A DNA stretch of 35,971 nt from Candidatus Peribacteraceae bacterium (GTDB lineage Bacteria; Patescibacteriota; Gracilibacteria; Peribacterales; Peribacteraceae). The notes beneath the pieces were generated by a model. It worked only from the letters and a program-made list of their open reading frames with translations. It was not told the DNA's origin and searched no databases. Of this stretch, positions 1-35,971 are shown piece by piece (the first letter of the stretch is position 1; the number at the start of each line of letters is the position of its first letter). Where the stretch lies: the NCBI GenBank assembly GCA_028711445.1, contig JAQTSD010000001.1:58596-94566 (forward strand), written 5' to 3'. Position numbers and translations under genes: made by a program.

Positions 1-324
1 CTCGTTCGTCAGCTGCGAAGTGATGCTGCTGAACCGGTAATTGCCCACCTCGGTAAGAACGCGAATATCTTCATCGTCGAACCCCATTTCTTTGGTCGCC
101 TGAGTCCCCGGAGGCGGAGGTGGCGGACCCATATCCTGCGGAGGCGGAGTGCCTGCATCTCCCTGGCCACCTTGCGCACTGCCAGCCTGCATGGAAGGAG
201 GCGGCGTTGGGGGCGAGGCGAAGACCTGTGTGGGATCGAGACCGCCGGTCGGCACGGGATCCCCCGGACGCGGCGGAGTCGGTTGCGCTCCCCCTTGGGA
301 AGCCTGCGGAGTCGGATCAGCCAT
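1..324 (-). CDS. Pro/Gln-rich hypothetical protein, N-terminal part (runs off left edge)
   Basis: An open frame begins with ATG at 322-324 and stays open for 108 codons to the window edge, so the C-terminus is missing. Residues 1 to about 78 are low-complexity, rich in Pro, Gly, Gln and Thr, with a run of six prolines. From about residue 79 the composition becomes that of a folded domain (FDDEDIRVLTEVGNYRFSS). There is no signal peptide, so the protein is probably cytoplasmic with a disordered N-terminal tail. No Shine-Dalgarno is visible before the start. I do not recognise the family. The clear shift from linker to domain-like sequence supports a real gene. Confidence 0.6.
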   Translation of the reverse strand, partial: MADPTPQASQGGAQPTPPRPGDPVPTGGLDPTQVFASPPTPPPSMQAGSAQGGQGDAGTPPPQDMGPPPPPPGTQATKEMGFDDEDIRVLTEVGNYRFSSITSQLTNE

Positions 325-407
325 AGAAGTGATTGGGCAATGCTTCCGGGATTCTACCAGTCCTCATGAGGGAGTAAACAGAAAACCCTCTCTTGTACGC
401 AGGAGTG

Positions 408-444
408 AAAAGCACTTCCCCCCGCCTCCACGGAAGGAAGTGCT
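408..444 (-). terminator. Hairpin with short T tract after the 72-aa ORF
   Basis: On the minus strand a 9-bp perfect stem (AGCACTTCC / GGAAGTGCT) encloses a 16-nt loop and runs into a TTTT stretch. It lies 13 nt after the stop codon of the small ORF ending at 458, which supports that ORF being a transcription unit. Confidence 0.5.
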
Positions 445-457
445 GATCGTCGCCGCA

Positions 458-676
458 TCATTTCTGATCTGGAGAAAAAGATCGATCGACAATGACTTCT
501 GTGATTTGTCCGCGAGTGCCCTGTGCCGCGGCGTATACCACGGGTGGTTGCGGTGCTTTCCCCCAGGCAAATTCGCCGGATGGAAGCTGATGAAAATCCG
601 CACCGAGCGGGATCTCTTTTTGATTAACGAAACCAGTAGTGCCATCTGAACGAGAGAAAGGGAGGAGATTGACCAT
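458..676 (-). CDS. Small hypothetical protein, 72 aa
   Basis: This 72-residue frame has a protein-like composition (for example EIPLGADFHQLPSGEFAWG) and no membrane segment or signal peptide. Its start lies 24 nt downstream of the terminator-like hairpin at 701-726, and a second hairpin follows its stop. It may therefore be the gene controlled by the leader/terminator arrangement upstream, or may simply be read through. No Shine-Dalgarno is seen; the region before the ATG is pyrimidine-rich. A longer overlapping frame on the same strand (364-645) has a less natural composition. The family is not recognised. Confidence 0.4.
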   Translation of the reverse strand: MVNLLPFSRSDGTTGFVNQKEIPLGADFHQLPSGEFAWGKAPQPPVVYAAAQGTRGQITEVIVDRSFSPDQK

Positions 677-700
677 AGATGGAAAGGAGAAAAAGAAATA

Positions 701-726
701 AAAAAAGCCCTCGCGCTGCGAGGGTT
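701..726 (-). terminator. Rho-independent terminator with competing upstream copy of its 3' arm
   Basis: The minus strand has ACCCTCGC, a 3-nt loop, GCGAGGGC, then six T. Seven base pairs form a compact GC-rich stem directly before the T tract, a standard intrinsic terminator. The 3' arm sequence GCGAGGGC also occurs inside the small ORF upstream (764-771), so the 5' arm has two alternative partners. Confidence 0.8.
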
Positions 727-749
727 GGAGGCTGAAGTGAGAAAAACGT

Positions 750-854
750 TTACACGTGAGCCTGCCCTCGCACGGAGCGCATCATCATGCTCATCATCAC
801 CTGTCCTGAGCGAAGTCGAAGGGTGGCGCCGGCAGAGGGAGTCGGATGACTCAC
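750..854 (-). CDS. 34-aa Met-rich peptide, possible leader peptide
   Basis: A GTG start at 852-854 follows a TACACT box by 7 nt, the spacing seen at many other genes here. The 34-codon frame ends in TAA at 750-752, 23 nt before an intrinsic terminator. Residues 20-25 read MMSMMM (five ATG codons of six), followed at once by codons that contain a copy of the terminator's 3' arm. The size, the cluster of one amino acid and the alternative hairpins resemble attenuation leader peptides. Part of the frame (residues 11-18, TLRLRSGQ) is encoded by a dispersed repeat (see 801-822), which argues for caution. It could also be a chance ORF in a short non-coding RNA. Confidence 0.4.
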   Translation of the reverse strand: MSHPTPSAGATLRLRSGQVMMSMMMRSVRGQAHV

Positions 855-861
855 GGGCGAG

Positions 862-889
862 AGTGTAGGCCTGTTGTGGATCCTGTCAA
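862..889 (-). promoter_or_regulatory. Sigma70-type promoter for the small Met-rich ORF
   Basis: TTGACA (884-889) is separated by 16 bp from TACACT (862-867) on the minus strand. The predicted start of transcription is at or next to the GTG at 854, so the transcript would be leaderless. Confidence 0.65.
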
Positions 890-942
890 GGAAAGGGCTT
901 CGGACATCGGACGTCGGATTCAACTAAGGAACCTCTGAACCA

Positions 943-2997
943 TCACCCCATCACAAACGATCCGGACTCCTCGAGCCCCAGGGCTTTTTCCGCGGCGTGG
1001 CGCGCACGCACAACCAGTTCCGGATGGAACATCCTGCGAATGTGCATATCGGGTATGCCGCTCTGACGCAGGCCGAAGAGTTCGCCGGGACCGCGCAGGT
1101 TCAAGTCGATCTCCGCAAGCATGAAGCCGGAATCGTGCTGTTCCATGGCTTTGAGCCTTGGAGAACGTGCCTGAGACGGCGTCGTCGTGAAGAGAAAGCA
1201 GTGACTCTTGCGCTCGCCTCGCCCCACGCGTCCGCGGAACTGATGGAGTTGCGCCAAGCCGAATCGTTCCGCCCCCTCGATGACAATGATCGTGGCATTC
1301 GGCACATCGATCCCCACTTCGATGACGGCCGTGGAGACGAGGATGTCCGACTCCCGGGCTTTGAACGCATGCATGACAGCGTCCTTCTCCGCCGATGTCA
1401 TCCTCCCGTGTAAGACCGCGATACGCCTTCTCGAGAACGATTCCTTTAACCGCTTTGCCTCCGCTTCCACGGATTTCACTTCCGAGAGCTCCTCCGCCTC
1501 AGAATTCTCGATCAGGGGACAAATGACGAAAACCTGCCCGCCGTCCGCGATCTCGCGATCGATGAAGCACTCCACCGTCCGCCGGTCAGCGGGCGGGACG
1601 ACTTTGGTCTCGATACGGAGGCGATGCCCCGGCTTCTCGAGTAATACGGAGAGATCATGATGTCCGTAAGCCGTGAGGGCAAGCGTCCTGGGAATGGGAG
1701 TCGCGGTCATCGCGAGGAAGTGCGGACTTCCCTTCTCCTTGAGGAGTTGGCGCTGCTCCACGCCGAAGCGGTGCTGCTCGTCCACGATCACGAAACGTAA
1801 GTCCTTGAATTGCACCGATTCCATGATGAGTGCATGCGTTCCGATGAGCAGATCAACCGTTCCGTTCACCGTCGCCTGTTTGATAGCATGCGCTTCGGCA
1901 GAAGGAGTGGAACCGGTGAGCAGTGCCGTACGCGGGAGAGGAATCGAAATCGAATCATCCTTATTTTTGCTTTGTCGATTGAGGAATGTATGAAAGGTGA
2001 GGAGCACACGCGTGATGCTCTGCACGTGTTGCTTGGCAAGGACTTCCGTCGGAACCATAAGAGCACACTGACCTCCCGCACGCATCACGTTCGCAATGAC
2101 CGCCGTCGCGACGAGTGTCTTGCCCGATCCCACGTCGCCTTCCAGCAGGCGCGACATCGGCCGATCACGCTCCATGTCCTTCAGGATTTCATAGATGGCA
2201 ATCTTCTGACTGTTCGTCGGCGTGAAATTCAGCGACTGGAAGAATGCACGGATGAGCGCGACGTCCATGGGAATCTTGAGCCGCTCCTGCCGAAGTCCCT
2301 GCCACTCCTTCTTCTGTGTGAGAACTTCGGTCTGGATGCGGTACATCTCCTCAAACGCAAGGCGCTGCATAGCAGCTTCGACTTCCTCAGGCGACTGTGG
2401 AAAGTGGAGTGCCCGCACTGCCTCTGCCCGCCCAAACAGCTTTTCCTCCTTTACAACGTCTTGAGGCAATGTCTCGGGAAGGAGATCGATCGCTTCCCGG
2501 ATGAGGGACATCTTCTCCCTGAGCCATTTCGTCGTGATGCGATTGTGCGCGGGGTAGATGGAAACCAGTCTCCCCGAATGGATGAGCGGACGGTCCGCAC
2601 GCTCGAAGGCGGGGCTCTGCAATACGAGCTTGAACCCGTCCTCGACTACTTTTCCGGTCAGAACCACCTCTTCCCCCTCCTTCAGCATGCGCTTCACATG
2701 CGGCTGGTTGAACCAGACGACATCCGCCGTCGAACCTTCTACATCGGTGAACTTGGCGGTCACCAGGTGCTTTCCTTTGCGGGTGCGCACGAGCTTGATG
2801 TGGTCAATCACGCCGCGGATTGTCGCCTTTGCATCCTCAGGAGCCGAAGCCAACGTCTGCAACTGACTCAGATCCTCATGCGAACGCGGGAAGTACAGCA
2901 AAAGATCCTGCACGGTCTCGATCTGGAGGCCCCTCAGCGCATCGATGTATTCCCGCGTTGTCCGCAGGACCTCATGGAGCGGTGTCGTGAGCTGCAT
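943..2997 (-). CDS. recG: ATP-dependent DNA helicase RecG
   Basis: RecG remodels stalled replication forks and Holliday junctions. The 684-aa product matches the family's usual length. Visible motifs are the N-terminal wedge/OB region (about 50-160), Walker A GDVGSGKT (about 286), the DEQH box (about 405), TATPIPRT (about 430) and motif VI QFRGRVGRG (about 585). The frame can be extended 14 residues upstream, but the start MQLTTPLHEVL is preferred. It lies 6 nt after a TATACT box and so would sit at the 5' end of a leaderless mRNA. The sequence before it, CCTCCT, is the reverse of a Shine-Dalgarno. The gene is transcribed alone, with the separate small-ORF unit downstream. Confidence 0.97.
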   Translation of the reverse strand: MQLTTPLHEVLRTTREYIDALRGLQIETVQDLLLYFPRSHEDLSQLQTLASAPEDAKATIRGVIDHIKLVRTRKGKHLVTAKFTDVEGSTADVVWFNQPHVKRMLKEGEEVVLTGKVVEDGFKLVLQSPAFERADRPLIHSGRLVSIYPAHNRITTKWLREKMSLIREAIDLLPETLPQDVVKEEKLFGRAEAVRALHFPQSPEEVEAAMQRLAFEEMYRIQTEVLTQKKEWQGLRQERLKIPMDVALIRAFFQSLNFTPTNSQKIAIYEILKDMERDRPMSRLLEGDVGSGKTLVATAVIANVMRAGGQCALMVPTEVLAKQHVQSITRVLLTFHTFLNRQSKNKDDSISIPLPRTALLTGSTPSAEAHAIKQATVNGTVDLLIGTHALIMESVQFKDLRFVIVDEQHRFGVEQRQLLKEKGSPHFLAMTATPIPRTLALTAYGHHDLSVLLEKPGHRLRIETKVVPPADRRTVECFIDREIADGGQVFVICPLIENSEAEELSEVKSVEAEAKRLKESFSRRRIAVLHGRMTSAEKDAVMHAFKARESDILVSTAVIEVGIDVPNATIIVIEGAERFGLAQLHQFRGRVGRGERKSHCFLFTTTPSQARSPRLKAMEQHDSGFMLAEIDLNLRGPGELFGLRQSGIPDMHIRRMFHPELVVRARHAAEKALGLEESGSFVMG

Positions 2998-3003
2998 AGG
3001 AGG

Positions 3004-3009
3004 AGTATA
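3004..3009 (-). promoter_or_regulatory. -10 box of recG (leaderless)
   Basis: TATACT on the minus strand ends 6 nt before the preferred recG ATG. No good -35 was identified. Confidence 0.6.
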
Positions 3010-3105
3010 GCGAAATGAATCGACAGAGCAGCAACCCAATAACCGTTGATCGGTGTCATCCTGCTTTATTTGCTTAAGGATACATCGAAGAGGATCATTG
3101 TTACC

Positions 3106-3753
3106 ATGAATGCCTCCAGAATTCCCCTCTTTGGTTTCTTCGCTTTCTCCCTCTACCTTGTCGCCGGGACTGCCTCGGCCTACTCGGTTCGTACGTTCCT
3201 GCCCGCCAGCAGTTCCTCCTCCTCCAGCAGCAGCTCGTCATCCAAAGTGTTGCTGACAGAGGCGGATTTCCGCGCTTTGTGTATGGAGAGGCTAAACTAC
3301 ACCGAAGAGAAATTGGTTTTCGGGTCCAATCTATACCGTTTACGGGAATGCATCACGACGGAACGGAAGAAGCAAGACAGCGAAGTGCTTGCGAATGAGA
3401 TTCGTAACCGCGAGCAGAGGTTGCGCAATGAAGTGATCAATCCGAAGGGGCAGCAGCTGAAGAATGAGCAGGAAACCTATCAGTCGAAAACGGTTGGAAA
3501 GCAAAACGACATCAAGATCAGTCAATCTGCACAAATCCGACAAAACTGGCTGAAGCGCGAGCAGGAGTTTCTTAGGATCCGTGCCAGTAAGCGCGTTTTC
3601 ACACAGACAACGGAAAATGCAGCGAAGAAACTGGAGCAGAACTTACAGAGGTGGACTCTGGAAGCCCAACGCCTCTGCCGGCAATTTCGTGGCACGGAAC
3701 GTCTCGCATGCATCGAAGCACGCGTGAAGGAGTTGCAAGACGCGCAGCCGTAG
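3106..3753 (+). CDS. Exported Ser-linker/coiled-coil hypothetical protein
   Basis: The preferred start gives 215 aa, beginning MNASRIPLFGFFAF with a signal peptide (hydrophobic core about 7-25, cleavage near TASA/YS). A serine run of about 13 residues follows (about 35-47). The rest is highly charged, rich in Lys, Arg, Glu and Gln, and probably forms long helices or a coiled coil. Four cysteines are spread through the mature part. It is likely secreted or periplasmic-side, tethered by the flexible Ser linker. The frame extends 20 residues upstream, but that extension does not look like a signal peptide. The gene converges with the next one, with 2 nt between their stops. The family is not recognised. 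Confidence 0.75.
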   Translation: MNASRIPLFGFFAFSLYLVAGTASAYSVRTFLPASSSSSSSSSSSSKVLLTEADFRALCMERLNYTEEKLVFGSNLYRLRECITTERKKQDSEVLANEIRNREQRLRNEVINPKGQQLKNEQETYQSKTVGKQNDIKISQSAQIRQNWLKREQEFLRIRASKRVFTQTTENAAKKLEQNLQRWTLEAQRLCRQFRGTERLACIEARVKELQDAQP

Positions 3754-3755
3754 AA

Positions 3756-4025
3756 TTATTTCTTGCCGGTTGCCTTCGAATTGGCTTTGCCATTTTTTTG
3801 AGTGTGCGCTGAATCCTCATCAAGAATGATTACCCCTGTCAATTCCCGAAGCACGGCACGAATTTTCTCAATTTCCTTCTCGGATCGATGCGCGACATCG
3901 ATATGCATGCGCCCCCCCTCAGTGGGAATCGATACTGTGCAATTCGTTTGCTCGCATATGACCTTCGGCATGATGCCGGGGCAGACCACTTTGCCGTCGA
4001 TTTCGATACGGAGAAAATCGTTCAT
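3756..4025 (-). CDS. Small hypothetical protein, 89 aa
   Basis: The start MNDFLRIEIDGK was chosen because it begins a strand-like domain and lies 16 nt after a TACAAT box. An ATG 12 codons upstream would itself lie before that box. The first 70 residues look like a small alpha/beta fold with two or three Cys. The C-terminal 17 residues are a basic, Lys/Asn/Ser-rich tail ending in KATGKK, suggesting nucleic-acid contact (inference only). No signal peptide is present. It converges with the preceding gene. The family is not recognised. Confidence 0.7.
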   Translation of the reverse strand: MNDFLRIEIDGKVVCPGIMPKVICEQTNCTVSIPTEGGRMHIDVAHRSEKEIEKIRAVLRELTGVIILDEDSAHTQKNGKANSKATGKK

Positions 4026-4087
4026 GGGAAAGCGAGCGGATATTGTAGGCCATGAAATCACGAAAGCAATTTGAAGAGGAACAAATT

Positions 4088-4117
4088 TTGCCAGCGGGTC
4101 ACGTGACCCGCTGGCAA
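4088..4117. repeat. 30-bp perfect palindrome
   Basis: Each half-site is 15 bp (TTGCCAGCGGGTCAC) with no spacer, lying between the 89-aa gene and the tRNA-Pro locus. It could form a cruciform or bind a dimeric protein. It has no T tract on either side, so it is not a standard terminator. Confidence 0.85.
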
Positions 4118-4157
4118 GACTGTCTTGTCACAGGATCGTCCGCACTCCCGATAAAAT

Positions 4158-4222
4158 ACTCTAGCCCCCTGAGGGTACTTTTGCTGTATCCTACTTACGA
4201 TCGGGGCGTAGCTCAGTTGGCT
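4158..4222 (+). repeat. 65-bp duplicate of tRNA-Pro promoter plus 5' end
   Basis: This block is identical to 4261-4325, offset by 103 bp. It includes the promoter region and the first 21 nt of tRNA-Pro (4202-4222, up to the D loop), then breaks off into unrelated sequence. It would transcribe a truncated tRNA. Confidence 0.9.
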
Positions 4223-4289
4223 GTCGAGCGCCGCCTGCGGCGCGAGCAAAGAGAAAAATCACTCTAGCCCCCTGAGGGTACTTTTGCTG

Positions 4290-4295
4290 TATCCT
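4290..4295 (+). promoter_or_regulatory. -10 box of tRNA-Pro
   Basis: TATCCT lies 9 nt upstream of the tRNA-Pro 5' end. The same box is present in the upstream duplicate at 4187-4192. Confidence 0.4.
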
Positions 4296-4304
4296 ACTTA
4301 CGAT

Positions 4305-4381
4305 CGGGGCGTAGCTCAGTTGGCTAGAGTGCCTGCTTTGGGAGCAGGAGGTCGCGCGTTCGAGTCGCGCCGCCCCGACCA
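4305..4381 (+). tRNA. tRNA-Pro(UGG)
   Basis: A 77-nt cloverleaf: acceptor CGGGGCG/CGCCCCG with the C1-G72 pair typical of bacterial tRNA-Pro, D arm GCTC...GAGT, anticodon stem CCTGC/GCAGG with loop TTTGGGA (anticodon TGG), T arm GCGCG-TTCGAGT-CGCGC, discriminator A and encoded CCA. Partial copies of the gene lie on both sides. Confidence 0.95.
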
Positions 4382-4524
4382 TCCGGCTTCGTCTGCGGAC
4401 TACGCCGTGATGGTCGTTCGAGTTGAACTGCCCAAGATTGACCAAAGGAACAACGATTGTCATCTTCGGAAGGATCGAAATGTCACACGACGTGACGAGA
4501 AGCTTGCCCTGAACCTGACGAAGG

Positions 4525-4544
4525 GAGTCGCGCCGCCCCGACCA
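4525..4544 (+). repeat. 20-bp copy of the tRNA-Pro 3' end (att-like)
   Basis: This block is identical to 4362-4381, covering part of the T arm, the acceptor 3' strand and CCA. A direct repeat of a tRNA 3' end is what integration of a mobile element into a tRNA gene leaves behind. The 143 bp between the copies hold no integrase, only an imperfect 24-nt palindrome (4385-4408) and a fragment of a dispersed repeat. Confidence 0.8.
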
Positions 4545-4557
4545 ATTCCATTGAAAC

Positions 4558-4911
4558 TTACAGAAATCGCCGTGCGTAGTCGGCTTTCTCATACTGCGTA
4601 CCGGTTTTAAGTTTCTCCTTTTCCGCTTTCTCGATCTCTTCTTCCCGATCCCACTTCACCTTCTTCACGCACCAGTTGCCGAACCGCTGCGCGGTGAAGA
4701 CACGCTTGTTCTTGGTCAAACACCAGTCGATGCAACGATCGACCTCGGCAGCCATCCCCTGCACGCGGCCGTAATAACGATACACCGTCAAATAGAAATG
4801 CTTAGGCTCGCACTTCTCGCATTGCAAACCCACGAGCGCGCAAGCATCTTTTGCATGCTGTGAAAGTTTCTCCGCAAGACTGATCTGTGTACTCGTGAGC
4901 TCGATCGGCAT
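4558..4911 (-). CDS. Hypothetical protein with Cys pair and basic C-terminus
   Basis: The product from the preferred start (MPIELTSTQISLAEKL) is 117 aa. The frame is open further upstream, with alternative ATGs at 4923, 4968 and 5007, so the start is uncertain. The one used here lies 10 nt after an extended -10-like TGCTACCAT. The protein is mainly helical, with a CEKC pair and further Cys and aromatic residues (KHFYLTVYRYYGRVQG). The C-terminal 40 residues are charged, with a Glu/Lys helix. No signal peptide or membrane segment is evident. It is divergent from the bactofilin-like gene. The family is not recognised. Confidence 0.65.
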   Translation of the reverse strand: MPIELTSTQISLAEKLSQHAKDACALVGLQCEKCEPKHFYLTVYRYYGRVQGMAAEVDRCIDWCLTKNKRVFTAQRFGNWCVKKVKWDREEEIEKAEKEKLKTGTQYEKADYARRFL

Positions 4912-5073
4912 AGCGAAGAGCATGGTAGCAAAGCCGTTATCACCATGCACGTTGTGCCTGCGAATCATCGCTCTACAACCAGATACCAATGCGCCGTAAA
5001 CCGCCATACGGAACAATTGGCAGAGGATAGCGACTCCTCTACCCTCTCCGCTTGATATTTCCCAACCACCATC

Positions 5074-6276
5074 ATGCGACGCACCGTCACTCTTCTCGCT
5101 GGACTCTCACTGCTTCTCATCGCACTACCATCCTCCGCAGCGACGTTCCGTGCCTCTGAAGAGGAATCCTTCTCCATAGATATTCCGGTGAATGGCGACC
5201 TCTATGTCGCCGGAGGCGCAGTACAGATCAATAAAAATATTGACGGAGATTTACTCATCGTGGGCGGTGACGTTGCCGTAAAGGGTGACGTAAAACAGGA
5301 TGTGCAAGCTGCTGGTGGGACCATCATGATCGAAGGAAAAGTAAGTGATGATATTCGCGCCGCAGGCGGGGATGTCACAGTGAAAGGCATCGTGAACGGA
5401 GATGTCATTGTGACAGGCGGACGTGTGCGCATCGAACGTAGTGCCGTCATTGCCGGCGATACGGTCATCATGGGCGGCGACGCCGTGATGGACGGCGTGG
5501 TTCGCGGCAAACTCACCGTGCGATCCGGGCGCGTGATCATCGGCGGCAGCGTCGGAGGCGATGCCGACGTGCGTGCGGATGCAATTGTCCTGAACGGTAA
5601 AATCACCGGATCGAGTGTCTTCGTCTCAGAGACGGTCAGAACAGGATCCGATGCGCGCATCGGCGGCGACTTGAGCTACTGGCTTCCGCGCGGCGAGAAG
5701 GACTTCAGCAGTGTCGTGAAGGGAGAAGCAAGCTTCGATCCTTCGCTCCGGAAAATCCCCGTCCGTGTCGACAAAGCAACCATGATAGGCGCCATTACCC
5801 TTGCTGTCATCGCAATGGCCGGCTTGTCGCTACTCTCCTCCGCTTTCTTCATCCTCCTCGTCACGATGGTGACGAAGACCTTCTTCAGGGACACCGCAAA
5901 GCGCGCACGCAAGACTCCGTGGACCTGCCTCTGGCACGGACTTGTCACCGTCGTCATTATTCCCGTGGTCGGTATTCTTCTCCTGATCTCGGTGATCGGC
6001 ATTCCGCTCGGCCTGCTCACGTTCGTAGCCTACGGCTTCATGCTGTTCTTCCTCAAACCCATGACCGCCATCGTGGCCGCTCGCTGGCTCGAAGTGCACT
6101 ACCAGCGCAACTGGGGTCGGTGGATGGCATTCATCGTGAGCGTCGGCTGCTTCATCATCATCAAGCTACTCGGCCTCATACCGTTCCTCGGCTGGATCGC
6201 CGTCTCGGTCGCTGCCCTCATCGCCCTCGGCGCCATCACGGTGACCAAGTGGGAGAAGTTCAAGAAAGTCGCTTAG
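5074..6276 (+). CDS. Bactofilin-like polymer-forming protein with C-terminal membrane domain
   Basis: The 400-aa product has a signal peptide (about 1-23, cleavage after PSSAA). Residues 35 to about 215 are regularly spaced short strands of the type GDLYVAGGAVQI / GDVTVKG / GDVIVTGGRV, typical of the right-handed beta-helix of bactofilins and related polymer-forming proteins. The C-terminal half (about 230-395) carries four or five hydrophobic segments. It therefore looks like an extracytoplasmic beta-helix tied to a polytopic membrane domain, unlike the small cytosolic bactofilins. A role in envelope scaffolding is inferred. A GATATT box lies 14 nt before the ATG and no Shine-Dalgarno is seen. 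A perfect hairpin starts right after the stop codon. Confidence 0.85.
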   Translation: MRRTVTLLAGLSLLLIALPSSAATFRASEEESFSIDIPVNGDLYVAGGAVQINKNIDGDLLIVGGDVAVKGDVKQDVQAAGGTIMIEGKVSDDIRAAGGDVTVKGIVNGDVIVTGGRVRIERSAVIAGDTVIMGGDAVMDGVVRGKLTVRSGRVIIGGSVGGDADVRADAIVLNGKITGSSVFVSETVRTGSDARIGGDLSYWLPRGEKDFSSVVKGEASFDPSLRKIPVRVDKATMIGAITLAVIAMAGLSLLSSAFFILLVTMVTKTFFRDTAKRARKTPWTCLWHGLVTVVIIPVVGILLLISVIGIPLGLLTFVAYGFMLFFLKPMTAIVAARWLEVHYQRNWGRWMAFIVSVGCFIIIKLLGLIPFLGWIAVSVAALIALGAITVTKWEKFKKVA

Positions 6277-6277
6277 G

Positions 6278-6341
6278 CATGAGAGGAAACCTTGACGGTT
6301 TCCTCTCATGAGCTCTCTTTCCCTTCAAGGTGTCGCTCCAG
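6278..6341 (+). repeat. Dispersed 3'-end hairpin repeat, copy 1
   Basis: A perfect 14-bp stem (CATGAGAGGAAACC, loop TTGAC, then the complement) begins 1 nt after the bactofilin-like stop codon. It is followed by a pyrimidine-rich tract (CTCTCTTTCCCTTC) and AAGGTGTCGCTCCAG. Related copies with compensated stem changes follow tRNA-Arg (8694-8757) and the DUF4215 gene at 27350 (27281-27346). It probably acts as a terminator or 3'-end stabiliser. Confidence 0.8.
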
Positions 6342-6418
6342 CGCGGGAACCCGTCCTTCGTCAGGCTCAGGACAGGCTATGACCCGCGCTTCGCGAATAT
6401 TCCATTCGTAACGGAGGT

Positions 6419-6883
6419 TTATCGTACTGTCGACGTCCGCAAATGATGCAGGGCGATTCCTGCCGCCACGGCGACATTGAGCGATTCCTTCTTCCCATGC
6501 ATGGAGATGTGCACGATGGCATCGCAGAGCGCAAGAAGCTCATAGGGAACGCCGAGGACTTCATGCCCGACGATCAGACACACCTTCGAAGGTGGCTCAT
6601 AACTTGAAAGCTCGATCGCCTTCTTCGCCTGCTCGAGCGCCACGATGACATAGCCTTTCTCCTTCAGGGCTGCGATCGCCTTCTCGGCCTTGAGGATATA
6701 TTCCCAAGATACGGAATGTTCCGCCCCCAGAGCGGTCTTGGAGATCTCCCGCCGCGGCGGAGTCGCGCAGTACCCCGCGAGGATGATCTTTTCGATCTTA
6801 AACGCATCGCAGGTACGGAAGAGTGAACCCACGTTCCACAGCGAACGAATATTGTAGGCCAAGAGAATGATCTTACGCGCCAT
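6419..6883 (-). CDS. TrmH/SpoU-family RNA 2'-O-methyltransferase
   Basis: The 154-aa product has the three SpoU motifs. Motif 1 is N-x-R...NVGSLFR (11-23), motif 2 is VGHEVLGVP, and motif 3 is HISMHGKKESLNVAVAAGIA, which forms the trefoil knot that binds SAM. The length is that of the short single-domain members (TrmL-like), which methylate the ribose of tRNA or rRNA nucleotides; the target cannot be read from sequence. The frame is open 21 codons upstream, but MARKIILLAYNIRS is preferred. It starts at the family's usual first strand and 8 nt after a TATTCT box. The gene is divergent from the GNAT gene, with an overlapping -10 element. Confidence 0.9.
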   Translation of the reverse strand: MARKIILLAYNIRSLWNVGSLFRTCDAFKIEKIILAGYCATPPRREISKTALGAEHSVSWEYILKAEKAIAALKEKGYVIVALEQAKKAIELSSYEPPSKVCLIVGHEVLGVPYELLALCDAIVHISMHGKKESLNVAVAAGIALHHLRTSTVR

Positions 6884-6890
6884 GCGAGCG

Positions 6891-6897
6891 TAGAATA
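6891..6897. promoter_or_regulatory. Bidirectional -10 element
   Basis: TAGAATA gives TAGAAT on the plus strand, 6 nt before the GNAT GTG. It also gives TATTCT on the minus strand, 8 nt before the methyltransferase ATG. Both mRNAs would be leaderless and start from the same few bases in opposite directions. Confidence 0.65.
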
Positions 6898-6902
6898 CAG
6901 CG

Positions 6903-7400
6903 GTGCTCATCTTTTTGCCTCCCTCAGATTTCGAACCCGGAACCATTGAACGTTTGCTTCGGGAGAGCTACGCATCGATCCAACCGCAGCTTTCGGAACA
7001 AGACTGGCGGAAGCTCACAAAACATCACAATGATTTCGGGCAGGAGGTCATGCTTCACCCCGAAATTGCACGGTGTACGTTCATCAGTGTCGATAACGGA
7101 ATCCCTGTCGGACTCGGCAGCTACGATCCAAGGAAACGACCGACACTTGGCATCATCGGGGATAATGTCATCCTGCCCTCCGCTCGGGGCAAAGGATACG
7201 GAAAGCTCCAATTGCTTGAAATTCTTCGACGATTGAAAGACATGGGGATTCGGAAAGTTCGAGTAAGTACGGGCGATCATCCGTTCTTCCTCTCCGCACA
7301 GAAGAACTACCAATCTGTCGGATTCAAAGAAACACGCAAATTTATCGATGATCATTGGCAATCCGGTCAGATCGAATACGAGATGAATCTGACGGATTAG
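6903..7400 (+). CDS. GNAT-family N-acetyltransferase
   Basis: The 165-aa protein carries the acetyl-CoA binding motif A around residues 90-110 (ILPSARGKGYGKLQLLEIL). A strand precedes it (TLGIIGDNVI), and a C-terminal NYQSVGFKE segment matches the end of the GNAT fold. The substrate is unknown. The GTG start at 6903 lies 6 nt behind a TAGAAT box, so a leaderless mRNA is likely. The gene converges with purQ and their stop codons overlap (TAG 7398-7400 against TAA 7397-7399). Confidence 0.88.
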   Translation: MLIFLPPSDFEPGTIERLLRESYASIQPQLSEQDWRKLTKHHNDFGQEVMLHPEIARCTFISVDNGIPVGLGSYDPRKRPTLGIIGDNVILPSARGKGYGKLQLLEILRRLKDMGIRKVRVSTGDHPFFLSAQKNYQSVGFKETRKFIDDHWQSGQIEYEMNLTD

Positions 7401-8629
7401 CTCATTCGCTCCAGCGTGCTCGCGTGGGGATTGGCAAATACTTCGAGGACTTCCCGTCTTGCCATTTCCTCCTCGGAAGCACCGCGGCAGATATAGCACA
7501 CACCGGTCTCACTCCCCTTTCCGAGTGACGTCGCTCCCGTATCCGGATCGTCCCTGCGAAGGAGTGTGACCGAATCTTTCAACGGCGAATCTTTCAGAAG
7601 CTGCAGTTTCTTCGAAACGGTATCCCATCGGAAGAACGCCCCGTCCTTGCGGACGATGGCCGTCTCCTTGTTTGGGTTGAAGCGTGAGAGATGTCGTAAG
7701 ACGCTCTCAGGAGTTCCTTGAGCCGGGGCGAGATACTTGAGCTGCGTGAGCGTGAGAGACGGAATCTTGCGCTTGAGCGCCTGTTCCACCGTCCGCTCTT
7801 CATTATTCGTGATGATGGTCCCGATGAAGAGCTCCTGCGCCTTCGCCGTGCGCTTCGAAACCTTCCACGGCTGGTCAGGAAGCGATTTCGTAACCGGAGG
7901 CGGAGTCTTCTTTGCCTCGATCCAGCGCTTCATGGAAGCAAAATACGGATCGCCGTTCGCGGTCCGCTCCGGATGCGGCATGAGAGCCACGACATTGCCA
8001 AAAGGATTACAGATGCCCGCAATGGCGAACATCGAGCCGTTCGGTGTGACGATCGGATCTTCGGATACCTTCCCCGAACGTCCGCAGTATGAAAATGCCA
8101 GCTGATTGTTCTCCTTCAAGGCCCGTATCACTTCCGGATCCTTCGTCGTAAACCTCCCTTCACCATGGGCGATGGGCAAGTGCATGATGCTCGTCCAATC
8201 GGACGTCGCGCAGCGATCGCGTCCAGCCGTCGGCGTGATCCAGACCCACTCATTGAGGAATCCCACTGCCTGCGCACCTACGACATTGCGGGCGAGCGAC
8301 ATCTTGAGTCCGTGATCGAGAGGGATGAGCCCGCTCTCCACGAGCACCTGCGCACCATTGCAGTTGCCGATGATCACCTTGCCGCGCGCTGCTTCCTCAT
8401 GAAGGAAATCGAAGAGCGGATCGCGGGCTGCAACCATCCCCGCCCGCCCGCGGTCCTCGTAGGCAAACCCACCGACGAGAAAGTAGCCGTCCACATCCCC
8501 GAGAAGCTCCCGCGAATCATTCCACTTGAAGAATATCGCCTCCATGCCAGCCCGCCGGGCGGCACCCAGCGATTCCACCTCGCAATTGTTGCCGGGGAAG
8601 GAGACGACGGCGATACGAGCTGTTTTCAT
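7397..8629 (-). CDS. purQ: Phosphoribosylformylglycinamidine synthase subunit PurQ with C-terminal PurS-like extension
   Basis: PurQ is the glutaminase subunit of FGAM synthase, the fourth step of purine synthesis. Residues 1-240 are a class I glutamine amidotransferase: VVSFPGNNCE at the N-terminus, nucleophile Cys90 in GNCNGAQ, and His219/Glu221 in MPHPER. Normal PurQ is about 225-265 aa; this protein is 410. The extra 170 residues include a segment (about 375-407: GVCYICRGASEEEMARREV...FANPH) that resembles the C-terminal end of PurS. Another part (265-300) may match the PurS N-terminal strand and helix. If so, this is a PurQ-PurS fusion. No purL or separate purS is in the window. A TAGAAT box lies 9 nt before the chosen ATG; a GTG three codons earlier is possible. 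Confidence 0.9.
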   Translation of the reverse strand: MKTARIAVVSFPGNNCEVESLGAARRAGMEAIFFKWNDSRELLGDVDGYFLVGGFAYEDRGRAGMVAARDPLFDFLHEEAARGKVIIGNCNGAQVLVESGLIPLDHGLKMSLARNVVGAQAVGFLNEWVWITPTAGRDRCATSDWTSIMHLPIAHGEGRFTTKDPEVIRALKENNQLAFSYCGRSGKVSEDPIVTPNGSMFAIAGICNPFGNVVALMPHPERTANGDPYFASMKRWIEAKKTPPPVTKSLPDQPWKVSKRTAKAQELFIGTIITNNEERTVEQALKRKIPSLTLTQLKYLAPAQGTPESVLRHLSRFNPNKETAIVRKDGAFFRWDTVSKKLQLLKDSPLKDSVTLLRRDDPDTGATSLGKGSETGVCYICRGASEEEMARREVLEVFANPHASTLERMS

Positions 8630-8638
8630 TGCATGCAC

Positions 8639-8644
8639 ATTCTA
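8639..8644 (-). promoter_or_regulatory. -10 box of purQ
   Basis: TAGAAT on the minus strand ends 9 nt before the preferred ATG of purQ and directly abuts the alternative GTG. Confidence 0.45.
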
Positions 8645-8693
8645 ACAGCTTTGCTCCAACGGAAATACTGTCACAGAGGCAAGCTCTGCTTGC

Positions 8694-8757
8694 CTGGAGC
8701 GACACCTTGAAGAGAAGGAGAGTTCGCGGGAGGAAACCGCTACGGTTTTCTTCCGCG
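8694..8757 (-). repeat. Dispersed 3'-end hairpin repeat, copy 2
   Basis: The 15-bp stem (8725-8739 with 8743-8757, two G-U pairs, 3-nt loop) lies 4 nt beyond the 3' end of tRNA-Arg. It is followed in the tRNA's sense by a pyrimidine-rich tract and the same 15-nt tail as copy 1. It probably terminates the tRNA transcript. Confidence 0.8.
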
Positions 8758-8761
8758 CCAG

Positions 8762-8837
8762 TGGTACCCCGGACAGGATTCGAACCTGTGACCCGCAGCT
8801 TAGAAGGCTGCTGCTCTTCCACCTGAGCTACCGGGGC
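8762..8837 (-). tRNA. tRNA-Arg(UCU)
   Basis: On the minus strand: acceptor GCCCCGG/CCGGGGT, D arm GCTC...GAGC, anticodon stem GCAGC/GCTGC with loop CTTCTAA (anticodon TCT), T arm ACAGG-TTCGAAT-CCTGT, and ACCA encoded at the 3' end. The first acceptor pair is G-U. Confidence 0.95.
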
Positions 8838-8842
8838 ATTAC

Positions 8843-8853
8843 CTATAGTATAC
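8843..8853. promoter_or_regulatory. Overlapping -10 boxes, tRNA-Arg and pyrH side
   Basis: CTATAGTATAC contains TATAGT on the plus strand. It also contains TATACT on the minus strand, 9 nt upstream of the tRNA-Arg 5' end. This is a second case of a -10 readable on both strands. Confidence 0.5.
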
Positions 8854-8881
8854 ACGAGTTGTGGCTTTCCTTTGAGCCCAT

Positions 8882-8890
8882 TGGTATCAT
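8882..8890 (+). promoter_or_regulatory. Extended -10 of pyrH (leaderless)
   Basis: TGGTATCAT fits the extended -10 pattern TGnTATnAT and ends 7 nt before the pyrH ATG at 8898. Confidence 0.6.
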
Positions 8891-8897
8891 GGAAGCC

Positions 8898-9605
8898 ATG
8901 ACCTACAAGCGCATCATGCTGAAGCTCTCCGGCGAGGCCCTCACGAAAGCGGGCAGCTTCGGCCTCGATCACCTGATCCTTTTGGACGTCGCCAAGAGCA
9001 TTAAGCGCGTTTCCGACGAAGGCATCCAAGTCGTCATCGTGATCGGCGGAGGGAACATCTGGCGATTTCGGGACACCAAGGACAGCGGCATCGAGCGCAC
9101 CGCGAGCGACGCCATGGGCATGCTTGCAACGATCATGAACTCCGTCAGTCTTCAGTCCGCCCTTGAGTCCCTCGGAGCCTACACGCGCATTTTAAGCGCT
9201 ATCGACGTTCCGCAACTGGCGGAGCCCTACATCCGCCGAAGGGCGCTACGGCATCTTGAGAAAGGTCGCATCATCATCTGTTCCGGCGGCACGGGTAATC
9301 CGTACTTCACCACGGACTCCGCGGCGGCCCTGCGGGCGCTTGAGCTCAATTGCGAGGTGCTTCTCAAAGCGACGAACGTGGATGGCATCTACGACAAAGA
9401 TCCTGGAAAGTTCAAGAACGCGAAGAAGTACGCGTCCCTCTCATATCAGGAAGCGATCAGCAAGCACCTCGATATCATGGATCAGGCGGCTTTCAGCTTG
9501 TGTCAGGATCAGAAATTGCCCATCCGCGTCTTCAACTTCCAGAACCGCTCTAACCTGCTGAAGGCGGCTCTCGGCAAGGACATCGGAACATTGGTGCACA
9601 GTTAA
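8898..9605 (+). CDS. pyrH: UMP kinase
   Basis: PyrH phosphorylates UMP to UDP with ATP in the cytoplasm. The 235-aa product starts MTYKRIMLKLSGEAL, the family's N-terminal strand and phosphate loop. It has VVIVIGGGNIWR (about 50-62), ASDAMGMLATIMNS, and the nucleotide region GGTGNPYFTTDSAAALRA with ATNVDGIYDKDP, as in bacterial UMP kinases of the amino-acid-kinase fold. The frame is open upstream, but this start matches the family and lies 7 nt after an extended -10. frr follows after 30 bp, an association conserved across bacteria. Confidence 0.97.
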   Translation: MTYKRIMLKLSGEALTKAGSFGLDHLILLDVAKSIKRVSDEGIQVVIVIGGGNIWRFRDTKDSGIERTASDAMGMLATIMNSVSLQSALESLGAYTRILSAIDVPQLAEPYIRRRALRHLEKGRIIICSGGTGNPYFTTDSAAALRALELNCEVLLKATNVDGIYDKDPGKFKNAKKYASLSYQEAISKHLDIMDQAAFSLCQDQKLPIRVFNFQNRSNLLKAALGKDIGTLVHS

Positions 9606-9635
9606 TCTGCTTCTCGTTTTTCCCTCAATCCCTCT

Positions 9636-10181
9636 ATGACCGATGCACGACTGATCGCCTTCAAAAAGGATCTTGAGAAAGTCCTCTCCCACCTGCTCAG
9701 TGAGTATTCCAAGCTCCAGACCGGCCGTGCGAATGCGTCGCTCGTGGAACACGTTCTCGTCGAAGCCTACGGACAGAATCAGCCCCTGAAGACGATTGCC
9801 GGCATCACGATCGACGGCGCGAAGACCATCGTCGTGCAGCCGTGGGATCCCTCGATCCTCGCGGCGGTCGAGAAAGCACTGCGCGCCTCCAATCTCGGAG
9901 CCAATCCCGTGAATGACGGACGCGTGATCCGCCTCGTTCTGCCTTCTATGACGGAGGAACGGAGATCTCAACTGACCAAAGTCGTCCGCCAACTCGCCGA
10001 AGAAGCCCGCATTTCCGTCCGCCAGCAACGTCAGACCCTCCACGATCAGATCAAGACGAATGAGAAGGACGAGGACGCTCGCTTCTCCCTCATCGATGCG
10101 TTGCAGAAGGAAGTAGAGAGCGTGAACGCCTCCCTCGATCAGTCGATGAAGAAGAAGGAGGAAGAGGTGATGAAGGTATGA
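9636..10181 (+). CDS. frr: Ribosome recycling factor
   Basis: RRF splits post-termination ribosomes together with EF-G. The 181 aa match the family length of about 185. Hallmarks are LSHLLSEYSKLQTGRANASLVEHVLVEAYG near the N-terminus (in pieces: the RxGRA helix and Y-G loop), the IVVQPWDPSILAAVEKAL segment, and the C-terminal helical region with LTKVVRQLAEEARISVRQQR. It lies 30 bp after pyrH, with neither Shine-Dalgarno nor a -10 box before the ATG, so it is probably co-transcribed. It converges with the RTX gene. Confidence 0.97.
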   Translation: MTDARLIAFKKDLEKVLSHLLSEYSKLQTGRANASLVEHVLVEAYGQNQPLKTIAGITIDGAKTIVVQPWDPSILAAVEKALRASNLGANPVNDGRVIRLVLPSMTEERRSQLTKVVRQLAEEARISVRQQRQTLHDQIKTNEKDEDARFSLIDALQKEVESVNASLDQSMKKKEEEVMKV

Positions 10182-10185
10182 GAGA

Positions 10186-10215
10186 ACCGCCCATCCCACG
10201 AAGGGGACAGGCGGT
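10186..10215 (+). terminator. Weak hairpin between frr and the RTX gene
   Basis: ACCGCC (10186-10191) pairs with GGCGGT (10210-10215) in the 72-bp convergent gap. No T tract follows, so a terminator role is uncertain. Confidence 0.3.
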
Positions 10216-10253
10216 GAGTGGTCATGTGGCCAGATGACGACTTTCAGTGACTC

Positions 10254-11789
10254 TCAACCCCAGTAGGGGTCGTCCCCACCCGAGATCAGCTCGCTCGTGA
10301 GATTCCACCCCTGACCCACCATCTTCTGGGCCAAAGGATTGAGCGGATCCACGCTGACGACCTCGAGAGTTCCCGCATAGCGGATGTGAATGTTGCCATT
10401 CACGCGCCGCGGGTTCGGGGTGCGCAGCACCCCGTCGAGGTACAGGTTGTAGAACAACCCGTTCACGCCGGGGTAGATCACCTCCTCGAGACGGACGTTC
10501 GTCGCCTGGTACAGGCAGTTGCCCGTGTAATCATCGACCTGATCGATGACCTGCACGGGGCCGCCCATATCCCTGAGAGCGACGTCGAACGCAGCCCGCC
10601 ATCCCGGCAGGTAGTCGTTGGCCGGCCTGCCGTCCCTGGCATCGAGCGTGGTTGTCCCCACGCCGTGACGCAGGACGTCATCGCCGTCTCCGCCGACGAG
10701 CAGGTTGACACCATTGCCACCCGTCAGGTCGTCGTTGCCGGCATTCCCGTAGATCGTCAGACGGGCGTTGAGGCCCGTCATGTTGATCGTGTCGGGACCG
10801 GGGGTTCCGTAGATCGTGACGTCCCTCACCCCCTGGAAGTTGAACTGGGTGCTGTCCCAGTACACCAGGAGATCCCACCCGTTCGGCTGGGGTTGAAAGT
10901 GGACATTCGGCGCGCTGTTCATATCGATGACCAGCACCCCGGTGTCCACGTTCCATGTCCAACCGGAGGGGAGCTGCGGCATCGGGCCGGGGTCGGTGTC
11001 GTCGGGGAACACGATGTCCTGATGACGGGCGTAGCGGTCATCGATGTGCTTGTCCCACGTCTTGCCGTCCTTGTATGCGGCAAAATTGCCATAAACGGTG
11101 TCCGTGATGCCACTCCGTCCCGCGTCGAAGTAATCGCGGTCCGGACCGCCCTTCAGGACATCAGCACCTCCCTGCCCATAAAGGAAATCGCGGCCGCCTT
11201 CTCCGGAGAGGAAGTCGTTGCCATTCTCTCCGTAGAGCTTGTCACTTCCCTCGCCTCCGAAGAGGCGATCGCTGTGATTCCCTCCTTTGAGGAGGTCGTT
11301 GCCGTCCTCTCCGCAGAGAGTGTCAGCCCCATTCTGTCCGTAGAGCTTGTCGTCTCCCTCGCCTCCGCGGAGGGTATCGTCTCCGGATCCTCCGTAGATG
11401 GAGTCCCCACGGGACCCTCCGATCGCGACATCGTTACCTTTCCCGAGGCGGACATTCTGGGGCTTGTCCACGCCGCTCCCGTCCCAGCGGTTGTTGCCGT
11501 TGCCCAACTTGACGTTAATCTGCAGCACGTCATCCGCATCGAACACGGCAGTCCGGTCATTCACGGTGAAGACCAACTGCGCATCTCCTTGCGCAGGGTA
11601 CTGCGTCACCACAGAGGCGACGTCGTCGTAAGCCGTCCCTGTGACGGTTACGATGTGATTGCGAAGGGCGGCTCCTGCTGAAAGCATGAACCGGCTCTCG
11701 CACTGCTCAAACTGAAGTTGCCGCGTCCGTGGCAATCCCAGCCTCCTTTTCGGCGAGACTGATTTTCCGCGTTTGAGACTCTTCTTCAT
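10254..11789 (-). CDS. RTX-repeat (hemolysin-type Ca-binding) protein with planctomycete-like N-terminus
   Basis: The 511-aa protein starts with a very basic stretch (KKSLKRGKSVSPKRR) and then FEQCESRFMLSA (27-38). That resembles the LEPR-XLL-type N-terminal motif known mainly from Planctomycetes secreted proteins. Residues about 125-215 and 345-375 are tandem RTX nonapeptides (GGxGxDxLx, e.g. GGSGDDTLRGG), which bind calcium and fold as a parallel beta-roll. The C-terminal 140 residues are not repeat-like and are not recognised. Unlike its neighbours it has a Shine-Dalgarno (AAAGGA, 9 nt before the ATG). Both the motif and the start signal suggest horizontal acquisition. It is probably an exported surface protein. 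Confidence 0.85.
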   Translation of the reverse strand: MKKSLKRGKSVSPKRRLGLPRTRQLQFEQCESRFMLSAGAALRNHIVTVTGTAYDDVASVVTQYPAQGDAQLVFTVNDRTAVFDADDVLQINVKLGNGNNRWDGSGVDKPQNVRLGKGNDVAIGGSRGDSIYGGSGDDTLRGGEGDDKLYGQNGADTLCGEDGNDLLKGGNHSDRLFGGEGSDKLYGENGNDFLSGEGGRDFLYGQGGADVLKGGPDRDYFDAGRSGITDTVYGNFAAYKDGKTWDKHIDDRYARHQDIVFPDDTDPGPMPQLPSGWTWNVDTGVLVIDMNSAPNVHFQPQPNGWDLLVYWDSTQFNFQGVRDVTIYGTPGPDTINMTGLNARLTIYGNAGNDDLTGGNGVNLLVGGDGDDVLRHGVGTTTLDARDGRPANDYLPGWRAAFDVALRDMGGPVQVIDQVDDYTGNCLYQATNVRLEEVIYPGVNGLFYNLYLDGVLRTPNPRRVNGNIHIRYAGTLEVVSVDPLNPLAQKMVGQGWNLTSELISGGDDPYWG

Positions 11790-11941
11790 GTCTCAATTCC
11801 TTTATGTAAGAGGTAACACACCCTGTCACACTTCCGCAATCCGGCTAAATTCTAGCTCCTTTCACTGAAAGCCGTTGGTTCGAATGACCGTCCGCAGGCG
11901 CGAACAGAATCCCCTGTCATTCGTACGCGTGCGGACTGGAT

Positions 11942-11970
11942 AATTTACGTATATTTTGTAATTCTGTCAA
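11942..11970 (-). promoter_or_regulatory. Promoter upstream of the RTX gene
   Basis: TTGACA (11965-11970) and TAAATT (11942-11947) are 17 bp apart on the minus strand. The -35 box overlaps the stop codon of the giant DUF4215 gene. A leader of about 145 nt to the RTX start would contain an 8-bp inverted repeat (CGAATGAC/GTCATTCG). Confidence 0.5.
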
Positions 11971-14900
11971 ATATTCTCCGGTCCTTTTCGTTTCCGCAAG
12001 CGGACGCTCACAAAGGTCACCGCCATGGCCATTGCCGTGACAATCGCCATGGCACTGGGGCTATCGTGTGACGCAGATCCATGGACCGGAAGCGTCAAAG
12101 CAAGGAGTGACGGCAGCAGCTTCAGACTCGCCGGCTGCGTCTCGAGGATGATAACGGGAAGTGATCCCGTCGGCGCCTGGATGCCGATCGATTTGGCTGG
12201 AACAGTGATGGTTGGCTTTGTTGTCATGTCGAGCAGTGACGGAACATCCGGAACAGAGAAGAGCAAGACCGGGATGAGATGACACGATGCCGAGCATCCA
12301 TCGCCATTCCTCACATTGCCATCATCACACTCCTCTCCGGTATCGATAACGCCATCCCCGCAAAGGGGCTTTTTCGGTACGTATACCGGCTGAGCCGGTG
12401 CGGACGATGCAGCCGATTCCGGTGGTGCCATAGATGAGGAGGAAACGGACTTCGTCGTCGGCGATGCAGATACAGCAGATCGGGAAGACGCCTGTGCCGT
12501 GGCTGGCACACTCGCCGGAACAGACACGGACGTGCTGCTCCCCTGCTGTGGTGCCACGGATGCCGTGGAAGCGGGGGGTACGACCACAGCCGGCACCCCG
12601 CCCGCCGGGACTGTCGGCTGCGTCACAGACGGGGCGGATGAAGTTCTCGCAACAGGAGTGAAATCCTTCGGCGGACCGATAGCCCCGCCTTTGTACAGAA
12701 AACCCTGCGGCGTCTCTTCGGCTTTTTCGTTTCTGATGACATTCGCATACATGCAATCCTCGCCACACTGGCGCATAAGGGATGCATCGGAACGATCCGG
12801 AACCTGCATACCCGGCGGTTCACACTGCTCTGTTCCTTCACGGATATATCCATCACCGCACCACGGTTTCTGACAAGTGGGGAGACAATCATTCGTACCA
12901 TCCTGATCGCCGTCATCGCACTCTTCCCCGGCTTCCGCGATACCATTGCCACAGACAGCAGCAGCTTGTTCCGTCACGGCCTCCGACGGCAGCTGCACCC
13001 CCTCAGCGGAAATTTCGCCGACACCGGAAGTTGAAGGTGCCTCTTCGGATCCGACTGCACTTGTCGGCGCGAACGGTGACCGGGCCGTCTTCGTAACAGG
13101 GATGATCTGTCCGCGAATCTCCCCTTGCGGGAACTGGCTGCTGGGTACATTCACATAAAGACCGCCTGCTTGGAGCGCCTTGACGAGCTCTTCGGCAAGC
13201 GGCTCTGTCACACCACCGGCAGCAGAGAGAGTGAAGCGTAACGGTCCCGTTTCTCCGACTTCTCCCACATAGACCGCTATCTCATCATTGTTCATGAGGC
13301 CGTTCATGATCGTATACGCAATCGTAGCATCGGCATTGAGACGTAGCAGAATCCGTGCGGACCGCGCCGTATCCGCCGGTGGTATCTGCTGACTCCCGTC
13401 CAGGAGCACTTGATAGTGCCGTCCGTCCGCGCACTCCGCCTCGGAAAATCTTCCCACGCCGCAGAGCGGTGCACAGACAGAAGGCGAAGCTGTACACACG
13501 AACCCCGTCTCGACGGTGCACGCCGCCGAACAACCATCACCACCAAAACCATTGCCATCGTCACAAGTCTCTCTGCCGTTTATGACACTGTCACCACAAA
13601 CGATAGAGCAGTGACTCGGCTCTCCACTGCATCCATAACCAAGTTCAAGCATGCAGCTACTGGAACAACCATCTCCGTCGGTCTCATTGCCATCGTCACA
13701 TTCCTCGATGGTCGCTACAAGTCCGTCACCGCACTTTGATGTACAGGTACTCGGCTGTTCCTTCGAACAAATAAAGCCGTTCTCAATCATGCAAGAGGCA
13801 CTGCAACCATCGCTCGATACGGCATTGCCGTCATCACACTCCTCCTTACCGCTCGCTTGCCCGTCACCACACACCGTTTTACAGATACTGGGCTCCCCCT
13901 CACAGATGTAACCATCCTCTTGCACGCAGGAACTGGAACATCCGTCATTTGGACTCTTATTACCATCGTCGCACGTCTCCTTCCCGATGATCTGGGAATC
14001 TCCGCAAACTGCTCTGCAAACGTTCCCTGAACAGGTGAATCCCTCTTCGGCTTTGCACAGCGGCGAGCAGCCATCTCCCGTTCGCAGGTTGCCGTCATCA
14101 CAATCCTCACCCGCCTCCTGTACGCCATTGCCGCAATCGGTTGCGACGAACGTGCACTTCTGGTTCTTAAACGTCCAGTTTGTGGCGTTGCCACGGTTCA
14201 CGCATTCCGTCGTACAGGGAATGCTATCGGCACCTTCGCCTCTCGCATCCCGGACATCGAGAGAGAGCAGCGACGATGTCCCTGTCATGTCCACCCTCCA
14301 CTGCATACCTTTCGCTGTCGAACGCAAACGCAGGAAAGTACAACCGGTTCCTGCAAGCTCCAACTTGTTCTCTATACGTTGCGCGGAACCGCTGCCGAAC
14401 ACCAATGTATCCGGAGCGTCTGTACGCGTCGCCCGTTTCTTTAAGTTGTAAAACGTATTGTTTCCGACAAGCTCTTGTACGCGACCTTTCAGCACGACCG
14501 TTCCGGATCCAGTGATGAACTCACCACCGTCACGAATCCAGTTGCCACCCACGATGAATTCCTGTCCCGTCATCTGGAAGACACCGCTGCGCAGGATGAA
14601 ATTGCCACCGATCTTCAACCCCTTTTGCGGAAGCGAGAGCAACGCATTGGGACCTCCTTCGATAATGAGAGAGGTATAGGGCAGATCCTTAATCGTCCCC
14701 GTTCCGCTCTCTGGTGCGTACGCGACCGTGGCCCCTTCCTCGAGTACCGGCGTGGAGACGGTATCCGCAAATGTCCAACGCAGCGTACCTTTCGGTTCCA
14801 CAACAATGCGCGCAATCGGAGGTTCTGCCTTGACTGTAAATCCGGCCGTATCGAATATCCCGGAACGGATGCGGATTTCTTGCCCGCTCATGAGGAGCTC

Positions 14901-17027
14901 CAACGGCGAGGCGAGGATGACTTTCCCTCCTGATTTCCGGATGAAATACGATCCGGAAAATTCTGCTTCCTGCTTCACCGTCAGTGTCTGTTCCTTCGGA
15001 CCGCTGAAGATGAGTGATCCTGATCCACCGCCCACCATATCCTCGATTTTGACATTGCCCTGCACATCGAAACCTCCTGCACCGAGTGTTCCGCTTGCGA
15101 GTGTCAGATTGCCAAGTGCCTTGAGAAGGCCCACGCCGTCAACGGTGAATTTCTCCTGCCCTTCCTTCTGGACGATCACGTGATTGAACTCGCGTACCGT
15201 TCCGAAATCGAGTGTCCGTGCAAAACCGCCGAAGATGACTGTTCCGCCATTGTGGTGGAAATCGCCACCGGAAAAGGTGACATCTCCGGCAAACGTAAGG
15301 GATCCGGACGGAGCCGTGAAGCTGCCGCCTGCAAGACTAAACGTGTTTTGGAAAATCATCGACCCCCGGCCGCCGCTTAGGATCCCCCCCAACATGCGCA
15401 AGTAGGAGTTCACGATGACAGTTGCATCGTAGATATTCACCTGTCCACCATCCATCTCCCACAGAGAGTTGAACGTGAGGGATCCGAGGAGCGCGCGGAC
15501 GGATCCGCCAATCATGGTAGTCATACCATTGAATGTGAGGTCACCCCCCTCGACGGAGAGCGTACCGTCAAGAAAATCCACCGACGAAGAGAATGTCGCA
15601 GCACCGCCCGTGAAACTCATGGATCCCTTCTCGAGACGAACAGGGGCCTCGAAAAGGATGGTGTTGCCGCTTCCCGATGCGATGAACTGACCACCGGAGA
15701 CGGCAAAGGGCGCCGTGGGGAAAAACTGCACATTGCCACTCTCGACAAGAAAGGTTCCATTAAGCAAACTGAACTCTCCGAGAATTTGCACAGCTTGCGA
15801 TCCGCTGTCCGATGCGCGAATGGTACTGCCGGGCGCATTGAACGACATGCGCGGTAGACTGCCTCCGCCCGCGAGTACGATGTCGCGCGGAGCAGTCCCT
15901 TCAACCCGGATGAGTGCCGTTCCCCCATCGAATTCTGCCGAATGATTGAGGCCTCCACGGACAGTCAGCGATCCGCCGTTAATGTAACCATCTGTGAGCG
16001 AAAGTGTATTGAGGACGACGAGATCGTTACCCGCCGCTATGTCGAGATTGCTGCCGTGCACTTTATTTACAATGAGATCGTAGAACGTGAGGGCGCCGCC
16101 AACGTCGATAATGTGCGACGTCCCGTCGAAACTCACCGTACCCTCGTTGCACTTGAAGGAACCTCCGGTTTGAATCCACGTGTGGCTCATGAGCAACATT
16201 GTCGGCGCGGAGAACACTCCCCCATTGATGGAAAACATACCAAGAAAATCGTTTGTCATTTTCACCGTCGCGTCTCCACCTTCGAATGTGCCGCCATCCA
16301 GCGTAAAATCACCTGCAAAAGTTACGAGCTTGCCCGCCCTGAAGAATCCACCTGTCTGACGGTAAAGATCTTCGACAGTGATCTCTCCTTCTCCCTGGAG
16401 CAGGGTTCCCGCAAGAGTGATATTTGCAGCCTTGAGAGGACCTGCAAGCTCAAGAGCACTCCCAACAGGCACGAAGAGTGTGTAAGGATCGTGAACCTCG
16501 ATGCTTGCAGCCTTCGGAGAGAAAATCGTATCGATATCCTGATTGGGAACGCCACCATTGCGTGCGGCAAGCGTGAGATCGGCACTCGTGACCGAATGCT
16601 GCTCGTCCGGACTCATGACGATCATCTTCTGCACGATGAGATTCATCGTGGAAAGATCGGCGGAAGCGGAGGCGACTGTCACGGCCTTCTCAGCCATCTC
16701 CTCGATGTAAATCGTGAGGATGGCGCTCTTGGGTAAAAGGGGTACCTGAAGAACAAAGCGACTGCTCGTGTCCGTGACGGACCGCACGGAAGTCGTCTCA
16801 CCCTGTACGCTCACCGCCACCTTGATCCCCTGCCCTGCGGGCGTGAGACCGTCTTCACGGTACACCATGCCGGAAATAATCGACCCCGTCTCCGTAGGAA
16901 GAAGCGCCCCGCTCTCGGTGATTCCCACATCCAAGACAGCAGCCGTAAAGGGATGCCAGACGAACGCCGCAGCGGTCAGGAACATGCCTGCTGCAAGGAT
17001 GCCGATCATGGCATGACGGTTTGCCAT
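11967..17027 (-). CDS. Giant exported DUF4215/CHRD protein, 1686 aa, C-terminal membrane anchor
   Basis: The product has a signal peptide (about 1-30) and a small beta domain (about 48-130). A long passenger-like region (about 180-900) is rich in GGxF / GxLTFxGxVxF strands, as in beta-helical surface proteins. From about 962 come five DUF4215 (Myxococcus Cys-rich type) repeats, CGDG...CDDGN...GDGCS. A CHRD domain (about 1198-1307, LLDGSQQIPP ... GGLYVNVPSSQFPQGEIRGQI) follows, then more DUF4215 units separated by Ser/Pro/Ala-rich linkers. A C-terminal hydrophobic helix ends in RLRKRK (about 1656-1686), a membrane anchor with positive-inside tail. Its ATG overlaps the stop of the upstream gene (TGATG), so translation is probably coupled. 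It is the last gene of a three-gene operon. The ligand is unknown. Confidence 0.9.
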   Translation of the reverse strand: MANRHAMIGILAAGMFLTAAAFVWHPFTAAVLDVGITESGALLPTETGSIISGMVYREDGLTPAGQGIKVAVSVQGETTSVRSVTDTSSRFVLQVPLLPKSAILTIYIEEMAEKAVTVASASADLSTMNLIVQKMIVMSPDEQHSVTSADLTLAARNGGVPNQDIDTIFSPKAASIEVHDPYTLFVPVGSALELAGPLKAANITLAGTLLQGEGEITVEDLYRQTGGFFRAGKLVTFAGDFTLDGGTFEGGDATVKMTNDFLGMFSINGGVFSAPTMLLMSHTWIQTGGSFKCNEGTVSFDGTSHIIDVGGALTFYDLIVNKVHGSNLDIAAGNDLVVLNTLSLTDGYINGGSLTVRGGLNHSAEFDGGTALIRVEGTAPRDIVLAGGGSLPRMSFNAPGSTIRASDSGSQAVQILGEFSLLNGTFLVESGNVQFFPTAPFAVSGGQFIASGSGNTILFEAPVRLEKGSMSFTGGAATFSSSVDFLDGTLSVEGGDLTFNGMTTMIGGSVRALLGSLTFNSLWEMDGGQVNIYDATVIVNSYLRMLGGILSGGRGSMIFQNTFSLAGGSFTAPSGSLTFAGDVTFSGGDFHHNGGTVIFGGFARTLDFGTVREFNHVIVQKEGQEKFTVDGVGLLKALGNLTLASGTLGAGGFDVQGNVKIEDMVGGGSGSLIFSGPKEQTLTVKQEAEFSGSYFIRKSGGKVILASPLELLMSGQEIRIRSGIFDTAGFTVKAEPPIARIVVEPKGTLRWTFADTVSTPVLEEGATVAYAPESGTGTIKDLPYTSLIIEGGPNALLSLPQKGLKIGGNFILRSGVFQMTGQEFIVGGNWIRDGGEFITGSGTVVLKGRVQELVGNNTFYNLKKRATRTDAPDTLVFGSGSAQRIENKLELAGTGCTFLRLRSTAKGMQWRVDMTGTSSLLSLDVRDARGEGADSIPCTTECVNRGNATNWTFKNQKCTFVATDCGNGVQEAGEDCDDGNLRTGDGCSPLCKAEEGFTCSGNVCRAVCGDSQIIGKETCDDGNKSPNDGCSSSCVQEDGYICEGEPSICKTVCGDGQASGKEECDDGNAVSSDGCSASCMIENGFICSKEQPSTCTSKCGDGLVATIEECDDGNETDGDGCSSSCMLELGYGCSGEPSHCSIVCGDSVINGRETCDDGNGFGGDGCSAACTVETGFVCTASPSVCAPLCGVGRFSEAECADGRHYQVLLDGSQQIPPADTARSARILLRLNADATIAYTIMNGLMNNDEIAVYVGEVGETGPLRFTLSAAGGVTEPLAEELVKALQAGGLYVNVPSSQFPQGEIRGQIIPVTKTARSPFAPTSAVGSEEAPSTSGVGEISAEGVQLPSEAVTEQAAAVCGNGIAEAGEECDDGDQDGTNDCLPTCQKPWCGDGYIREGTEQCEPPGMQVPDRSDASLMRQCGEDCMYANVIRNEKAEETPQGFLYKGGAIGPPKDFTPVARTSSAPSVTQPTVPAGGVPAVVVPPASTASVAPQQGSSTSVSVPASVPATAQASSRSAVSASPTTKSVSSSSMAPPESAASSAPAQPVYVPKKPLCGDGVIDTGEECDDGNVRNGDGCSASCHLIPVLLFSVPDVPSLLDMTTKPTITVPAKSIGIQAPTGSLPVIILETQPASLKLLPSLLALTLPVHGSASHDSPSAMAIVTAMAMAVTFVSVRLRKRKGPENI

Positions 17028-20000
17028 CAGGGAGTGGAAGTGGTTACAGGTGCACTTGTATCACAACGGTACGCTCGTTGCGCGCGCGTCGACGCCGGAA
17101 CGGACGCACACTCGGGGCCTTGCGACTCCGTCACGCGTGCGATCAACTTCCGACCATCGAGTGCGAGCACGAAGGCATCCGGCTTCAAGCCGGGGACGAA
17201 GCGGCCTTCCGCATCCGTCACTATGATAGTCACATGCGCAGTAGTATCGATGCTGCTCAAATAATTCCTGCGATCCATCTGCACCATGACTGTAAATGGC
17301 TTGGATCCGTCAGCTTCAGTGGCGAAATCTTGCGGCGGTCGATGGGAAAGACCAGGAACAGGGTCTTCTTCGTGAAGCGGACTCAATCCATAGAGTGAGG
17401 TGAAGTGTGTTTCGACGAGCGTGACGACACCGCATGGATTCGTTACTTTCAGCTTGAGCGGGTGCTTCCCTTCCGTCACCGAAGCGATGTCAATGTTGGC
17501 TTCGTAGCGACCGGCACAGAGCGTGCAACTCTTCGTACAAAGCAGATTGGCTTCGATGTTGTAGAGACAAGAACCACCTGCGCAGTCGTCGTTTGTCCTG
17601 CAGGCGCGCCGTTGATCACCCGAACAGTAACTGCCATTGTCACACTGTTCACGTCCCATCAAAAGCCCGTCTCCGCAAAACTCGAATCGGCACTGTGCGG
17701 AGCAATCATCTCCTGAGCGCGGGATGGACATACCGCCCTGCCCGCGACAGAGGAGTGAAGCTGCGCGATCCTTCCACGTTGCACCATCGTATCGACCGCC
17801 GACACACAGACCTCCGAAATCGCACTGTTCGTTGTCATCTTTGCGTCCGTTGCCGCAGTACGCGGTCTCCTCCTCCATGCGTGCGAATGGAATCGTTTCC
17901 TTCTCGACTGTTTCTTTCCCGCACAAGGGCAATTCCGTGAGCACACACTCGCTATAACCACTTCCCGGTGGCGGACAGAAGGTCGCACGCGGATCAGCGC
18001 TGCAAGGAGGCAACTGCCCGTACATCGTGTTTCCGTATTCGTCGACAACCTTCTCCGGCTCACACTCCTCACCGATCTTGTAAGAGATGATGCCGTCTCC
18101 GCAGAAGAGCTTCTTACACTGCTTCGAACACGGCATCAGTTCGTTTAAGTTCCCGAAATCACACTGCTCGCCGGTTTCCACGACACCATTTCCACAGACA
18201 GCCGACGGCTTCGGCGGCGTGATGGGGGCAGTCGGCGCAGCTGTTGCGGCAGATCCGCCCGCTGTTGCGGCAGCAGTACCGCCACCTCCACCCGCCGTAC
18301 GGAACAGACACATGTCCGTGCATGCCCCCGTTCCCGGCGGCTCACACTCTTCTGCTCCGGCGACAATTGAGTCGCCACAGCGCGTGGCACACGAGCTCGG
18401 CGTCCCGGAGCAGGTGAAGCCGCTTTCCACCGTGCAGGTGGCGGAGCACCCGTCATCAGCGGCCACATTGTTATCATCACAGGCTTCGGAACCCTTCAGC
18501 AATCCGTCTCCGCAGACGGGCGTACACGTACTTGGAGTTCCGTCACAGGCATAACCGCTCTCCACCATACAAGAAGCGGAGCAGCCATCTCCCGCTGTCA
18601 CATTATCATCATCGCATTCTTCCACGCCGTCTATGACGCCGTTGCCGCATGTTAACGTGCAAACACTCGGTTCACCTGCGCAGGAGTATCCGGTTTCGAC
18701 CGTACAGGTGGCGCTGCATCCGTCGCCCGCATCCGTATCACCATCGTCACATTCCTCGCTTCCCTCCAGCGCTCCGTTGCCGCATATCTCATCGGATGTA
18801 CATTCGCTGCCGCAGTAGAAGACCGGCGTTGAACTCCCGTGAACCGCATACCACTCGGTTCCGCTCACCTGGTACGCAAAGACGATTTCGTTTTCTGAGG
18901 AAACATCCGGCTCGATTGCAGAGTAGGTGGAATCAGCAAGCGAATAAATGATATTTGTGTCCGTATCACAGGAGAGTTTCGTATCTCCATCGATACGGCT
19001 GCACAACATACTACGTGATTTTAAGGTGGACGATTCGTACCATGCTACGACGTACTGATAGGTCGCATCATCGCTGACCGCGCGGATATGCACCATACTG
19101 GCACCATCGAGCTCAGAGACTGCTTGCTCAGGACTGAGGAGAGTGATATCCGTTCCACTCACCGCCCCGATGTATGAGAACACACTGCTACCTATATTAC
19201 TAATGATTGCCAGCCTCTCCCCCTCGTAGGCAACGCTCACGGAAAGCGCCGCTTCACTCGCGCTTGCCTCCGTGCCGTAGGTGATCTCATTCCCCGAGAC
19301 ATTCCCGGTGAACCTCCAGAGGAGCGCATCGTTCATGTTGGCTGCAATCACGGCAAACTGCGTCGATGAGATGACCGCCGCATCAGCATCGATTATATTG
19401 CCTTCAGAAAACTGCGCCGCGCTGCCGAGCACGATGGTGTTATCCGGCTGGATATCTCCGATTCTCGAAAAGAGATAAAGCGTAGCTTGTCCATAGAGAA
19501 TGACCACTTTCGACGTGGAGAGAGATTCGAGAGAAAAGATGGATGATGTAGGACCGAGGGAAACCGCGGTAGCCCCGGTCACGGTATTGCCGCTGATCGT
19601 GAGAACCTGGAGCCAGGTCTTCACGACCCCATCCACCATGCTGTACGCAATCACCACTTTGTTGGCATCGACTTTGACGGCCTGCAGCCCCTGGCTAGTC
19701 GTCGTAGTCGCCTGAATCGTATTGGCCGATGCGAAGGTGATGGAGTGGCCGCTCACCGTCCCCACGGCAGCCTTCAGAGTGGTTGTTCCATCTTCCTCCC
19801 ACACGGCGAGGACATGCGAAGAATCGATCCAAACAAGTTCCGGTACGTTACCACCGTCGGCATCCGCGAAGAGGGCCGCCGGGCAACCGTCCACGCAACT
19901 GTAGCCGGACTCGATAGTACATGTCCCGTCGCAGCCGTCTCCTGCAACCAGATTGCCGTCATCACAGTCTTCCCCCGCATCCATGTACCCGTCGCCGCAG

Positions 20001-21349
20001 GTGATGCTCACGCATATGGAGCGGCAGTAGTGAATCGGATCTGCGTTGCCGACGAGGGCGTTCCACGTCCCCGCACCTTCGGTGTGCGCGAAGACGAAGT
20101 CATTCGTTCCGTAAACGTCCGGTTCGGCGATGGAGACACCCACGAGGTCGGTGAGAGAATAGGTGACCTTGGTGTCCGGACTGTCACAGTTGAGCTGCGT
20201 ATCGCTATTGACGCGGAAGCACATTGCGCTGCGTGCGCTGTCGGCACTCGCGTCGTACCACGATAACAGGTATTCATAGGATACATTGCTATTAATCGTC
20301 CGGATGTGCAGAGCAGAGACATTTTGGGCGCCGGTGATCATCGTGGCATCACCGAGAGTGATATCCGTTCCGCTCACGGTTCCGATGCGCGACCACACCT
20401 CGATGAGATAGTAGACAAACGCGATGTAGCCCGACTCGACCGCAACGGAGACTTGCATTGCCGACACCCCCGAATTCAGTGTCGTTGTTGCTCCGTAGGT
20501 GATGACATTACCGCTCACATTTCCTGTAGCCGCAAGGATCTCATTACCCATCAAGCTGTTGCCGATGACGACAAATTGAGTGGCGGAAATAACCGCGAGA
20601 TCTCCTGTATCAAACATCGAGCTCGCCTCCCAACGAACCGGCGTCCCCAAGACGATGGATTTGTCCGGCTGGATATCACCGATGACGGAGTACACCCAAC
20701 CAACCGAATCCTTGTACATGCCGACCACTTTGGTCGTGGAGAGCGCTTCGAGTGCGAACAATTCATGCGGGTTAATGAGGATTATCTGTGCGGGTGCCTC
20801 AGTCGTTACGGTGTTACCACTTATCGTCAACACCCGCATGACCACAGTCACACTGTCTTCGTACGTAACGAAGAGAACCACTCTGTCCGTGTCAACCTTC
20901 ACCGCCTGAAGTCCGGGCAATGAATCATTCACTGATCCAAGACTATTGACCGCAGCGAATGTGATCGTGTCTCCGCTCACGGTCCCCACGACAGCTTTCA
21001 GCGTATTCGTACCGGTTTCCTGGTACAAGGCGAGAACCCGCGTGGCATCGAGCCACAAGAGACGCGGATTGTTACTGATCGTGTCAGTAAATGCCGTACC
21101 GGGGCAGCCTTCCGTACAGGAGTAACCGGATTCCACGGTACAAGTAGCTGAGCAGCCGTCGCCGCCCGTGGTATTTCCATCATCGCATGCTTCCCCCGTT
21201 TCGATCTCTCCGTTCCCACAGGTTGCTGCCTGCACCGGTTCAATCCACGAAAACTTCCACTCCTGCAAACGCATGCCCAATACGAGCGTTGCCATGAGGC
21301 AGAGCGTTCCCGTGAAGATGGCCGGATAGGGGCTGTATGCTTGTTTCAT
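17027..21349 (-). CDS. Giant exported DUF4215 protein with two propeller-like domains, 1440 aa
   Basis: An N-terminal hydrophobic segment (about 9-27) serves as signal or anchor. Two units follow, each made of one DUF4215 repeat (about 42 and 449) and about 360 residues of repeated strands (VLALYQETGTNTLKAVVGTVSG; LQAVKVDTDRVVLF; VVGMYKD...IGDIQPDKSIVLG), probably a beta-propeller. Three tandem DUF4215 repeats (about 854-1010), a Gly/Ala/Pro linker, and a large Cys-rich region (about 1050-1300) follow. The Ig-like C-terminus (VTIIVTDAEGRFVPGLKPDAFVLALDGRK) recalls the region next to VWFA domains. There is no C-terminal anchor. It is the middle gene of the operon, 12 bp after its paralog. Confidence 0.9.
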   Translation of the reverse strand: MKQAYSPYPAIFTGTLCLMATLVLGMRLQEWKFSWIEPVQAATCGNGEIETGEACDDGNTTGGDGCSATCTVESGYSCTEGCPGTAFTDTISNNPRLLWLDATRVLALYQETGTNTLKAVVGTVSGDTITFAAVNSLGSVNDSLPGLQAVKVDTDRVVLFVTYEDSVTVVMRVLTISGNTVTTEAPAQIILINPHELFALEALSTTKVVGMYKDSVGWVYSVIGDIQPDKSIVLGTPVRWEASSMFDTGDLAVISATQFVVIGNSLMGNEILAATGNVSGNVITYGATTTLNSGVSAMQVSVAVESGYIAFVYYLIEVWSRIGTVSGTDITLGDATMITGAQNVSALHIRTINSNVSYEYLLSWYDASADSARSAMCFRVNSDTQLNCDSPDTKVTYSLTDLVGVSIAEPDVYGTNDFVFAHTEGAGTWNALVGNADPIHYCRSICVSITCGDGYMDAGEDCDDGNLVAGDGCDGTCTIESGYSCVDGCPAALFADADGGNVPELVWIDSSHVLAVWEEDGTTTLKAAVGTVSGHSITFASANTIQATTTTSQGLQAVKVDANKVVIAYSMVDGVVKTWLQVLTISGNTVTGATAVSLGPTSSIFSLESLSTSKVVILYGQATLYLFSRIGDIQPDNTIVLGSAAQFSEGNIIDADAAVISSTQFAVIAANMNDALLWRFTGNVSGNEITYGTEASASEAALSVSVAYEGERLAIISNIGSSVFSYIGAVSGTDITLLSPEQAVSELDGASMVHIRAVSDDATYQYVVAWYESSTLKSRSMLCSRIDGDTKLSCDTDTNIIYSLADSTYSAIEPDVSSENEIVFAYQVSGTEWYAVHGSSTPVFYCGSECTSDEICGNGALEGSEECDDGDTDAGDGCSATCTVETGYSCAGEPSVCTLTCGNGVIDGVEECDDDNVTAGDGCSASCMVESGYACDGTPSTCTPVCGDGLLKGSEACDDNNVAADDGCSATCTVESGFTCSGTPSSCATRCGDSIVAGAEECEPPGTGACTDMCLFRTAGGGGGTAAATAGGSAATAAPTAPITPPKPSAVCGNGVVETGEQCDFGNLNELMPCSKQCKKLFCGDGIISYKIGEECEPEKVVDEYGNTMYGQLPPCSADPRATFCPPPGSGYSECVLTELPLCGKETVEKETIPFARMEEETAYCGNGRKDDNEQCDFGGLCVGGRYDGATWKDRAASLLCRGQGGMSIPRSGDDCSAQCRFEFCGDGLLMGREQCDNGSYCSGDQRRACRTNDDCAGGSCLYNIEANLLCTKSCTLCAGRYEANIDIASVTEGKHPLKLKVTNPCGVVTLVETHFTSLYGLSPLHEEDPVPGLSHRPPQDFATEADGSKPFTVMVQMDRRNYLSSIDTTAHVTIIVTDAEGRFVPGLKPDAFVLALDGRKLIARVTESQGPECASVPASTRAQRAYRCDTSAPVTTSTP

Positions 21350-21361
21350 GAGATCAATGCA

Positions 21362-24300
21362 TCAAGGAGCAGGAGGAGAGCAGAGGTACTGCCGTTGCAG
21401 ACGGACAGCACCATCGGCATTCGTGCAATCGATTGATTTGGTCTCCGCGACGGAAACTCCTACAGCCTTGCGCCCGTCGAGTGCGAGAACGAAAGAGTCG
21501 GCGGTGAGTCCCGGCACGTAGTGTCCATCTGCATCCGTCACGATGAGCGTCACGCGGGCTCGCGTATCCATCCCCTTCGCATATTTTTTCTTGTCCACTG
21601 TCATCGAGACTCTGAAAGGTTGCATACCATTCACGAAGGAGGAGAGTTCCTTCGGCGGCCGGGAAGCGAGTCCGGGGATCGGGTCTCCTTCACGCGAGAT
21701 CGCCGAGATGCCGATGATGAGGGAGAAGTGCGCCTCCGCTAGCGTGGAGATATCGCATGGATTCGTCACTTTGACCTTCAGGGTATGATCGCCTTCCGGA
21801 AGCGCCGACAGATCGATCATTGCGTCGTACCGTCCGGCGCACAGCATGCAGCTCTTCGTACACGCAGGATTTACTTCGGTATTGTAGAGGCACGTTCCAC
21901 CGTCGCAGTCTGCACTCGTTCTGCATGCGCGGCTGTGATCCTCCGCGCAGACGCTTCCGTTGTCGCACTGCTCATCTGAGAGAAGGAATCCGTCGCCGCA
22001 GAACTCGAAACGACACTGGGAGGTACATCCATCACCCGAGCGAGATACGGTCATCCCGCCCTGCCCGCGACAGAGCAGCGCCGCCGAACGGTCGCGCCAG
22101 AGCGCGCCGTCGTAGCGCCCACCGACGCAGAGGCCACCGAAGTCACATTGCTCCGCGTCATCCTTGCGACCGTTGCCGCAGAAAGCTTGTTCTTCGAAGC
22201 TGGCAAAAGGAATCTCCATTCCCTTTTCCTTGCCTTCGGTTTTGCACGCAGGAATGGATGTAAGAACACATTCCTTGTAGGCACTGCCCGGCGGGGCGCA
22301 GAAAGTCGCCTGCGGATCTTCGCTGCAGGAAGGTAGCGGCCGATACATCGTCTCGCCATACTCCGTGTAGGATTCTGGTTCGCACTCTTCGCCGATCTTG
22401 TAGGAGATCTCTCCGTCCCCGCAGAAGAGCTTCTTGCACTTGCTCGAGCACGGGAGCAATTCGTTCAGGTTCCCTTCGTCACATTCCTCGAGCGGATCGA
22501 GAATACCGTTGCCACAAAGAATGACCTGCTTGGCAGGCGTTGCGGTTCCCGCCGCCGCACCAGCATCCTGCTTCTGCTGGTTCTGCGCCGCCGTATCTCC
22601 GGTTGTCGCCGCTCCACCGCCACCTCCCGCCGTACGGAACAGACACATGTCCGTGCACGTCGCCGATCCCGGCGGGTCGCACTCTTCCGCCCCGGCGACG
22701 ATGGAATCCCCACATCGCGTGGTACACGAGCTCGGCGTCCCCGTACAGGTGAAGCCCCTCTCGACGGTACAGGTCGCGGAGCAGCCGTCACCGGCGGTCA
22801 CGTTATCATCATCGCAGGCCTCCGCACCATCGAGCGTTCCATTGCCGCACAAGAAAGAGCAAACACTCGGTTCGCCTGCGCAGGAATAGCCACTCTCGAC
22901 CGTACAGGTGGCGCTGCAGCCGTCACCGGCGGTCACGTTACTGTCATCGCAAGCTTCGGAACCGACGATGAGTCCGTCGCCGCACACTACCGTGCACACA
23001 CTCGGTTCACCTGCACAGGAGTATCCGGTTTCGACCGTACAGGTGGCGCTGCATCCGTCGCCCGCATCCGTATCGCCGTCATCGCACTCTTCCGCTCCTT
23101 CGACCGCTCCATCACCGCAAGTTTCAGCTGGAGTAGCGAGCGTTATCTCCGCATGGTGCGTGAAGTAGACGAACTCCTCCGTGTTCAGTATATCGAGAAC
23201 GCGGAAGCAGTAATCTCCTGCTGTAGCAGCGTCTGTGACATGTATACTATACTCAATTTCCGTACCGGAATATCCTTCGCCGAGACCGGTGTAACGTGTA
23301 ATGTTCGTCGTTTCGTACGCTGTGCCATTGAGAAATGCGTTGGGAGGAGTGAGCAGTGAGCTCGTTATCTCCTGCTCATCATTGGTAATTTTTGCGGAAT
23401 CCACCATCTCAAACGCCTCCGTTGTTGCGATACCCGGATTGGGAACCGTTGTCCACGAAGATACCGCACCGCACGTCGTCACCTTGGAGGCGTAGTGGAT
23501 CTGGAAGGCTCCCGGTGATTCCATCGCCGCTCCCCCGATATTCCATACCCCTAAGCGCAAGCGATACTGCTGACCAGCCGTGAGTACTCCATCGGCAGGC
23601 GTGTCTTCCGCGGCGACCCACCCGCCGGACGTATTCAGATCGGTCGAGTCATCTCGCCAGCGATAGTGCATCTGCCCTTCCATTCCTCCCGGCATCCCCA
23701 CCACATTCCAGCGCGGATACCGCGTATAGGTATCAAGCGATTCCAACGTGTTGCCATCGATAAGGCGGAAGCAGTATTGCGCAATCGGGAGCATCGCCTC
23801 TCCCTGAATGCTGTACTCAATTTCCGTGTACCCATCCGCACCAATCGGACCGATGGAACCGCCGTTGTTCGCCGTATCCATACCTCTTCCGTTCACAAAC
23901 GTATAGCTTTCGCCGTTGGTGAGCTGAGATGCTGTGAGTGCCTGGCTCGTGGGATCGATGTGCGTCGAGTCTTTCATGTAGAAGGTGCCCTCCGTCTCCA
24001 CATCGGGTACCGCAGCCCAATCGTCGACGTCCGTGCACGTACCATTAGAGGTCGTACCGAATTGCAACACGTATTCCTTCGCCGCACTCTGAGCAGCACC
24101 CGTATTCGCCACTTCGATACGCAGTCTCCTCGGCGCGTAGCCGCTGATCACCGGGATATCCTCATCCGCCACACCCCACCCCCCCACCGCGTTCAGATCG
24201 GTCGTATCGTCCCGCCACTGATAGTGCAGCTGGTTCAAAATCGGAGTCGTGGGTGTGCATGTAGAGCGACAATAGTGGACAGGATCGGCATTGCCGACGA

Positions 24301-25594
24301 GGGCGCACCATGTCCCCGCGCCTTCGGTGTGCGCAAACACAAAGTCATTCGTTCCGTAGACGTCCGGTTCGGCGATTGAGACACCCACGAGGTCGGTGAG
24401 GGAGTAGGTCACATTTGAGTTCGAACTGTCACAATCCAATTGAGTATCGCCTGCAACACGAGAACACAGGATGCTGTGCGCGCTGTCAGCAACCGTGTCG
24501 TACCACGACAGGAGGTAGGTATACGTCGTGCCGCTGTCGATTGTCCTGATGTGCAGCGGATTGGAGTTGGATGGCGTGGAGATCGTGACCGCGTCATTGG
24601 AGAGGAAGTTCGTTCCACTCACTGTCCCGATGCGCGCTTTCACCTGTCCGCCGTACATGTAGACGAGTGCTACCTTGCTCGATTCGACGGCAGTGGTGAC
24701 CCACGAGTCCGTGGCCTCGCCCGCGAACGAGTACGGCGCACCGTACGTGATGGCATTCCCACTCACATTTCCTGTAAATACATTGATGGACAGAGCACTC
24801 GGAGTGTGAGCAATCACAACGAATTGTGTGGACGATACGATGGCAAGATCCGCGGACGTATATCCGCCCGATGATGCCTGCGGCGTGCCCAAGACGATGG
24901 ATTTGTCCGGCTGGATATCACCAATGATGGAGTAGAGCACACTCGAATCTTTATACAACCCGACTACCTTGGTGGTGGAGAGTGCTTCGAGCGCGAAGAG
25001 ATTGAGCATAGAAGTGTTGTCGAGATCCGATGCGGTCGATCCGGTAACGGTGTCTCCGCTGATCGTGAGTACTTGCATGGCCGCAGGCAAACCGGCACTC
25101 GTGGAGAAGAAGATGACGACCGTATTGGTGTCTACTTTCACCGCCTGGAGACCCGGCGAGCCGTTCGCGGAACTCCCAATCGTATTTGCCGATGCGAATG
25201 TGATCGAATCGCCGCTCACCGTTCCCACAGCCGCCTTCAACGCTTGGGTGCCAGTCTCCTCATACACCGCAAGTACATGTGTGTCATCGAGCCACAGAAG
25301 ACGCGGGGCATAGGTGATGGTATCGGCAAACCCCGTAGCAGGGCAGCTTGTCTCACAGGAGTAACCGGATTCCACGGTACAGGTGGCGGAGCAGCCGTCA
25401 CCGCCCGTGGTATTTTCATCATCGCATGCTTCCCCGGTTTCGATCTCTCCGTTCCCGCAAACTGGTGCGCCTGCTTTCACGCTTTCGATCCACGGAAGCT
25501 GCCACTGCTGCATCTGTAAGCCAAATATGACTGTCACTATGAGACAGAGAGTGCCCGTGAAGATGGCCGGATAGGGATTGTGGGTTTTTGGCAT
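21362..25594 (-). CDS. Giant exported DUF4215 protein, paralog of the next gene, 1410 aa
   Basis: The N-terminal hydrophobic segment, first DUF4215 repeat and propeller-like domain (about 45-445) are closely related to those of the 1440-aa neighbour. In place of the second propeller it has two tandem beta domains (about 455-820), each opening with HYQWRDD/HYRWRDD...TDLN.GGW. Three DUF4215 repeats (about 825-950), a Gly/Ala/Gln linker, the shared Cys-rich region and the VTDADGHYVPGLTADSFVLALDGRK-type C-terminus follow. It is the first gene of the operon. The start lies 12 nt after a perfect extended -10 box, with no Shine-Dalgarno. It is likely cell-surface or secreted; a binding role is inferred. 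Confidence 0.9.
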   Translation of the reverse strand: MPKTHNPYPAIFTGTLCLIVTVIFGLQMQQWQLPWIESVKAGAPVCGNGEIETGEACDDENTTGGDGCSATCTVESGYSCETSCPATGFADTITYAPRLLWLDDTHVLAVYEETGTQALKAAVGTVSGDSITFASANTIGSSANGSPGLQAVKVDTNTVVIFFSTSAGLPAAMQVLTISGDTVTGSTASDLDNTSMLNLFALEALSTTKVVGLYKDSSVLYSIIGDIQPDKSIVLGTPQASSGGYTSADLAIVSSTQFVVIAHTPSALSINVFTGNVSGNAITYGAPYSFAGEATDSWVTTAVESSKVALVYMYGGQVKARIGTVSGTNFLSNDAVTISTPSNSNPLHIRTIDSGTTYTYLLSWYDTVADSAHSILCSRVAGDTQLDCDSSNSNVTYSLTDLVGVSIAEPDVYGTNDFVFAHTEGAGTWCALVGNADPVHYCRSTCTPTTPILNQLHYQWRDDTTDLNAVGGWGVADEDIPVISGYAPRRLRIEVANTGAAQSAAKEYVLQFGTTSNGTCTDVDDWAAVPDVETEGTFYMKDSTHIDPTSQALTASQLTNGESYTFVNGRGMDTANNGGSIGPIGADGYTEIEYSIQGEAMLPIAQYCFRLIDGNTLESLDTYTRYPRWNVVGMPGGMEGQMHYRWRDDSTDLNTSGGWVAAEDTPADGVLTAGQQYRLRLGVWNIGGAAMESPGAFQIHYASKVTTCGAVSSWTTVPNPGIATTEAFEMVDSAKITNDEQEITSSLLTPPNAFLNGTAYETTNITRYTGLGEGYSGTEIEYSIHVTDAATAGDYCFRVLDILNTEEFVYFTHHAEITLATPAETCGDGAVEGAEECDDGDTDAGDGCSATCTVETGYSCAGEPSVCTVVCGDGLIVGSEACDDSNVTAGDGCSATCTVESGYSCAGEPSVCSFLCGNGTLDGAEACDDDNVTAGDGCSATCTVERGFTCTGTPSSCTTRCGDSIVAGAEECDPPGSATCTDMCLFRTAGGGGGAATTGDTAAQNQQKQDAGAAAGTATPAKQVILCGNGILDPLEECDEGNLNELLPCSSKCKKLFCGDGEISYKIGEECEPESYTEYGETMYRPLPSCSEDPQATFCAPPGSAYKECVLTSIPACKTEGKEKGMEIPFASFEEQAFCGNGRKDDAEQCDFGGLCVGGRYDGALWRDRSAALLCRGQGGMTVSRSGDGCTSQCRFEFCGDGFLLSDEQCDNGSVCAEDHSRACRTSADCDGGTCLYNTEVNPACTKSCMLCAGRYDAMIDLSALPEGDHTLKVKVTNPCDISTLAEAHFSLIIGISAISREGDPIPGLASRPPKELSSFVNGMQPFRVSMTVDKKKYAKGMDTRARVTLIVTDADGHYVPGLTADSFVLALDGRKAVGVSVAETKSIDCTNADGAVRLQRQYLCSPPAP

Positions 25595-25606
25595 GAGAAT
25601 CAGTAA

Positions 25607-25615
25607 ATTATACCA
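25607..25615 (-). promoter_or_regulatory. Consensus extended -10 for the giant-protein operon
   Basis: TGGTATAAT on the minus strand is a perfect extended -10. It ends 12 nt before the ATG of the first operon gene, giving a 5' leader of about five nt. No strong -35 is seen. Confidence 0.75.
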
Positions 25616-25665
25616 TTTTTTCGGCTTCCTGACCCCCGGGAGATATTTACTATATTACCAATATA

Positions 25666-25674
25666 TGATATAAT
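25666..25674 (+). promoter_or_regulatory. Upstream extended -10 of pyk
   Basis: TGATATAAT is a perfect extended -10. It would give a transcript starting near 25681, just at the palindrome ATCAGTACTGAT (25676-25687), with a leader of about 50 nt to the preferred pyk start. Confidence 0.5.
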
Positions 25675-25714
25675 AATCAGTACTGATATTTCGCTGGCAG
25701 ATGCGCAAAACACC

Positions 25715-25723
25715 TGATATAGT
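25715..25723 (+). promoter_or_regulatory. Proximal extended -10 of pyk (leaderless)
   Basis: TGATATAGT ends 7 nt before the ATG at 25731, giving a leaderless pyk mRNA. Confidence 0.6.
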
Positions 25724-25730
25724 CCCCACC

Positions 25731-27131
25731 ATGCGGCGAACCAAGATCGTCTGCACTCTCGGACCCTCGAGCACAACCCTCGAGGATATTCACGAGCTCG
25801 CGAAGGCCGGGATGAACGTCGCCCGCATCAACCTCTCGCATGGCAAGCGCGAAGACCGTCTGAAGATGCTTGAGATCATCCGCACGTTACGCAAGGAGAG
25901 TCTCACCATCTCCATTATGTTCGACACGAAGGGTGCCGAAATCCGCACCGGCGAAGTGGAGCACCCTCTTCCCATCACGAAAGGTCAGGAGGTGATCTTT
26001 TCCCCGAACCGCTTGGAGAATGAGAAGCGCACGGTGATCTCCGTAAACTACAGCGGATTTTCGCAGGATGTTCGTGAGACGAACCGCATCCTCCTCGACA
26101 ACGGGGAAATGATCTTCGATATCGTAAAGATCAATGATGACGGCACCGTCACTGCACGTTCTCAGAACGAAGGACAGATCGGCAGCCGCCGCCACATCAC
26201 GCTCCCCGGCGCGGACATCGACCTCCCCTCTCTCACGCAGCAGGATTGGGATGATATCGCCTTCGGCGCGGAGCAGGACGTGGATTACTTCTCACTTTCA
26301 TTCATTCGCAGGGCGGAGGAGATCCAAGAGGTACGTGATTTTCTCACGAAGCATAAGAGTGCGGCGCGGATCATCACGAAGATCGAGACCAAACAGGCAG
26401 TCGCCAATATCGCAGAGATCATTGCAGTCTCCGACGGGATCATGGTGGCGCGCGGCGATTTGGGATCCGATCTCCCTTTTGAAGATCTTCCTTCCATTCA
26501 AGATGAAATCGTTTCGCGCTGTCATGACGCGGGTGTCCCCGTCATCGTGGCCACTCATATGCTGGAGAGCATGATCGAGCATCCCTCTCCCACGCGTGCG
26601 GAAGTCACCGATGTCGCCCACGCGGCGATGACCCGCTCCGATGCAACGATGCTCTCGGGCGAGACCGCCAACGGCAAGTATCCGTTCAAGGCTGTGGAAG
26701 CGATGGATCGCATCCTCAGGAAAACGGAAAGCTACCTCCAACGCTTCCCTCTCTCCCCGGTTGTCGGCGTGCGTAATGACCGCGAAGCACGCGCAGAAGC
26801 CGCAGTCTCCCTTGCCTTCGCCACCAATGCGACTGCGCTGCTCGTTTTCACGAAGAGTGGTCAAACAGCGCGGGAAGTGAGCAAGTTCCGGCCGAATGTT
26901 CCGGTCATCGCGCTGACGAACAGCACATCCACCCAATACAAGCTCTGCCTGTCCTACGGCGTCTTACCACTCGTCATCCCATTCTCCGATCCGGAGTCCA
27001 CGGTACACGAAGGTATGCGTGCCGCTGTCGAATCGGGAACCGTTTCCTCGGGCCAAAATGTCGTTCTTCTCTCCGACATGCAGACGAAGGATGCACCGGT
27101 GCAAAGTGTGCAGACGAGAACCTTAGCATGA
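25731..27131 (+). CDS. pyk: Pyruvate kinase
   Basis: Pyruvate kinase turns phosphoenolpyruvate and ADP into pyruvate and ATP, the last step of glycolysis. The 466-aa product starts MRRTKIVCTLGPSS, as in the family, with NVARINLSHG (substrate phosphate and K+ site), DTKGAEIRTG, the small B domain (about 75-165), catalytic TKIETKQA (about 217), and MVARGDLG followed by ATHMLESM. The C-terminal regulatory domain is present but short. An ATG 10 codons upstream is possible if the distal promoter is used. The start at 25731 is preferred for its family match and its position 7 nt after an extended -10. Confidence 0.97.
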   Translation: MRRTKIVCTLGPSSTTLEDIHELAKAGMNVARINLSHGKREDRLKMLEIIRTLRKESLTISIMFDTKGAEIRTGEVEHPLPITKGQEVIFSPNRLENEKRTVISVNYSGFSQDVRETNRILLDNGEMIFDIVKINDDGTVTARSQNEGQIGSRRHITLPGADIDLPSLTQQDWDDIAFGAEQDVDYFSLSFIRRAEEIQEVRDFLTKHKSAARIITKIETKQAVANIAEIIAVSDGIMVARGDLGSDLPFEDLPSIQDEIVSRCHDAGVPVIVATHMLESMIEHPSPTRAEVTDVAHAAMTRSDATMLSGETANGKYPFKAVEAMDRILRKTESYLQRFPLSPVVGVRNDREARAEAAVSLAFATNATALLVFTKSGQTAREVSKFRPNVPVIALTNSTSTQYKLCLSYGVLPLVIPFSDPESTVHEGMRAAVESGTVSSGQNVVLLSDMQTKDAPVQSVQTRTLA

Positions 27132-27201
27132 AAGGGAACCTTCTCTTCGGAGTCGCTTATGTGCGGGAACCCGCGAGACCCGCGCAACGCGAATCTTTTG
27201 A

Positions 27202-27235
27202 GTGCGTGAGCGGAGCTTAAGCTCCGCTCACGCAC
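27202..27235. repeat. 34-bp perfect palindrome after pyk
   Basis: Each half-site is 17 bp (GTGCGTGAGCGGAGCTT) with no spacer. An outer inverted repeat (CTTATG/CATAAG) flanks it. It lies between the convergent pyk and DUF4215 genes and may end both transcripts, though no T tract follows. Confidence 0.85.
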
Positions 27236-27280
27236 CATAAGTAATGCGCGAAGGCAGCCTCTCGACAGGCTCGAGACTGT

Positions 27281-27346
27281 CTGGAGCGCCACCATGAAGG
27301 GAAAAGGAGGCTCATGGAGGGAAAACTGCAGGTTTTCCTCTCCATG
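27281..27346 (-). repeat. Dispersed 3'-end hairpin repeat, copy 3
   Basis: The stem (27313-27326 with 27331-27346, one bulge) lies 3 nt beyond the stop codon of the minus-strand DUF4215 gene. A pyrimidine-rich tract and a variant of the tail found in copies 1 and 2 follow. Confidence 0.75.
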
Positions 27347-27349
27347 CTG

Positions 27350-29614
27350 TCATTGCCATCTGTGCCACGGCATCTCCAGTTCATCGAGCGGGATGTCGTC
27401 CAAAGATACGGCTCCGCCTGCCGAAGGAAGAGAGCCTCCTCCGATCCCCCCACTGCCACCGCCGCCTTTCCTGAGCAAACGCCTCACAAGTCCCCAGAAT
27501 CTCTTCCAGAGCAGGAGCACGAGGAGGGTTCCCGTCGCCGCACCTCCGCCAACCGCGGCCTTGCCTCTATTCGTCATGAGAAATGTCACGCGATGACAGG
27601 ATGTGTCGCACTCTTTGCCCCCGTCACATTCCTCACCCTCCTCTACGATTGTATTGCCACAAACCGATTCTTTGAGACACTTCTCGGAGCAGGCATCTCC
27701 ATCGACAGCATTGCCGTCATCGCACTCCTCACGACCTTCGAGCATCCCGTTTCCGCATACGGGCAGGCGACAGGTATTTGGACAATCATCTCCATCGACG
27801 AGATTGCCGTCATCGCACTGCTCGTGCCCTTCGCGCACGCCGTCCCCGCATACGGGGAGCAGGCAATCAAGGGGACAGTCATCGAACGTATTTTTATTTC
27901 CGTCATCACACTCTTCCCCTATCTGGATGAACCCATCACCGCAACGCGGGAACTTGCAGGTAGTCGTACAGGCATCCGTATCCATCACATTCCCATCATC
28001 GCACTCCTCACCGGGATCTCCGATTCCATCTCCACAGCGCGCAAGCGTGCAGTGGGCACGGCAGTGTGCTCCCGGTCGATCTGCATTGTTCGTCCCGTCA
28101 TCACATTCCTCGCCGGTTTGCGTTACGCCATCGCCGCACATCGGTAATCGACACTCCTTGGTGCAAGCGGATCCGAGACTGCCGTTCTGTGCCGCCCCCA
28201 GATCGCACTCTTCCGCACCGGCTTTGATGCCATCCCCGCATGTCGCAGCGCACTTGCTCGGCTGACCGGTACATAGGTACCCAGCTTCCGGCACGCAGGC
28301 AGACGAACATCCGTCCCCATTTCCACTATTGCCGTCATCACACTGCTCGACGCCCTTGAGAAGCCCGTCGCCACAGGTAGGTCGACAGGCACTCGGCTCA
28401 CCGTTGCAACCCCATCCCTGTTCGGGCGTACACGCAGATGCGCAACCATCGCCTCCGACTTTGTTTCCATCATCGCACTGTTCGGAACTCATGATCACGC
28501 CATCACCGCACACCGGTGCGCACTTGCTTGGTTGACCAACGCACGTGAAGCCACGCTCAAATTTGCACGTACTCATGCAACCATCCCCCGTCACCGTATT
28601 GCCGTCGTCACACTGTTCCGTCCCGCGAACGATCCCGTCCCCGCATGTCGGCAGACAACGACTCGGTTCTCCGACGCACGACCACCCCGTTTCCGTGGTA
28701 CAGGCACTCGAACATCCGTCGCCATTCACGCGGTTTGCATCGTCACAACTCTCGCCGCGTTCAATGACTCCGTTCCCGCACACGGCTGCCTGCGTCGGAA
28801 CATATGCGATTTGCGGCGGTGCAGACGATGCACCTCCGACCGTAGGCATCGGAGCGGAGACCTGCTGTGGTAGGGCAGATGATGTCGCTATCGCAGGAGA
28901 CGGACTCGTCTGTGCTGTTGGCGCAGTGAAGACCGGCGGCGTGTATGTTGCAACAAGGGGCGCCGAGCTCTGTTGCACAGTCACCGGCTGCGCAGCCGGA
29001 TGATAGAGTGCCGCTTGCGATGTTCCTGCGGCAGCGAGCGCCGATTGTTCTGCAAGTTCCGCTGACTGCACAATAACCGTGACTGGCGCCGCACTTGACG
29101 TACCGCACTTCTCGAGGAACTGGAGCTTGCACCCGCCAGTACATTCGCCTTTCTCGGTGCATGTGGGAGGCTGGCAGTACGTGCCGCAAGTTCGTGTGAC
29201 GAACTGTACCTCCGTCGTAAGCTCACCCGTCGTCTTGTCGGTTACGTAGATCTCCTGTGTTTCCGGCTCGCACTCCTCGCTGATTGCAGGTGTAACGACG
29301 CCGTCTCCGCAGTACAGCAACTTACACTGACGTGAGCAGTTGCTGATGCCATTGAATCGCCCCAGATCACACTGTTCCCCTGAATCAATCGCTCCGTTCC
29401 CGCAGCTCAGAGAGACCGTCTGCTCCTGCGTCGTCGTCTGAGTCATCTGACTCTTGAGAGGACAGCCCGGAGAACCGTAAGGTTTGCCGATGCACGTGAG
29501 TTCCGCCCGCAGATGCTGGCCACTGGGTACCGCACCCATCCGGACAGCCACTGTCAGCAGCGAGATGACCGTCGCAGCGAGGACGCTCAAGCGCGTGGCG
29601 GAATGTGTGTACAT
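27350..29614 (-). CDS. Membrane-anchored protein with 11 tandem DUF4215 repeats, 754 aa
   Basis: A signal peptide (about 8-26) is followed by two Cys-rich units and a Ser/Ala/Pro/Gln-rich linker (about 165-270). From about 277 to 655 there are eleven tandem CGDG...EECDDGN... repeats, the later ones shorter and lacking the final Cys loop. A transmembrane helix (about 666-680, GTLLVLLLW) and a basic stretch ([13 protein letters not shown]) follow. The cytoplasmic tail is Gly-rich, then acidic, ending [16 protein letters not shown]. The repeats would be displayed outside the cell on a single anchor. The tail resembles a docking segment, but this is inference. The start follows an extended -10 (TGCTAAAAT) by 8 nt. 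It is a separate unit from the giant-protein operon. Confidence 0.9.
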
Positions 29615-29622
29615 TTCCTGTT

Positions 29623-29631
29623 ATTTTAGCA
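29623..29631 (-). promoter_or_regulatory. Extended -10 of the 754-aa DUF4215 gene
   Basis: TGCTAAAAT on the minus strand ends 8 nt before the ATG. The AGGAA next to the ATG is too close to act as a Shine-Dalgarno. Confidence 0.55.
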
Positions 29632-29743
29632 CTTTTCCCACTTTCCGGCTTGGGGATGACATTGTCAAAATGAGATATTCATTGTTTTGATATATTATCT
29701 CATCCTGAATATCTTTGATGACAAAATAGAAGTCATTTCACTG

Positions 29744-30094
29744 TTATTGTTTTTCCGTCGCCGCCACGGTCGTATCCCCCTGCATGTAGAGGGGGTAACG
29801 GATCGTAACCATCGCCTGAACCTGCTTATCCTCTTCCAGACGATCGAGAGCCTGTGCATCGGCAACCTGCATCTTGAGTACTTCCTCCTCAAGCATGAGT
29901 GCCGACCGTTCGCGTTCAAGTGTGCGCAACATATAGCCTTTCGTCGCAGTTGCATTCTGGTGAAAGAGGATCAGCAATGCGAGGATCAAGATGATCGTAC
30001 CGATGGACACCATCAGAAGCATCGTGCTCTGATTCACGAGCCGACCGAGCGATGCACGTTGGGGAATAGCCGATGGAGTTGAGAGGGTGAGCAC
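29744..30094 (-). CDS. ftsL: FtsL-like cell division protein
   Basis: The 116-aa protein has a short basic cytoplasmic N-terminus, one transmembrane helix (about 24-44, MLLMVSIGTIILILALLILF), and a following coiled-coil stretch (about 55-95, RTLERERSALMLEEEVLKMQ). This is the FtsL/DivIC layout. FtsL sequences diverge strongly, so the call rests on topology plus position directly after rsmH, as in the division/cell-wall cluster of most bacteria. FtsL joins FtsB and FtsQ in the divisome and helps activate septal wall synthesis. The GTG start lies 17 nt after an extended -10. Confidence 0.75.
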   Translation of the reverse strand: MLTLSTPSAIPQRASLGRLVNQSTMLLMVSIGTIILILALLILFHQNATATKGYMLRTLERERSALMLEEEVLKMQVADAQALDRLEEDKQVQAMVTIRYPLYMQGDTTVAATEKQ

Positions 30095-30111
30095 GTTCTT
30101 CGTTACACGGT

Positions 30112-30120
30112 ACTATAGCA
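30112..30120 (-). promoter_or_regulatory. Extended -10 between rsmH and ftsL
   Basis: TGCTATAGT on the minus strand lies in the 50-bp gap after rsmH, 17 nt before the ftsL GTG. Confidence 0.45.
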
Positions 30121-30144
30121 GAATGTGAATGAGGGGATAGTTGA

Positions 30145-31038
30145 TCAATGCAATCGATGCTGAAGGACACGGAATTTGGCACTGCGAGCTCTGACATTGG
30201 CAGCAATTTCCGACGCTTCAGGACGCACGGGTTTCTTCGTGATCAGAGTAAACGGAGCTTGTGTGCGGATGGCCCCCGTCGTCGGATCTTTCTGAGGCGT
30301 CGCGAGTGCGCGGAACGCATCCTTCACCAGACGATCCTCAAGCGAGTGGTAGCTGATCACTCCCATGCGGCCACCCGGGTTGAGGAGCTTCGGACCTTCC
30401 TGAAGCAAAATTTGAAGCGCACCCAGTTCATCGTTCACAGCAATGCGCAAAGCCTGGAAGACGCGTGGGAGCTCTGCGGGAGCTCTGTATCCCCTCACGC
30501 GTTCCACGCACTTCTTCAGTTGTACCGTCGTCGCGATCTCGCTTTCCTTCATTGCTTGAGCAAGTAAGTGTGCACTCGGAACTTCCCCGTACTGACGCAG
30601 CACTTCAGCAAGCTCATGCTCCGTCGAGATCGCAATCAATCGCGCGGCGGCCATCCCTGTTGTTCTGTCGAAACGAAGATCGAGCGCTGAGTCACTTCGG
30701 AAAGAAAATCCCCGCGCAGGATCATCGATGTGCGGAGAGCTTAAGCCCAGATCCGCAAACAGGATGTCGACCGACGAAAATCCGAACGATGGAAGATCCC
30801 GGAAATTGCCGTGTCTCAGATCCATCTGTGAAGCGCCTTTCGCAAGTATCCGTCCCGCTTCGACAAGATTCTCCTGATCCGCATCCAAACCAAACAAATA
30901 CCCTGACGGACCGATAGCATCGAGGAAGCTTTTCGCGTGTCCCCCGAGTCCGAGCGTAACATCAAGAACCGTCTCACCCCTCTTCGGAGCAAGCAGTGTC
31001 AAAACCGCGGTGTGAAGGACCGACGTATGATGAAACAC
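30145..31038 (-). CDS. rsmH: 16S rRNA (cytosine1402-N4)-methyltransferase RsmH (MraW)
   Basis: RsmH methylates N4 of C1402 in the 16S rRNA decoding site. The 297-aa product has the family's N-terminus (HTSVLHTAVLTLL), the SAM motif ETVLDVTLGLGGHA, ILFADLGLSSPHIDD, the RGFSFRSDSALDLRFD region, the inserted helical domain with PRVFQALRIAVNDEL, and the signature ISYHSLEDRLVKDAF. An ATG 30 codons upstream is open, but it lies before a TACAAT box. The GTG at 31036-31038, 6 nt after that box, fits both the family's N-terminus and leaderless translation. It is followed by ftsL. Confidence 0.96.
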   Translation of the reverse strand: MFHHTSVLHTAVLTLLAPKRGETVLDVTLGLGGHAKSFLDAIGPSGYLFGLDADQENLVEAGRILAKGASQMDLRHGNFRDLPSFGFSSVDILFADLGLSSPHIDDPARGFSFRSDSALDLRFDRTTGMAAARLIAISTEHELAEVLRQYGEVPSAHLLAQAMKESEIATTVQLKKCVERVRGYRAPAELPRVFQALRIAVNDELGALQILLQEGPKLLNPGGRMGVISYHSLEDRLVKDAFRALATPQKDPTTGAIRTQAPFTLITKKPVRPEASEIAANVRARSAKFRVLQHRLH

Positions 31039-31044
31039 CCGTGT

Positions 31045-31050
31045 ATTGTA
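31045..31050 (-). promoter_or_regulatory. -10 box of rsmH (leaderless GTG start)
   Basis: TACAAT on the minus strand ends 6 nt before the GTG start. It decides the start against the longer ATG-initiated frame. Confidence 0.6.
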
Positions 31051-31160
31051 GGCAGCAGCGCACTCTCTGCAATCAATCGCTCTTGCCGGCAACACCCCTG
31101 CGTATTGCTGTATACAAAAGTTATTCATCGTATTTCACCATTCTGAAGCTTTCCGGAGGG

Positions 31161-31188
31161 TTGACTACAAAAAAAACAGTGCTAAAGT
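31161..31188 (+). promoter_or_regulatory. Promoter of the L,D-transpeptidase-like gene
   Basis: TTGACT (31161-31166), 16 bp, then TAAAGT (31183-31188) preceded by TGC. If this promoter is used, translation could begin only at the in-frame TTG at 31197, 8 nt downstream. Confidence 0.5.
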
Positions 31189-31739
31189 ATTACGCTTTGT
31201 TTAACGGAGCAACCGCTATTCTCGGCATACTCCTGAGCACAACTGCTCTCTCAACCTCTCCACTCGTCCAAGCGATATCCATCGCCGATTGGCAGCCGCA
31301 AATGGGTGACCACATCCTTGTCGACACGAGAGAAAATGAAGGGTATCTCGTTCATCCCAATGGGGGCTACCTCCCCTTCCCGGTCGTAACAGGAAAGAGA
31401 AAAATCGTTCGTTACATCGGGCGGACCTACGATGCGACCACACCTGCACGCACATGGACGATGACGTCGCGTGAAATCAAGTGGGACCGCATCACTTTCG
31501 GACCAAGCGGGCGCTTCCTCCGTTTGTCCTCTCAAGGAGAGAAGACCCCTTATGGATTCCACGAGTATGCCCATGAAGACGAGATGTTCGCACTCGCACC
31601 ACGTTACGGAAGCATGGGGTGCATCATCGTGCGATCCACGATTCTCGACGTCATCGAGAAGACGTTCAATCTGAACGAAGGTGCTCTCCAAGTTTCCACG
31701 CAATACGGCGTCGATCCGACGTTGTTCGTGCTGCACTGA
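31161..31739 (+). CDS. L,D-transpeptidase (YkuD-like) exported protein
   Basis: The product of up to 192 aa has a signal peptide ending near PLVQA/IS. The YkuD-like domain has strands such as HILVDTRENEGYLVH and VTGKRKIVRYIG, then a His (GFHEYAHED) and SMGCIIVRSTILDVI. This fits the L,D-transpeptidase pattern His...SxGC with Cys as nucleophile. The residue before GC is Met rather than the usual His or Arg. Such enzymes form 3-3 peptidoglycan cross-links or attach proteins to the wall. The start is uncertain. TTG 31161 (GGAGGG directly before it), GTG 31179 and TTG 31197 (8 nt after a good promoter) are all in frame. It is divergent from rsmH. Confidence 0.75.
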   Translation: MTTKKTVLKYYALFNGATAILGILLSTTALSTSPLVQAISIADWQPQMGDHILVDTRENEGYLVHPNGGYLPFPVVTGKRKIVRYIGRTYDATTPARTWTMTSREIKWDRITFGPSGRFLRLSSQGEKTPYGFHEYAHEDEMFALAPRYGSMGCIIVRSTILDVIEKTFNLNEGALQVSTQYGVDPTLFVLH

Positions 31740-31940
31740 TTTTCATCCAGATGAAGGGAAGAGTGGGATGGTGCACCACGGGGGATGAAGGGGAAGGCCC
31801 TGTAACACCGAAGGTGCGCCGACGAGTCGACCCCGAATCCTTAGGAGAGGTCAACGAGGAGGCACAGGACCGAGTGGAGGAGCTCTGGCGCGCCGGCGTT
31901 TTGCCCGCCCGAACGTACCGACGTTCGGTACGGGCGGGGC

Positions 31941-31968
31941 GCCACCTTTGCCACCGGGCAAAGGTGGC
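31941..31968. repeat. Perfect 12-bp hairpin
   Basis: GCCACCTTTGCC, loop ACCG, then GGCAAAGGTGGC. No T tract follows on either strand. Confidence 0.75.
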
Positions 31969-31982
31969 AAAGGAATCGATAA

Positions 31983-32108
31983 CCTAAGGAACCTCTGAAA
32001 AACGTTGAAAGCATCTCATGGTGAGTTCGTCGAACCATGGCATGCGGCGAATTGCCGCAGTTCGACGAACTCATTGTGACAATTCGCGCCATTTTCAGGT
32101 TCCCTAAG
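31983..32108. mobile_element. MITE-like element with terminal inverted repeats and internal palindrome
   Basis: The left end CCTAAGGAACCTCTGAAAA matches the reverse complement of the right end (CTTAGGGAACCT-GAAAA) with few differences. A perfect 14-bp inverted repeat (32022-32035 / 32060-32073) sits inside and encloses a further 6-bp stem. TAAGGAACCTCTGAA of the left end recurs at 925-939 after recG. There is no transposase; it may be a small non-autonomous element. Confidence 0.55.
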
Positions 32109-32174
32109 AAACTGCGCCCGAGCAAAAACCCATAACGCCGCCGGGAGCTTCTGGCACTTGCGCGGCTCATTCCG

Positions 32175-32180
32175 TATACT
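32175..32180 (+). promoter_or_regulatory. -10 box of tRNA-Ser
   Basis: TATACT ends 11 nt before the tRNA-Ser 5' end. It is the only promoter-like box seen for the tRNA and the methyltransferase gene behind it. Confidence 0.5.
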
Positions 32181-32191
32181 CCGACTGTCGC

Positions 32192-32285
32192 GGAGAGGTG
32201 GCTGAGTGGTCGAAAGCGCCACACTGCTAATGTGGTATACGGGCTTCAATCCGTATCGAGGGTTCGAATCCCTCCCTCTCCGCCA
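32192..32285 (+). tRNA. tRNA-Ser(GCU)
   Basis: The gene is 94 nt with a long variable arm, typical of class II tRNA: acceptor GGAGAGG/CCTCTCC, anticodon loop CTGCTAA (anticodon GCT) between CCACA and TGTGG, variable arm ATACGGG...CCGTAT, T arm with GGTTCGAATCC, discriminator G and encoded CCA. Confidence 0.95.
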
Positions 32286-32300
32286 CACAGCCTTTCTCCT

Positions 32301-33041
32301 ATGGCTCTCCCTCTACATACACAGATTGCATCCCCCCCTCAACGAAATGACATGCTGTGCCACTGCCCCTGCTGCGGAAGCTCTTTCGAGAAATTCCTGC
32401 CTTTCGGCATCATCCAACGATTGAACGCCCGGTGCCCGCGGTGCGGCTGTCTCGAGCGACACAGACTTCTCTGGCTTTTCCTCCAATCGCAGACACGACT
32501 ATTTGTCGACCATCAGAAAGTTCTTCATGTCGCCCCCGAGCCTTTCCTGCAAAAAGCCCTGCGAGCGATGCCGCATCTTGCGTACATCAGCATCGACCTT
32601 GCATCGCCCGTCGCTATGATGCGCATGGATATCACCGATCTTACGTTTCCAGACGATTCCTTCGACTGCATCCTCTGCTACCACGTACTCGAACACATTC
32701 CGGATGACTCTGCCGCCATGCGGGAACTGAGAAGAGTGCTGAAACCCAACGGATGGGCAATCCTGCAATCACCGGTCTACCGCAACCGCGCGACGACGTA
32801 CGAGGATTCCTGTATCGTGCACCCCGTCGACCGCGAGCGTGCTTTCGGTCAGAGTGACCATGTACGCATCTACGGCGCCGATTATTTCCAGCGTCTTGAG
32901 GATGCCGGCTTTCGCGTGCGGATGGATCCGTTCGTGCGCACACTGGATCCCGTAAGTATCGAACGCTACGGACTCTCTGCATGGGAGATGATTTTCATCT
33001 GCACCAAAGATCCGCACATCCATCGGCGGTCTCTGTGCTAG
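32301..33041 (+). CDS. SAM-dependent methyltransferase with N-terminal zinc-ribbon-like segment
   Basis: The product from the preferred ATG is 246 aa; MLCHCPCC at 32352 is an alternative start. Residues 20-50 carry a Cys cluster (CHCPCC ... CPRCGC) like a zinc ribbon. The rest fits a class I methyltransferase (Methyltransf_11 type): DITDLTFPDDSFDCILCYHVLEH, then MRELRRVLKPNGWAILQSP. The SAM glycine motif is replaced by VLHVAPEP, seen in some members. The substrate is unknown. The start lies 15 nt after the tRNA-Ser CCA, with no promoter or Shine-Dalgarno between, so the mRNA is probably released by tRNA 3' processing. The ROK promoter overlaps its stop codon. Confidence 0.82.
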   Translation: MALPLHTQIASPPQRNDMLCHCPCCGSSFEKFLPFGIIQRLNARCPRCGCLERHRLLWLFLQSQTRLFVDHQKVLHVAPEPFLQKALRAMPHLAYISIDLASPVAMMRMDITDLTFPDDSFDCILCYHVLEHIPDDSAAMRELRRVLKPNGWAILQSPVYRNRATTYEDSCIVHPVDRERAFGQSDHVRIYGADYFQRLEDAGFRVRMDPFVRTLDPVSIERYGLSAWEMIFICTKDPHIHRRSLC

Positions 33042-33044
33042 AGT
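33036..33044 (+). promoter_or_regulatory. Extended -10 of the ROK kinase gene
   Basis: TGCTAGAGT overlaps the TAG stop of the methyltransferase gene and ends 10 nt before the ATG at 33055. Confidence 0.5.
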
Positions 33045-33054
33045 GACGAATATC

Positions 33055-33924
33055 ATGCCCTCTCTCCTCGGAATCGATCTCGGTGGAACGAAGATCGCCG
33101 CCGCGCGTTACGATGCAACGACATGGAAAATGCAAGACAGCGTGGTGGAGGATACGTGCGCTGGTGAATCTTTCTCAAAAGTTTTGCAACGGATAGTCGC
33201 GCGCGCTAAGAGTTTGATCGTCAAAGATACGGCATCCGTCGGCATCGGCGTCCCCGGATTCGTCGAGCGTCCCACAGGCATCATCCGCACACTTCCCAAT
33301 ATCAGCGGAGCGGAGAATGTTCGATTGAAGTCTCATATGGAAGAAGTTTTGAAACTGCCAGTCACCGTCGACAATGACGTCACTTGCTTCACCCTCGCAG
33401 AAGCGCTTCGCGGTGCAGGAAATGGCCTGAGCATTGTCGTAGGCATCACGATGGGAACGGGGGTCGGCGGTGGCATCGTCATCGACGGTGTGCCCTACCA
33501 TGGCAGCCATGGATTTGCCGCGGAGTTCGGCCACATGCTCTTACGCCCAAATGATCTCCCGTACCCGACGGAAGATCGGCGTGGTGACGTGGAACAATTC
33601 CTCTCCGGTTCGGCATTCGCCAAACGTTGTACTGCGGCCAAGCGGCCGGAGGAGTACCTGCAGGGCGAGGTCTGTGCATTTCTGCAACCACAGGTCTTCG
33701 AAGAAACTGCGCAACTCTGCGCAAGCCTCATTCACTGCCTCGATCCAGACATCATCGTCTTCGGTGGTAGCGTCGGGCGTGCGCTGAAACCTCACCTCAA
33801 GGAAGTAGAGAAGCAACTGACACACTGGGTGTACCACGGCACTCCCCTCCCCGTTCTCGCCGTAGCCCGGCTCAAGGATGCGGGGACGCTGGGGGCGGCG
33901 ATGATCGCGGAGGAAGCTGCGTAA
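33055..33924 (+). CDS. ROK-family sugar kinase (glucokinase-like)
   Basis: The 289-aa product opens with MPSLLGIDLGGTK, the phosphate-1 ATP motif. It has GIGVPGFVE, VDNDVTCFTLAEA (catalytic Asp in DND), and the GITMGTGVGGGIVIDG phosphate-2 motif, followed by EFGHMLLRP and the adenosine motif DIIVFGGSVG. It most likely phosphorylates glucose or another hexose with ATP. The usual zinc site of ROK proteins (CxCGxxGCxE after the GH motif) is absent. That segment reads DRRGDVEQFLSGSA, with the E-x3-SG end kept but no Cys. A GTG four codons upstream overlaps the -10 box and is less likely. It converges with the transaldolase gene. Confidence 0.9.
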   Translation: MPSLLGIDLGGTKIAAARYDATTWKMQDSVVEDTCAGESFSKVLQRIVARAKSLIVKDTASVGIGVPGFVERPTGIIRTLPNISGAENVRLKSHMEEVLKLPVTVDNDVTCFTLAEALRGAGNGLSIVVGITMGTGVGGGIVIDGVPYHGSHGFAAEFGHMLLRPNDLPYPTEDRRGDVEQFLSGSAFAKRCTAAKRPEEYLQGEVCAFLQPQVFEETAQLCASLIHCLDPDIIVFGGSVGRALKPHLKEVEKQLTHWVYHGTPLPVLAVARLKDAGTLGAAMIAEEAA

Positions 33925-34064
33925 TCTTCCAACGCCGCACCTGGGTTGGGAAAAAATGAAAAACATATCAGCAGCGGCCCTTCGCGTCCGCGGCGTCCGC
34001 GGAGCGATCCATGAGACCGAAGGACACGGGAGCACTGGAGATGGCGATGGTGGCTGCTCATAGA

Positions 34065-34715
34065 CTACGATGCCGCCTTCTTCACCTTCTCCCAGTCATC
34101 CATGAACTTCTTCATGCCAGCATCCGTGAGCGGATGCAGGGGAAGTTTCTTGAAGACCTCGTAAGGGATCGTCGCGATATGTGCGCCGAGGGTCGCCGCC
34201 TGCATGATGTGATCCGGATTCCGCGTGGAGGCGACAAGCACTTCCGTGGGGAACCGGTAGTGATTCCACGCCTGCAGGATCTGCGCAATGAGCGCCATAC
34301 CATTCTCACCTGCATCATCGAGGCGCCCGACGAAGGGGCTGATGATTGTCGCACCGGCCTTGGCGGCAAGGACCGCCTGATTCACGGAGAAGACGAGTGT
34401 GCAGTTCGTCCGAATCCCCTTCTCCCTGCAAAAGGACAGCGTCTTCAGGCCCTCCACTGTCATCGGCACCTTCACGACTACATGCGTGTGCCACTTCGCA
34501 TATTCTCCTGCCTGCTTTTTCATCCCCTCCGCATCGCTCGCCGTCACCTGCGCGGACACGCAGGGAACATACTTGCACATGGCAAGCACTGTCTCCTTGA
34601 AGTCCTTGCCTTCTTTTGCGACAAGCGTGGGATTGGTGGTGACGCCGTCGAGTATGCCCCACGCGGCGATCTCTGCGACATGAGTGACATTGGCTGTATC
34701 CAAGAACAATTTCAT
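34065..34715 (-). CDS. tal: Transaldolase, TalC/fructose-6-phosphate aldolase type
   Basis: The 216-aa length and sequence match the short transaldolase subfamily. MKLFLDTANV is the family's N-terminus, DGVTTNPTLVAKEG follows, Lys82 in VVVKVPMT is the Schiff-base lysine, then TNCTLVFSVNQAVLAAKAGA and ISPFVGRLDD. Transaldolase moves a dihydroxyacetone unit between sugar phosphates in the pentose phosphate pathway; some members are fructose-6-phosphate aldolases, and sequence alone does not decide. A TATACT box lies 44 nt upstream and overlaps that of the divergent C39-like gene. Confidence 0.93.
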   Translation of the reverse strand: MKLFLDTANVTHVAEIAAWGILDGVTTNPTLVAKEGKDFKETVLAMCKYVPCVSAQVTASDAEGMKKQAGEYAKWHTHVVVKVPMTVEGLKTLSFCREKGIRTNCTLVFSVNQAVLAAKAGATIISPFVGRLDDAGENGMALIAQILQAWNHYRFPTEVLVASTRNPDHIMQAATLGAHIATIPYEVFKKLPLHPLTDAGMKKFMDDWEKVKKAAS

Positions 34716-34759
34716 AGAAACGGATGAGAAAGAAAATCGAAAATTCCGATGACGACATC

Positions 34760-34767
34760 AGTATACT
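34760..34767. promoter_or_regulatory. Palindromic bidirectional -10 element
   Basis: AGTATACT reads TATACT on both strands. The plus copy ends 9 nt before the C39-like gene's ATG. The minus copy is 44 nt upstream of the transaldolase ATG. Confidence 0.55.
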
Positions 34768-34776
34768 GGAGAGCAC

Positions 34777-35532
34777 ATGCAGCGCTACAGCATTCGTTCG
34801 CTCTCTTGCGGCCTCTCCATCTTTCTCGTCGCCTGCTCTATCGCCCCTTCGAAGGAAAAACCATTGCTGAACATGGCATCGAATAACACCCAACAATCCT
34901 CTTCCTCAGCCAAAGATCTGCAGAATACCCGGACTGATGAGCAACCCGGTATTTTCAATCCTCACCCCTCTTTCGTCCGTCTCTCCGTCCCCTTCTCGCC
35001 GCAAGCGCCATTTGCGAACTGGGATGCATTGCACGAGGAAACATGTGAAGAGATGAGCCTCGTCATGATACGTCACTTTCTCGACGGCGCTCCTCTTTCC
35101 CGCGAGCAGGCGGAAAATGAAATTCAGGAGCTTGTGTCTTGGGAGATGGCAAACGGCTACTCACAGGATGTAACCATACGTGAGCTCGCCGAAATCGCGC
35201 GGAAGAGATACGGCCTCCGCGCGGTGGTGGAGCACACTGTCACCGAAGAACGCATCAAAGAGCTCCTGAGCCAAGGACATCCGATTATTGTTCCGGCTGC
35301 AGGCAGAGATCTTCAGAACCCGTACTTCTCAGGTCTCGGCCCCTGGTACCACATGCTCGTCATCACGGGCTATACGCCGATACGCTTCATCACCAACGAT
35401 CCCGGTACGCGCCGCGGCGAGGATTACAGCTATAAGCTGGATATCCTCCTTTCCGCCATCCACGATTGGACGGGCGTAAAAGAGAACATTCGTGAGGGGG
35501 AGAAGGCGATGTTGATAGTGATGAAACCGTAG
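34777..35532 (+). CDS. C39-like cysteine peptidase family lipoprotein
   Basis: The 251-aa protein has a lipoprotein signal: hydrophobic core, then LVAC with Cys20 as the lipidated residue. A Ser/Asn/Gln-rich linker (about 33-60) follows. The domain from about 68 fits the peptidase C39-like family 2. SVPFSPQAPFANWD leads to Cys90 in ETCEEMS, His192 in WYHMLVITGY and Asp208 in ITNDPG complete a plausible catalytic triad. It would sit on the outer face of the membrane. The target is unknown and could be peptides or the cell wall. The start lies 9 nt after a TATACT box; GGAGAG in between is close for a Shine-Dalgarno. Confidence 0.85.
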   Translation: MQRYSIRSLSCGLSIFLVACSIAPSKEKPLLNMASNNTQQSSSSAKDLQNTRTDEQPGIFNPHPSFVRLSVPFSPQAPFANWDALHEETCEEMSLVMIRHFLDGAPLSREQAENEIQELVSWEMANGYSQDVTIRELAEIARKRYGLRAVVEHTVTEERIKELLSQGHPIIVPAAGRDLQNPYFSGLGPWYHMLVITGYTPIRFITNDPGTRRGEDYSYKLDILLSAIHDWTGVKENIREGEKAMLIVMKP

Positions 35533-35971
35533 AAGCGCTCATGTAATTCTGTCATTCGCCGGTCGACTCTTCGATACGCCCCGCACGTCCGCACTTCGAT
35601 ACATTCCCCGCATGCAATAGATGCCCGGAATACTCCGTGTGACAGGCAGGGCACTCAGAATGACACGACGAAAAACCATGAGGTCGCCTACCAAGCCTTG
35701 TACATCTACTTCACCGTCAGCATCAGAATGCTGAGCAGGATGATTGCAGAAATGTTGATGGAGATGAGAGGCACTTTAGAACACGCTTTCAACGACCTCA
35801 TAGACCTTTTGGGGGAAAGGATACGGGGGATGAAAAATGACAAATCTTCGGAACGCTACTCAATGGGGTCCCGTGTCGTCAACAGACTTGGACTTGCCAA
35901 ACGATTCCTTCTGTCAGTGCCACGAATCGGTGCTTTACGGATGGCCACGAATAGCCCTACACTCGCAGTAC
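35533..35971. other. About 440 bp to the right edge without a confident gene
   Basis: The region holds an inverted repeat (TGTCATTC at 35550-35557, GAATGACA at 35656-35663, flanking about 100 bp) and A/T-rich sequence. Only a weak minus-strand membrane-peptide frame is visible (35706-35971). Confidence 0.5.
35706..35971 (-). pseudogene. Possible broken or very small membrane protein frame
   Basis: One minus-strand frame runs from the right edge for 36 codons, meets a TAG, then continues for 50 more codons to a stop at 35706-35708. The second part could start at ATG 35801 (31 aa) or at an upstream TTG, and ends in a hydrophobic helix (ISINISAIILLSILMLTV). It may be a gene interrupted by a stop codon, a small membrane protein, or chance. 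Confidence 0.2.

Follow-up and report, generated by a model that had tools for sequence, protein, structure and literature searches.

The unit that lies between the end of recG and a gene for a 72-aa protein is very probably a methionine-responsive, ribosome-mediated transcription attenuator. It was studied within a window of 35,971 nucleotides from a Candidatus Peribacteraceae genome and is located on the minus strand, where recG stops at 943 and the open reading frame for the 72-aa protein spans 676-458. The anatomy of the unit, its conservation and covariation, its constant geometry, the energetics of its hairpins and the link to methionine genes in relatives are all observations. The transcript start, ribosome stalling, read-through and methionine as the signal are only inferred, as there are no RNA or expression data. 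The main defining features of such an attenuator that sequence can show are present: a codon run for one amino acid, mutually exclusive hairpins (arms 2:3 or 3:4), an arm 2 placed suitably relative to the run and the stop codon and, in relatives, pathway genes downstream. The first-pass annotation of this DNA had read the locus as a trp/his-type attenuator acting on Met codons, and the conserved Met run and arms, the folding with a masking ribosome and the methionine genes downstream support that reading.

All of the parts lie on the minus strand. A sigma-70-like promoter (862-889), seen in the sequence and in a promoter scan, consists of TTGACA (889-884), a 16-nt spacer and TACACT (867-862); both boxes and their spacing are kept in most relatives. 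A leader-peptide ORF of 34 codons (750-854) begins with GTG at 854, 7 nt past the -10 box, ends with TAA at 752-750 and encodes MSHPTPSAGATLRLRSGQVMMSMMMRSVRGQAHV*. Its Met run and stop position are conserved in about 60 units. The control codons, ATG ATG AGC ATG ATG ATG, occupy 780-797, and every unit has such a Met-rich stretch, with a median of six Met codons after the start. Promoter, start codon and Met-rich ORF were thus as first annotated, and so were two copies of GCGAGGGC, at 771-764 and 714-707, flanking one complement. That complement had been placed at 718-725. The shared arm does exist, but the true arm is CCCTCGC at 724-718, as base 725 is an A, leaving C764 without a partner there; U772 and A717 supply the eighth antiterminator pair. 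By folding, arm 2 (TGCGAGGG, 765-772) is the 5' arm of the antiterminator and covaries with arm 3. Arm 3 (CCCTCGCA, 717-724), supported by the terminator scan, covariation and folding, can pair with either arm 2 or arm 4. Folding also revealed an inner antiterminator stem that had been overlooked, formed by AGGCT (AGGCU in the RNA, 763-759) and AGCCT (AGCCU, 733-729). The intrinsic terminator (700-714), identified by the scan and by comparison with relatives, ends in arm 4 (GCGAGGG, 714-708) and a tract of seven T (706-700), not the six first counted. In the window RNA, with the inner stem included, the antiterminator hairpin reached -21.3 kcal/mol and the terminator -12.6 kcal/mol. The controlled gene (P0001, 458-676) starts 24 nt past the T tract, as had been annotated, and its same-genus orthologue is 79% identical. 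A second terminator-like hairpin, AGCACTTCC...GGAAGTGCTTTT at 411-444, closes the 72-aa gene, which therefore forms a single-gene unit; the same-genus genome G001 has the same hairpin.

In the proposed mechanism, RNA polymerase would start at or next to the GTG or ATG, and the leader peptide would be translated from a leaderless mRNA. With plentiful methionyl-tRNA, the ribosome would pass the Met run, reach the stop codon and cover arm 2, so that arms 3 and 4 would pair as the terminator and the transcript would end at about 150 nt. With scarce methionyl-tRNA, the ribosome would stall on the Met codons and leave arm 2, which begins some 7-8 nt past the run, free to pair with arm 3. This pairing, helped by the inner stem, would block the terminator and allow transcription of the downstream gene.

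The switch was modeled by masking the RNA under a ribosome whose 3' edge lies 12 nt past the A site. In the window, the antiterminator had a probability of 0.85-1.0 with the A site on any Met codon except the last, and the terminator had a probability of 0.99 with the A site anywhere from the last Met codon through the stop. A stall on the very last Met codon therefore already yields the terminator, which counts against the switch. Over 60 masked units, the median terminator probability was 0.05 for the stalled ribosome and 0.96 for the ribosome at the stop codon. A full switch at equilibrium (terminator below 0.3 when stalled and above 0.7 at the stop) was found in only 38 of these units, and the exceptions include units where the terminator prevails regardless. 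Because RNA polymerase reaches arm 4 only after arms 2 and 3, we infer that the order of folding would favor the antiterminator. Without a ribosome, the terminator had a probability of 0.19 in the window, where the antiterminator is favored, and 0.83 in the median unit, where the terminator is favored. The ribosome-free prediction varies by unit and, thus, the default state is not uniform. The idea, drawn from the window, that failed initiation always leads to read-through was rejected because it fails over all units. A shortage of methionine also impairs initiation, which complicates any sensor of this amino acid.

The order of parts (promoter, start codon, Met run, arm 2, stop codon, arm 3, terminator) was constant, and so was much of the spacing. 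Sixty-one collected units made up the geometry sample, including one false positive (the second L085 match). Arm 2 mostly starts 7-8 nt past the last Met codon; the gap from arm 2 to the stop codon is mostly 11-13 nt, and that from the stop codon to the terminator stem is mostly 21-25 nt. Promoter matches scored 8 or higher in 49/61 units versus 7/61 shuffled ones. An in-frame ATG or GTG lies 6-9 nt past the -10 box in 40 of the 49 promoter-bearing units. This spacing suggests that the leader mRNA may be leaderless, which remains an inference because transcription starts have not been mapped.

The sequence of the arms and of the inner stem varies among units while their pairing is kept. In relatives, the arm GCGAGGG becomes GCGGGGG, CCCGCGGG, GCGAAGG or CGGGGGT, and the partners change in step. 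The inner stem occurs as AGGCU/AGCCU, GUUGG/CCAAC, CAGGU/ACCUG, GGUUC/GAACC and CCGGAU/AUCCGG. In an alignment of 43 sequences, arms 2 and 3 were paired in 96.9% of cells, nine of which were compensatory. None of 500 shuffles reached as high a covariation, which also lay above every slid control. This alignment leans towards 2:3 pairing because it was fitted to the 2:3 structure. In 59 of 61 units the antiterminator equalled or exceeded the terminator in stability, and the inner segment folded better than shuffles (mean z -1.5) despite its scarcely conserved sequence. Only 7/49 units have, upstream of the run, a complement to arm 2 of 6 nt or more, so a protector hairpin (region 1:2) does not appear, from the sequences, to be general among units.

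The distribution of the unit was surveyed with covariance models. The first, R1, was built from eight units without use of the neighboring genes. Within the window's own family (Candidatus Peribacteria), about 35 of 74 genomes had a match at E<=0.001. The model also matched other families of the class, to a total of 56 of 353 genomes with the first family included, although not every match is a true unit. A wider model, R2, matched 26/380 genomes, the class included; few of these belong to other classes, and several matches are weak or have other codon runs. The host group of the units is Candidatus Peribacteria/Peregrinibacteria. A genome typically has one locus, frequently just after recG. 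The model match at L117 is doubtful, and the weak matches L122 and L180 were rejected since they do not have the layout. A loose pattern search with ATGATGNNNATGATG was dropped because it matched too many ordinary Met-rich genes. A pattern scan of genome contigs also gave matches in Mycobacterium, Rhodobacteraceae, Loktanella, Anaerobiospirillum and one Peregrinibacteria contig, which were rejected as chance matches with no terminator unit. One contig labeled Kiritimatiellales (L149, JAIPIN010000020.1) carries the unit of the Peribacteria genome L098 and is probably mislabeled or misbinned. Tandem units occur at five loci (L094, L099, L109, L113 and L115), where a second promoter was not seen. 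The second unit of some tandem pairs has CCCGCGG arms and a run rich in Met and Cys or in Met and Gly, such as MAMMCMCMR. It is possible that the tandem pairs act as a double gate.

Outside the window's clade, the recognizable genes downstream of the unit make, recycle or load methionine. Homocysteine S-methyltransferase (PF02574) was identified by Pfam behind the unit at L108, L164, L179 and L177 (E 4e-34, 1e-19, 4e-19 and 1e-31). Similar loci were recognized by reading (L165, L167, L170, L171, L181 and L195), and L209-L214 came from a search of the family. In the reverse test, 192 genomes of the class contained 16 genes for homocysteine methyltransferase, 7-8 of which had a Met-run leader and a terminator in front; two of the loci from this test (L214 and L216) are not among the model matches. 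MetA (homoserine O-succinyltransferase, PF04204) is the second gene at L177 and also occurs at L199, in another class (E 3e-123 and 6e-46). A PLP enzyme of the cystathionine-synthase type (MetB/MetZ-type, PF01053) is found at L172 (E 4e-102), and core MetE (PF01717) follows a methyltransferase at L130 (E 1e-20). A free methionine-(R)-sulfoxide reductase is encoded at L115 (PDB 3mmh, E 4e-32), and a GAF protein holds the same place at L129. MetG is within the operon at L175 and also at L174, where UGA was read as Gly. An NIL-domain protein accompanies a PLP enzyme at L182, where the unit is weaker. Downstream genes of unknown function were found at L096, L101, L104, L124 and L126.

SAM hydrolases liberate methionine from SAM, and genes for such enzymes stand behind the unit at L110 (PF01887/PF20257, E 3e-26) and L166. 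In Peribacteraceae, the unit is most often followed by a gene of a divergent family whose proteins have 300-370 aa (L105, L114, L107, L090, L097, L103, L109, L112 and others). Against Pfam, this family had at best marginal SAM_HAT_C matches, and the match of its profile to a SAM hydrolase in the PDB was insignificant (2zbu, 0.13). For its AlphaFold model (pLDDT 86.5), all 39 significant PDB matches were SAM hydrolases or SAM-dependent halogenases, the best at 5e-11. By this predicted model, the family has the SAM hydrolase/halogenase fold; its activity is inferred.

In some clades, including the window's genus and the hisS-linked one, the unit is followed by a small protein of 64-99 aa that often starts with MVNILPI. 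The window's own 72-aa protein had no match in Pfam or NCBIfam, its AlphaFold model was poor (pLDDT 68), and a Foldseek search against the PDB gave no significant match. A search of the same genome for a PF01887 (SAM_HAT) gene found none. Only the control element suggests that this 72-aa protein has a part in methionine metabolism, to which it has no known link.

In model matches from other groups of Patescibacteria, the same leader layout was also found with other codon runs. A KELKKTKK run precedes aspartokinase at L203, TTKTKT precedes aspartate-semialdehyde dehydrogenase (Asd) at L183, in a genome where UGA encodes Gly, and a short Phe-containing leader precedes pheS at L202. Ile-rich leaders lie before unknown genes at L196, L200 and L204. 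We are inclined to think, with some reservation, that Patescibacteria share a general form of amino acid control in which codon swaps adapt leaderless codon-run attenuators of one modular layout to Met, Lys, Thr/Lys, Phe or Ile, sometimes with tandem pairs as double gates. In these reduced genomes, the Met type would control how methionine is made and salvaged, SAM hydrolysis included.

Could an ordinary recG terminator, a chance ORF and a chance repeat of the arm account for the locus? From the window alone this cannot be dismissed: the promoter and terminator matches in its scan were at background level, and the whole leader folded in an ordinary way (z -0.41 versus shuffles). In the folding check proposed for the minus strand, the whole leader was no better than shuffles; with a masking ribosome, the predicted fold flipped between antiterminator and terminator. 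We count the unit as real because the same-genus genome G001 keeps it and many genera have it with changed arms. G001 retains the promoter, Met run, arms, stop codon and terminator, and other genera have units with identical layout and diverged sequence. The full layout, with its covarying arms, recurs in many genera, often at places other than recG. The absence of the Met run or of either arm copy in relatives had been named as grounds for refutation; both are kept, and the arms co-vary. Conservation has already refuted coincidence, to which we give practically no credence.

A different explanation is arrest by the nascent peptide in the style of TnaC or SecM, in which a Met-rich peptide would stall the ribosome on sensing SAM, methionine or another ligand instead of uncharged tRNA. 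The recurrence of the motif MMMxMMMR(S/P)xRG could be taken as a sign of such a peptide, but the number of Met residues, the flanks and the residue that separates the triplets (S, H, Q, A, P, D or N) all vary, and the RG is dictated by arm 2, giving way to PR or RR in units with a different arm. Furthermore, leaders of this layout with Lys, Thr/Lys and Phe runs are followed by genes that fit those amino acids, and therefore the sensing of tRNA charge is favored over a special Met peptide. We consider peptide arrest improbable. The alternative hairpins by themselves would also fit a leader RNA that binds a metabolite or protein, such as a riboswitch or T-box, that merely happens to contain the small ORF. 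No Rfam family matched at the site, though, and no T-box scored above cut-off in the class. SAM-I occurs in the class, and in this genome and two relatives it lies elsewhere, upstream of metK. What is conserved in the unit is the reading frame, the Met run and the distance to the stop codon, and a binding RNA is, in our judgment, very hard to sustain as the explanation. With SAM-I on metK and the Met leader elsewhere, SAM and methionyl-tRNA would be sensed separately if the unit is the attenuator we propose. The copy of SAM-I in this genome (L223, G000:C1:18325-18429) scored just under the Rfam cut-off (41.9 versus 44.4 bits).

Leader-peptide attenuation is a textbook mechanism, and methionine is usually controlled by SAM riboswitches, T-boxes or repressors. 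To our knowledge, methionine is not among the amino acids with a leader-peptide type. No methionine leader peptide was found in the open-access literature searched, which was limited to open-licence papers, so novelty is unproven; nor did that literature describe any leader-peptide attenuator in Patescibacteria. The units resemble the amino acid attenuators of trp, his, thr, leu, ilv, pheA and pheST in the codon run, the 2:3 and 3:4 hairpins, the intrinsic terminator and a stop codon placed for covering arm 2. They differ in using Met codons, in starts that look leaderless and in their hosts, Peribacteria and other Patescibacteria. A 2010 survey noted that leader-peptide systems were previously known only from Proteobacteria and Actinobacteria and added bacilli (PMC2965389). 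An actinobacterial survey placed methionine under S-box riboswitches and gave no attenuators for it (PMC1262725). The nearest leaderless precedent is that of the mycobacterial polycysteine leaderless short ORFs, which are reported to attenuate the downstream operon (Canestrari et al. 2020, as cited in PMC9031893 and PMC9094748). They share the leaderless short ORF with a codon run as attenuator, but the amino acid is cysteine and the control is described as one of downstream translation (PMC9031893), whereas the Peribacteria units have an intrinsic terminator. SAM-I and T-box elements are likewise RNA controls of methionine or SAM genes, and T-boxes also sense tRNA charging; the Peribacteria unit has no aptamer or tRNA-binding structure, and the ribosome is the proposed sensor. 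A SAM-I leader of Xanthomonas was reported to sense uncharged initiator tRNA (PMC7270179). It too is a methionine operon leader answering tRNA charging, but through a riboswitch aptamer and without a translated codon run.

These units represent recurrent control of genes for methionine synthesis and recycling, and their hosts are uncultured bacteria with small genomes, about whose regulation almost nothing is known. The divergent SAM-hydrolase-like family and the 72-aa family become candidates for methionine homeostasis. It remains a puzzle how a sensor functions when the amino acid that it measures is also needed for initiation.

Lastly, the leader ORF of the window contains a dispersed repeat, CACCCTTCGACTTCGCTCAGGACAG, as an in-frame insertion (800-826, minus strand) with no counterpart in the same-genus copy in G001. 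Allowing up to three mismatches, this repeat had 20 matches in its own genome versus seven for the reversed control. The leaders look as if they tolerate in-frame repeat insertions. A stretch resembling GGCACCTGTGGTGAG...CGAACC was seen at the equivalent place in the leaders of L088, L089 and L102.
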